Of a stretch of 64,000 bases of DNA, positions 1 through 64,000 are shown one piece after another. Both the position numbers and the translations under genes were made by a program. The notes under the pieces were generated by a model. The model was not told the DNA's origin. It saw nothing but the letters and a program-made list of their open reading frames with translations, and made no database searches. The stretch comes from Craspedostauros australis (Eukaryota > Bacillariophyta > Bacillariophyceae > Mastogloiales > Achnanthaceae): positions 248,001 to 312,000 of the forward strand of contig JAMXDE010000010.1 of the NCBI GenBank assembly GCA_026770025.1, read 5' to 3'. Within the stretch, counting starts at the first letter, position 1. Each line of letters opens with the position of its first letter.

Positions 1-1
1 A

Positions 2-199
2 TGCAGGAGCGGGGGACCTCCACCACTATCACATCCACACGAGTACGGAGGCCCGCCAATGGGGATGGATCCAGGCCCACCGCCTCCACCGTCGCATCAT
101 GGCCCACCACCGCCGTCACATGGTCCTCCCCCACCTGGTGGGATGTACGGAGGAGGCGGTGGCGGGGGTGGGTACGGACCTGGACCGGGGTGGATATGA
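2..199 (+). CDS. C-terminal end of a Pro/Gly/His-rich protein (partial)
   Basis: The reading frame is open from base 2 to a TGA at 197-199, and its N-terminus lies outside the window. The visible 65 residues are low complexity: runs of four or five prolines separated by SHHG and SHG, then eight glycines, ending GPGPGWI. Tails of this kind occur in RNA-binding and splicing proteins and in actin-regulating formin-like proteins, but no folded domain is visible here, so no function is assigned. Codon phase and the low-complexity composition make it more convincing than the competing frame that starts at base 1. Confidence 0.55.
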   Translation, partial: CRSGGPPPLSHPHEYGGPPMGMDPGPPPPPSHHGPPPPSHGPPPPGGMYGGGGGGGGYGPGPGWI

Positions 200-951
200 G
201 CACGTCGCAAAAACTCCGCTGTCATGCATACACACAATATATAACTAACGTGGAGGCTGTGTTTTTGTAGGCGATCGCCCACGAACCCGCTTGTGTTCAT
301 GGGCGATATGCGACAACGACGAAAGCTAGAATGACACACACCACTGAGGGGCACATTGGTGCCTTTGCAGCATGTCCAATGCTCTCTCCCTCTGGAGGGA
401 GCGAGAGGGAGGTCATCATAACCGACATTCTCAGGAAACGGCGCGAAAGTCGCTGAGGAGACAGCGCACTACTCAATTCATAGAACATCACAAAAAGGAA
501 GACAGGTCATGTCAGTTCCGAAACAATCGTTGGGAGCCTCGTCTGTAAAATCACATGTTGTCATCTTTGTAAGTTTGCTGGACGTGTGCTACGCACTTGA
601 ATGGATTGGAGATCTCGGGAAGAGGACGTCGACGCACAGGACGAGATTGAAGTTTGGACAAGAGACGACAAGAATGCCGTCCGACCTGTCAATTTGAGTC
701 TCGCACATCCGTGAATCAGAACGACAAACGACGAAAAGGAAAGAAGAAGCAGAGCATTGGACACGATTGAGAGATCAATCTGTACTCGTCCGGCTGCATT
801 CAACGCAGTGATGCCACAACAAAGAAGCATCATCGCAAAACAGACACAAAATCTGCACATCGACAGGAACCACCAAGGCAATCAAAGAGACAACAACCAA
901 TCGGGCGAACAAATTATCATCATCGTTGACAGAAGCAGCAGCAGCAGCATC
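200..951. other. Intergenic stretch; 5' flank of ATG101
   Basis: I see no supported gene here. Open frames on both strands are short and low in complexity. The last 100 bases are A-rich with a short AGC repeat directly before the ATG101 start, which fits a 5' UTR. Confidence 0.5.
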
Positions 952-2684
952 ATGAATTGTAAAGAGCACTATCTTCCGGAGTTGGAATTGACCACGGGAC
1001 AAGTACGGGAGGCGCTTCAGGCCATCCTGTACACAATTCTGTTGTGAGTAGAGGCAGAGGAATTGATGAGGAGCTTTGATGTGCACGGCGGAACTTCAAG
1101 GCATGCTGGCGACATGGAGTTGCTGTGGAGTAGTTGGTGTATGCGCATACGGACGGATACGAACATAGTAGATGGGTCGGTAACGATCTTTCTGGCACCT
1201 GTGTACTCCATCGTGTACCCCATTGTGTGCTCATACCCCATCCTCACCAACTCCACTGTGTTCATGCCGTTGCGGTTTTCCTTGTTCCTTCGTGGCATGC
1301 TGTCATCGCATCGTATCACATCACATTTGCTTTCCCCCACCGCTCCACACTACAATGTTTGACCAAACGATCGCAGCGTGCGCTCCCCTGGTCCCGTGAC
1401 ACCGCATGATGTTGAGTGCGAGGGGTTCAACCTCACGTACCCCAGAATATCCAGCGACAAGTCACCATCAGCTCCGGTGGGGCTGTCATCGTTAGAGAAT
1501 GACGTCGATAAGAAGGTCGATGATGCAATTGAGCTATTCCTCAGGAGTCTATCTCAGATAGGTCCCGAACTGCTCAGCGTAAGTGCAGCGATACAATCCC
1601 GTGAGCCATGCAACGTTGCATGACACTCATGGCGATACGCCGCTTTGGTTGTATATTATTTCATTTCATTCCATTTGACCATGTCCACACTTGTACTGTT
1701 TTCTCACGTCTTGTACAATGCCTACCATGCCTTGAAAACACACATGCGCACGCTTCACGATTATGCGACATAACGCTATGCAATGCAATGCAACACCATC
1801 CGACTGCGCTCCGCTTCATTATATTATTTTTCAGGGCGGATTGACGCTGAGCTTCTTTGAGCGAAGGGCGACCAGACAACTGTTTGGTTTGGTGTCAAAT
1901 GAGGAACGGGTAGTGTGAGTTGACTGTGTGCCATGGGCAGTCTCGAATGCATGAATGAAAGGCGGTTGTTCAGTTTGCGTGTGTTTGCGGGATGTGAAAT
2001 ACTCGTACGGTGGAGAATGTCGCTGCAGAGTGGAACAGACGGCAATGAATGGATTTGATGGTGCCGCACGCTCACACATTCTGTCCTTCCTTCTTTTCCT
2101 ATTTTCTCCTTTTCGTTTGGTTTGCCTCCACACACGGGATCTTCTTCGTTCGGAACATTGCTCGACGTCTGCAGGTGGGAGCAATGGCACATGCGAGCAG
2201 TGGTCAACAACACGCCCCGGCCAGTCAGTGATGATTCCGCGGCGGTGATCGAACGGCAGAGGATCCATGTACGTACGAGTAGTTGCACAACGAGCAGATA
2301 CTGTCAGCTTGTCGGTGTATTGAGTGTTGGTGGGGACTGTGCCTGTGCCTCTGCGAGTATCGGCGCAAGCGGCGCTCATCAGTCAAACGATCGTAGCCCC
2401 GAACAATACCCAAATGCAACGTCCAGACATCTCACACACTTGCCAAATGTTGCGCGGCCCATTTTGGACGATGATTTTGAATTGTACCACCTCAACAGGA
2501 TACGGCGGAGGGAATGCTGCGGACTGTCATGATGAAGGTGTTCGAGGTCGCCGGTGGTTCCATAGATCACGTGCCACCCGTGATGTACGAATTCGAAATC
2601 AATTGCACGAAGAAGATCGATGATCGTGAGAATGTTTACTCGCGGGTTGCCAACATGCCATCCCTCATCAACCTGAGCAATTAA
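952..2684 (+). CDS. ATG101: Autophagy-related protein 101 (ATG101), five exons
   Basis: Exons are 952-1043, 1377-1578, 1835-1914, 2175-2268 and 2499-2684, all with GT-AG borders and consistent phase. They give 217 residues, against 218 in human ATG101. Recognisable blocks are MNCKEHYLPELELT at the start, the DVECEGFNLTY block in exon 2, LSFFERR in exon 3, VWEQWHMRAVV in exon 4, and PPVMYEFEINC near the C-terminus, all in the order of animal and fission yeast ATG101. In other eukaryotes this HORMA-fold protein pairs with ATG13 in the ATG1/ULK1 kinase complex and starts autophagosome formation. The segment matching the human WF finger (Trp-Pro-Phe) reads Gln-Leu-Phe, so the tryptophan used to recruit downstream factors is missing. 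The exact exon fit makes this a safe call. Confidence 0.93.
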
Positions 2685-4353
2685 TGGTGCTTTGTAGGGA
2701 CTCCCCCGATTGCACTCGTGCTTCGTGGTGCTCCACGTCATGATGGTATGATGGGTGTCGGTTATCGGAGGCATGAACAGCTGGGCAACATCGCGTTATC
2801 TCTCCAGAGCAGTATTGTACAGCCTAATATATCATATAATATCATATAATGCAATACATCACATCACGCCCTACCACTGAACACTTTGAACATGAGCATG
2901 GTTGTAGTTGCACCAAATATGTGTATTCCTGTGTCTCGGTGCTCTCATGAGGACAGAGTCCCGCGTGGAGTCTGCAGGATTAATAGTCGATTGGCAGAAA
3001 GATGAGACACAACACGTATGAAAGCATCATTGGATCGTAGTCGTACCACAGCATGGGTTCCGCAAGGAATCATCAATTGATGCAACGTGGGGTACCGCAG
3101 AGGTCGTTGTATGACTTGCAACGATTGCTGCGCTTGCGGACGCATGTTCCGAATACCCCAACAACAGCAGTAGAAAACGGGTCCGAGTGCAGCGGCGAGA
3201 ATCAATGTTTGGCCACGGTCATCAGTCCACTCCGACAGCATCCGCCTCTCTCTTGCGGAGCACCTGGTTTGCTCTCTCGTCGTCCCAAAATGATGAAAAG
3301 CGATCCATCCGTCGCCACCATCCACCCCGCTGGGGCAAACAAAAACGTGAACAGAGTGATAGACTCATTTGATCATACGTTGCTCATGCCCGAAGCCTGG
3401 TAGCTCAGATGCAACAATACACGGCTGTCCTGTGTGGTATTGTACATACCATGCATACGCTTGATCGTGGTTTGGAGGAACAATTTGTTGCGGTTCTGTT
3501 GGTGGGATGGATTGGTTGCTTCCGACGCTTCACGCCGCCTTCTCCGTTCTTTCCAGATCATTTCCTGGCACACGTCACTGAACGACGCCTCCCTCGTGAC
3601 GTGATGGTTTGCGATGGTGTCTGTGTTGTTACTTGTGCTTGTGCGTACATTGCTCTCACTCACCTCGGGGTCACCCGCACCAATCACATCTTGAAGAACA
3701 AATCTTCCTTTGCCCACCAAGACCAGGAACAAAGCTAAATTGTTCGACGGACCGTGTTTCTTCAGGAAGGTGATAGCTAAATAGTTCAATTATGAGCGAA
3801 CTGCAAGGAGAGGCTGGCGACAGGCGCAGATGGCAAATGTCAATTTGTCAACAACGTCGACAGCGATCCGTGGTTGGCTTATCCTCAAACAGTGTGCTGT
3901 CACGGTTATTCCTGCACAGTACTCGTACTTCTCGTCGTCGTTGCTCTTGTGAATGCGTTGCTTGGCGGAGAAACGTGGCGAACACGCGGAGATACGCTGT
4001 ACAGCGCTACACTGCTTCCTGTACGAGCAGTAAGACAAACACAAACGAAAACGCAAAAATGGGAGAGGCAACGCACACCCCAAACCGCAAAAACACGCAC
4101 AAATTGGCGACGAAGGCGACGCAAGGCGGTCCTCGTGCCTTGTCTGTGTGCCTCCTCGCTCGTCTCGGCGCCATCGTGGAAGTTCATTTCGTTGTGCATC
4201 CAACAACAACAACAACTTCAAGAGTGCCACAATTTCGTCACCTCCTTCATCAACAACAGCGGCAATAGCAATAACAATAATAACAATAACAACAGCACAT
4301 AGTGCAACACACTGATACATTAACACAATACGACACATTATATTTCTCGAAAC
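2685..4353. other. Intergenic region without a supported gene
   Basis: An AT-rich stretch near 2820-2870 follows ATG101. A minus-strand frame at about 3664-3789 ends in a good GTGAGT donor and could be one exon, but I found no convincing partner exon. Near 4200-4300 the sequence is rich in CAA/AAT triplets, which creates long but meaningless open frames. Nothing else is supportable. Confidence 0.4.
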
Positions 4354-5254
4354 ATGATAGAAGTCCCGCTATCGATAGTGGCATGGTTCAGCGTGGTTGC
4401 CGTCCAAGCGATTGTGCACTTCGTCGTCTTGGGCTCCAGAAGGCAGCGCAAGCAACACCAGCACGAAGATCTGAATGAGGCCGCCCTCTTCCTGGATGAC
4501 ATGCAGATACGGGACAAGAGAGAGTTCCGCCAGGACAGCAGCTACGATCTGGATGAAGCGGACGCAGCTTCTTCTGGTCTCAGCGACGCCTACCGCGGCA
4601 TCGCCTCCTCCTGTCCGGATCTGTCCTTCGCTGGCATGGAGGACTTCAGCATCCGCAGCGGCAGCAGCGCCCACCAACGATCCTCCACTTGCAGCTGCAG
4701 CGACATCGTCGACGAGCTCGATGGAGACGAACCGCAGAACTTCCTGGAGCTGCTCGATCAGACGGGCGAAGAGATGGTCCAGGTAAGCAGACACACACGC
4801 ACAACTGCCGCATCATGTGCTGTCGTCATCACATCAGCATCACCAGTTGCTGTTACGCGATGCGCCCATCACGTCCACGCTTTCCAACCAATCTCTAACC
4901 CGACATCACGCCTCCGCCTCACTCTACACTCGCGTTCGATATTGCTTCTGGTTGTCTCTTCGGCATTGGTCTTGGGTTCTTGTTCCTTCGTCGCCGCATG
5001 GCTGCGCCTGTCTCCAACGAAATCCTTTGACTTCCAATTCGCCTCCTCTCAAACACGAACATGCACGAATGAATGAAACGGATTGATGAATGGACGCTTG
5101 CTCAATCTTGTGTGTATTGGTACGGAACCACATCCAACCTTACAACATTCATCGGCCATTGGAATGAACCACTTATTATCCCATGCAACAACAATCGCAG
5201 AACCTATCTGTGGAAAACATCGCAAAAGAGCAGATCGGATCGATCGAGCAATGA
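4354..5254 (+). CDS. Small membrane-anchored acidic protein, two exons (tentative)
   Basis: I do not recognise a family. Exon 1 (4354-4782) encodes MIEVPLSIVAWFSVVAVQAI, a clear N-terminal transmembrane segment or signal anchor. A basic stop-transfer patch (RRQRK) follows, then about 110 acidic, serine-rich residues, and it ends at a GTAAGC donor. The best second exon is 5201-5254, after a CGCAG acceptor; it adds 17 residues (NLSVENIAKEQIGSIEQ) and a stop, giving 160 residues. A competing acceptor near 5537 would add a basic, low-complexity tail instead, so the 3' half is uncertain. The topology suggests an ER or Golgi type protein with a cytosolic acidic domain; that is inference. Confidence 0.5.
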
Positions 5255-6073
5255 GCCGTGCATCTTCCATCTCCGAAACACGTTCTCGCCGTCCGCGTAC
5301 CATCAGATGGCGCGAACGCAAGTCTGACGGCACAGCCGAGCCAATAGTTGAGAGGTTAACAGGCGCATGCCGCAACCCTTGGCTCGGAACAACCCAAACA
5401 CAAGGAAAGAAGAGCCTCGCAGAAGCATCAATGCCACATGACGCAACGCAATGCCAAACTGCACAGCCAAGGTGGCTTCGTGTGCAGGTTCGTTCAGATG
5501 TCAACGAACCAACAACCACACCAATGAATGAATGAAGGTATCGACGAGGACGCGCAAGGCGGCATCCCCTCGATCGTCCTTTGTTCAAACTTCCATTAGA
5601 CAAGTGTCGAATGAACACGCTCGCCATCAAGACAACATCAACTCCGCAAAGTCTTCACCAAGAGCAATTGTCCCATGCCCCCAACATCAAAAGGCAACAA
5701 GGACAACAACAACAACAGTGGCACACCCAGCCACATCACGTCATCCCATCCCCCCATCTCCGCCACCATGAACGTCGCGTGCTTTATCAGCAACGCGTAT
5801 GCAAAATACCACGACGAAGGTCGCCGGCGGCGATATTGCTACAAACTGTACACTACACGTATCCATCCATGCATGCACCCATCCATTTATCTATCTATGA
5901 ACACAGCACGATTTGTTGTATATTAGTCTACTCTAGTCATATCTGTAATCACTCTCTCTCCACTATCCGTCTTACGTTTCGAACATCGCGTCTGTGTGTG
6001 TGTGCACCTGCACGAGCTTGTCATCGACACCATCTTCAACCTTTCATCTTGACGATGGACCAAAGCTTCCTCT
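5255..6073. other. Intergenic region between convergent genes
   Basis: No gene is supported. Open frames at 5255-5535 and 5538-5771 have serine/arginine- or threonine-rich composition and could be alternative 3' exons of the gene at 4354. From 5860 the sequence is a loose ATCC/ATCT repeat. Confidence 0.4.
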
Positions 6074-7120
6074 CTACAGCTTCACAAGCCTCGTGATTTT
6101 GTATATCCTCGCCCGTTTGCGATCTTCCTCCGCCACATCCTTCGCTTCCAGATGACTGCTTGGGATCTCTTCCAAATGGAGTCCAGCAACGTCTTTCACG
6201 TACGCCTGCACTCGCTCCTGATCCACACCAGCTCTCGGAATATGACACAGATACAGCACTCCATCCGGCCGCAGGAACCGGTCCACGCTCTCAAAGAAGA
6301 TGGGCAGCAGCGTCTCCTTGTACAGCACGTCCCCCGCAACAATGTACTCGAATAATTCCACCTTCCCGAACTGCGTCGCATACCATTCCTCGAACGTCAC
6401 TGCATTCTCCTTGCCCCACAGCAGCTTGCGTGCCCGCGTCGTCGGCGTGTCGATTGCGTTGTGCTCAAAGTTCTGCCGCAACAAGGTGATGGCCAGATCA
6501 TCGCCGTCCGTGAGCACGATCCGCGTTGGTTCCGCTGCTGTCGTCATTTTGGAGATCGCCATTCCCAGCAATCCTGTGCCGCAACCGAGTTCAAGGATGC
6601 TAATGATTCGTCATGACGATGGTGTTTGGGTTATGTTGGTGTGTGCGTGTTTTGTCCCGCGTTGGTATGCAACAATGTCAGACCCACAAAAGAGAGAGAG
6701 AGAGCGCGCGCCATGATGTTAGATGGCGGGACGAAGTTGCCAGCAAGTGCCCAACAGATCATCGAATGCAGTGGAGCATCGAATCCAGTGAAGCATCGAA
6801 TGCTGTGGAGAAAAGTACTCTCGTCGACAGCAAACTCACTTCTTCCCATCCAACACCAATCCATCACCGCCATTTCGTTTCGCTTTCTCCATTTCTTCAT
6901 GCAGATAGTTGGCCAGCAGCATGCTGCCGCACCACACCTGACGACCGCTGATTTCCTGATTTTGCGTGTGCAACTTGGACATGTACTCCAACGGTGGTGG
7001 CACCACCGACATCACCTCCAATTCGATGGCATGGTTGGCAATGGAGAACTGCTCCGGTTCGTATTCGGGCTCGTACTCCGACGAGGAACAGGATTGATGA
7101 TCGTTGTCATCGTGCGTCAT
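6074..7120 (-). CDS. METTL21-type (Methyltransf_16) protein-lysine methyltransferase
   Basis: Two exons, 6840-7120 and 6074-6599, join across a 240-bp GTGAGT-AG intron to give 268 residues. The intron falls exactly inside the SAM-binding motif I, and splicing restores DGKNILELGCGTGLLGMA. Further family marks are the VWCGSMLLANYL block before motif I, the IVLTDGDD acidic loop, LLWGKE, and YIVAGDVLYKETLLPIF, which is the substrate-side loop typical of METTL21/FAM86-like enzymes. Members of this family methylate lysines on chaperones, translation factors and similar proteins; the substrate here cannot be told. The N-terminus is acidic (EYEPEYEPEQ). The gene is transcribed away from TRM6 and shares a 475-bp intergenic region with it. 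Confidence 0.87.
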
Positions 7121-7595
7121 TGTCGCTTCTCTTGTGCTGTTGCGAGGAACGTGATCGACGCGAGAGTGAGGTGGAGTGATCGCAAGAACACCAGCAAGAC
7201 TCTGCAGAGTACCAGTCGAAAAGTATGAACATGAACACTGCCTCCGACGAACTCCGCCCGCATCTCTTTTTGTTCTGGCTGATGCCGACACCCACAAATC
7301 GATGATGGATGATGGATGATGGATGATGGGTGTTTTTGCCAAACGTGGTTGACGCGCAGACGTCCAGACCTGCCACCACAACGAAACAACACAAAAATGA
7401 CCAACCAATCCACACAAACATGCACACGATCCATCACATCGAAATTCACATCGAAGGTGACCATCCACAACGCAGATCTCACAGACCTCACAGACCTCAT
7501 TCGACTGTGGAATACAAGTGGGAACGAATCCCATTCTATCAGAGCACCATTAACGTTGTTCATCCAACTATAACACAGATCGCTACACATACACG
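7121..7595. promoter_or_regulatory. Divergent promoter region between the methyltransferase gene and TRM6
   Basis: This 475-bp gap separates two genes transcribed away from each other, so it must hold both promoters and 5' UTRs. No TATA box or initiator can be assigned with confidence. A short GATG/GATGGAT repeat lies at 7301-7329. Confidence 0.55.
7301..7329. repeat. Short tandem repeat, GATGGAT-like units
   Basis: About four imperfect copies of a 7-bp unit lie in the divergent promoter region. Confidence 0.8.
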
Positions 7596-9497
7596 ATGGA
7601 AGAACCGGCCCCCCAAGCAACAGCAGCAGCAGTAAAGGCAAACGCTGGAGCCGCCGCAGATCAGATGGATGTGGAGATGGAAGAACAGCAGCAGACAGCA
7701 AACAGTGTGAACATTAGCGATGCAGAAGATCAGATGGATCCACTGCGCTGTGGACGTCCCGACGTCGTGCGGGAGGGCGATTTCGTGATCCTCGTCTTTT
7801 CGGATGGCCGTCGCACGTTCGCGCAGTGCCTCAAGCATTGGAAGGGCAAGACGGCGCCGATGAAGATCAGCAAGCGATCGTATTCCACCCACGCTCTCAT
7901 CGGTTTGCCGTACGGTACCGTGCTCGAGCTTGGCCACCACACCCTCAAAGTTCTGTCGGAGGGGGAGGGGTTGATTCCAGAATATCGTTCTTCCGCAGCG
8001 GCGGGGGCAGCAGATGCATCGGCAGCAACCAAAGAGGCAGGCGACAGAAGCAATGGACACAACAACAACAACAGCAACAACGATAACAACGCATTGGAAG
8101 ATGATGAAGCTCGAGCAGATGACAGCACATTCCCCAAACCATCGCCAACGACAGGGACGACGACCACCACGACAACGGCAGAATCTGCGAACCAATTGAA
8201 GGACAACAGAAACCTGGTGGATAACAACCAGGCACAGACGCTGTGCCAGCAATCCTTGAAGAAGCTTCGAGAAGCTGGTGCGGAAGGTTCCGAGATCGTT
8301 AGCGCGTTGATCGAGAGCTCCTCCACCTTCCAAGGCAAGACGGAATTCAGCAAGGCCAAGTACATCGTCAAGAAGCAGCTCAAGTACCAGCAGCGCTGCC
8401 GCATCGTGCGATGCACAGCCGCGACCGTCTGCGAGACCTACTTCATGAAGAATCCACGTGTCCTCATGAATATGCGAGAAGATTCCTTGGGTCAAATTCT
8501 CAGCTATTCCAACGTCAGCGCGGGTTGCCAGTGCCTGGTCTTCGATACCGTCATGGGTGTCGTTGCGTGCGCCTTGGCGCAGCGCATGGGCGGCTACGGA
8601 CGCATCCTGTCCATCTACACGGGTCAGCAACCGCCCTTCAATGAACTGGCGCAGCGTTTCAATCTCTCCTTCGCAGAAGCCAATTCCGTTCGTTTCGTGC
8701 ACGCCAGCGATGCTTTCAACGATGACAAGAATCCTTATGGTGGAGATGACGACCACGCAATCGAAAGAGAAGAAGCAAAATCTGCAGCAACCACAGACGC
8801 AATGGAACCAGAAACAGAGATCGACGCTGAGAAAGAAGACCGCGAACGCCTCGACTGGCCTTGTCCATTGCAAGAGCACACGCGCAACTACATCCTCAAC
8901 GAGATGCCCAAGGAAAAGAGCCGCGACGAATTCCTCTACAAACGCTGCGCACGCTTCGTCCGCAAACTGACACGATATTCGCCGCTGGAATCCTGCGAAG
9001 GGCTCAGATCGCGCCCTTGTGACTCCCTCGTCATCGTCACGCGCTTCGAACCAACATCGACCTTGCTCGATCTTCTCAAGTATCTGTCCCCGTCTTCGCC
9101 CTTCGTCATTTACTGCGAGTACATCGAACCGTTGACGGATTGCTTCCGCGCGTTGCAAAAACAATCGCTGGCAATCAACATCCGGCTGATGGACACCTGG
9201 ATGCGTGAGTACCAGATGCTGCCTGGCCGGACGCATCCCAGCATGAACATGAGCCAGAGTGGTGGCTTCATCTTGACTGGAATCAAGTTGTGTCCCAAAA
9301 CAGGACACAACGACCTCGATGCGGAGGTGCTGAAAGAGCTACGGTCCACCATCGGCGGTCGTAGAGGCCGAGCGAACGGCGGTAAGCGGCCGAAGAAGGT
9401 CGATGATGCAAGAAAGCAGTCGTCATCGAAACGACGGGGACCGGATGGCGACAGCGCAGGAGGCAAAACGAATGAAAGCAAACGTTCCAAGACGTAG
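7596..9497 (+). CDS. TRM6: tRNA (adenine-58-N1)-methyltransferase non-catalytic subunit TRM6
   Basis: A single-exon gene of 633 residues. The N-terminal half begins VREGDFVILVFSDGRR and continues with the beta-rich TRM6/GCD10 domain. The diagnostic block follows from about residue 248: GKTEFSKAKYIVKKQ, then CETYFMKNPRVLMNMREDSL, GQILSYSNVSAG and a Rossmann-like region. In other eukaryotes TRM6 lacks the SAM site and forms a heterotetramer with catalytic TRM61 to make m1A58 in tRNAs, including initiator tRNA. Two low-complexity inserts are diatom-like padding: an Ala/Asn/Asp/Thr-rich one near residues 130-215 and an acidic one near 376-420. The Lys/Arg-rich C-terminus (about 590-633) could bind tRNA or direct nuclear import. 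The long antisense open frame across it is a shadow. Confidence 0.92.
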   Translation: MEEPAPQATAAAVKANAGAAADQMDVEMEEQQQTANSVNISDAEDQMDPLRCGRPDVVREGDFVILVFSDGRRTFAQCLKHWKGKTAPMKISKRSYSTHALIGLPYGTVLELGHHTLKVLSEGEGLIPEYRSSAAAGAADASAATKEAGDRSNGHNNNNSNNDNNALEDDEARADDSTFPKPSPTTGTTTTTTTAESANQLKDNRNLVDNNQAQTLCQQSLKKLREAGAEGSEIVSALIESSSTFQGKTEFSKAKYIVKKQLKYQQRCRIVRCTAATVCETYFMKNPRVLMNMREDSLGQILSYSNVSAGCQCLVFDTVMGVVACALAQRMGGYGRILSIYTGQQPPFNELAQRFNLSFAEANSVRFVHASDAFNDDKNPYGGDDDHAIEREEAKSAATTDAMEPETEIDAEKEDRERLDWPCPLQEHTRNYILNEMPKEKSRDEFLYKRCARFVRKLTRYSPLESCEGLRSRPCDSLVIVTRFEPTSTLLDLLKYLSPSSPFVIYCEYIEPLTDCFRALQKQSLAINIRLMDTWMREYQMLPGRTHPSMNMSQSGGFILTGIKLCPKTGHNDLDAEVLKELRSTIGGRRGRANGGKRPKKVDDARKQSSSKRRGPDGDSAGGKTNESKRSKT

Positions 9498-9964
9498 GCA
9501 GGAGAAGTCGTACTCGTGCAAGTAGAGCAATGGATTTTCGAAGAGCACGCTGGAAGTATCATGCACGTTGTTAAGATCATCGATTGCAACTATAAACACC
9601 CTATTCAACCATTCTCCAGTTAGGAATGTCGTCGTCTTGTGTGGTTGCTGTCGTTGTTGTCGTTGTTGTCGTCGTGATGGTGCTGAGCAGGGCTGTGCCT
9701 GTTCCTGTGCCCTGTTTTGTTCTACACTCGAACAGCTACCATCCCATCTGCCGCGCATGACATGTCCGACTCAATTCCATTCTTTCCATCGGAAGAACGT
9801 CCGATGACGTATCTTGCGTTGCACCGCTGAGCAGAACACAAATTCAACAACAAACAACAGATCCAAATCCAATCTGGAGAGCAGACGACAGAGGATCCGC
9901 ACACGCTCTGCTTCACGCACAGGTCATACATCGTACTCATACAATAGACGATCCTACATCCACC
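9498..9964. other. Intergenic region between TRM6 and the plastid protein gene
   Basis: No gene is supported. A TGTTGTCG-type low-complexity tract lies near 9640-9680, and the final 40 bases before 9965 are A/C-rich, as in a 5' UTR. Confidence 0.5.
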
Positions 9965-10852
9965 ATGATGAACAAGCAGATCCTTATCGTCCTCGGTTGC
10001 CTCTTGGCACCAGCCGCCGCATTCCTCGCGAGTGGCAACACCAACTTCGTCCAGAAGGCATTCATCTCAACGACCTCGACATCTTTGAACATCGGACCGT
10101 TGCAAAAGTTGACCAACAAGAAAGAGTACGAGGCCACCGTCAACAACCTCATGAAGACCAAGGGGTACACACGTGAGCAGGCCGAGAAGGAGTACAACCA
10201 ATTCTTGGAGAATCCCAACAATTACGCTCTGGAGAAGGTACGGGATGGAATATCACACCGTGTCGTGACGCGCAGTGTGTTGAATTGTGCGACGCACCAG
10301 CGTTGCTCTACTTTGGTGGTTGCTCGAATGACGTTGATGAGAGCATCCATGCGATCGATGCAAGGGCGGTTAACTTTGCTCTCTCTTCCAATGAACGTCA
10401 ATGTTGTTGTTGTTGCTGCTGCTGCTGGCAACGCCATCTGGTACTATCCAAACAAATGAAGCTCACCACAAGAGCATCTCCCTTTCCCTAATGCCACCAT
10501 TCCAATCAACCACCTGGTCCCCCATTATTGACTGGCTCAATGATACACCGTTCATGACAACCATGACGGCAACAAACTGCTTTGGTCATACAAACGAAAC
10601 TCCCTGGCAAAACACCATGGATAATGTCATCAGGGCGAGGCGTACTACAAGTCGCTAGGATACAAGACGCTGATGGAAGGTGTCATTGGTGAAGCTGAGA
10701 AGGAAGGCAAAGGTGACGAAGTCAAGCAGCGTATCGAAGAGTTCCAGAAGCAATCCAAGCTCAAGGGATTGGCAACCATCTCCTTCTTCATCATTCTTGC
10801 ATTCTGGTTCAAGATCACCTACGTTCCAGATCCAGTCGTTGGAGGCATGTAG
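9965..10852 (+). CDS. Plastid-targeted small membrane protein, two exons
   Basis: Exons 9965-10237 and 10634-10852 join in phase 0 to give 163 residues. The N-terminus MMNKQILIVLGCLLAPAAA is a signal peptide. It is followed at once by FLASGNTNF and a Ser/Thr-rich stretch with few acidic residues, matching the ASAFAP-type bipartite presequence of diatoms, with Phe at +1 of the cleavage site. The mature part is a charged helical region, with repeated Lys/Glu and EKEYNQFLENPNNYALEKGE at the exon junction. One C-terminal transmembrane helix (ATISFFIILAFWF) and a short conserved-looking tail, ITYVPDPVVGGM, follow. I do not know a characterised homologue. A thylakoid or envelope membrane location with the charged domain in the stroma is inference. 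Confidence 0.85.
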
Positions 10853-11279
10853 AGTGTTTCAATTTTCGGCAACGGCGACGGTTCCAACAGTTTCAGGGAC
10901 AGCTGCATGACGGTAGATCATCTCAAGATGTCTGTGACATGAACGAAAGCTCGGATACAACCTGAAAGATGCCACAATGCACAGGTCGACAGGCACATTC
11001 GCGTGCAAGGCAAACAACACCTGTTCGCAAGATCCCAAAGGCAAATACTTGTACTGACACAAACAAAGGAACTGCCGAGACTCTGCCATGTACCGGGGGA
11101 GAGTAGCGTTGCTACATTCGGCCGCAGTGATTCGGAAGGGATAATGCCACCCGATCATACATAATCGCAACGGAAGCTATAGTCAGCCTGGATATGGCAT
11201 CAACCCTTCAGTTTAGCCCGCGAAGAGAGCCATGTCTCTCTCATCCACAGCGATCATATTTTCAACAGCTCTGTGGTGC
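10853..11279. other. Intergenic region before the inverted-repeat block
   Basis: 3' flank of the plastid gene. I see no gene, repeat or RNA here. Confidence 0.5.
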
Positions 11280-12346
11280 ACATACTCGTCCTCCATGGCA
11301 TAGTGCGAGCAGGTGACTCCACCGATGTTCAAAGAGCTCTGATCTCCAGAGCGCGCTGTTGCGTCAATCGAACAAGGCGACAGCTCATGAGACGGTGCTC
11401 CTCTTCTCGTTGTTGCTCTTGCCGCCAGAGAGTGCCGCCATTGACGATGGGTCTGATGGAGAGGTGGACCAAAAATGAATGGGGTGGAACCTGTGGTACC
11501 ATACAAATACGAACTGATCGCTCCCATGGACGACAAAGCGTACGTTCTGGCGGAGCGGGCCACAACAGCAACATCTCCACAGGGTACGATGTCGTCGAGC
11601 AAAAGGTGGACATTGCCGGAATCGAACCGGCGACCTTATGCATGCTAAGCATACGCGCTGCCAACTGCGCCAAACGCCCCCACTGTTGTGGTTGTACTCG
11701 TGCTGGAAGCATTTTGCAAAACCGATTTTAAGTATCCTACACATACGCCATTGACCATTCCCCCAGTGGCCAAGGCACGAGCAGCATGGGAGGACACAAG
11801 CAATCCTCCAAAGCCCTCTTGGCGACACTTGATGACGCACTGCTTTGGTGGATCATGGAAATGCGTGTTGTACAGGAACGAAGCATGAACAATGATGGGA
11901 GCAGTTCAAGGCCATCCAGAGAGCAATAGCTCGTTGACCACTCCGACCTGGTGATGAATGATGTCTCCTCGAGTGACACGAGCTAGTGTGTGCTGCTCTA
12001 GGGTATTATACGTCACAAGTGCATGTTATCAGTATGTACTGACATGCATAATTGCTCTAGTATGGTATGAGAATGATAACAGGATGAGAAGAGCATGGCA
12101 AGAGCATGGCAACGTACACAAGTACTCTGTCATATGACTACTCTTGTTGGCAAGTTCCATGGACGGACACCTTGCGATCGTGGAAGATGGTGTTGGTTGA
12201 TAGTCGTTTTGTTTGCTATTTCATTACATTGGCACTCCAATCCTCTTGGTGTCCGTTCTCTTGCCTGATGCTCTTGGCACGTCTGTCTGTTTTGTAGATT
12301 GGGTCTCTGACTATGAGTCAGTACGTGAGATGCTCTCTCGCTGCTA

Positions 12347-12378
<32 letters not shown>

Positions 12379-12396
12379 AATATTCCATGTTCATGT
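11280..12396 (+). repeat. Left arm of a large inverted repeat (about 1.1 kb)
   Basis: This stretch reappears as its reverse complement at 34876-36926 once an LTR-like insertion there is set aside. The match covers the tRNA-Ala gene, its flanks, and the first 140 bp of the tandem unit starting at 12256, including a CT microsatellite near 12352-12378. Only scattered substitutions and a few small indels separate the arms. The outer border is at the phrase ATACTCGTCC. Confidence 0.85.
11607..11679 (-). tRNA. tRNA-Ala(AGC), copy 1
   Basis: The 73-nt gene folds into a full cloverleaf: acceptor GGGCGTT/AATGTCC with two G-U pairs, D stem GCGC/GCGC, anticodon stem TATGC/GCATA with loop TTAGCAT, and T stem GCCGG/CCGGC with loop TTCGATT. 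The anticodon is AGC (Ala), the discriminator is A, and CCA is not encoded. A TTTT Pol III stop follows 2 nt after the gene (11601-11604). It lies in the left inverted-repeat arm. Confidence 0.93.
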
Positions 12397-13654
12397 TACA
12401 CGATACTCCGTGTTCGATGCGTACTCCGCATTCGGCACTCTGTTCATTCACCACTGGTTCCTACTCCATGAGTACTTACCACTTGAACTTCACCTCCTGT
12501 ATTCATGATCTTGATGCCCTTCGGTCATTGAATCTTCACCTTCTGCTCTGACATGGAGACAGATGTCAACGTGGTGACATGATGACATCCTGTCGACATC
12601 AGTAGGCGTCCTTCTGCTCTCCAGATGTCACGTTCCGTTGATGATGTGATGGTCTGTCAGATGATATCGTCTGTCAGGAATCGAGGGTACGACTCTGTCG
12701 GAAAGATACCCATGATTGCCGCAACTCCCAACATTATTTGTCACACCTTTGGATATTATTCGTCACACCATTGAATATTGTCCATTCCACCCACGACACG
12801 AATCACACGGGAATGACCTCAGTCTTACCAAGCAAACAAGCCTGTCCTCTGTGTATCAAGAAAAGGCCACGACATCTAAATCATGTGAAGGAGGATGATG
12901 ACCAACCCATTGATGATCACCCCATCTGGAGATCATGGCACGTGTCACCCACGGACTAGAACAACTCAAAAAGGGCATCAACCATGACATCAATCATGAC
13001 ACCAATCGTAAAGTTTGGTGTCAGGAGATCAAGAGCGAAACGCAAGACTGTGGAATCGTACCGCAGGGAATGTAGAATAAGGATATGCACGACGAGGTGC
13101 ATGGCAAGAATGCCTACGGATATGCACGACAATATGCATGACAAGGATGCCTGCGGATGAGATCTCATGCATGCAAGTGTTGATTCATGATGATGAGATG
13201 CATGAATACAACAGTCTAACACGATGCTGCTGCAGGAGATGCTACATGAGAAACGAAAGGCAAAGGAACTGAAGAGAATGAGCTCACAGTTCTGAATAGT
13301 ACGATCTAACAACCAATTAGTTCTTACTAACACTAACCCCGGATTTCCAACAATCGTCATTTGGGCTTTAGTTGGGAGGTACATCGAGCTTCGCTCGATA
13401 CCATACGTTTCCATTGATGGATCGACAGACGATATTCCTGATTCTCTCAGAAATCGTTGATTGCAAATTTCCTCCAGCAATTCTGCTCATTTTTGTGTGT
13501 TCCATTTCCACTATAATTCTGACCAATCACAGCATACTATCGACACGAATGTAGTTATGCCGTTCAAGTGCGTATGAGAGAATAATGGGTGAACGATGCA
13601 CATATACACGTACATCTTGACATATACTCACATGTATATCTCGACATACACCAG
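12256..13654 (+). repeat. Tandem unit A1 (interrupted by an LTR-like repeat)
   Basis: A1 starts at TTCTCTTGCC and is followed directly by a second, diverged copy (A2). Without the 681-bp insertion at 12672-13352 and its target duplication it is about 710 bp. It contains a CT-rich microsatellite and no supportable gene. Confidence 0.75.
12672..13352 (-). mobile_element. Solo LTR-like repeat, copy 1 (681 bp)
   Basis: Read on the minus strand it begins TGTTGGAAATCCGGGG and ends CGATTCCTGACA, the TG...CA ends expected of an LTR. It is flanked by a perfect 6-bp target duplication, ATCGTC (12666-12671 and 13353-13358). There is no internal coding region, so it is a solo LTR fossil. The interior has diverged from the other three copies, which suggests it is old or from a separate subfamily. 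Confidence 0.8.
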
Positions 13655-14337
13655 TTCTCTTGCCCGATGCTCTCGGTGCTTCAATCTGTTTCGTAGATTC
13701 GGTTTCCGACTATGAGTCGGTACGCGAGATGCTCTCTCGCTCCTCTCTGTACTCTCTCTCTCTCTCAACATCGTGTGCTCGCGCTACACAATACTCCATG
13801 TTCAATGCATACTCTGCATTCAACACTCCGTTCATTCAGTACTGGCTCCTACTCCATGAGTACTCGCCATTTGAAGTTCACTTTCTGTATCCATGATGCT
13901 GATGCCTTTCGGTCATCGGATCTTCGCCTCCTGCTCTGACTTGGGGACAGATGTCAACGTGGTGACATGATGACATCCTGTCAACGTCAGTAGGTGTCCT
14001 TCTGCTCTCCAGATGTCATGTTCCATTGGTGATGCAGCAGTCTGTCAGATGATATCATCATCTGAGGTTTAGTTGGGAAGTACCTCGAGATTCTCTTGGT
14101 ACCATTGATGGATGGACGGACGATGTTCTAATTCTCTCAGAAATCGTCGATTGCAAATTTCCTCCAGAAATCTTGCTCATTTTCGTGTGTCCCATTTCCA
14201 CTGTAATTCTGACCAATCACAGCATACTATTGACACGAATGTAGTTATACCGTCCAAGTGCGTATGAGAGAATACTGGGTGAACGATGCACATATACTCA
14301 TACATCTTGACATATACTCACATGTACATCTCGACAC
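13655..14337 (+). repeat. Tandem unit A2 (about 683 bp)
   Basis: A direct, diverged repeat of A1. The two share the start TTCTCTTGC, the CT tract, the phrase around AATTCTGACCAATCACAGC and the end near ATCTCGACA. A2 has no LTR insertion, and so shows the empty site of the copy 1 LTR near 14065. Confidence 0.75.
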
Positions 14338-15641
14338 AGGAGCCCGGCCATTCACAACCATGGAGATAGGCCACAGCACCAACGTCGTGTCCGTGGCAAC
14401 CAACTTCTCGCGAGAGCAATCGCTAGTGAGGATGCATCGATGTTCATGGTAGGAGTGACGCCATGATACTTACGCGAAACAGCCATAGCTTGTATCATCC
14501 TCTCCCATCTTGCGTCCGACAATCGGCATTCCAAGACATCGCCGGGCCATTCCGATTGTAGGCCATTTATCGTGCCATCAATAGCATGAACAGGCCTTTC
14601 TGCAGATTGGCTTGGGTATTTGTTCGATGCTACACGTATCTCTGTGTCCATCTCGTTGTTGACATGCCGCGGCCCTGTGCTTGCCACAACCGACCATTGT
14701 TTCGAGGTAGACGGCCTTGCTAGCTCCGGATGCGTTGAAGCGAAACGCTCAAGAGAGTGGCATCCCGTTGCTGAGGATCTGCGCACTGTCGAACCCGAAC
14801 GAGCAACCATCCGAGACCACCATGGTGACTGCGAGATCAGCTTCCTTTCGGCGATGCCTTTGGGGCGCGATCTACGTGACGGATTCTTGTCTGGAGAGAG
14901 ATGGAACAGCACTGTGCGACGAGCGGACATCATGGACGGACTTGGAAAGAAGCACCATGGTACGTACATGGGTGTCGTGCCTTGGTTGATGCTGCGGTGA
15001 TGCTTCCGACAGTGACAACCTCGCAGCCAGGATCGTGGCTCTTGAATGATTGGGTTACTCTCCTGTCTCTCTCATTCACGCCGAACGTGGATGAACACAT
15101 TGACGTGCGGTGTCACCTCACACTCTGCTGCACCATCTTGTGCTCTGCCTCGCCTCTGCTCGCTGCCGCATGCTTGGATCTTCGTGGCTCTTTTGTGGTT
15201 GGGGAACGGACGGTGGTCGTCGTGGCCATGCTGGGCCTCTTGTTGTTTGCAGCACTCGGCTGCTGCCTGTCGATAACGGTTCTTTGTCTCTCTTCTTCAC
15301 ATTCGTTCGACAACTACCACACAACAAACGTACAGCATATTATATATCATACGATTCAACAGTATGCACAGAGATGAAACGATCAGCGACGCTGCTGTTG
15401 CAGTGCACGAGGATGCTTTCACAAATATGTAAACATGGCATCCTTAGTATTGATGGCCTTTCTGGTACCTGTATGTCCAAGCATTGAGGTCCCTCGCCGC
15501 ACTTATGGCATTGAGAGACTCGATCTGAGGGTGTGGGTGTGGGATTGCAGGTGGCACGATGCACCATGCAAGCATTCACGTACTTGGACATCCACGTACA
15601 TGTAAACGAATGTGGCACAACCACATGAGTCCGCGAGTCGT
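14338..15641. other. Region with a possible minus-strand exon, otherwise no supported gene
   Basis: Between about 14470 and 15000 both strands have long open frames. The minus-strand one ends ...WERMIQAMAVSR at a good GTAAGT donor and could be an exon; the plus-strand one (14620-15000) is equally long. Neither has a recognisable domain, so I assign no gene. From 15000 to 15641 I see only the downstream flank of the protease gene. Confidence 0.3.
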
Positions 15642-18600
15642 TTAGACTCTCAGCATGTTCTTGGTTTTCTTGGTATCGCTGTCGGAAGTCATCATGTTAC
15701 TCTTCGTTTTCTTCTCGTCAGAATCGACGAAGCTCTTCGTCTTCTTCATCACCACGGTCTCGCTTGGTGCGAATGTCGGCGACGAAGTCGGGGATCGTGT
15801 TGGCATCCACGTCGGTGCGCTGGTCGGCGCCGCGGTTGGATTGTTGTTTGGCTGAGCTGTCGGTGCAGACGTCGGTGAGGAAGTCGGGGCGCTGGTCGGA
15901 GCCGATGTTGGGGCAGACGTCGGTGAGCTTGTCGGGACTGATGTCGGAGCGCTGGTGGGTACTGGAACCGCAGCGGTGGGTGCCGATGTCGGGGCAGACG
16001 TCGGTGCGCTGGTCGGAGCACTTGTCGGCGCCGATGTTGGATTGGCATTTGGCTGAGATGTGGGCGCCGATGTCGGCGAGGAAGTCGGTGCACTGGTTGG
16101 AGCCGACGTTGGTGCGCTGGTTGGAGCAGGCGCAGTAGGCGACGCCGTTGGATTGCTTGTCGGGGCCGATGTTGGTGCGGATGTGGGCGCCGATGTGGGG
16201 ACAGAAGTCGGATTGCTTGTCGGGGCCGATGTGGGCGCCGAAGTAGGAGCGCTGGTCGGTGCACTGGTAGGTGCGACCATCACGATATTTTGGTACAAAA
16301 TGGCTCCGACGAAAGGATATCCGGCAAAATCAAAAGAGTTGTTCTGGCTATCGGATGCAACTACGCCAGCTTGTCCGTAGAAGACATTGAATGGGCAGTT
16401 TGGACAGCTGAAACCGTTGGCTGGATGAGCCGCGAAGGTATTTTGAAACTCAGTCAGAAGTTTGGTTGGCGAGTCGATGCGGAATGCAACAGTACCGTCA
16501 GCCACGGACAATTCAATCGGGGCGTTGAATGTGATCTCGTCAGTGAATCGACCGAGACCTTCGGGCATGATGTTACCAGAGGCAATCTGCATCCAGGTTC
16601 CATCGGCATTCCAGGTGCTGGACCGGAAATAGATGGAGTATGCCTGTCGCGAGCGGCCGGCCAAGATCAACCGCATGCCCGTGATTCTCACATCAGCAGT
16701 GATGGTCAGGTCGAAGCGGAACGATTCGATGACATTGCTGAATCTGTCCGTCACGGTTGTGCTATACCACGCTTGCGCAGCGTTGGTTAGCGCTGGGGAG
16801 GCACTCGGCGCGGATGTTGCCGCTGGAGAGAATTCGCCATACTGGACCTTGACGGTCGCGCAAACCCTGTCGTTGACGAAGAGGCGGTCGATGCTGTCCA
16901 CGAACACGCCGATGCCACCGAGCGACGATGGGTTGGTGTTTCTGTACGAACCTCCTGCGTCGAGCTTCAACAGCAACGCGGACTGTGTAGCGGTGCCAGT
17001 GAAGGCCGGGGCTGTCGTCACGAGAACCTGGTTCCTGCCTTCGGTGCTGTCCTTGTTGAAGCCAGAGGCCCTGTTGAAAGCGACGTAGTAGTCCTGCGAG
17101 TTGCCCGTATCTCTGATTCTGAGGCCCACGATGTAGCTGGTGTCGGATGGGTTGTAGTCGACCACGCCGCACATCACGCCTTCGTAGCTATCGCCCGCCG
17201 AAGTCAGGTCGAGCATTTGGTCAGAATACCAGCCAATCTCGAAGCTCTTGGCTCCTGTTTGGTTGCAGTGCACGATGAAAACGCGACAGAGCAGATATGA
17301 TGATGTGATGATCGTCGGCGTGACCGTTGATGTTCAAATAGCGCAAGCATGGAACAACCACGGCGGTTCCGTTGCCACGATACGAGTGGCGAGGAACGAA
17401 TCATCAGGGCAACGCAATGATGGCATTGCGAATGGGTGAGAGGAGTGATCAGCTAAGTGGGAAGAAGACAGTTGCCTGCGAGCAGACCAGACACGTAGTT
17501 GTTCGCAGGCATTATAGGAGGCAGCAGCACCCGTGCATTTGTTCATCTTGTTCTGGCAGGCGACGTACCGTTGTAGCCTTCGATCTCGTCCAAACTGTCA
17601 CCGCCACCCATTACGCCACTGGAAAGCGAAGAAGATGCCCCAAAATGGTCAATCGCGATGGATATTCGAGGAGTGCATGAAGGAATAGGACGAAGGGGAG
17701 CAAGACGAAGAGCAAAGCACACGGTGAGGTGGCATGATGGGGTTTGTGGGTTGTGCGCACATGCACATAGGGGAGGCAGAATGGTCGACAGTATCCTTTC
17801 CTGGAGTTGGAGTTCCTTCCATCTGATGTCAAAATTGCACGGCGAGCTCACGTGTGAATGAATTGCACACCCAACCACATTCAAGACGAAGCCGACGCAG
17901 GAAGGCAGAGCACTTACGAGGTGTCACCATATTCCTCTCCTCCTTGACTACTGTGACCAAGGTTGTAGTTGTGTCCGATTTCGTGGGTGACGGTGGATAT
18001 GTCGTAAAGGTAGTGCTCGCCAGGGGGGTCGTTGTTGCCGTTGTAGACAGAGACGGAACCCGGTACATCTGCGTAGGCTGCGACAGGAGCAAGCCCATTT
18101 TTTATCGAAGGGAGCAGAGATTGGAACAGTGAGAGTGGAATATTCGCGCAATACCAACGCGCGCACATGTTGACATATAGTAGCATGGTGTGTGACGAGG
18201 GTGAGAAGGTGTGCGTGGTGTTTGCATTGTGAAGAACAAAGCGGGCCTCCCTTGGTGTTGTCAAATGCACATGGCGCAGGCGAGCCACCAACAGTGAAGT
18301 GAAACCAAGCCAAGCCAAGCGAAACAAACAAACAAACACTACGTCACGTCAGGATACAGACAAACTCGGTGGGCTTACCATTCCAGTCCACATTGTTGCC
18401 GCTGATGGAACCGTACGGGAAGGTGTAAAGGAGATGATCGAAGGTGTCTTCGTCAATGCCAATGTTGGCGAGGGCTGTGGTGACATCCGCTTCGATGTTG
18501 TCCCCGTTTGCACCGTCGATTGCACGCGCGATGGTGATGTCCAGAATGCCATCGGAAGATCCGTTGGTGTTTTCCGCCGTCAAGGTGAGCTTGCCGAAGG

Positions 18601-19549
18601 ACATGTCGGAAAATTGCTGGATGAAGTTTGGCGACTTGCCCAGGCAGTTGTCGATGATATCCTGTCGCGGGACGCTCGTCGCGCCGCTGTTGGTCAGAAC
18701 GCGGATGATGAGGAAGGTCTTGTCGCCCATCGCAAGTTGCGAGGGCAGGTCTTCGAGCTGACGAGAAGCGCCGGAATCTCTGAGCCTGCGGTTGCTGGTC
18801 TTAACGCCGTTGATGTCGATGGCCATGTCCTCGATGGTCTTGCCTTCCGGCAGTCGGAGGGTGTAGTCATCGTTGTTCATGACGGCATCCTCGATGAAGA
18901 GGGTGTGCATGGCCAGGGGGGATGGGACGACGTCATTCTCGTCGATCCATTCTGGCGTCAATCCCTCGATGTTGAGGTTGACTCCTCCGTACTTTGCGGC
19001 GTCGACTCCGTGCAGCTTGCACTTGGCCACACGGGATGGTGCGCGGTCCCTGTACGAAACATGCTTTTGTGTGATGACACACGGAGCTAGCAGCGTGTAC
19101 TCCTGCCGGTGAAGTGATGGTTTAGCAGTGAGAGTGTGGCAATGCGAGAGAGAGTGAGAGAGACATGTTTTAGATCGTTGAGACAGAGAAGAGGAGAGAG
19201 CGAGAATGGCCATCGACGTCGAGCGCATCGGAATTCTCCATCACATCACATCACATCACATGGCATGAAGCATTGGTGATGTATTTGATGTGTGTGATGG
19301 GTTGATCTGCTGATGTGCGTGCTTCATTTGTGGTCATCTGTCCGTCGATTGTTGGATCATCGCGACGCATCATGCACATCCTCTTGCATGTTGGCCCATG
19401 TTGATTCCAGCATTGGAACCACCATCGTCCTCCACATGGTTCGCGGTGTCGGCATGCATCACATGGTGGTGGCTTACCTCGGCTGCAACAAAGGCAGCAC
19501 TCCAGGCGGAGCTCATGGCGAGCAACGATGCTGCGGCGAACAGCTTCAT
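15642..19549 (-). CDS. Secreted M11 (gametolysin-like) zinc metalloprotease with PTSAP repeats, five exons
   Basis: Exons 19478-19549, 18379-19102, 17918-18077, 17569-17618 and 15642-17254 join in phase to give 872 residues. The first exon is a signal peptide (MKLFAAASLLAMSSAWSAAF). A propeptide-like region follows. The catalytic domain has the zinc site HEIGHNYNLGHS, with its three histidines and glutamate, then YGDTSGVMGGG, whose methionine is the Met-turn. Next comes YNGAKSFEIGWYS, a block typical of Chlamydomonas gametolysin and its diatom relatives. After a beta-rich region of about 300 residues there are roughly 165 residues of PTSAP/PTSxP repeats and a Lys/Ser/Asp-rich tail ending KKTKNMLRV. 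The protein is likely secreted or wall-associated, acting on cell-wall glycoproteins; that role is inferred from the family. All active-site residues are present. Confidence 0.92.
15765..16275 (-). repeat. Coding minisatellite for PTSAP repeats
   Basis: About 510 bp inside the last exon of the M11 protease gene, made of 12-bp and 15-bp units coding PTSA and PTSAP, with variants such as PTSQPNANP and PTAAVPVP spaced through it. Such tracts change length easily. In the protein it would be an extended, probably O-glycosylated stalk. Confidence 0.9.
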
Positions 19550-21021
19550 AGTGGGACTTTGATGTGGAGCAGAGTGGAGTCGAGTGAAGTTGCGGTCACG
19601 ACTTGCGGCCTCAAAGTTTTGTGGCGACTTCGCAGCGAGTTGGAGGACAATGGAACAACAGAAGATGATGTCTGCACCTCACCAGCCAGAGCACACGAAA
19701 ACCAGTGAGCGTGGAGGTCCTTTGGTGCCTGTTGCAGATGACCGTGTGTTGGTTGGTTTGCGCCGGATGGCACGCATCTACAGAGAATCCAGGCTCGTGT
19801 GTCGCGCAAATCTGCGAAGGTGCCGACCGCAGAAGATCACCAGCATCAGTGCGGTGGCGGCTCAGGTTGGCATCCACCAGTTTCCGTTGTTGTTCCACGC
19901 CAAACCTATCGACTTTGGGTCAACTCTTCTCACGTTCGTCATCACCGAATTCTCTTCTCGCGTGTGGCGTCCAAAAAGCGTGAGCAAGAGAAACCACAGG
20001 GAGGTGAAGTGGAGACTTTTCATTCAATTTTCTGTTGGACCAAATCGCAACGCGGCACGCGCACTTCTTCTGGATCCAAGATCGCCACACTTATGTTGTG
20101 CCTCACCCGACATTCGTTGGGATAACGTTCCTGACGCTCAATCGCCATGTTTTTCCGCGATTAGAATGTTGCCGAGACTTTGTGAACACCTGATTGTTTG
20201 TCCTCGTGGCGTTCTCCCCGTCGGAGTCGTTGACATTTGTTTCCTGTAATTTGCTCGTGCGCGCTTCAGAGTTATCGCGCCTTCACCCTCACACAAGAAA
20301 GTGATTTTTGCATCAAGGTGGCATCAGGTCAAACCGGTCTCTGATTGGTGGAGCTTTGAACCGCTTGGACAGTGACATTACTAGTCGCATGTCTTTGCAC
20401 GTGTTCACTTTCCGTTTATCCCACTGAGAGAAACTTCGTGCCACAATCAACACTCCATACTGGTGTCAGGATGACCGAAGAACAGAGACTTCCTGAAACC
20501 CGAAAATTAAATCGTACGGACAACTCATAACCCAATACTGCAACATTTCGAGCCGGCCATGCCCAAAAATAGTTTCGGGAAATGGCCATCTGGGACACCC
20601 AACAAATTGTCCACTGCACCAGTTTTTCTCTGTCTAATTCTCTTTACGGGACTCGATACTTGAGGATTACCGCAGAAATAATGCTCGAAATAGGAACAAT
20701 TGAAATTTTGGCTTCTTTGCGCAAGTCATCTCTGAAATTTTGGCTGAAAATGAGTTGGACAATGTCAGACATTGTCGGACAATGTCAGACAAAATTTGAC
20801 CGAATTAGACAAAATGAGACAAAATCAGACAGAGTCAGAAAGCGTCAGACAAAGTCAGACAGAACAAGACAAAGCCAGACAAAACAAGACACAGGTAGAC
20901 AACGGAAATTAGAGTGGGTAGTCAATCAGTTGCTCTCTTCAGATTATTGACTTGCTACTTTGCTATGATGTTGTTGTGATAGTTCGGTGACAAGAGAATT
21001 GGTGAGAACAGGCACCAGAAC
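19550..21021. other. 5' flank of the protease gene and intergenic region
   Basis: No gene is supported. An open plus-strand frame at 19584-20249 has no recognisable content. A 10-bp tandem repeat occupies 20751-20900. Confidence 0.45.
20751..20900 (+). repeat. Ten-base-pair tandem repeat, 15 units
   Basis: Fifteen consecutive 10-bp units without one indel, fourteen of them ending GAC (consensus near AAAGTCAGAC). Units vary by point changes only. Confidence 0.9.
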
Positions 21022-21935
21022 TCAAGCCTCAAATAGTTCTGCTCCTCCATTCATTTGGTACTGCACAATGACACAGACTGCTTCAAACACGTGCTTGTGC
21101 TTGTCTGTCCCATGGCGGAAGGTGTGTTCCAGAGCGCTGAAGAATTTTAGTCTTCCGTTGAATGTTTTGTGTCGGAGGCGTGCCCGGCTCTTGAAGTTCT
21201 CTAATTCTGGCTCGTCGAATTCGTTGGGCGTGCAAAGCATTCCTTCACTGGGACGGCTTGTGGCATAACCACAATCAGCAATGACGAGTTTCCCTGCCGG
21301 GATCGTGTCGACCAACCCCTCGCGAAAATTTTTCATGTCGTGTTTGCCGCCTCGATGCGGCCCACTGATCCAAACGCATTTTGAGTCGTACACGGACATC
21401 GCAATCTCGTACTTCAATGCTCCGTGGTTGAATATCTTGGAGCCCTGTGCTGGGTCTGTATTCAGGGTCGGATGTTTTCTCTCCCACACACGAAAATCGG
21501 TCCCATCAACAGTGGCGATGAAGGAGCTGCTTGATCATTTGAGAGGCTGGAGGGCCACACAATGACTTCTGCTTTCATTGCTGCAATTCGTTGGATCCAT
21601 TGCCACAGGTGCTGCTCCATGGCATGCTGCAAGCAGATCCCAAAGGATGCTGCAAGGATGCTTGCATTCTTTGGGTATACCCACAAGAAATAGTTTGCTG
21701 CTAGGAACATTCGAAAGCCTTTGTTGGTACTGTGCTGTGGTGGAACCTTTGCTGCTTTGATGCTTGTGGCGTTCATGCCATGCCACAGGTCCGCAAGGAT
21801 CTCTGGTGCAGAGCCAGAGTGAGAGCGAAACATTCCGTTTTGCTGCTCCATTGTCATCGTGGCATAAAGCAGACGAAGGCTAACGCAAGCATCGAAGCCA
21901 TGCTCCAGCACATCTGATGGCGAAAGTACAAGCAT
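21022..21935 (-). pseudogene. IS5/PIF-Harbinger-like transposase (DDE_Tnp_4 type), decayed
   Basis: The minus strand carries two overlapping frames of one transposase. The upstream frame (21462-21935) has FRSHSGSAPEILADLW and FLAANYFLWVYP, typical of the N-terminal part. The downstream frame (21022-21489) has VWERKHPTLN, KYEIAMSVYDSKCVWISGPH, RGGKHDMKNFREGL, VIADCGYATSRP and RARLRHKTFNGRLKFFSALE, and ends VIVQYQMNGGAELFEA. Family members have catalytic D, D and E; the first Asp (TVDGTDFRV) sits just at the frame change, the second is in IADCGY, and the Glu expected in RHETFNGR is Lys here. One frameshift and this substitution make it inactive. The divergent gene at 22482 is probably its partner. 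Confidence 0.82.
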
Positions 21936-22481
21936 TCTGGCTTTGGATAGGATGCTGTTGGCGCAAAATGATACCTGACTCTCAGCTTTGGGGCTTGCTG
22001 AATTGTAGTTCCTGGTTTTGCAGGTGCTGCGGACACATCATTCAGTTGCACTTTGCCACAAGTAGCATTGTTGTTGGCAACTCGCACTACTGCATGCTCT
22101 TGTTGTTATTTCAGCATCCAGATCAGACGATTTGTCAACAGCGATCGAGTGTGACAACTTGAGTATCACCAGTATGCAACTCTATGGACAGTATTCCGAT
22201 GCTGTTAGTGTCGCACTCTGTAGTCCTACTATACTGTGGGTTCGTGGGTTTGCATGCCTGCGATAACCACGATGTCACAAGGGTGTTTTGACGACTCCAA
22301 ATCGGATTGCCTTTCGCTCTTTTTCTTTGTGGCAATGCACAGTGCAGAAACACATGATTGACGTTCTCTCTGGTCTCAAGCTCGTGAGAGAGGACCATTT
22401 GCGCTCATGTTGTTTTCATCTCACATTAGCAACATAACCCAGAATAAGGAACAGTCTGATAGGCAAGCACTCTCATTCAAG

Positions 22482-22886
22482 ATGGCAAAGAAGGGAAATG
22501 AGATCAAGTTTGTGAAGGGTGCATTTGAGGGCAAGCAAGGATGGTTGGATGTTGAAAAGGGGAAAACGGCGAAAATGATCTACGTGATCGTTGACAATGG
22601 TGATGGGACCACAACCAACGCTCGTGTCAACAAGGATAGCATTTCGGCAGCCACCATGAAGGTCGAACCGTCATCATACACTGAGGCCATGCTGCAACAA
22701 CACCCTGACATTGACAAACACATGAACAAGTTGTGCGCGATGTTCGCGGAGTGTGAGGTTGTGGACAACGCTGGAGCTGATTTGTTCTCAATGATCGGGA
22801 AAACCCCCGAAGAAGCTGACACCAAACACAAGAAAGCAGCACACAAAGCACCCTTCCGCAAGGTGGCGTTTTCCAAGCCAGAGTGA
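22482..22886 (+). CDS. KOW-like small protein, probable accessory gene of the neighbouring transposon
   Basis: 134 residues starting at MAKKGNEIKFVKG; an in-frame ATG at 22407 is possible but the upstream peptide looks non-coding. The segment VKGAFEGKQGWLDVEKGKTA then MIYVIVDNGDG resembles a KOW/SH3-like barrel (G-x-x-G-W pattern). A helical part, PSSYTEAMLQQHPDIDKHMN, and a basic C-terminus follow. From memory, similar proteins are multicopy in diatom genomes; I cannot verify this here. The gene is divergent from the transposase at 21022-21935, as in PIF/Harbinger elements with two divergent genes, so a DNA-binding accessory role is the best guess. Unlike the transposase, its frame is intact. 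Confidence 0.6.
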   Translation: MAKKGNEIKFVKGAFEGKQGWLDVEKGKTAKMIYVIVDNGDGTTTNARVNKDSISAATMKVEPSSYTEAMLQQHPDIDKHMNKLCAMFAECEVVDNAGADLFSMIGKTPEEADTKHKKAAHKAPFRKVAFSKPE

Positions 22887-22949
22887 GATGGGCAAGAATG
22901 CTGAACAAAACAAGGAGACATGAAAAGTAGGGAGAAGCCACCCACCAAG

Positions 22950-23737
22950 TGTCAGGAATCGAGGGTGCGACTATGTCTTGTTATCCTAGATTGCCGCACC
23001 TCCCATAATACCAAAATAGACTGACCGATCTACCAAAGTCGGACACACTCCCAAGTCGATTGTGGACCTCCTCCTCTGTGTGTCAAGAGTATGACGGACG
23101 ACGGATAGACTAATGATGTGACATGTTTTGAGGTGATTGACGAACTGGCATGGCGAATGATGGATGAAAAAGGGAGACTGGAACACCGAAGTGTTCCAAG
23201 CACGAAGGCTGACCAGTTGACCTGAAACATCTATGCAAATACGCTATCACAGTTGAGTCGCTCAGAACCCAGAACATGATTACGTGACTGACAGAGAACC
23301 AGCGAAGGAGAACAAAGTGTGGACTGGAACATCATCGAAGGACTGGACCAATCGTGCCAGAACTCCATGTTCTGACCAAGTGTGATTGTCAATGAACATG
23401 TGAGAAGAGTGAGTGAACAACACAAAAGAGTGCACTGAACGAGTGATGGATGTCTGATGAGAAGAGAGTGAATCGAGCATCGGCATGCATGTATCTCAGG
23501 AGTGTAGGAGGACATCTCGACAGACGAGCATGATGAAATGCACTTGTCATGAGCAATGAGATGCGCATGATGGAGAGGGTTTGCTATGATGATTGTGAGG
23601 AGCAACTACAGGAGGCGATCAGCATCATCGTGGGCAAACGAGTCGAGGATTCAAGAAATGCATGTGTTGTTCTCACAGTTCTAAAACGGTACAGTTTAAT
23701 AAGCATTAGACTATACTATAACCCCGGATTTCCAACA
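22950..23737 (-). mobile_element. LTR-like repeat, copy 2 (788 bp)
   Basis: The same minus-strand ends as copy 1: TGTTGGAAATCCGGGG at 23737 and CGATTCCTGACA at 22950. No target duplication is visible (ACCAAG on one side, CCTGCA on the other), so a rearrangement or deletion followed insertion. It abuts the broken 5' end of the piggyBac remnant. Fossil, with no internal coding region. Confidence 0.75.
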
Positions 23738-23943
23738 CCTGCACACAAGCATGTCATCGCCATGGACAATCTATTCACTACAAAGACCGTCATTGAGAAG
23801 TCAAGGGAGATGGGAGTGGGTATTGTTGGAACAGCAAGGAATTGTCGTGGATTCCCTCTTCCACCGAGAAGACGTACGTAGGACCGGTACTAAAAAATTT
23901 ACGTAGAACGTGTACAATTACTACCGCAGAAAAAACATCGACC

Positions 23944-26274
23944 ATGGTGCGCACCGACGCAACAAACAGCTCCAGTGGAGCCAGCCCAACGCACCCCCGA
24001 GGTCAGCAGAGGGCACAGGGACGATCAAGACGAGGAGGCCGTCACAATGGTACCAAGGCCGCGGCGGGGCATGGAGGAGGAGGCCGGAAACAGGCCAGAG
24101 AAGCGAGCAGGAAAAAGGGAGCAAAAAACGACACCAAGTCGGGTGACATCCGTTGGATTTGGAGCCATGACCATGAGAAATCGTGGGGGGACATTCTCCT
24201 CGAACGAAATCTTTTGACGCGCGACGCCGAACCCTTCACTACGGCTACTGGCGAGGAAGGGGCACTCGATGAAACCATTGCCCATCTCAAGGAAGGTGCA
24301 CAAGACATCAACCGTGGCGTGACCCTCGAAGAGTGGATCGACGCATTCCAAGACGCGTATGACAATAAGCTCCACCCAGAAAACAACATCAACATCGTGG
24401 AACTCATGGTGCGGCTGGTGGCAACACCCAACATCTTCCCCAGACTGTGGGAAGCCGGAAGCATCAAGTCTACGCACGAGACGGCAGCATGGGTGGCAGC
24501 TCGGATTGTGTTCATGCGCTCCAAGGGCATCGAGTTCGACGGAGAAGAAGACACGACTACTTCCCCAAACCCAAAGAAAAAGAAGAAGCAACGCAAACCA
24601 AGACGCAAGGTCGTGGCATTTCCAAGGAAAGCGCCTAAGCCAGCACAGCTCCTCAGTGTGAATGACGTCCTAAGCGAATTCCACAAGACCTTTTTCGACA
24701 TCCGCCTGCCAATGGCGAGGGAGTCCAACGACCTTCTAATCAACCAAGTCATCGATGGCCTCAACGAAGTAAGGGCCTTCATTTTCAGAGCTGATCCCAA
24801 AGCGCAGATTGTGGCCTGGAGGAAGAGCAAGGAGATGCGACCATGGACGTCCAAGGATGTCCCTTGGACCGCCCGCGAGACGGTTAAACAGTTTACGGAG
24901 AGCTTGTACGCACGCACCGGATTCAGCACGTACACAAGGATCTGGGTGGCCCACAAGGCCGACGTTGAAGTATTCGACGACGACGGTACTCTTCAGGCTG
25001 CAGCTATCACGTTCTCCAAGTCAGACATCCAAGAGCACAACATCGTGACGGCAGGGTGGTTGTTCGGGAGTCACAGTACTACCAACAACGACGATCTTGC
25101 AGAGGTCATTAACGCGAGCGAACTGGTGAAGGGGAACTTCAAGGCCCAGTTACGAATGAAGGAGATTCAACTGGTCAACAAAAGGAACCGTCCAAAGGAC
25201 ACAAGTGACTATCGCAGTCGACCACGCGCCACCCATGTGATGAGCGGGTCCTCGAAGACACAAATGTGCCGAATCGCAATGAAGGAGCTCTTCAATAACC
25301 GGTCGGAGACCGTGCGACTGTTGGGCAAACAGATGCGATTCATGCCGGACGCGATGGACGCCAGGTTCGAGCATCCCCCATCCGAGTTGGCCAGCCTGAG
25401 CAAGATGGCGGCCCACCAACAAGAGTTCGAAAAAGAAATGAAGGTCCAAGGAGTGCACTCCATCATGCAGTTGGATGTGGAGATTCCCATCTGGAGATTG
25501 ACTCTCCGCAAAGTGATCATGAATCTCAGGTCGTTCGACGACCCGGACTACTCCCTTTTCGTGTCTGTCGATAAGGATAGAAGCGATTGGACTCAGACCT
25601 TCTTCGTCTTCCACCCGAAGCGAAGAGTCGAAGCACAGGAGCTGATCTCGAAGCTGCCGTTCTTCTGCTACAAGAAATTGGACTACCGCTGCCAAGGATG
25701 GTTCACCCCCCATGCGTGGGCTCAGAACGAGCACTATGACGTTGACTGGGAGACGGGGCTCGTCCTCAGTAAGGAGGAACAAGAAATGGGACAAATGGTG
25801 CAAGCCGGTCCCAGATTCTTGGACCTGGATGCTGAAGAGGCCGCAGGCATGACTCTGGCTGAGATGGGATGGGAAGGATACGTAGACGAGGCAGGCAAGA
25901 TGAAGCCCGTCCCGCTTCTCCATTTCGAAGTGGAACTCACGACAAACCCAAGAACACAGAACGGGGACAATTACACTGTGGGCACTTTCGCCACAGCTTC
26001 CCCAGCTCAACAGGCGAGTCACGTGGCCCAAGCCATATCGAAGGCAGCTACGAACAAGAACGACAACCCAGACGCATTCGTGTCAGACCCCACGGCCAAG
26101 ACCGACTTCGACGTGGACCACCCCCAACCAATTGCGGAAGAGGAGGAAGGTGATGAACAGCCAAGCGCTGACGACTCCCAATCAAACGACGACGCGGTCG
26201 GAAAAAGCAGCGATAACATGGACACGAGTTCCGACAAATCTGACAGCGGTGGCGAGGCCACAATCCAAGCATAG
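23944..26274 (+). CDS. LINE ORF1 protein (776 residues)
   Basis: The start is the ATG at 23944 in an ACCATGG context; the frame is open further upstream, but that part belongs to the host piggyBac sequence. The first 70 residues are basic and Gly/Arg/Ser-rich, fitting RNA binding, and two further basic patches (KKKKKQRKPRRK) lie near 200. The central part is folded-looking but I recognise no RRM or CCHC knuckle, so it is not a classic ORF1p. The last 60 residues are strongly acidic and Ser-rich (SDNMDTSSDKSDSGGEA). The expected role is packaging element RNA into a particle for target-primed reverse transcription. The frame is intact. Confidence 0.8.
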   Translation: MVRTDATNSSSGASPTHPRGQQRAQGRSRRGGRHNGTKAAAGHGGGGRKQAREASRKKGAKNDTKSGDIRWIWSHDHEKSWGDILLERNLLTRDAEPFTTATGEEGALDETIAHLKEGAQDINRGVTLEEWIDAFQDAYDNKLHPENNINIVELMVRLVATPNIFPRLWEAGSIKSTHETAAWVAARIVFMRSKGIEFDGEEDTTTSPNPKKKKKQRKPRRKVVAFPRKAPKPAQLLSVNDVLSEFHKTFFDIRLPMARESNDLLINQVIDGLNEVRAFIFRADPKAQIVAWRKSKEMRPWTSKDVPWTARETVKQFTESLYARTGFSTYTRIWVAHKADVEVFDDDGTLQAAAITFSKSDIQEHNIVTAGWLFGSHSTTNNDDLAEVINASELVKGNFKAQLRMKEIQLVNKRNRPKDTSDYRSRPRATHVMSGSSKTQMCRIAMKELFNNRSETVRLLGKQMRFMPDAMDARFEHPPSELASLSKMAAHQQEFEKEMKVQGVHSIMQLDVEIPIWRLTLRKVIMNLRSFDDPDYSLFVSVDKDRSDWTQTFFVFHPKRRVEAQELISKLPFFCYKKLDYRCQGWFTPHAWAQNEHYDVDWETGLVLSKEEQEMGQMVQAGPRFLDLDAEEAAGMTLAEMGWEGYVDEAGKMKPVPLLHFEVELTTNPRTQNGDNYTVGTFATASPAQQASHVAQAISKAATNKNDNPDAFVSDPTAKTDFDVDHPQPIAEEEEGDEQPSADDSQSNDDAVGKSSDNMDTSSDKSDSGGEATIQA

Positions 26275-26888
26275 TCGGCGAAGGAACGGAGGACGCACCT
26301 TACCCGCGAGAGTAAGGAGCGACCGCAGACGGATCGCCAGCAAAAAGGCGAGAGATCCGACGGGATCACTAACGAAAGACTATAGCAACCAAAGGTTCCG
26401 ACACAACAAAGTCCAACTAATCAGAGACTGCCGCAACCACCATACCAAAGATCACAGCATCGAAAACACACGGCAAGCGCGCGACAGCAACAACACAACA
26501 ACGATAAAAAAGGGGGGAGGAGAGGGAAAGTCGACAACGGCAAAAACGGCAGCAAAGACTACGACATCGGCGACAGTGAAAGCGTGGTGTCAAAAAAGCA
26601 GTAATCACAACAACGCCATCAACGACGATAACTTCACCAACCGTAACAGCAACGGCAACAACAACAATAACAGCATCAATAACAACAGCAACAGCAACAG
26701 CAACAACAACAACGACAACAACAACAACAACAACAACAACCAAGCGCAACGGCGACAGCAATAGCCACAGCGATAACAGCAGCAATAGCCAAGGCAACAG
26801 CTACTGCAACGGCACCAGCAGAGGCTTTCACGGTCACAACGACTACAACAGCGACAACGTCAACGTCAACGACGACGACACAGCCAAC
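26275..26888 (+). other. LINE inter-ORF spacer with CAA/AAC triplet tract
   Basis: About 610 bp between ORF1 and ORF2, with CAA/CAG/AAC triplets from about 26650 to 26790. A second frame overlapping the end of ORF1 and reading into this region is Asn-rich low complexity and probably not a protein. The unstructured A/C-rich sequence could help ORF2 translation by reinitiation or internal entry; that is speculation. Confidence 0.5.
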
Positions 26889-29800
26889 ATGAGTGCGACG
26901 GCAGCCGGCCAAACGGCAAGAGAGGAGTCAGCAAGTAGGCTAAACGATGCTTGCGGAGATGTGATGAACACGAAGACCGACAACGAAATCAGAGTGGTCT
27001 TCCAGAATGCGTCTCAAATCCCTCAACACGCATACCAACAGAAGAACGAGGAGATCATCGAATTCATACGGCGGTCCCAATTGGATGTTCTGACAATGGC
27101 GGAGACCAACCTGCGATGGAACCACGTTCAGCCCGCCGACCAATGGGAAGAAAGGGTTCGTGGGAAGGTCAAGCGATCTAAACACGTGTTCTCGTATAAC
27201 CTACATGAGCCAGGCCGAGAACCATGTCTCTACGGAGGCACGGGCATTGTTCTGACCGAACAGCTGGCTGCAAGAACATTCAACTTCGGCGTGGACACCA
27301 CGGGGTTGGGGAGATGGTCATGGTCAAGAGTGGAAGGCAAGCGGAACAAGACGGTGAGAGTAATTGCGGCCTACAGGCCCTGCAAGTCCACCTCAGGGGA
27401 CACCACAGTGTGGAACCAACAAGCGCATGCACTACAAGCTCAAGGCAGAACCGAGGACCCACACGAAGCGTGGATAAAGGATCTCCAACATCAAGTGAGA
27501 GAATGGACGGTGTCAGGTGACTCGATAGTTCTCGGAGTTGATCTTAACGAAGATACGGATGAGGGGAGCACAGCTCAGGCCCTTACAGCCGTCGGACTGA
27601 AGAACGCAGTCCTGGAACGCATCGGTGACGGCGCCAGAAGGGCCACACAACAGCGGAACCAAACCAATACGCCCATCGACGCGATTTATGTGTCGGAAGG
27701 TGTCGAGATCGTACGCGCAGGCTACTCAGGGTTTGGCGAGGCCATTCCCTCAGACCACAGGGCGATCTGGGTGGACCTCAGCTTTCGCCAGTTACTGGGG
27801 ATTGGGGTCCAACGAGTGAAATCCACTTCGCCAAGACGGCTGGTGCTTAGCAACCCCAACGTGGTGCGCAGGTACAACGAGATGGTTCTTCAAGAGTACG
27901 GGAAACACAACGTGCACCAGCGGGCCATGCATCTGTTCACCAAAGCCAAGGCACAGGGATGGCAAATAAGCCCCGCCCAAAGACGGGCCTTCGATGGGCT
28001 GATGACCCAGATCTACCAAATCAGACGATATGCTGAAAAGCGTAGTCGAAAGTTGACCATGGGAGAAGTTGCCTGGTCACCCGAGATGCAGACCGCCCGA
28101 CACCAGGTGCGGCACTGGTCCATTGAGGTGAAACACTGGCGAGGAGTGAAGACCAGCTCGTCTCTCAGAGCTCGCCTTCGGCTACAGGCCGGTAGCGAGG
28201 GGGCGGAGTCCTTGGAAGCGGCCTTACAAGCCCAAGCAGAGGCCTATAAAGCCTACTACCGGCTGAAGAAGGAGCACAAGCAGGCCAGACACAACCACCT
28301 GGTCGAACTTGCCCGACAGCGGCACGACAGCCGTGAGCAGGAGTATGAAACAGCCATCAAGACTCTCATGAACCGGGAGCGTCAACGTGAACAGGCCGGA
28401 CGCCTCCGGGCAGTATTCGGTAGAGGCAAGTCCATGACTACGAAGGTCCTCTTTACAGACGAAGACGGAGCGATCCACGAGTGCACGGAACAAGACGAAA
28501 TTGTGGAGGCGTGCATCATTGAGAACAAGCGCAGATTCTCGCAAGCCAAGGATACCCCGTGCATGACAGGAAGAGGCCGGCAGGTGATGGACAAGATCTG
28601 GAACCCGGCGACGGCCACGGAGCTTCTGCGAGGGGATTCCCGGTCGCAATTCGACCACCCGCTCTGGAGCTGTCTCATGCAGGCCTTGGAGCCAGTGTCG
28701 TACCAAACGGACGAGTTGACGGTGAAAGAACATGTCAAAGCGTGGCGCAAGCAGACGGAGCTAACCAACTCCGAGCCTAGTGGACCCCATTTCGGCCACT
28801 ACAAGGCGGCATCATACGACACCACCCTCTCCGAAGTGGACATGGCCATGCGGGAAATACCATATCAGACTGGTTTCTCCCCGATAGAATGGCAGCGCAT
28901 CACGGATGTGGAGATCCTGAAGAAGGCCCAAGTTTTCAACATTGAAAAAATGAGGACTATACAACTGATGGACTCACAGTTCAACTTGAACAATAAGCGT
29001 CTGGGGAAACAGATGATGGCCACAGCGGAAGCGCAAGGGTGGCTCTCGGACTTCCAATTCGGGAGTCGCAAGCGGCGATCAGCAATCAGCGCAGCCTTGA
29101 ACAAGCAGCTGACGATCGACATCGGCAAGCAAAAGAAAGTGCCAATATGGTTCTGTTCTAACGACGCCAAGTTGTGCTATGACCGTATCGTGCCCAACTT
29201 TGCGGCCACCGCGATGATGGCGGCAGGTGCCAATCCAGCGGCGACGAGGTGCATGTTCCAAACGCTACGGGACGCAAGTCACCGCATCAGTACGGCCTTT
29301 GGAGTATCCAATAGGTCCTATCAAAGCGGGCCGGATTGCAGTATGCACGGCATAGGACAAGGCAACGGAGCGGGGCCCGCCATATGGGCGGTGATCAGCT
29401 CGGTCATGTTCAAAGCCATGAAGCTTCGGGGACACAAGCAGACCATCGAATACCCCGAAGGGACCGGTGCATTTGACTTACTGGGATCGGCCTTTGTGAA
29501 CGATACCGACCTGGTGACCCTCGGCATTTGGGACAGCACTACCCCCGCGAGCTTCGCCCGGATGGTGCAAGACTGGAGCGGCCTCTTGAGGGTTACAGGT
29601 GGTGCTATTGTTCCCTCGAAGTCGGCGTGGTGGTCCATGAGGCCACGGTTCGAGGAAGGTCGGTGGACGTGGGACGACGGGGATGAGCAAGAGGAAATCG
29701 TCATCGTAGATGGGGACGGCGCCAACAGCGCGATCCCTCGCAAGACGATTACCGAACCTCTGTTCACCCTCGGCGTTTTCCTGACGTTTGACGGCGTCGA

Positions 29801-32800
29801 TGACCAGCAGGTCCAGGTGCTGCGGAAGAAGTCGGAGGACTTCGCGGGACGGATGCGTCACGCTCAACTGTCTCCGGCAGACGCCAAGTCGGCCCTCACA
29901 CTGCGATTCATCAAGTCCATTGAGTACGTGATGGGAGTTTCGCAACTCACGCGCCATCAGTGGCGGCGCATCATGGCCCCAGCACTCTTGGCGGCCCTCC
30001 CAAAGATGGGATGCGCAAGAACGTTCCCACGAGACTTGGTGTACGCTCCAGTCTCCCTCGGGGGATTGGGCGTCCCAAATCCGGTCCACCGGCAAGTGAT
30101 CAAGCAACTGCAATTGCTTTTCGACGAGGTGCATGGCGACACGTCCACAGGGCGAATGCTCGTGTGCTCCATACAGGCGATCAAGGCAGAGCTGGGTATC
30201 GGAGGTTCTCTGTTCTCACAACCGTTCGACCAACTGCACCAGTGCGTGACGCCCTGCTGGGTTAAAGGTCTGTGGCAACAACTCCAGGACACAGGGATCG
30301 GAGTCATTGAGACCACGGAATCGATTGCCCTACAGCGTGACGGGGACGAGTTCCTCGTCCTGATGTGGCTGCGTGCGGGGGTGAAAGGCGCCACGCTCTA
30401 TCACCTGAACATGTGCCGACGACAGCTCGGGGTCGCACGAATGTCCGACATTGTTACTGCCGCGGGATCTGCGCTGGTGGTCGGGGCCATGGAAGGTCAA
30501 GACGTTCCAGTCCGAGGACAGCTGTGGGCTCGATGGCCGGATCGGCTGCCCAGTGGATGGTGGAAAGAGTGGCGGAGGTGGTGCAAGTCCTTGTGTTACC
30601 GAGGACGCATGCTCCAGAGCCCTCTCAGGAAGTGGTTCGAGGACGATGGATCGTGGCAGTGGTGGAAGGCAGCCTTGACTGAGGAGATTTACGACGCATA
30701 TTCGGACCCTGTACGGGTGTTTGTACTGGTGACCCGACGTCGGACAAGGCAGGCCAAGTACCGGCTACAAGGATCCGTCCAGGTTCTCCCGGAGCTAATG
30801 CATCGAGTGTCGGTCGTTATTACCGAACAAGGGATCACTTGGGACCGAAGGATCGGTCTACATCGCGAGCCTGATGCACAGCCATCGAGCTACGATCCGG
30901 TGGAAGACCTCGGAGGGGATTCCGATTTTGGCCAGATGCTGGAGGCGGCGAGACACCACAAGCTGGTGGTGGTGAGCGACGGGTCGTTCAAGGATGCAAG
31001 GGGCACTTCGTGCTCCATCATGTTCGACCTCCGTTCCCAACAACACGTATTAGCGCACGCTAAATCTCTAACAATAGCGACACCCGTCGACCAATCAGAA
31101 ATCTCCACTTTTCTTACCTTTTCCGTTCCGAACGGAAATTTTGGTCGAAAATCCGTTGTGTCAAATTTGTGTCGCATTTCGCGTCGCAGGAATCGTTTTC
31201 CCGTCAAACACAGTTCCAAAATGTCGCGGAAATTGATTTCTTGCCAAGATGGACCAATCTGCCCAATCAGGACAGACTTGGATCTTGGGTGTGACACGTG
31301 CGAATCTTGCCATGACCTTCTCAAGTGAATACGATCAATCGTGTGATCGTACTACTAGCAACATCGTGAGAAGACGTAATTCACAACACGGGCTATCGCG
31401 GTGTTTTGTTCATTGACCTTTTGCACCTCATCTTCACGCAGTAACACGCACATTTGTCGTGTTGTCTCCGTGTTAATTTTACTTGCAATTGCATGAGATC
31501 ATGTCATGCCTCTCTCATGCTCACAGTTCTCAAGAAACCATCTTGTGAGCTCGCCCGCATTCCAACTACCATACGAATAATACAGTAAACAAACACTCTC
31601 CTCACCAACAACAACGACTTGATCACTCTACGTTCTCGGTGCGGAATCCCATCCTTGATTTCGTTCTAACAACACGTGGCGTGCAACACTTTTGTGCCAG
31701 GCCCAGCGTCAGTACACAGCTCTTACCGCAGCGAACTTGCCGGAATCTGGGCTTCATTGGAAATGCTTGCCATGATTCCGGAACTGGACGAAGCGTGCAC
31801 CGTGACGCTGGCACTCGACGGCCTTCAGGCCCTCCGTCAAGCCCAATCCGACACCATTAGCCCAGGCCAACGCGACTGGGACATCCTTGTCGAAATACGC
31901 CGGTTGAGGCAACGCCTACGGGCAACCCTCAAATGGGAGTGGGTCAGAGGACACCAAGACGACACGGGTAAGGACCTTACGATGCTGGAGAAGCTCAATG
32001 TGGAGCGCGACAAACGCGCCAAGGCGTTCTGGGGAGCGACAGTCCCCCGGCGACGAGCACGACAGTGGTCATCAGCAACAGACCGATGGACCCTCACAGT
32101 CAGCGATCAACACTACTCCCACGTGGGTCAAAGTGAGCTCTACAAGACACTGCAGGCGTCTGACTCTCTTCGATACTGGAAGAAGAAGTTCGAGTGGACG
32201 AGGGGTGCGACAAGACAGGTCGACTGGGAAGTGTACCAAGGCGCTCGAGCAGCAAGGAATAACCAGGCCACGTCGAAATTTGTTACGAAGTGGTCCTCCG
32301 GTTTTGTGGGCGTCGGGCGAAAGATGCAGCAGATGGGCCAGCAAGAGTCCTCCACCTGCCAGTTCTGTGGCGCCGAGGAGACGACACAGCACGTCCTGCG
32401 CTGCAAGGAGCACGAGACAGCGTGGAGCCTTGCGACTGAGGAACTTATCGATCGCATGGTGACTATTGGGTCAGCCCCAAGGCTGGTGTCAGGAATGAGG
32501 GTAGGAATGGCCCGCTGGCGGCGACGCCAGAAGCCGCAGAGCACCCAAGGAGACATCGGGTGGTACCCCTTGTTGCTGGGGTTCCTACACAAGGATTGGC
32601 GAAAACAGCAGTCTCAATGGATGGAGCATCACGAATGCGTCTTCCCGGACGCGGCAGCATGGACGAAGGAAGTGATCCGGTGGGTCTGGAAGGTTCCCTG
32701 GAGTGTTTGGGTGGCGCGCAACAAGAAGGTGCACGACGGCGAGCAGCACCCGTCACTGGCGGAGCTGCGGCGGCAAGTGCGACGGATCGCGGCAAGCGCC

Positions 32801-32992
32801 AGCCAGGACATGAACGAGTCCGAGATGGTTCTCCTGCGGGAGGGCTCTCAGATGGAATATGGAACGGAGTCGCAGATGCGGCAGTGGATACATGACATGC
32901 AGGAGGTGCATTCCAAGGTGGCCGCCCGGCGACGGGCGCGCACCATGCAGAATGAACGGCGGCTGATGAGTAACTGGCTGGGCCTAGCATGA
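26889..32992 (+). CDS. LINE ORF2 polyprotein: endonuclease, reverse transcriptase, RNase H, zinc finger (split by an insert)
   Basis: The start is ATG 26889. The endonuclease spans about residues 30-300: VVFQNASQIP, LTMAETNLRW, SIVLGVDLNED and SDHRAIW with its catalytic His. The RT spans about 600-930, with SNDAKLCYDRIV (first Asp) and GIGQGNGAGPAIW; the catalytic box reads AFVNDTDLV, with Asn871 where the family has Asp (AAC for GAC). RNase H follows: VVSDGSFKDARG, then SYRSELAGIWA, ALDGLQAL and WVRGHQDD. A zf-RVT finger, CQFCGAEETTQHVLRC, comes next. A 629-bp insert (31049-31677) interrupts the RNase H. Without it the frame is continuous for 1824 residues. The insert and the RT substitution mean this copy cannot move by itself. 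Confidence 0.88.
31049..31677 (+). mobile_element. 629-bp non-autonomous insertion inside LINE ORF2
   Basis: The insert is bounded by 10-bp direct repeats AACAACACGT (31039-31048 and 31668-31677), and leaving it out restores the RNase H frame exactly. It starts ATTAGCGCACGC and ends near GATTTCGTTCT. I see no terminal inverted repeats, no tail and no coding frame of note. A 9-10-bp target duplication is typical of Mutator-like elements, so a MULE without obvious TIRs is the best guess, weakly held. Confidence 0.75.
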
Positions 32993-34065
32993 TTCGGGTG
33001 TTCGACGGCTCGCTCGAAACCCGGTCCTACGGGGCCGGCGGAGGCGAGGGTAAAGCTTACAGGGCGCATTTCTAATGTAATCATTGAGTTATTATTATTG
33101 TCGTGGATTCCCTCCCAAGGAAATGAAGGACATTGAAGATGAGCGCTTCAACTCTCTGTACATCTGGACAGAGAGCGACAAGTATGTCATTACTCGATGG
33201 GTGGATAACAATGTGGTGCTCATGGTAAGTACGGTCCATTATGGAAATGAGACACTCGCAAAGAATCGACATTGACCACGACAGACCACAACGAACAAAA
33301 AACATCTGAGAACTGTCTGGGGTGATGACTGGAATGCTGCAATCAAGATCCCAAGAATGATCGATGACTACAATCATTGGATGGGAGGGGTGGATTGGTG
33401 CGATCAGCTTATCGCATACTACCGACCAAATCTGCGGTGTTGAAGGGTATGGATGCCAATCATGTTTCACCTGCTCGACATACTGAGGGTGAACTCATGG
33501 ATCGCACACAGCCACCTTGTGGAGGAGGAGAATCGAATGGATCACAAATCATATGGCTTGGCGATGGTGGAAGCGCTGGTGCGAAAAGCAAGGACGTGCG
33601 AAGGTCGCGGCACAAGGAGGGCAGGGAGAATCCCAAAGGAGCTAAGAACAAGGACGAGGATGAGCAGTACCCAACCAGAACTAAGCGCGGACAGGTTCAT
33701 GGGGGTGTATTCAGACCACAGACAGATAATCGACGAGGATGGTAAGCAACAACTTTGCCAATATTGCTGCTACTTGAAGGCCACAAATAAAATTACTGGC
33801 CTAGAAAGAAACACCCCAAAAAGGGTCAAACGGATCTACAGCTTATGCGGAGTCCATATCTGCAAGGAACATTGGGGTGTCTACCATGGAAGGTGTTGAA
33901 CTAAGGTAAAACATAATTTCAGTGGTTTCCAACGATAGCACTAGTAAACGATGGTACAGATTTAGTTTTCACGTAGGCCGTGGTAGGACAAACACGTTCA
34001 AAATTTAACACGGTGTCGAGATAAACGATATAATAGTGCACTTATCTCTGGGTCATGAAGGGATA

Positions 34066-34875
34066 TGTCAGGAATCGGGTGTTCTGAAACACCATATTGC
34101 CGCACCTCCCAAGAGTAAGGAGTCGAATGTAATGATATTATACATTAACGCAACTCCCACATTGGATCTTTGTGACAGAAAATGTGAGCTACACGTGTCT
34201 TGCGGTTGAGAACGCCACGTGCCGAATGCGAACCAGACTTTGCCGTTCGTTACCTCAATGCAGGAATGTGAATCACACGTGGATGTCGCAGGGATCAGGG
34301 ATGTTGGAATCGTGACCAACAAATACACGCAACTACAGCCCCCATGTCGCAACCAATGAGAAAAGAGTACTTGAGAAAGGCCGATGTCACGAAGAGTGAG
34401 ATGGCCTGTGAACGGATCAGCAATGACGAACCTGCGAAGAGCCAGTGAAGTGATCGGTGAAGTAATTGGAGAAACGATCGGTTAAGCATCGGAGATGATC
34501 GGAGATGTGTGATGATGAGGATCTGAGAGAGCCCCATCCAAGGTGTTCCTGTGACAAATAGGGATCGTGATCTGATCGAATGGACCGAGCTGTGTGATGC
34601 CTACGACTCGGCAATGTCTAAGGCAACGAAACTATCAGTGGAGGACAACGTGCTTTTGTGCACGAACATGGGATACTCGGTGGTGCATGCATGTCCATGA
34701 TGAATTTGTGATGAATGCAAGATGGATGCGTGCTAGACCAACAGAGGGACCCATGGAGATCTCAGGAGGAGATCGGACTTTGAAGTTGAGAGCAATGAAG
34801 AGCTCACAGTTCAGAGAAGTAGATTCTAGCAAACAATTAGCTTTCTACTATCACCACCACCCCGGATTTCCAACA
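34066..34875 (-). mobile_element. LTR-like repeat, copy 3 (810 bp)
   Basis: Minus-strand ends TGTTGGAAATCCGGGG (at 34875) and CGATTCCTGACA (at 34066). Over most of its length it matches copy 4 in inverted orientation (right part of 35007-35929). No target duplication is seen: one flank is the piggyBac 3' side, the other is tandem-unit A sequence. It marks the point where the right inverted-repeat arm stops. Fossil. Confidence 0.75.
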
Positions 34876-34894
34876 AACATGAACATGGAATATT

Positions 34895-34926
<32 letters not shown>

Positions 34927-35006
34927 TAGCAGCGAGAGAGCATCTCACGTACTGACTCATTGTCGGAGACCCAATCTACAAAACAGACAGACGTGCCAAG
35001 AGCATC

Positions 35007-35929
35007 TGTTGGAAATCCGGGGTACCCCAGTCTCTAGTAGTAGTCTCTGGTTACCTATTCCTGTTATTGCATTGTTGGAACTGTGAGTACAACATCTTCA
35101 TCACTTTCAATTCCATTTGCCAAAGCATACATAATCCACAGTAGCACACAGTCTTGCCCTTGCTCATGCAGTGCTGTCCTCCTGCTTCATCATGTCATGC
35201 AGCATGTACTCCATGTACATCTCATCTTGCAGTACTGGTTCATCTCATCATGCATCTCATCATGCATCTCAGATATTCCATCTCCTGCCCTCTACCAATA
35301 GTTTTGTTAGCGTAGACATCGCCGAGTCGTAGGCATCACACAGATCAGTTCATTCGATCAGATCACGATTTCCCACTCGTCACAGGAGCACCCTGGGTGG
35401 GGTCTCTCTCAGCTCCTCATCATTCCACATCTCCGATCATCTCCGATCTTCTCCGGTCATTTCTGATGTTTTCTTCGCCGATCACTTCACCGGCTTCCTG
35501 GATGTTCCTCATCTCAGGTTCGTTCACAGGCCATCTCACACTTCGTGATGTTGGCCTTCCTCCAGTACTCTTTTTCATTGGTTGCGACATGGGGGCCGTA
35601 GTCGCTCGTGTCGTGATGTTGGTCACGATTCCAACATCCCCGCCCCCTGCGACATACACGTGTGATTGGCATTCCTGCATTGAGGTCACGGACACCATAG
35701 TCCGGTTCGCATTCGGCACGTGGCGTTCTTCACCACAAGACGCGTGTAGCTCACATTTTCTGTCACAAAGATCCACAGGTGGGCGTTGCGGTAATGTAGC
35801 ATTTAATGACATTCGGCTCCTGACTCTTGACTTGTTGGGAGGTGCGGTAATGTATCATTACACAATGATCAACTCCGCGCTCTTGGGAGGTGCGGCAATT
35901 TGGTGTTTCACAACACCCGATTCCTGACA
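35007..35929 (+). mobile_element. Solo LTR-like repeat, copy 4 (923 bp)
   Basis: Starts TGTTGGAAATCCGGGG and ends CGATTCCTGACA, with a perfect 6-bp target duplication AGCATC (35001-35006 and 35930-35935). The empty site is visible in the left inverted-repeat arm near 12270, so the insertion came after the inverted duplication. Near the 3' end short sub-repeats containing GGGAGGTGCGG recur. It has no internal region: a solo LTR fossil. Confidence 0.85.
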
Positions 35930-36523
35930 AGCATCAGGCAAGAGAACGGACACCAAGAGGATTGGAGTGCCAATGTAATGAAATCGCAAACAAAACGACT
36001 ATCAACCAACACCATCTTCCACGATCGCAAGGTATCCGTCCATGGAACTTGCCAACAAGAGTAGTCATATGACAGAGTACTTGTGTACGTTGCCATGCTC
36101 TTGCCATGCTCTTCTCATCCTGTTATCATTCTCATACCATACTAGAGCAATTGTGCATGTCAGTACATACTGATAACATGCACTTGTGACGTATAATACC
36201 CTAGAGCAGCACACACTAGCTCGTGTCACTCGAGGAGACATCATTCATCACCAGGTCGGAGTGGTCAACGAGCTATTGCTCTCTGGATGGCCTTGAACTG
36301 CTCCCATCATTGTTCATGCTTCGTTCCTGTACAACACGCATTTCCATGATCCACCAAAGCAGTGTGTCATCAAGTGTCGCCAAGAGGGCTTTGGTGGATT
36401 GCTTGTGTCCTCCCATGCTGCTCGTGCCTTGGCCACTGGGGAACATGGTCAATGGCGCACGTGTAGCATTTATAAAGTCAGTTTTGCAAATTGCCGCCAG
36501 CAAAAGTACAACCACAGAAGTGG

Positions 36524-36596
36524 GGGCGTTTGGCGCAGTTGGCAGCGCGTATGCTTAGCATGCATAAGGTCGCCGGTTCGATTCCGGCAATGTCCA
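36524..36596 (+). tRNA. tRNA-Ala(AGC), copy 2
   Basis: Identical in sequence to copy 1 and placed in the right inverted-repeat arm. Anticodon AGC, no encoded CCA, TTTT stop at 36599-36602. Confidence 0.93.
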
Positions 36597-36926
36597 CCTT
36601 TTGCTCGACGACATCGTACCCTGTGGAGATGTTGCTGTTGTAGTCCGCTCCGCCAGAACGTACGCTTTGTCCATTGGAGCGATCAGTTCGTATTTGTATG
36701 GTACCACAGGTTCCACCCCATTCATTTTTGGTCCACCTCTCCATCAGACCCATCGTCAATGGCGGCACTCTCTGGCGGCAAGAGCAACAACGAGAAGAGG
36801 AGCATCGTCTCATGAGCCGTCACCTTGTTCGATTGACGCAACAGCGCGCTCTGGAGATCAGAGCTCTTTGAACATCGGTGGAGTCACCTGCTCGCACTAT
36901 GCCATGGAGGACGAGTATATGCATCT

Positions 36927-38580
36927 GGAAAGTTGTCCTCACCCGCAGCCAGCAGGTATGTGCAAGTTCTAGAGAGAGCTGAGACATTCTCTGTTATGTC
37001 ACGAGCTCTTGCATGCTCTGCTCAGCTGCCCTGGTCCCTGAATGATGGTGAGGTGGAGTGAAGCGCTGTGCTGTACTCAGAACACACGGGGTGCTTTGGT
37101 TGCCCACGTGCGACAGGATGGTACATGAGGAATATCTTCGCACACGGTGAAACCGATCCGAGAGTTTCAATCGCAGCTTGGCACGTCAGCCTATTCGTTC
37201 TACCACCACCATCACCACCAAACGAAACACGGCATCGCAGTTTTTTCGTGGTTGGTGTTAGGCGTACGAAGGTGCCGCGGCAGTGCTCCGACTTGCGATT
37301 TTTCGATCGTCTTCTACATGCAGGTGTTCATCCATCGGTAAGGAAAATGTAACACGAAGAGCAAGGGGGAGGTCGGCGAGGCGGAGAATCTGTTTCTACG
37401 AGCAAAACAGAACGCACCCAGTGCGCATTTCTCAGACTACTGTTGTGCTTGGTCCGCGGGGTCGGAAGACAAGATGGTCTGGCGAGATTTCGAATTGTTC
37501 CAACAGGACAAACCAATACGGTCCAAAATTACGGTAAAACATGGACATTGCCGGAATCGAACCGGCGACCTTATGCATGCTAAGCATACGCGCTACCAAC
37601 TGCGCCAAACGCCCCAGTCTCGTACTAAGCTGTTGCCAATATCAAAGCAATCCGAAAATAAATACTTATCATGTGTTGCGAGCTGAGAACGACGACAATG
37701 TCATCTCTTCCAACAGTAGGTACGCGGCCCAGACACAGACAATATATGTTAATACTACTCCGATCAAACGTACATTTTATCCTTGATCACCATCTATATC
37801 CCCATCTCACACAACAGTGTAAAACCAATGAACAATGTGGAAGGGGATGCCATTGCCGTGACAATAAAGGAGTCCGCTTCGAGGTTGTGCAGCTGATAGA
37901 GGTGTATGGTACGTGTACTCGTACGCATAATGTTTGGTGGGCTGATGATGCTGCCGGTGCCGTCCTTTTGTGGAGGGCGCCGCCCACAGGTGGAGCATTC
38001 GTAGATTTCTACCGAGGTCATTGGTGGTGATCATGTTTGCCACGCTTTTTGCTGGTGGTTGACATGTTGGTGGCGTTGATGTCGATACTGGTTCGTGTTG
38101 TTGTGGATTTCGGAATGGCTTGTGTATTCTCGCAGTATCATGCTGATGCGCCGCTTCCAGAAATAGTCCAAGTCTAGTTGATCGGTGTTTGGTGTGCCGT
38201 TCCGTCACAGTTGGGCAACGGTAGTCCCAGCAACGCTGTTCGCTGATAGGAGGTTAAGCAGGCGGAAACTTTGTTGACTCATTCGGTATTGCTTCGTCAT
38301 CACCAATGCACTTGGGCTGTTGCCAAGGTTTTGATCACGTTGTGGCTACTGTCATCCTCGTTCCATTGCCTGATGAATGAACGAGGCCACGCAATGACGC
38401 TCCTACTTGTCAAGAGCATACTGGAGTCCTGTATGAACAATATGTATCTGTGCTCGTCGTCGTCATCCATGATCTGCCAAGAGCGTTGCTTGCCAGGACG
38501 GAACTGGACACCAACATCTCTCAACTGTTCAAGAGCATTCCCATACAGTGCGCCCTCCCGCTTCTACAACTTCCATCTCA
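36927..38580. other. Intergenic region with a tRNA gene and a possible small minus-strand coding fragment
   Basis: Apart from the tRNA at 37542 I can support no gene. The minus-strand frame 38300-38524 and its upstream extension (to about 38560) read like a protein (for example SWQIMDDDDEHRYILFIQDS), with no family match and no clear exon partners. It lies just downstream of the YeeZ-like gene, in the same orientation. Confidence 0.35.
37542..37614 (-). tRNA. tRNA-Ala(AGC), copy 3
   Basis: Same cloverleaf as the other copies, with one base change in the D loop (GGTA for GGCA). Anticodon AGC. TTTT stop at 37536-37539. The flanks are unlike those of copies 1 and 2. Confidence 0.93.
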
Positions 38581-40054
38581 TTATGACTCAGACGTCATGA
38601 AGGAATCGAACGATGTGTAGTGTGCATCCCACTTCAACGCCTTATTGCTGGCTGCGCCGTCGTAGATCTTGCCCTTGGGATCGCTTTCCGTGCCTCGAAA
38701 CTCCGGTAGTGACATACCTCGATACTTCTTTGCTTTCAGGGCGCTGGCGCAGATCTCTTGCCGTGACATAGGATTTCCGTCGCTGATCAAGAAGGGGTTG
38801 CCGTTGACGATTGTAGGGCCTGCGAGTAGGGCAGCAAGCACGGCTCCAGCGGCGTCATCGTAATGTACCTGATTCACGATGCCATCTGCTCGACCGCTCA
38901 CAGGCTTTCCTGAAGTGATCCAGAAATTGTGCGCGCCACGATTGAGGTCGTACAGACCAGCCAATCGCAATGTGCAACCGCCACTCGAAAGCACTGCTGC
39001 CTCCACACGGATCAACCTCGCGGAACGTGGACTGGCCTCTGGATCTGCCAATGGGCTTCGTTCGTTGACAACAGATCCATCTTCACCTGAACCGTAGCTG
39101 CAATGATCACGCACAGATGCAAAGAGATACCGTCAGACGATATAACATCATTTTCAAATCACCTTTGTGTCGCAACTTTCTCGAGAGAGAGAGAGAGAGA
39201 GAGAGAGAGATCAATACTCTATTGTCCTCCAGGGTCTGGCCGAGCATCACGACATCCTTTCCAGCAACTATGCACGTACATGGACCCACTGGATGTAAAG
39301 ACGAAGACGCCCTTGTTTGATGACCAATACTCCTCGATGGCGTCTTTCACCGCGCCAGTATAATCCTCAAATCCTGATGGAGGTGCGCAAAACACGACAC
39401 TGTCGAATTTCACTCCCTTGCAGTCGTCGAGTGTCTCGACGGAGAATCTGCCACTGTTGGTACTGGATTGGTCTCCCAGGACTTCCGCAAGAATCACTTT
39501 GTGCCGATTCCTTGTTTTTGTAGCGGCCGTGACTGTTTGGTGTCGTAGTTGCGATGAAGTGAGGTGATCGCGACGTCAACGAATGGTGGATTGAGCAAGA
39601 GATTGAATCAACGATTGTGTCGCTGTCGGATTGGTGCATACGTGCAATTTGTTGCAGCGTGCTGTCCTTTGCGTTTGGTCTGCCCTGGTTGGCATTCTGT
39701 TCGGACGTCAGACGCGAACAAATTAGTATAGCCATCGAACTCATTCAACGCGTGCAAGAAATGGAGGAACGCAGCCGCTCGAGTTGCAAGGAACAGCAAA
39801 GGCCAGCCAAGGCAAGTCAGTTCCCACCCAATTCATTTCGACCCACCTTTGCAAGTGGCAAATGCTGGCGATGTGACGATCTGTTTGCATAGCCTCGTCC
39901 CCAAAACGCCGCATCCGATCACGAGACACTCCGACATGGCACTGTTTGCATTGGCGGTCATTCCCAGGCTCATCCCAGAGACAACCACCGTGGATCCAGC
40001 TATCGCCAAGCAGATTGATAGAAACATAAAGTTTGCCGTTGTTGGTTGTCTCAT
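38581..40054 (-). CDS. YeeZ-like NAD(P)-binding protein (atypical SDR/epimerase family), three exons
   Basis: Exons 39847-40054, 39280-39532 and 38581-39097 join in phase to give 325 residues. The fold signature is LVIGCGVLGTRLCKQI (Gly-rich NAD(P) loop), then VTAATKTRNRH after the first splice, FDSVVFCAPPSG, FVFTSSGSIYGSG across the second splice, TLRLAGLYDLNRG, QVHYDDAAGAVLAALL and KGKIYDGAASNKALKW. The last block matches the C-terminus of E. coli YeeZ. The N-terminus MRQPTTANFMFLSICLAIAG is hydrophobic and could be a signal peptide or membrane anchor. A second ATG at 40027 could also start the protein. The substrate is unknown; YeeZ itself is uncharacterised. The second intron (39098-39279) holds a GA microsatellite. 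Confidence 0.87.
39183..39210. repeat. GA microsatellite in intron 2 of the YeeZ-like gene
   Basis: Fourteen uninterrupted GA units. Read in the sense of the gene it is a CT tract, and may serve as polypyrimidine sequence within the intron. Confidence 0.95.
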
Positions 40055-40870
40055 CCTTAGCTTTGTCGTCCTTCGAGTACAGAGTAGACCAGGTGATTGC
40101 CAACAGGTGTTGGCGTTTTGCACATGTGTTGGCTGAGGAGGATCTTTCACGTTTCTGTTCTTCTGCGGTTGTGTTTGAACTGCCAAACTTCAACCCGTGG
40201 CCACCAACAGCTTCTCGTTTCGTGTGCACTGATGTGGTGGGAGAATCTACCCACTATGGTACACTCAGGGAAAGACAGCTAATGCCAACCATAGCAAGCT
40301 CATTTCTGACAACGTAACCGCAAATTGGAGCTGTAGGACTCAGCCATCCTTATATTCACGTCAAGAAGAATTTCGAACAATGTACCTACGCATCTGCCAT
40401 GATTCTCTTTCTCGAGAGAACGGAATCTCGGCGCTGAGGGCCGTGTGTTGATCGTCTTTCCATGAACTGAGAAAACAACGTCACGAGTCTTCGCTCACAG
40501 CGTGCAGCATCCATCCAAGAGTCAGGAGGAAGCGCATGCCATCTGTCCCCGCAACCAAACCACCTCGTATAGCTTGATGGTGACGAATCTGCGGACATTG
40601 CGTGCGGAAATGGGGGCGCCTTGGCTCTGATACGCAACGGATTCATTCAAGGGACCAGCTTCAACACCACAGGACAACATTAAAAGACGCTGATAGATGA
40701 GCAAATGGATGGTTGTTAGGTACGATAGTTATGACTATGATTGTTGGTGGTTTGTGTCCTCGCAGTTCAGTACTGGGAGAGTCGGAGCTGCGAGTGTCTG
40801 TTGCATTTCCAAAAAATAAATTATTAGATTTGGCGAGCCTATTTTCTGCAACAACAATACGTTGCGGTGA

Positions 40871-40943
40871 GGGCGTTTGGCGCAGTTGGTAGCGCGTATG
40901 CTTAGCATGCATAAGGTCGCCGGTTCGATTCCGGCAATGTCCA
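40871..40943 (+). tRNA. tRNA-Ala(AGC), copy 4
   Basis: Identical to copy 3, including the GGTA D loop. Anticodon AGC, discriminator A, no encoded CCA. Confidence 0.93.
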
Positions 40944-40945
40944 TG

Positions 40946-40949
40946 TTTT
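40946..40949 (+). terminator. RNA polymerase III terminator of tRNA-Ala copy 4
   Basis: A run of four T begins 3 nt after the tRNA end. All four tRNA-Ala copies in the window have such a run 2-3 nt downstream. Confidence 0.75.
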
Positions 40950-41629
40950 GCTCCGATTTCGTGGCTTTTTGTTCGTGTGCTTCGCTGCCTCATGTCGTCA
41001 GGTTCTCCTGCTGCTCCGCTCCTCGATTAGGTGTGACCCCCTCACCGAGCCTTTATCTTCGCTAAATGAATACTATTATTGTTTTACTAGCCTCTCGTGT
41101 TCCTGGTACCTTGCAGGTATGATTCATTCGTAGCTTCGTTCAAAATACTATCTTCGTCGTGTCCGTTTGTTTGTTTCACCTGTCTTGCAAAACTTCACAG
41201 GTCGTGCGTACTCGCAGGGTGCGAGTATGTGGCCCAATCACACTTAGCACCTCTTGGAGGCAGGTTGCGATGGAATGGTTCTGTTTGTGCTTTCTTGGTG
41301 GTGTACTAGATGATGAGAAAGGAGACGCGACCAATCATGTAGCAGGCCATCACGAGGCATCAGCTCTGGCCTGGTCTTGCGACAATTTTCTCTGTCAAAT
41401 ATAGTGCGGCACAAGATTCGTGATACCAACTTGGACTTACAATACTGATATGGTTTGACATTGCTGCATCAATACCTGCTTTCCTGACTGCGTGCTTTCA
41501 CTTTTGGTTGTTTCCCTCTTCATTTGCTTCGTTTATTGAAGAGCACATAGCACTTGGAGTACTTGCATGTCATGCCATTTCAAGCCGCGACAGTGGCAGG
41601 AGGCGACGAGCATTGCCGGGTAGTTCAAT

Positions 41630-43459
41630 CTATGGCGGCGGTGGGGGCGGTGCAGACGGAGCCGGAGCAATTCCGAGCCCGCTTCCCATCGTGCCTCCCA
41701 TCATCCATGGATCGTCTGAATTGTTGGCAGTTGCTGGCGCGGCAGGTGCGGCGGCGTCACCAAACACCTGCGCGACAACAGGCCCAGACGAATGGATTGT
41801 CGGTGGTATTTCTTCGATTGGTGCGATAATCGGCGGTGCAGATGACGGCGGAGGCGAATGATTCGGTGGTCCGCCAAGTGTCGGTGCTGTGTGATCGAGA
41901 GAAGTGGTTGGCATCGATGACGAGTTCAAGATTCGGTGCTCTGCCATAGACGACTGAAAGTTCGATACGTGACACTTCGCGGAAGATATTGTCAACGTTT
42001 CCAGGCCTTTAAACGGGTCGTCACTGCCAAGTCCCAAGGACGACTGACCCATGATAGGCGCTGGCATCGCATCCATCGAATGAGACTTGTTGAATGCCGG
42101 GTTTGACATGGGATCAGCAGACGCAATCTGAGCAGGGGCTGGCTGAGGCAAAGCACCCATCGAATGCGAGTGACCGTACCCTGGATCGCGCGTGGGAGGC
42201 ACCGGCGGCGGCTGCTGCTGCGGCATGGAAGGCATGCCACCATTCTCGAGCGGATTCACAGCACTTGTTGGTTGAGATGCTGCCGCAAATTGGAATGGAT
42301 CGTTTGATGCGCTGGATTGTGGGGCGGGCGCTGAAACCGACGGTGCGAATACTCCAAGAAGATCCGTGTTGACAGGAGGTTGCGGGGTTGGCGCTGTCGC
42401 GAATGGGTCATGGGCCACCTGGGTTGATGAGGAGCCAATGCCGAGCAGATCCACGTTTGCAGATTGGACGGATGCGGTCGCTGGCGTCATTCCGTTGACA
42501 GGAACGCCCAGTAGCGAAGGCGATGCGACGGAGTGCGCAGGACCCCCGAAGCTCATGAGATCCAAGTTCATCTGCTGCGCGGATGCTGCTTTGGTCTCCT
42601 CAGCAAGAAGATCGGCCTTGGCAGCTTCCACCATGGCCTTCTCTTCCCGTTGCTGCTCCGCGAGTTGCTCCAACATGGCGACGTCATCCGGAGCCTGGTA
42701 CTCTGAGAATCCCGCCTGATTGACTTCGTCTTCGTCCGAATACTTGTTCTTGACCTTCTTGGCCATCTTGATCATCTCGTCGATGCCATGCGCCGCACCC
42801 ACCACGTTCCTCCCATCCTTGGCGTTGTATCCACCTCCGAAGCCACCATCCGCCTTTGCCAAGTTGGACGTGATCCTCACCCTTTGCTGCTCTTCCATTC
42901 GCTTCTTCAAGATGTAATGCCGCACGTCGTCCGTGACGAACGCCGCCTTCTTATCCCCGACGGGCACCAACGATCCTGGATCGGAGCTGGTGTTGCGAAT
43001 GTGCTGCAGCTCGTGGATGTTGGAGATGAGCTTGGCAACTTGATCCGCCGCCTCTCGCACGGGTCCTCCTTTGTCGACGCCGCCGCCTTTGATCCTTTGC
43101 AACATGGCCAGCGCGCCCTTCTTCTGCTGGGCCATGAGCACAGTGTTGAACTTCTGCAGCTGCTCGATGAACTTGCCGAGACCGTAGGCGCTGTTGACGC
43201 ACTTCTCGGAGCCGTACACCAGGATGTGCTTGCAAATGACCAGACCCTTCTGCACAGTGATGGGCGTGAACTTCATTGGCTGCGAGAAGACCTTCTCGAA
43301 GGTCTCGAACATGCTGTCGCACACCAGCTCGCCGTAGGTCAGCGACGCCATCTGGTTGAGCTCGAAGTTGGACAGCACCTGGATGGTCTCGTCGAACAGC
43401 AGAGCGTTGAGCTCTTGCACCGTGGGCTCATCGTTCTTGCCTCCAGCGAGGAAGTTCAT
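41630..43459 (-). CDS. ENTH/VHS-superfamily clathrin-adaptor-like protein with DPF motifs
   Basis: A single exon of 609 residues starting MNFLAGGKNDEPT; the frame is open upstream, but that is basic, low-quality sequence and probably 5' UTR. Residues about 10-135 look like an all-helical ENTH/ANTH/VHS-type domain (LLFDETIQVLSNFELNQM, TPITVQKGLVICKHIL). Next comes a helical, charged region with KKRMEEQQRVR near 180-280. The rest is disordered Pro/Ala/Ser-rich sequence with adaptor-binding motifs: DPF three times (HDPFAT, NDPFQF, DDPFKG), NPLENGG and SNPAFN. It ends in a run of seven prolines. DPF binds the AP-2 appendage and NPF-like motifs bind EH domains, so a role in clathrin-coat assembly is likely. 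It resembles epsin and tepsin in layout; I cannot choose between them. Confidence 0.75.
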   Translation of the reverse strand: MNFLAGGKNDEPTVQELNALLFDETIQVLSNFELNQMASLTYGELVCDSMFETFEKVFSQPMKFTPITVQKGLVICKHILVYGSEKCVNSAYGLGKFIEQLQKFNTVLMAQQKKGALAMLQRIKGGGVDKGGPVREAADQVAKLISNIHELQHIRNTSSDPGSLVPVGDKKAAFVTDDVRHYILKKRMEEQQRVRITSNLAKADGGFGGGYNAKDGRNVVGAAHGIDEMIKMAKKVKNKYSDEDEVNQAGFSEYQAPDDVAMLEQLAEQQREEKAMVEAAKADLLAEETKAASAQQMNLDLMSFGGPAHSVASPSLLGVPVNGMTPATASVQSANVDLLGIGSSSTQVAHDPFATAPTPQPPVNTDLLGVFAPSVSAPAPQSSASNDPFQFAAASQPTSAVNPLENGGMPSMPQQQPPPVPPTRDPGYGHSHSMGALPQPAPAQIASADPMSNPAFNKSHSMDAMPAPIMGQSSLGLGSDDPFKGLETLTISSAKCHVSNFQSSMAEHRILNSSSMPTTSLDHTAPTLGGPPNHSPPPSSAPPIIAPIEEIPPTIHSSGPVVAQVFGDAAAPAAPATANNSDDPWMMGGTMGSGLGIAPAPSAPPPPPP

Positions 43460-44011
43460 CGTTCCTCGCACTCGCTGCAATTGTGCTCTTCCACTTTGTG
43501 GAGTATGTGCGAGTAAATGAGGATGCGTCGGTTTCGTTGCTGGATCTTCCTCTTTGCGTCTTCCAGGTCTCCTCGTGGCGCGGACTACTATGCCCAGAGC
43601 AGGTATGGTGCGATGGAGAGGTGTCTGCAGCCCGATCACGTCCAACAAGAGAGACGAGAGACAGAAAGAGGGTTCTCGCGTCTGTGTGTTTGTGCGCTGA
43701 GTTGGACAGAACGGATTCTGTGACTGGCTCCTTGGCACGTGTCTCCTCGTCGCGAAGTTTTCGCGTTTCGTCGTTGGTCTTTCTGATGACCGCCTCGATT
43801 CATCCGACCGCCAGGATCTTGTCTGCACGGCGACCGATAGATACCTTCGACAACCAATCCTGTTGAGTCAAGACAAATCCCTTCGCGGGATTGACTTGGC
43901 AGATGTGATCTTTTTTCCAGAATCTCCTTGACAGATCGACCATGGCGCAACTGAAGAAGCTATGCTAGTCCGACATACCGTGGAATCGGTTGGAGTGAGT
44001 TCCCGTGTTAT

Positions 44012-44047
44012 GACCCCGGTGAGCGAAAAGGTTACGCCCAAGTTGGC
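44012..44047 (-). repeat. 36-nt conserved block, copy 1
   Basis: Reads GCCAACTTGGGCGTAACC at its start on the minus strand and is identical over 36 nt to 57622-57657 on the plus strand. An AT-rich stretch precedes it in both places. In one frame both copies encode DANLGVTFSLTGV. Confidence 0.85.
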
Positions 44048-44630
44048 ATCGCAGCACGGATCGGGTATCAAATTGCATATATCTCTTACAATCAATGTTA
44101 GGTTTCTATTGAACACCTTATACCTCTTGAAGGCGTTATATTTTAAGAGTTATGGAGGGCTAAAACTCATGGTAAATCTACCTATTAGGTGAATAACGCA
44201 CAGACGCGACGGTGCTCGTTGGCGCTTCAATTGAGTCGCAGTGGTCATTCGTCCCATAACGTTCTTTTTTCTTCCGTCGTTTGGGCCTTGTTCGCGATTC
44301 TCAAATTTATGGAGAGTGACTCTACCTTGTGCTCGCACAGAATCGTTGGTGTGAACACAAAACTCTTGTTGTGTGGAGAGTGATGTGATGTATTGTGATG
44401 TAATGTGATGCAGGGCGATGTGCCATGGGCCGTCAACCAGGATGGTAGGCACGGTCCTTGTTCCTCTTCCTCCTGTCTGTTATGTCAGAGTGGTAGCAAG
44501 GGGGATGCACAGGCTGCAATGCATGAGACGCATACGATGCAAGTTGCGCAGCGCTGAATTGGACGATGTGAATTGCTGGTGCCAAGATGGAAATGGACAG
44601 CACCCTCGCCACAGTCCTGTAGGCAGTGGC

Positions 44631-44700
44631 AACCCCAACCCACACATCTCCAACCCTAACCCTAACCCAAGCCAGAACCCCAGCCCTAACTCTAACCCTG
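44631..44700 (+). repeat. Interstitial telomere-like CCCTAA tract
   Basis: Seventy bases of degenerate CCCTAA/CCCCAA units, with two perfect consecutive CCCTAA near 44655-44666. The TTAGGG-type telomere repeat is the usual one in diatoms, so this is an internal telomere-like tract. Confidence 0.7.
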
Positions 44701-45458
44701 AGCAACCTGATGACTCTGTCTGAACAACGTCATCTGCACACAGTTACCTCCTCCATCACTCTGGCGTTGCCCTTGTCGCAAACTCTTGCTTTTCTCCCAC
44801 TTTTTTGCTTCCCGCACTGTTTCGATCCATTTCAACGGCCGCCGTTCCAGCGTTTTTGATTCGATTTCACAATTTTTACAGTTTGTTTCGTCGGAGGTAT
44901 CCTCCAGAACGCCCTTTGAACTCTTTGGCGCCAATGAAAAGTAATCAATATTGTCGATTGTGACCCTGGTATCCGGACAGACGTCATATCTGCTGAGTAA
45001 AACCTGGCACGTTGGCTCGAAGGCTTCGTTGAGAATCTCAACGCACGAGCCATCCAAAGAGACAGACTTGGACAAACAAAGACAAGAAACAAGTCAACAC
45101 AAGAGACGAAAGGGGCCCTGTGTTGACTGGTGGGAAACATCGCGTCGCGTCGCTTCGCATCATTACCATTGCCATTTCCATTTCCATCGGCATCGCTTGG
45201 CAACCGCACGAGTACCATACTCGCTCGCCATCATCTTTTTTTCAATCAAGAGCATCATGCACAAGCACGTTCATCTTCTGAAGTGCTTCATCCCACGCCC
45301 AACTGGCATCTCTCATCGCTTCGATCAATTGACCGATCGCCGCTCGTGTTCAGTTGGTGGGTTGTACCGTTACGGTCACTCATTCCTGCTTGTGCGACCG
45401 TGACAATTCCAACGCATCACAACGCATCATAGCGCATCACAACGCAAAGAGAAGCAAC

Positions 45459-48400
45459 ATGGCGGACGATTCCTACGCCTCGTTGGAGGATGTGGACAGC
45501 AAGTCCCCCAAACTTTGTCTCCAAGGCCAACGAGATGTGCCTCAACACGCTCGGCGATCGCACCAAGTCCAAGACCAGATCCTAAAAGTGCGTCGTCGAC
45601 GTCCTTGAGGCGGATGACGACATACCCTTCGTCAGCAAGATGGGGACAGATGTAGCAGGCAATGACATGCTCTTCAATCTGTGGAAGGATTCCAAGGTAC
45701 GTACAATGTGCAATACACTGCACGAATGAGCTGAAGAAGCTCTGCAAGTATTCCATGGTATGCATCGCGCTCCTCACACACAGAACAACATTGCATTCTA
45801 TTCTCACATATTATTCTCATATTCTGTTGTCTTCCTTCACTGTTCGCGTCATCCTTCCAACCAACAATCCTGCATCCACATCGACATTGTTCACACTCCA
45901 AACACTGCAGAATCGAAAAAGGCATCTGGTGCAAAACGACGTTGGCATCGTAACAGACCAGCAACCCCAAATGGATCAAGGCGCTGGATCTGGACAACCC
46001 TGCCAGAAAGGAGAAGATGCCATGGACATGGAAGGGAAGTTGGGTGCTGCCCAGAGCGAGAGATCCAATGTCGCAAGACGGCAAGCTCATCACCCGTGCA
46101 CTTCTCAGATTGTCGCGGGGCAGCACGGACTCCGTCGTCGTTAGGGAATTCGATCTCGCCAAATCCGCATTCGTCACCGACAGGCCATTCTCAATACCAG
46201 AGGATAAGACCAGAGCCTGCTACAAAACAAGGAACATCCTCCTGTGGGATAATATGGTATCCGGGAATCACATACGGGACTCAATTGGTATCCAAGACAC
46301 GAATCGATCGACTCAAAGGTATCCGAGAGCCAGACATGTGACGCGATCGTATCCGAGACTGAGAAGGATCCCAGAAGCATAGCTCTACCGCCCCGCACAG
46401 TATACTACTTCAAATCGGATCCTGGAAGAGAGGCATGATTGGTTCAAACGGCCCCGCCTACCAATGACACGGATGCACGATACATTCAAACCAAAAGAGG
46501 AGAAACTTCAGATAGCAACGCGAATGCCAAGCAACTCAATGAAGCAACATCCATACATAATTACACTCACAATTAGCAGCACAGTTACAACGCATTCCTA
46601 AGTTGCTAGTTGTCACCAGAGCCAAGCAGCGTCCTCGTCCAAAACCAGGCGAGTCCACTGCTGGGAAACAACACCTCCTGGCCGCAGCGGATTTTGGTCC
46701 TTCGTCTCTCACAAAGGCGGGATGCTCCGGGACGATCCGCGAGTGGGTCAGAGGCACGGATCTGGCATCGGCTCTCGTGGTCTTCGAAGGTGAAAAATCC
46801 GACATCGCGGTCTCCGCCGACGTTGACGATCAGAGGGTGCGCGGCAGGGGCATTTACGAAATCCGCACGAGAGCCATCACCCACCAGACCACCGAATTCT
46901 GGATATGGAAGGTCAAGTACAAGCACATGCTGCCGCCCAGACAACATACCAGAATCGAGACAGGAGATCCGCCGGATTTCAAACCCTGGCTTGCACCAGA
47001 AGATTCGGATATCGATTTCGGTGGCACCGTTCTCATGATCCCTTTGCAATCCAACTGGTCACCTGAGGGTGCCAAGGAATTCAAGGCTGGATCCATCATC
47101 TACGTCAATGCGCACAAATTCGTCAGTATGGACCAGCCGATCGGATATATTATACCCTCTTCAAACCCTCCGACTACCTCCTCCGAAAAAACTACACCAT
47201 CACAAAGAACCACCTCATCCTCTTGCTCATTGGTAACGTCAGATTGAAGCTGGAGTTCTATCAATTGGAGGAAGAGGCTAACAAGCTGCGTTTGGTGGGA
47301 GGCGATAAGCAACCCCGAATCGCCTCCGCCAGCGTTCGATCTGCGCATCCCTATGAGAGCGATCGATTCTGGATCACGACCACCAGCTACACAGAACCAA
47401 CCATGCTGTGGCTTGGCGATGCATCCGTGTTTGATGGCGAAGACGAGAAGATGATGAAGCGGGTTGATCCAGAGGTCCACCTTGGCAGCAAGCTCAAATC
47501 GCTACCGAGTCAATTCGATTCGAAAGGTGTGGACGTCATGCAACGCATCGCAGAAAGCAAGGACGGCACTGATGCTCTGCACATCATCATGTCGAAGAGG
47601 CGTCCCCACTAACAAGCAGACCCACCTTGCTCTACGCCTATGGTGCCTTTGAGGTCGTGTCGGTCCGCATTACAACCTGCAACAGGTCTGGCATGGTTGG
47701 AATGTGGCGGCGTCTGCGCGGAAACCAACATGTGCGGTGGCGGAGAATTCGGTCCAGGCTGGCATCAGGTGAGTGACAAGTGTTGTTGATGTTGCTGCTG
47801 CTGTGTATGGTCGTGTTGTACACTTGCGCATTTGCACCTGGCATGTGCGCGGCGAAGAGCAGATCCAAAAATCAGGAATGGAAAGCGTGCACAAAACAGG
47901 CGCATTGAAGGAGTACGACTTTCAGAGCTTGTGGGAACATGTCATTGATTCCTTGATTCTATTCCATTCGCATTCCTGCTTCAATTCACATCATACTCAC
48001 AATCGAATCATTGTCTCATTGGTATGGCATGGTATGATACTCACTGCACCCATTCTGTGGTACTATACGCACACACTCTCATCCCGAATAATGGACTCCA
48101 CTCGAACCATCCGTCTGAATTGCTGCAATATCGTCTTGCTGGAGGCCGCGGTGCGTGAAAAGCGTGCCAAACCACACGAAGACTTCATCGCAGTTGCTGA
48201 GGATTTGATTTCGTCGAAGTATGAAAAGCCAAGACATTGGCCATCCACGGGGATCCGGCAGAGGATTGTTGGTGCGAATGATTTTGTGATGCTCCTGGAC
48301 TGTTCAGCGCGGTGCGTTGGGCAGTCTCGATCCGTGTCGTCAAGCAGTCAAAGATCTGCATTCGGACGATGCACCTATATGTGCGACGAATTTGGATCCG

Positions 48401-48715
48401 GACGCGTCCGATTGGAGGTGCTCGTGAAGTAGATCTCGCCGTACCACAACATCAAATAGGATCCAAATTTTCTACCAATCCTATTCGCTTTCACACGAAC
48501 GATGATCGGATAACCCAGCGCATGCGCTCAAGATGGTGAAGAAGCTGTGGAGCCTGGTTCAGGGAAAACGATGGCTGTCATAATACGATGAGAATGTGGA
48601 GGGCGGGAACGATCTGCATGCAACGCCGAAGCAGGACGCCTTCATGACTGCGCTGGCGTACGATTTCATGTTCATGACGTTGTCGAAGAATGCCAAAAAG
48701 TCAGCTGACGAGTAA
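45459..48715 (+). pseudogene. Prolyl oligopeptidase (S9 family) pseudogene, full length
   Basis: Homology runs through the whole S9A protein but jumps between frames. In order: SYASLEDVDSK (the DPYAWLEDV start of the family), VLEADDDIPFVSKMG, NLWKDSK, IKALDLDNPARKEKMPWTWK, LLRLSRGSTDSVVVREFDLA, FGPSSLTKAG, REWVRGTDLASALVVFEGE, FGGTVLMIPLQSNWS, FDSKGVDVMQRIAESKDGTD, LECGGVCAETNMCGGGEFGP, HEDFIAVAEDLI, SPYHNI, and finally LHATPKQDAFMTALAYDF with a stop at 48713. The catalytic GGSxGG region (near 48245) is garbled. I count at least six frameshifts or in-frame stops, yet two introns keep GT-AG borders (donors at 45697 and 47770). The family is mainly bacterial in this form, so an old horizontal acquisition is possible but unproven. 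Confidence 0.88.
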
Positions 48716-49027
48716 TGGACTGGATTTGGATTGATGCACGCCGTGGTCTAATCGTGTATCATACCATACATAGCAAGCACATGTGCAAATTGAGTAGATG
48801 CACGGCGATGGAGGTTCCATAGTGCATGTCAAGATCGTAGCAACCAATAATATTAGAACCACTCTATACATACCAACAACAACTTCCTCTCAGAATCCCT
48901 GTGGACATGCGGCTACTGCAGTTGATATCGTCACAATGAGAGTTAATGATATCAATGTTACATAGACTAATACTATATCAATGAATGCATGTGAGTAGTG
49001 TTGGCTTACTTGCGGTTGTCGTCAGGA
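48716..49027. other. Intergenic region between pseudogene and transposase-like gene
   Basis: AT-rich sequence with repeated ATCAATG/TGATATC phrases. No gene seen. Element ends may lie here, but I could not match a terminal inverted repeat by eye. Confidence 0.4.
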
Positions 49028-52000
49028 TCAATCATCGGAAGGTAGCAGATTGCCAGCAATCACATCAGCATCCTGCCCATCGTATGGGCGATCATCCAGA
49101 ACCTGCTCTTCGTGCGCTTCTTCGCTTTGAGTGTTCTCCTTGGATGCCATGATCCGCAGTTCATGCATCTCGTTCAGGTGCTCTTCACATTCCTCGTCAT
49201 CCAAGAAGCCATTGTTCTCCAGGTATCTCTCCGCTCGACCGTCAGGAGCTGCCAGGAAGCATTTGAGGTATGTGATGTCCACCTTGATCCTCTGCTCCCA
49301 ATCAAGCAAGAAAGGCCCGGCCATCAGCTCTTCATGAAGCACATGAGCACTCCTCCTCGTGTCTGGGTTCCTGCAAGCAATCGCAGCATCGCACACAATC
49401 TGCGCCACTTGTTTCGACATGGACGGTACCTTGGTTGCTGGAGATGCTGATGGGTCCTTCTTTCGTGAGTTGGCTTTGTCTGGGTGACAGATCGCCCATC
49501 CCTGCCTGATGGATTGAGGGAAGTCCACTGTGGCATTTCCTTCACAATTTGCCGTTTCTGCTGCTGCCGCTGCTGGTTCCAGAACACGCGAAGTGAGAAT
49601 GCGCTTGAACATGTCGGTCTTGTTGGTGCTCTTGTTTGTTGTTGATGTGTGTCGTCGTTCAGTCGGTTGTGAGCCGCGGATATTCTGTGGATCCATCACA
49701 AATGCCGGTGAGACCTCGGTGATGTCCTCATCATTGCAAGTGACATCGAGATGGAGAATGTCAAACTTGTCGATCTTGCCCTGAGTGATAGTCTCTGGAT
49801 GTGTCAAGCCTGAGGATGCTGTGACCTGGATTTTGTCATCGATCAGATCAATTTGATGGGTGGCGCGAACGGAAACTCGGTTGGTCGCGAATGCTTTTTC
49901 CTTTCCGTCCACACCACAGATGATGGCATGTCCCAATCTGCTCAGATCCAACAGAAGTGTTGTTGTCCCCTTGATGTTGGCAGCTTTCAGCACTGTGAAA
50001 ATATCGCCTTCGGTGGCAATCTTTGCGTCCCTGGCACTGTCCACATACAACCTGAGTTGACGTGAGACAAAACCGAAGTGTCCGTCCAAAGCACTCTTGC
50101 CAGCTTGTGCCTCAGTGTACAGCCATTGGATGATTTGGAGTCGTGGTTTGGGAGGGCGGGTTCCGGTGTCTTGCTGTGCTTTGGCCTTCGTGGATGATGC
50201 AGCCTTCACGTCATGATAAGATGACTGTTCGGTGTTGATTTGGGGGGCAGGCGGAGATTTAGCCTTGTCCTTGTGCTTGCCTTTGTTCTTGCCCGTCACC
50301 TTCCGCTTCTTCTTCTTCTCTGGCATCTTGTATTCAACTTCAACCTCTCCCTGGTTCAGTCCATGCATGTACCTCATCAGTGCCGGACTTGCAAAGCAAC
50401 TGGCATTGTCACTCTGGAATACAACCTCTTTGACCCCCTTGTGGAGCTTCGGAAGCACGGTGGAATGAAGAATCTTGATCGCACCAGCAACTTGGACATG
50501 ATCCTGCTTGTTCCGCCCCTTCATCACCATGTCAATGAATCGATACTCGAACTTGCCATTCTTGTATTGGATTGTCATGACACCAAGGAGAGACATTCCA
50601 TTCTTGCCAAAGAACGCTTTCTGAGCTTCCTGATTCTCCGTTGGGAGGATGCGTTGCTTGTGATCAAGCACAGCAATGATGCGATCTGGGTGGTCCTTGA
50701 GGCGCTCCTTTTCCTCCTTGATCTTCTGTGCTTGTACCTTTCGTCTCACTTGGTGGGCCATGTACTGGCGCAGTGCGTCATCACACAGGTTAATTGCTGC
50801 AGCCATGCGATCCAATTCGAACGTGTTGCCAGTGATGTTGTTGGTGGCAGTTCGCATGAAGTTGCAAACGCGAATCGGGAAGAATGTCATGACATCTGCA
50901 CATTGCTTGCATGCTTGGTTCACAAATGGGAGGGAGCCATTTGTCAGTGCAAATTCTGCGGAATGTAGAGTATCTGTGGTTGGCTTCACCTGGATGTGCT
51001 TGTTTGCGTATTCCCATTTTGCAAATGAAAGAACAGAATCGCTGTCCGTGATGATGGCCTGTGCCTCATTGAGAAGCTCAGACACGAGCTCTTTGTCTTG
51101 ATGTTCCTTGTTCTGAGTCTGAAGCAGTTCCATGACTCTCCTGATCATGTGTTGGAAGTGCATGAATACAGTCAGAGTGTCTGTGTAGAAGGAGGACAGG
51201 CCTGTTTGACACTTGCCACGTCGTGTGAGCAATGTCAGGATACTCCTGAAGGCAGGCATACCGACTGGGTCATCTGTTGCATTCTTGTACTTCGCAAAGA
51301 GTTCTGCAATAGATGATGATCCACGAATGAAGATGGGCAGGTCTGGGAACAGAACACCAGCCAACTTCACACTCCTTGTGATGCCTGGTCGGTACTGGAA
51401 CATGGAGGTGAGAAATGAGATCACTCCCTGGAGGCTAGATTCCTTGACACGGTACTTGTAGTCTGTGTGTGGGAACTGGCCTCCAGCAAGGATCGCACCA
51501 CCAGCGTGCAACAGTCTCCTGTGTGCTGCACGAGACATGGTTCGGCGTTGCGGCATGACTTTCGCCTTGTCTCCTTTCGACAGGCTGCTGTAGTGCACAG
51601 CCAGGATTCGGGTGCAGCGCCTGGAGTCACAGGTCATTGCCAAAACCGCACGAGCAGTCAGTGACAGGTCCCTATTCCCCCAGAAGGCTAAATGACAGAG
51701 AGTCTGCTCCAGCAACACAGGAGGGAGCTGTTTGCGATGTCGCACGAAGGTCATGGCTTCCCAAAGTTGAGGTGGGGGTTTCGTGCCAGGGAAGATTGCA
51801 TGCTCGGATGTTCCATTACACAGCTCTTTCCAGATTCGTTTGATGACACTCCAGCGATGCTTGGCTCCCCTTGGTGGGATGCTTCTGAATCCACTCACAG
51901 GGAATTTCGAAATTGCTCGAATGTCAATGCCTGCTGATTTGAAGATAGATGTGAGTAGTCCTTTTCTATTTACAGCATCCTCTGCTTCTGGAATGTACTC

Positions 52001-52843
52001 GACATCAGTGTCATCGGCACTGTTCGTATTCGCACAATCTGACTCGCGTTCGTCCGTGGACACAGCGACATCTCGTCCCGCGAGCACATCATCTCCTGCC
52101 TGTTGATGTGGCGTCCTGCGTCTGTTTGCTGATGATTTGCGCTTGGGGCGTGTGGGCACAGCAGCATGACCACGAGTCCCAACAGAGAACGAATTGGCCT
52201 GTGGCACAAAGGCATTCACACCTGCATGACGTGCACCTCCGCCGATGGATGATGCACAGTTTGGGCAAAATGGTGGCCTACTGCAGTGACTGCAGAACAG
52301 GGTCAGACATTGCTTGCAAGGCATAATGCCAAAACGGTTGGGCCCCATGTAGTTGGAAGTGGGAGTTGCCATGCTATTGTTTGGGTGGAAAGTCGAGTAT
52401 GGTAGACCACCCACGCCTGCACCAATGTAGCTGGGGATGCAAAAGGAAGGAGGTTGTATGTTGGGAGGGACATGATGATTTGCAACCATGAGGAGAGGAG
52501 GGCTGCGAATGCTGCCATGGTGGTTCGGTCCGACAGGTGCAGAGTATTGGTACGATGCGTAGTGCCCATGAGGTGGTTGGTGATGGATGGATGTGCCAGC
52601 ATTTGCTGTTCGACGTTGCACCTTTGATTGGGATGGATTGGGATCGCTGCTTGAATCCTCACGTGGATGAGTCATGATGCGATAGCGGTGGTGGCTTGGT
52701 GGCTGATGGATGATGCCGGTGGGGGAAGGCACGGATGATTCTGAATGATCTCGATGTTGGGGAGCACTGAGTGTTGTGCTGACATTGCAGATAGGAGAAT
52801 GCAGCAGACAGCAACAACAACACTCAACAAGCCAAAGCAGCAC
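49028..52843 (-). CDS. Large DDE-transposase-like protein with N-terminal zinc cluster (1271 residues)
   Basis: An uninterrupted frame; the true start may be the second ATG at 52675 (MTHPREDSSSDPNPSQ), giving 1215 residues. Residues about 174-194 hold CKQCLTLFCSHCSRPPFCPN, a run of CxxC pairs likely to bind zinc. The middle is helical. A probable RNase H-fold DDE core follows: AVLDHKQRILPTENQEAQKA then FFGKNGMSLLG (near 725), VVFQSDNASCF (near 811) and YTEAQAGKSALDGHFGF (near 915). A Lys-rich loop lies between the last two. From memory this D / QSDNA / EAQAGK pattern matches large uncharacterised transposase-like proteins scattered in fish, cnidarian and oomycete genomes; I cannot name the superfamily. 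An intact frame of this length suggests recent activity or host use. Confidence 0.7.
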   Translation of the reverse strand: MLLWLVECCCCCLLHSPICNVSTTLSAPQHRDHSESSVPSPTGIIHQPPSHHRYRIMTHPREDSSSDPNPSQSKVQRRTANAGTSIHHQPPHGHYASYQYSAPVGPNHHGSIRSPPLLMVANHHVPPNIQPPSFCIPSYIGAGVGGLPYSTFHPNNSMATPTSNYMGPNRFGIMPCKQCLTLFCSHCSRPPFCPNCASSIGGGARHAGVNAFVPQANSFSVGTRGHAAVPTRPKRKSSANRRRTPHQQAGDDVLAGRDVAVSTDERESDCANTNSADDTDVEYIPEAEDAVNRKGLLTSIFKSAGIDIRAISKFPVSGFRSIPPRGAKHRWSVIKRIWKELCNGTSEHAIFPGTKPPPQLWEAMTFVRHRKQLPPVLLEQTLCHLAFWGNRDLSLTARAVLAMTCDSRRCTRILAVHYSSLSKGDKAKVMPQRRTMSRAAHRRLLHAGGAILAGGQFPHTDYKYRVKESSLQGVISFLTSMFQYRPGITRSVKLAGVLFPDLPIFIRGSSSIAELFAKYKNATDDPVGMPAFRSILTLLTRRGKCQTGLSSFYTDTLTVFMHFQHMIRRVMELLQTQNKEHQDKELVSELLNEAQAIITDSDSVLSFAKWEYANKHIQVKPTTDTLHSAEFALTNGSLPFVNQACKQCADVMTFFPIRVCNFMRTATNNITGNTFELDRMAAAINLCDDALRQYMAHQVRRKVQAQKIKEEKERLKDHPDRIIAVLDHKQRILPTENQEAQKAFFGKNGMSLLGVMTIQYKNGKFEYRFIDMVMKGRNKQDHVQVAGAIKILHSTVLPKLHKGVKEVVFQSDNASCFASPALMRYMHGLNQGEVEVEYKMPEKKKKRKVTGKNKGKHKDKAKSPPAPQINTEQSSYHDVKAASSTKAKAQQDTGTRPPKPRLQIIQWLYTEAQAGKSALDGHFGFVSRQLRLYVDSARDAKIATEGDIFTVLKAANIKGTTTLLLDLSRLGHAIICGVDGKEKAFATNRVSVRATHQIDLIDDKIQVTASSGLTHPETITQGKIDKFDILHLDVTCNDEDITEVSPAFVMDPQNIRGSQPTERRHTSTTNKSTNKTDMFKRILTSRVLEPAAAAAETANCEGNATVDFPQSIRQGWAICHPDKANSRKKDPSASPATKVPSMSKQVAQIVCDAAIACRNPDTRRSAHVLHEELMAGPFLLDWEQRIKVDITYLKCFLAAPDGRAERYLENNGFLDDEECEEHLNEMHELRIMASKENTQSEEAHEEQVLDDRPYDGQDADVIAGNLLPSDD

Positions 52844-55800
52844 ATGCCTATTTGTTCACAACAGCATGAGCGCTGTGTTTGTGCGGAGATCGGCGGCAAC
52901 AGCTCAACGGTCGCTCATTGGTGCATACGTGGTTGTGATTGGAGAATGTATGTGCAACTGTTTGCGATTTTTATTTTGGCGAATGAGTGAGTGTGACGCA
53001 GCACCAACACAACGAGAGAGCAAGTGCAAGAGAGAGAGAGAGCAACGAGTGCGAGATCAATCCGTCTGTCCATTCATTCTCAATTGATTTTTTCTTTTTA
53101 TTCTCATCGGTTGTAGCCTCAATTTCTCATCATTTGCATTGGCATCGTGAGAGACGATCGCGTGTGTATCATGATTACGTCCCTGGTGGCCGAATGCAAC
53201 ACGGTTGAATACAATCGATCTGTTCTTCGTTGGTTGCCATTTGGAGTTGTGTTGGCTGTCGGCGCCGATCGTCTCAGATGCGACGATTGAAGCATCCGCA
53301 GTGAATGGGAAAGAGCATAGTCGTTGGGTGTGTGATGTGTGATGTGAGTTCACTGCGGCAGACGTTCTGTCCTGCCTGTTGTTGTCGGTTGGTGTGGGAC
53401 GCTGGATCGTTGGTAGACGAATCCATCATTGGTGATCTCGTCGTGTTGTTTTCTTGATTTTCGGACATACTTTGGTTCTTCGTTGTTCGTTTGTTAAATG
53501 TAGTTTGTCCTTGCGAGCAACAAACGACATTTGCACTTAACCATTGACGATTCCCATCCAATCAGATTCGACCGAGGTGCGCCAATTTCACACCCACATT
53601 TTCGATCAAGACAACAAAACTGGATCGGGCATCGACCAAGGGATGCAGTCTATTGTCGAGTATGAGACAAGTAGACGACGCCAAGTCGATCTTCGAACCA
53701 TGATGGAACCGCAAAATCGCAGCGATTACAATGGTGCAGGAACGCGTCCGTGGTTCCACATATTTCGGGAGCCGCTGCAATTTGTCCACTGCCGTCGCTG
53801 ATCGTCAATTCTGTTGCTTGAGTCGTTGGCCTCGTGATGCCAAGCGGTAGGAAATCATGCCCCGCACCATCTCCAGCATCCGGGCCATCCGCAAACCTGC
53901 GTAACCATCTGTATCAATTCCATGTGCATCTCCTTCCATTGGTGGAATTCGAAAAGGCCAACACCACACGGATCCGCGAGCAATTGAAAGTCAACACACA
54001 GTCTGCCGGAGCCCGGAGCCCTCGCAAGAGGATTGCGAGCAACATCAATTCGGAGCGTGTAGATCGCTCAGGCCCAACCTCCCCTTTCCCATCAGCCGGA
54101 CACCATGCATTATTGCGCAATACGAATGGTTGATGCAACTGTAATGGCATAGACTCACCTCAATCGCGCCAATCGTGCATGACACTGACGATGCCCTCCA
54201 GAAGGTGCATGTCGATGGAGAGGAATTTGCATAGGTATGGATTTGGTGGGATAGAAATAGCACCAGACGGAATTGCGAAATAAAAATTGGACGACTACAA
54301 AGTAAACAATGAGGCGGAGGGGACGAGAGTGGTTCGTCCCTCCAGACGTCGAAACTGATAGAATGCGTGATGGAAACGTTCAGGTGAGGGCGCAAAAATT
54401 CTATTGCGAGGAATAACACGGGATCCCCGACATAGGTATGCTTTTGTTGGCATAGGAATAGCACCAGGCGGAATTGCGAAATGAAATTGGACGACTACAA
54501 AGTAGACGACAAAGCGAAGAAGACGACGCCAGTCCAGGCATGTGGCTGTCGAAACCGATGGAGTCCGTGAACGCAGCGGAAAGGGGAAGATGTTGCAACT
54601 TTATCGTGAGAAATAAGACGAGAGAAAACGAGAATCCGACAACACAACGCGCCGAACTAAAAATAGCACAGGGTGAATCGCATGCATTGTATTGGTGGGT
54701 GGGTATGTCGGAAGCGTTGAAATCAAGGTATGGAGTTCATCCAACGGAGAGGATCGTGCAAAGGATGAATGCAGTAATGTTTGCAATTGTGCTACCCACG
54801 CAACAACATCGTATACCACTATTGAAAAATTCAGTAGATTGATTTGGGAGAAAATCGGGGAACCAGAAATTGGACACAAAGGACCCAAGACAAACAAGGA
54901 GTTGGCACGGCACAACTCCAGGTTGTGGCTCTCACACTCCTGTTCAAGCCAGAGTGGGTATGATGGTGCTGTCGTACACTGTCTAGTGTATGAGCACACC
55001 TGTCTTTCAATGATAAGAATCTAATCAGTGGATTGCTAGAGTAGGCACAAAGGGGCACCTGCAGAATTGCCACAGAATGCTACGAGGAAACCATCGCCGC
55101 CGACACCAAGCGGCATGCCGAATGGAATAAGATTCTTGAATGATCGATCCCAAATGCTCTGCTCCAAGTACAACGCAATCTCCATGATGCTGGTAACATT
55201 GTCTGGTACAAATGGACTGACTCCAAGAGCAAATGTGCTGACTTCTGCCCATGAGCTAATCGGTGACTTGCGCCAGGCTGCTTTGACAGTTGTGTGTAGC
55301 AATTTGTGGCTGCACGTACCGGCGTTTGCTCCGCCCATCTGCACCATGTCCTGCGATGGTACCAATACGGCGACTATGGTTCGTCGCCAAGTGTGTCGAT
55401 ACGGTATCCTTGGGATGATCACAGCTCGCTCCATCCATCCATTCGTCGATCTACCCAATACGTATGGTACTGGTATCAGTAGCATGGCATGTCATGTCGT
55501 GTCGTATCGGAAAGCCACGAATGTATTCTGGAGTGTGTGCGATTTGTCGCTTGGCTTGTGAATTGGGATGCGCAGTTCTCTTGCAAATGGACACCAGTTC
55601 TCAGCGCAGAGCAGTGGCTCACATTTTGCTCTCACACGAACACAGGTCAATCGTGACGAGAGGACGAGCACGCGCCATCAATTCGAAAATGTTTGTGCTT
55701 GCGAGGAAATCGGAACAAGCTCTCAGCCTCATCCACACTACCTCATCCATTAGTATGGTACTATTGTTTCATTGCTCAGAACGTCCCATCCATCTGCTCC

Positions 55801-57621
55801 AACGCTTTCCGTACAGATGATCACCACCAGATTCTTGTCTATTACTCATCCAACAACCGCTGGGGGAGACAACAAATCGCAACCGCCTGTGCAACAGCGT
55901 TCACCAATCATCAACCGCCAGTGCCATTCATGGTTGGCGCCGGCTGTTGCTTGCTCTGTGACTATCCAGACTGCCACGAACGGCCCCAGCAGACAACGGA
56001 GAATGACGACGATCAGCGAGAGCAAGTGATGTTACCAAATCCATAGGCGCAAAAAAAATCACACACACATGTCAGTATCGATGTCTTCGCCTAGAGCAAA
56101 ATTAGAGCCGTGTTTCCACAGCACCAAGAAGAATTGCTGTCGTATGCGATACTGCTATCAAACCAATACAATAACCCTAAACCCAATCCACAAAATGGTG
56201 TCCAAACGGTCAGCACGTTGTTGTTCCTTGTCTTTGATCCACAACAACTCTGGAGACGATAACGCACCATGGAACTGATCGTCATACCTATCTTATGAGG
56301 GTAACAATGCTGACAATCCTCGCACTCCAAGTCTGCCTGCGCCGCTGACCACCAAGCGCGCCTTGTGAATGCAACACCATCGTTGACGGTTGGAATTGAC
56401 GGTGGAATGTTGATTCTGCGGAAGTCAACCGATCCATCACAAGATCGAACCTCATCAGCCTCCGATGGGCGAATAATACAAATGTGGGCATGTACGATAA
56501 AAAACAGATGTATTACATGATCTCCTGCTGTACTCCCCTTCTTGTGTTCAGTGCGGTACATCATTCTGTTCTCGCAGAGCCGCTCCGCAGTTTTGTGGCG
56601 CGCCAGAAACGATTCTCTGAGGAATGTGTGTTGGCACACACAAAACACTCCGGAATCCGTGAGCGCAACGGTGTTGTTCCACACAGGTTTCTACCAAAAC
56701 ACCACATCTCACGTCTGGCTGTCCACCGAAATCAGAGGTAGAACAGAGCGATTCTTTGGGTGCGACATGGAACAAAACCAGGAAAAGGAATGAAACATGA
56801 TCCAGGAAAGAGCAAAATGAGCTCACAAACTTCCACAACAACAACGAACATCAAATCCTCCAGGAGAGGCGCAACGAACGGAAACTCACCAACTCGAGAA
56901 GAGCACAGCAGCGTACATCAGGAATGTGCCGTAGTCGCCAGCTGACTTTATTTCGCAGGATGGGAACCTTATCCTCCTGCACCTATCTTGTCACAGAGTC
57001 TCGTGCCCCTTGTATGAAATGAGAGACCACACGTGGAACGCGCGAGATCATTTTACACCGAACCTGCCATTGATCACAGTTGCCGCGCTCACGAAGTACT
57101 AGCAGCATCAGCAAAACCAAAAGTAGCATCTCACTATACCTGGTGGAATATGCTGATAGCTCTGCACCTTCATCCCATCCTAATGTCGTATGGTACGGCG
57201 CAGTGCACGCACGTACCATCACATTCTGATGCAGTTTTGCTCTTCACCTATTGTTCCAAGTCCACCGCGAGAAACTGCGTGCAATCAATTGGGGCCAAAA
57301 ACAGCCGAAATGTGGGTCCATTTGCACGACTGTAGACACGTCTGAGGGCGGCTTCGAGTGCCTTGCTGTGAGTCCGTCTGAGAGAGGAAAAAAGAACATT
57401 TTCGCCGCTCGCCAACATCAAATTTGGAGTCAGTGATGAGTCGCATCCATGTCGCATCCCAAAAACTGAATCTAATGCACGATACAACACGACAGAATAG
57501 GTACCTTCATGACCTCCTAACCCATCCAATATACGTTTTAAGAATGTAGTTCTTCTACATATATCTAAAGTAAGTATATGGTAAGGCCTCTTAAAGTTTA
57601 TATCAGGATCGCAGATGCGAC
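52844..57621. other. Gene-poor 4.8-kb stretch with fragments and a tandem repeat
   Basis: I cannot support a complete gene. The minus-strand frame 55036-55485 (containing SSWAEVSTFALGVSPFVPDN and ending SAGAPLCLL) could be a terminal exon. Plus-strand pieces near 53544-53801, 53834-54133 and 56360-56480 look like decayed coding sequence without a family. A 201-bp tandem repeat lies at 54231-54680. Open frames are broken everywhere, as expected for old inserted DNA. Confidence 0.35.
54231..54680 (+). repeat. Tandem repeat with 201-bp period, two copies plus part of a third
   Basis: Copy 1 starts ATAGGTATGG at 54231 and copy 2 starts ATAGGTATGC at 54432. Each then carries AATAGCACCAG, a GGAATTGCGAAAT phrase and TTGGACGACTACAAAGTA. 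A partial third copy shows AAATAGCAC near 54660. Copies have diverged, so the duplication is not recent. Confidence 0.75.
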
Positions 57622-57657
57622 GCCAACTTGGGCGTAACCTTTTCGCTCACCGGGGTC
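57622..57657 (+). repeat. 36-nt conserved block, copy 2
   Basis: Identical over 36 nt to 44012-44047 (inverted). It lies 240 bp before the start codon of the 57898 gene, in the same orientation. Confidence 0.85.
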
Positions 57658-57897
57658 TTATTTTGCGCTTAAATCACCACAGCGCTCCTGCTCGCACGAC
57701 TCCTCTACTGGGTGGAGACGACAACAACAAAAGCGCAGGTTCGCAAAGAAATGCTGGTGGCAAAGAGGGATGGCAAGAGGTGAGAAGGGCTGGGGCGGAG
57801 CGACTGCCTCCTTCTGTTGGGCCCACAACAGCATCACAGACGTGCCTTCGCCGCCACACTCACCACACTCGGACTTACGTCTATCCTACTCGTGGTG

Positions 57898-60800
57898 ATG
57901 GCGTCTTCGATGTCTCTTGGTGCGGACACGAGCACGTCATTGATGGGAGATTACGCGAGCGCCCAGCTGCGGCTCGCCGTGCCGGACGTTCCATCGACAA
58001 CAACGGATCAGCACTCCGTCGCGTGGCGCATTCGCGATACGGCCGATACGCTGGTCATCAACCGCGAGCAACCGATCAAGGGAGGGTATCGTCCTGCTGC
58101 GCGTCTCGGACAGGTGGATCTCTCCACCAGCTTCGACGTTGAGGCATCCTTGTCCGATCTCCGCAGCGAGAAAGCATCGATCATCCGATCTGCGTTCGAA
58201 ATTGCCGCGGGGGTGGTTCTGGGGAACAGGCTGCGATCGGACTCCGACGATGATAACGACAATGCCGACGATGACGACAGTGCAGGGGAGAGTGCGAATC
58301 TGCCCGTCGTTTTGGGGGATGCCGACAGCATTGACAAGCTGCGATCGCAGAGCCTCATCCGCGCCTTTGACAACAAGGAATGGGCCAAGCGCAGACCGGC
58401 CAAGCCATCTGCCTCCAGCGCGGGCAAACCGACTTCGAAGCCATCCAAGGCCGATGCGAAGAAGCGCGCGTTGGCAGGTTCCCCCTCTCCTTCACTGTCG
58501 CATTCGAAAATCAGACTGAAAGTCAAGGCCAAGACGAAATCGAAGACCGCACCTGGCGTCACCACCACCGGCGTCGGCACGAAAGGCAAGACAGGCGACA
58601 CGACCAACGTGAACAAGAACAAGAAAATGAAGACAGGGATCAAAGCAAAGAAACCAGCCGTCACCGTGGGTGGGAAGAAGCAGGCCAAGCCGAAGTTCAC
58701 ACGCAACACCCCCGCAAGTTCGGCGGCAGCGCTGGACTCGAGGTTGACAAGTTCGCGCGCCATCTTGTGCGCCGCAGCCAATGTGGCATTTGCAACGCTG
58801 ACGCCATCGCTGCCTGGACTAGAGATCGAGGCAGTCGACGTGCCTCAAAACCCGAACAAGCCCGCTGTATCCGGCCCGCGGAAGTGCTCCACTGTCAGCA
58901 ACATGGGGGCCGTCCTGGTTGAGGCACAGACCGTCGGCCAGAGGGTGGAGTCTGTTGCGACCAATGCCGCAAGGCGAGCCGCGCGCCGATACCTCTATCG
59001 CAAGCAAAATCTCCAGGCCTCAAGATCAAGCGCGTATCTGTTCCCGTTGCGGAATCTATTCAGAAGGAAGCAACTCGCCAGCAGGCCTTGGGGTGACGGC
59101 AACGGAAACGCTGACGACGAGCCGCCGCTCTTGATTGACCAAGATGAGACATATTCTCCATCCGAGGACTCTGTTACCCATACCTGGATCAACCACTGTC
59201 TACCTCGATTCTTGTCCATTCTCGAGAAGGGATCCGGCCATGCTTTCTACCACGACGCACATTGGAACACGCGACATGGACGCATCGCCAACCTTCTGCA
59301 AGATCTGTCCAGAGGCGACGACGAATACTTCGGACCGCACCTCATCGTGTGCACAGAACCAGATCTTGGTCGGTTTTATCAGGAGTTTCGTGGGATAAAC
59401 AGCCACCTGCGACTCATCAACATGATTAATATGAACGACATGCGGGCGATGAAGTACGTTGGGACTGATGCCGATCGCAAGGCGCTTCGCAAACATTTCC
59501 CGAAGGCAACAGGATTGCCAGATGCAGCATTTCATGTGATCATCACGTCGTACTCAAACCTCCTCAAGGACTACCTCCATTTGTGCCAAATGCCATTCGA
59601 GGTCGTGATCTTGGATGATGGCGCCTCATGGATGTCGGCCGCGCAGGGCGACCCTAACTCACCAATCGGTCAACTGTGGGAGAATGCCATATGGAGCAAG
59701 AGTGACAAGCAGATCGGGCTGGCAGGCACGCGCGACAAGAAATGGGACTTCTCCGTGGATTCCATCAACACCTCCCTCATCAAGGAGTCATGGATCGGTT
59801 TGACAGCCCGTCATCGGATCCTCACTTCGTCCACCACGCATATCCTGCAACGCAGCACGGCTGAATTGATTCCCGTGTCTGGCTTAGTCAGCTTTATCTA
59901 CCCGCACTACGCCGACGTCGTCCGAGAGGAATGGGACAGAAGCCGTATCTCGAATGACGCGGCGAGCATGGAACATTTCCGTCGATTGCTCACCAAGTCA
60001 TGTGTCATCCACGCCCCAGAATCCGACGATCAGGACATGTACAAACTGGCCATGAAGGCGCTGACTGGCAAGCTCGGGAACTCGGATAGGTCCAAGGATC
60101 CGTCCGTCCCCGATATCATAGCGGATGAGAAGTTCGTGTCAGATGGCAAGGTGGCCTACTCTCGTCGGCTGGCGTTGCAATGGCTCGGCACTCAGCTGGA
60201 GAAATCGTGGCTGCGGTACGAGTTGGGATCGGTGGACTTTCAGTTCATTCTCAACGTGATGAAAGTCTCGTCTCACTATGGCCACATCTGTGACGAGGTT
60301 ATCACGGCATCGATGACAACCTCTACTGGCGCGACGGGACAGGTGGCCGGTTCGCAGGCCTATCGCCTTGCGCTTCGTTGCGGTCGTCAGTTTGGTTCAG
60401 AGCAGGGATTGAGGCAGCATCTGTCCGCCCTGCACGCACCGCCCGGGACCTGGCTGTGTCGCACGTGCGGCAGCGATTGCATCACCAGCCAGGCTCGCAC
60501 CCACCACGAACGATCGTGCGGTCAGCCGCTCGCGGGCGTAGCCGATCCCGCTGCTCTGGGTGTGGGCAGTGACGGCAAAGTCGGCGCATCGAAATCTTCA
60601 TCTGGTGAGCGCAGCGGTCCAAAGCAGTCAGGTCAGGCCGGCGTCGTCGGCAAGAAAAAGGGGGCGAAGCCGAAGCAGGCTTCCGCAGCCTCCGCGGAAG
60701 AAAAGGATCCAGATGGATCCATCCGCGTGCCTGGTTATCGCGGAGTGTGGATCGATCCTGCCGGAAAGCACTTTGTGAAAATCCAAGGCAAGCGCTTTTG

Positions 60801-62220
60801 TGACGAAGGCTCGGACCAAGTCCTGCTGTTCGACGGTGCCGAAGATGCAGCGAAGCGTCACGACAGGGAACTGAAGAAGACAGGAATTAAGAAGGGCGAA
60901 TTCAACTACAAGTCGGACGGAAGTCGCATCGTCTACGAAGACGTCACGACATCATCCACGACTGGCCTCGGGGGCAGCGCCAGCAGTGTCGTGCCCGCTT
61001 TGTCTGTCATCAACATCAAGGACCTTCCATCCCACGTCAAGCCGCTCTTGCGCGATCCACGGCAAACCTCAAGGACGGGTGGTAACTCAAAGCGCCACGT
61101 GTACGCGTACAGGGGAGTCTGCCGGCAAGCACGCAAGGGACATGACCGTTGGCAAAGCCAAATCTCGTTCATGGGAGTCAATCACTATTTGGGGACCTTC
61201 GATTCTGAGTGGGATGCAGCTGCTATCTATGCTTGGGCCCACCTTATTCTGTATGGTGAGGAGGCTACAAAACAGGCTCAGAGAGAAGGAGAAGAAGCCG
61301 CCGCAGCCTACGAAAAAGAGAAGAAGATGATCGAGGAGGGCAAGGTGCCCGAACCGCAAGCGAAGGAGACCAAGAAGCGAAAGCTGCCGAAAAAGAAGGA
61401 AGTCGAGAAGCGTCCGACGCCAAGCACGCCAGCAGAACCGGTCGAAAAGCCAACGAAGAAGAAGAAACTTAGCACAGACGATCCCAAGCCCAAATCCGAA
61501 AGTATGGTCGGTGTCACACAGAAGGCGACTGGAAAGGCGCCAATCCTCGCACCAAGGACGGCCTACAAGGAGATGGACGACGACAAACTGACTCAGGAGG
61601 CCACTCTGCGCTTGCTGGCTGCGCATGAAAACGGCTACTGCACAACAGAAATTCCTTTGCCAGCAGGCATGGATCCGGTCCGCGGGTGTATTCCTCCCGG
61701 CTCCATCGAGTCGACACCGGGATGTGCCATGCTCCTAGGCCTCTCCCCGGCCCTATTCGGATGGGATTCGACAGCGTACATGGCGGGGCAATTTTTCGAG
61801 TCAGAAGACGAGGCGTCGGAGGTCGCGGACATTCTGTCATCTGAATACGGCCAAGGAGGCACCAACGAGAGGTTCCGAACATTGATGCAAGGGTCGACTT
61901 GTGTCATCGGGCGCGCCAACGAACGAACGCAACGCCTGTATGGAGCGCTTGGGTTGGGCAACGTCGCCGTCGGTGGTTCCGTCGGTCCCATCGATTGCCA
62001 CATTGGCGGTTCCGTCCAATCGTGCGACGAAACTTCGGCATGCATTCGCTTCGTGAAGACGAAGAAGGGTGAATTCCAACTGTTGGCTTTGTCGGAGGAC
62101 GATGTTGTCACGTTGAATGGCGAGAAGATTACGCCCGACATGGGCACATTCACGCTCTCGTCAGAGGACGTGTGCACGGTTGGCGGGAGGGTCTTTGCAT
62201 TCGTTCTGCCTGACGATTGA
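57898..62220 (+). CDS. Multidomain nuclear protein: degenerate SNF2-like domain, zinc finger, two AP2 domains, FHA
   Basis: 1440 residues from the ATG at 57898; the frame continues upstream to 57817 without an ATG, so an extra 5' exon is possible. Residues about 160-270 are Lys-rich (nuclear type). Residues about 427-725 align by eye with the SNF2 ATPase core: PHLIVCTEPDLGRFYQEF, DRKALRKHF, FHVIITSYSNLLKDYL and VVILDDGASWM. The Walker A lysine loop (DEMGLGKT in SNF2) is replaced by HDAHWNTRHGR and DEGH by DDGA, so ATPase activity is unlikely. A zinc finger follows near 826-873 (QFGSEQGLRQHLSALH, then CRTCGSDCITSQARTHHERS). Two AP2-type DNA-binding domains start YRGVWIDPAGKHFVK (946) and YRGVCRQARKGHDRWQSQIS (1067). 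An FHA-like phosphopeptide domain forms the end (CVIGRANERTQRL ... TLNGEKITPDMG). It is probably a chromatin-linked transcription regulator. Confidence 0.85.
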   Translation: MASSMSLGADTSTSLMGDYASAQLRLAVPDVPSTTTDQHSVAWRIRDTADTLVINREQPIKGGYRPAARLGQVDLSTSFDVEASLSDLRSEKASIIRSAFEIAAGVVLGNRLRSDSDDDNDNADDDDSAGESANLPVVLGDADSIDKLRSQSLIRAFDNKEWAKRRPAKPSASSAGKPTSKPSKADAKKRALAGSPSPSLSHSKIRLKVKAKTKSKTAPGVTTTGVGTKGKTGDTTNVNKNKKMKTGIKAKKPAVTVGGKKQAKPKFTRNTPASSAAALDSRLTSSRAILCAAANVAFATLTPSLPGLEIEAVDVPQNPNKPAVSGPRKCSTVSNMGAVLVEAQTVGQRVESVATNAARRAARRYLYRKQNLQASRSSAYLFPLRNLFRRKQLASRPWGDGNGNADDEPPLLIDQDETYSPSEDSVTHTWINHCLPRFLSILEKGSGHAFYHDAHWNTRHGRIANLLQDLSRGDDEYFGPHLIVCTEPDLGRFYQEFRGINSHLRLINMINMNDMRAMKYVGTDADRKALRKHFPKATGLPDAAFHVIITSYSNLLKDYLHLCQMPFEVVILDDGASWMSAAQGDPNSPIGQLWENAIWSKSDKQIGLAGTRDKKWDFSVDSINTSLIKESWIGLTARHRILTSSTTHILQRSTAELIPVSGLVSFIYPHYADVVREEWDRSRISNDAASMEHFRRLLTKSCVIHAPESDDQDMYKLAMKALTGKLGNSDRSKDPSVPDIIADEKFVSDGKVAYSRRLALQWLGTQLEKSWLRYELGSVDFQFILNVMKVSSHYGHICDEVITASMTTSTGATGQVAGSQAYRLALRCGRQFGSEQGLRQHLSALHAPPGTWLCRTCGSDCITSQARTHHERSCGQPLAGVADPAALGVGSDGKVGASKSSSGERSGPKQSGQAGVVGKKKGAKPKQASAASAEEKDPDGSIRVPGYRGVWIDPAGKHFVKIQGKRFCDEGSDQVLLFDGAEDAAKRHDRELKKTGIKKGEFNYKSDGSRIVYEDVTTSSTTGLGGSASSVVPALSVINIKDLPSHVKPLLRDPRQTSRTGGNSKRHVYAYRGVCRQARKGHDRWQSQISFMGVNHYLGTFDSEWDAAAIYAWAHLILYGEEATKQAQREGEEAAAAYEKEKKMIEEGKVPEPQAKETKKRKLPKKKEVEKRPTPSTPAEPVEKPTKKKKLSTDDPKPKSESMVGVTQKATGKAPILAPRTAYKEMDDDKLTQEATLRLLAAHENGYCTTEIPLPAGMDPVRGCIPPGSIESTPGCAMLLGLSPALFGWDSTAYMAGQFFESEDEASEVADILSSEYGQGGTNERFRTLMQGSTCVIGRANERTQRLYGALGLGNVAVGGSVGPIDCHIGGSVQSCDETSACIRFVKTKKGEFQLLALSEDDVVTLNGEKITPDMGTFTLSSEDVCTVGGRVFAFVLPDD

Positions 62221-62362
62221 TGATTGAGAAAATCTAGGTCGTGCCACAGAACAATTTCACGTGTGTTGTGCGCGCGAAATAATTGCGAACTATTGCACGA
62301 GTACGGTGGATAACGCGTGGCAAGCGCATGAAGAGCAAATCGCTGTACTGCTGTATTGGTCG

Positions 62363-62501
62363 TTAGTTTTGGACGTTCCTCGTATCTGTGCCACCATCCA
62401 CATTGTTGCCATCACCATTGGTGTTGTTGGTATTGTTGTTGATATTAGCGCTGCGATCTGCGGCACCACCACCGTTACCATCTCCGCGTTCGTCTTCGTG
62501 T

Positions 62502-62533
<32 letters not shown>

Positions 62534-63911
62534 TGTGGCTCTTTTGCTTCCGTAAATCTGATCCCATTCAACGTATTGCACCAGATCCGCAGGCCCGACG
62601 CTTGGCTTCATGCCCTTCAGACTGCGACGGAAGTGCTTGAAGGTGATCGGAGGCACGTTGTCTATGTTGACCTCCAAGGCCTTTGGTCCTAGCTGCCGAA
62701 TCGGACCCATCGCGGCATCCGTGCACAATGCCTTCAGATCCGCGCCGCTGTACCCGTTGGTTTCTTTGGCCAGCCGATCCACATCCTGTCCCGACAGCTT
62801 GTGCTTGTTCTTCTCCAGCATGTGGTTCAGCAGTGTCGCTCGGTCCTGTTCGCTGGGCAGCGGAATGTAAAGCCGCTTGACGAAACGACGCCGTGCTGCT
62901 TCGTCCAGTTCCTGAGGACGATTCGTCGCGCCAATCACCAGCACACGACCTTGGCCGCTGGTGCCTGTTCCATCCAACTGGACCAGAAACTCCGTCTTGA
63001 TGCGGCGGCTTGCCTCATTCTCATCTGATTTACGTTGGGTGAGCAACGAATCGATCTCGTCGATGAAGACGACCGCTGGTTCACGGTACGCGGCAACGGC
63101 AAACAAGGTCCGCACGAGTTTTTCACCCTCGCCGATCCATTTGCTGGTCAGCGACGAACTCGAGATGCTGAAGAACGTCGCGCCACTTTCGTGCGCGATG
63201 GCCTTTCCAATCAGCGTCTTTCCCGTTCCTGTTTTGCTTGCGCGACAAGAAATGAGGCGGTGAGTGACGAGGAGTACGTACGTGCGCACGCACACATGAT
63301 CAGAAACGGACAGCAGCAAGAGAAGGAAAAGCGAATGTGCAAAGAAATGAGTACGTGGGTGAATGTGTGGGTGAATGTGTGAGTGAACGAATGGATGCGG
63401 TCCATGCCAGAGATGGCAACGATGGTGTCATTGATGCTGGAGTGACAGAAGGCGACCGCTGAATGGCGAGACAGACGCCTCGGAACGTACCTGGCGGTCC
63501 GTACAGCAATAGCCCATTTGGTGCACGACGCAGCCCTGTGAATAGATCGGGTCGCTTCATCGGCCAGCACACGACTTCCTGGACGGTCTGCTTGGCGTCT
63601 TCCAACCCAGCAATATCATCAAAAGTGACGGACTCGCCACTTTCCTGGATCTCATTGATGATCTTCTTGACGAGTGCCTTGTCCAGGTGCTGCAGCTCCT
63701 CTGGCAATTCCTCGTCATCGTCATCATTGTTGCCATTCGACACGGTAACGTTGGTGTTCTGCTTCGTGCCCCCTCCGCTGGAGCCAGACCCCGTAGTGTT
63801 GGATCTTCCCATCGTGTTGGTTGCGTTGACAGCTTTGGGTGCTTTTCGAAGACCGCCACCACCAGACTTTGGAATGGTGGAGCCTCCATTCGGATGGTTG
63901 GCTCCATTAGC
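62363..63911 (-). CDS. FIGNL1: Fidgetin-like 1 AAA ATPase (FIGNL1), 5' end beyond the window
   Basis: Exons 63491-63911 and 62363-63228 join in phase across a 262-bp intron, giving 428 visible residues; the first exon(s) lie past the right edge, as an AG acceptor precedes 63911. The junction rebuilds Walker [21 protein letters not shown]. Other marks are [56 protein letters not shown] (pore loop), [11 protein letters not shown] (Walker B), [34 protein letters not shown] (sensor and Arg fingers) and [19 protein letters not shown]. The set fits FIGNL1 better than spastin, katanin or Vps4. FIGNL1 removes RAD51 from DNA in recombination in animals and plants. Oddly, after the usual end (WDQIYG) there is a 50-residue tail of Asp, then Gly/Asn. 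It converges on the gene at 57898 with a 142-bp gap. Confidence 0.9.
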
Positions 63912-64000
63912 CTACGCATTGGTTGGTGGGTTGAAGTGGTTGGTTGGTTGATTGCAGGCATACGAACAAACACAGGAGAGTAGAAATAGAGGAAGGCGAC

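What the first reader, a model, noticed from the sequence alone, without database searches (positions are those of the whole stretch)
57898..62220. Fusion of a dead SNF2-like core with a zinc finger, two AP2 domains and an FHA domain
SNF2 remodellers, AP2 DNA-binding domains and FHA phosphopeptide readers are each common, but I know of no described protein with this order. The SNF2-like core keeps its scaffold blocks while both nucleotide-binding motifs are replaced, so it may have become a protein-interaction module steered to DNA by AP2 and to phosphorylated partners by FHA. This would be a new type of chromatin regulator, perhaps limited to diatoms.
Basis: partly seen in the sequence, partly recalled or inferred. 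Interest (0 to 1): 0.8.

Follow-up and report, generated by a model that had tools for sequence, protein, structure and literature searches.

The report
Diatom dead-motor SNF2–AP2–FHA protein family
A large diatom protein joins half of a switched-off chromatin-remodelling motor to zinc fingers, two plant-type DNA-binding domains and an FHA domain, a combination found in many diatoms that I could not find described.

Summary
Observation confirmed. Window 57898-62220 (+) encodes one 1440-aa protein in an unbroken frame. The order SNF2-like core, zinc fingers, AP2, AP2, FHA is real and shared: 66 of 139 aligned members (window included) carry all five blocks; the rest are partial, many of them short predictions. 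Ten of 11 transcript-derived members carry all five. The 17 rows with a legible organism name are all diatoms.

The own genome has SWR1; no canonical INO80 was found by exon-wise search.

Best reading: a motorless adaptor placed on DNA by AP2 and zinc fingers, with pseudo-lobe and FHA as docking surfaces. Function untested. Nearest analogue: Arabidopsis MOM1.

The parts
57898..62220 (+). whole gene, 1440 aa, one open frame, ATG to TGA
58693..58806 (+). conserved N-terminal block, residues 266-303 (KFTRNTPASS...SRAILCAAANVAFATLTP), fold unknown
59158..60099 (+). SNF2 lobe-1-like pseudo-ATPase fold, residues 421-734, closest to INO80
59251..59298 (+). former Walker A site, residues 452-467 (HDAHWNTRHGRIANLL); R459 and R462 invariant in 129/129
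59611..59628 (+). motif II equivalent, residues 572-577 (LDDGAS); D573 invariant in 133/133
60379..60519 (+). two zinc fingers, residues 828-874: first incomplete C2H2, second C2HC
60736..60912 (+). first AP2 domain, about residues 947-1005
61075..61269 (+). second AP2 domain, about residues 1060-1124, nearly fixed across diatoms
61708..62217 (+). C-terminal FHA fold with helical insert, residues 1271-1440

Best explanation
A diatom adaptor protein, most likely nuclear, that is not an ATP-driven remodeller. SHOWN: an SNF2 lobe 1, most like INO80 in sequence, without its P-loop, followed by zinc fingers, two AP2 domains and an FHA fold, kept together in many diatoms. INFERRED: AP2 pair and zinc fingers place the protein on specific DNA; the pseudo-lobe, perhaps held in a nucleotide-free shape by an R459-D573 contact, and the FHA fold dock partners there. 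It would recruit or block remodellers or transcription machinery rather than move nucleosomes itself, much as MOM1 silences without its SNF2 part.
Against: No binding, localisation or knockout data. D573 is invariant, so the pocket may still bind something. R459 = Walker Lys is my hand alignment; the profile aligner put the P-loop in a gap instead. AP2 and FHA score poorly in Pfam, and the FHA profile found no FHA in the PDB by sequence; DNA binding is inferred from family and conservation. Residues 735-815 were not folded and searched alone, so a degenerate lobe 2 is not excluded. Nuclear location was not tested.
Confidence: 0.6

Rival explanations
1. A subunit of an INO80/SWR1-type complex: the pseudo-lobe takes a place in such a complex and the AP2 domains aim the whole remodeller at genes.
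For: INO80 is the best sequence match. A 70-aa Chaetomium Ino80 stretch finds SWR1 first and this gene second in the own genome. DBINO has no match over cut-off. MCRS1, recalled as an FHA protein, is reported to co-precipitate with INO80 and NSL members (PMC6607013 passage); a likeness of this FHA to MCRS1 is recalled and untested.
Against: No interaction data. Fold scores do not separate INO80 from ALC1, ISWI or SRCAP. HSA and DBINO were not found at this gene. PAPA-1 search is uninformative by the tool's own note.
Confidence: 0.2
2. A plain sequence-specific transcription factor in which the SNF2-like lobe is an inert structural remnant.
For: MOM1 silences without its SNF2 sequences (PMC2507757 passages); AP2-2 is the most conserved part.
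Against: The lobe is 38-60% identical to seven homologues, above the N-terminus (17-41%), with invariant R459, R462 and D573: more constraint than an inert remnant would need.
Confidence: 0.15
3. A working enzyme or ligand sensor that still binds a nucleotide through D573.
For: D573 invariant in 133/133, second position acidic in 127/133.
Against: No P-loop in 129/129, no recognised lobe 2.
Confidence: 0.04
4. An artefact: neighbouring genes fused by the open frame.
For: Large, partly low-complexity linkers.
Against: Same architecture in 66 of 139 members and 10 of 11 transcript-derived members.
Confidence: 0.01

Closest known systems
INO80 chromatin-remodelling ATPase (SNF2 family)
   Same: Lobe 1 fold and best sequence profile match
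   Different: No Walker A, no recognised lobe 2, HSA/DBINO not found; zinc fingers, AP2 domains and FHA instead
Arabidopsis MOM1
   Same: Regulator with a partial SNF2 domain and lineage-shared replacements (PMC2507757 passages)
   Different: MOM1 keeps lobe 2 motifs, is CHD3-derived; no AP2 or FHA mentioned in the passages seen; sequences were not compared
AP2/ERF transcription factors, double-AP2 type (WRI1)
   Same: Two AP2 domains; AP2-2 profile matches WRI1 at E 1.1e-10
   Different: Set in a 1440-aa protein beside an SNF2-like lobe and FHA; weak in Pfam (6 of 9 AP2-1 members, best E 0.0061; 1 of 7 AP2-2 members, E 0.2)
FHA phosphothreonine-binding domains
   Different: Arg in 44/80, His in 0/79, Ser replaced by Asp in this species; helical insert

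Membership tests
SNF2-family remodeller | RecA-like lobe 1 of SNF2 type | tested here: met
SNF2-family remodeller | Walker A (GxGKT) | tested here: not met
   Arg at 459 in 129 of 129 members with a letter; no P-loop in the model
SNF2-family remodeller | Motif II DExH/Q | tested here: not met
   D573 133/133; next D 110, E 17, other 6; then G 129/133; fourth position V, A, M, F and others, not H/Q among those listed
SNF2-family remodeller | Lobe 2 with motifs IV-VI | tested here: inconclusive
   no Helicase_C in Pfam at E<=1, motif V pattern absent; residues 735-815 not folded alone
INO80 subfamily | DBINO/HSA region | tested here: inconclusive
   no match at this gene, but Pfam also nearly misses the other domains here
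AP2/ERF | AP2 sequence relationship | tested here: met
   profile E 1.7e-5 (AP2-1) and 1.1e-10 (AP2-2) against solved AP2 proteins
AP2/ERF | sequence-specific DNA binding | not testable with these tools
   needs DAP-seq or EMSA
FHA | FHA fold | tested here: met
FHA | phosphothreonine-binding residues Arg, Ser, His, Asn (recalled; placed by hand on the alignment) | tested here: not met
   Arg 44/80, Ser 67/81 (Asp here), His 0/79, Asn 77/78
C2H2/C2HC zinc finger | CxxC...H...H/C ligands | tested here: met
   second finger C854 139/139, C857 137/139, H870 139/139, C874 137/139; first finger incomplete
MOM1 | CMM2 motif and lobe 2 remnant | not tested
   MOM1 sequence was not compared

The most novel reading that the evidence does not exclude
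Diatoms replaced the INO80 motor: the ATPase was lost, and its first lobe survives without catalysis as the docking core of a sequence-specific AP2/zinc-finger regulator kept across the phylum.
Probability: 0.2. Interest if true: 0.8.

Novelty: new variant of a known kind. Interest (0 to 1): 0.6.

Why it matters
A gene with one core match in its genome, widespread in diatoms, for which my paper searches listed no description. It couples a dead remodeller lobe to DNA-binding domains, so it allows a direct test of how a remodeller core can become an adaptor. The nearly fixed second AP2 domain suggests that its DNA target can be read out and compared between distant diatoms.

Tried and rejected
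Fusion artefact: rejected by transcript-derived homologues. Active ATPase: rejected by the missing P-loop; four members with GK[ST] strings were inspected and the strings lie in the variable loop before GPHL. Sequence profile of the FHA against the PDB gave no FHA (best E 0.094, unrelated) and Pfam FHA matched 1 of 11 members (E 6.8e-4), not the window's; only the fold search settled it. Pfam on five homologues gave weak or no matches; NCBIfam none for 3 proteins. Whole-genome Pfam scans with FHA and AP2 did not pick up this gene. The third homologue search (A5) returned 12 proteins, none named as non-diatom. Homologue searches scored only the best ~7,990 candidates each and listed at most 120. 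INO80 side searches: PAPA-1 uninformative, MCRS_N one sub-cut-off match with stops, YL1_C two matches whose frames my script did not identify, DBINO one match at E 0.056 beside another SNF2 gene. R459 = Walker Lys was not confirmed by hhalign. 'Pseudo-ATPase' paper search: no paper. Papers PMC3145265, PMC6607013, PMC7596299, PMC2507757 and PMC10538959 were seen as found passages only; all others as search listings.

Full report
Gene. Window 57898-62220 (+) is one uninterrupted 1440-codon frame with coding-like third-position G+C in six of six blocks. The genome held is 74.8 Mb in 90 contigs; a query with residues 423-801 has one match in it, the gene itself. The closest named homologues are Bacillariaceae sp. 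(58%) and Cylindrotheca closterium (59%), so the window is probably a diatom's, of or near Bacillariaceae (inference).

Family. Three searches put 138 other proteins in hand (counted). Coverage of five blocks by 139 aligned members, window included: all five in 66; lobe to AP2-2 without FHA in 25; lobe, zinc fingers and AP2-1 in 21; lobe and zinc fingers in 14; zinc fingers to FHA without the lobe in 7; all but AP2-1 in 5; lobe, zinc fingers and AP2-2 only in 1. Of the 11 rows that bear MMETSP or CAMPEP transcript names (MMETSP recalled as a transcriptome project), 10 have all five blocks and one lacks AP2-1 coverage. An organism is legible in 15 of the 120 rows, in one further row (Skeletonema menzelii) and one (Thalassiosira exigua): 17 of 17 are diatoms, from pennates (Nitzschia, Cylindrotheca, Seminavis, Pseudo-nitzschia, Epithemia, Asterionellopsis, Grammatophora) to Attheya, Stephanodiscus, Skeletonema and Thalassiosira (five looked up in the taxonomy). 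Hits below the listing limit (31, 70) were not seen.

Loss of catalysis. Residue 459 is Arg in 129 of 129 members with a letter, and so is 462; W456 is kept in 125. In the model a strand ends at 453 and a helix begins at 456, which leaves no room for a P-loop. Hand alignment of HDxxWxxRHGRIANLL with the SNF2 pattern ADEMGLGKTVQSIxLL puts R459 on the Walker lysine; the profile aligner did not reproduce that, so it is a proposal. Motif II keeps D573 in 133 of 133, then D 110, E 17, other 6, then G in 129 of 133. The site that I take for motif III reads GLAG...WDF. Lobe 2 motifs were not recognised.

DNA-binding part. The C2HC ligands of the second finger are kept in 137-139 of 139; the first finger lacks the first Cys of the usual pair, while C798, H841 and H846 are invariant and C828 is kept in 130. 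AP2-1 matches ERF096 at 1.7e-5, AP2-2 matches WRI1 at 1.1e-10. Identity of this protein to seven chosen homologues: AP2-2 region 81-97%, zinc fingers 66-87%, lobe (421-600) 38-60%, AP2-1 42-53%, FHA 32-50%, N-terminus 17-41%.

INO80 question. PF00176 has 41 matches in the genome, of which 30 were fetched. Among these the frame closest to the pseudo-lobe profile (E 2.6e-10) is SWR1-type: SRCAP 3.8e-62, SWR1 2.4e-61, INO80 2.9e-40. A Chaetomium Ino80 stretch ranks that locus first (52%, E 3.1e-11) and this gene second (40%, E 1.1e-7) of eight matches. DBINO gives nothing over cut-off. HSA passes its cut-off at three places: by the SWR1 locus, by another SNF2 locus, and at one place without a fetched SNF2 neighbour, which I did not examine. 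This fits absence of canonical INO80, but a gene split by introns could be missed, and no other diatom genome was searched.

Mechanism. Shown: architecture, fold, lost P-loop, conservation. Inferred: DNA steering by AP2 and zinc fingers, docking by pseudo-lobe and FHA, a role in chromatin. The best-studied analogue is MOM1, whose partial SNF2 domain could be deleted without loss of silencing (PMC2507757, passages); I claim likeness of working, not kinship.

Print status. Searches for diatom with AP2, SNF2 and zinc finger; diatom with INO80; SNF2 with pseudo-ATPase; diatom with AP2-EREBP; Phaeodactylum with SNF2 and chromatin remodelling; diatom with AP2 domain and FHA domain; stramenopile with INO80 and SWR1 listed no paper whose title or abstract concerns this protein. 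The library is partial. Several records already name homologues 'AP2/ERF domain-containing protein'.

Noticed in passing
window 62363-63812 (-): Neighbouring AAA ATPase with AAA, AAA lid and Vps4_C domains, apparently split by an intron between two frames.
   Followed up: partly
window 26889-31328 (+): 1479-aa frame with an Exo_endo_phos domain (E 5.8e-9) in an A-rich stretch (AT skew 0.43 at 26-28 kb); could be a retrotransposon protein.
   Followed up: no
window 11605-11679, 36524-36598, 37542-37614, 40871-40943: Four tRNA-Ala (AGC) genes within 30 kb, two on each strand.
   Followed up: no
window 58693-58806 (+): Conserved N-terminal block of the family with unknown fold.
   Followed up: no
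window 7596-9497 (+): Gcd10p-family gene, E 8.9e-53.
   Followed up: no
own genome C6:2746090-2750429 (L015, L019, L053): SWR1-type remodeller; no canonical INO80 found by exon-wise search.
   Followed up: partly
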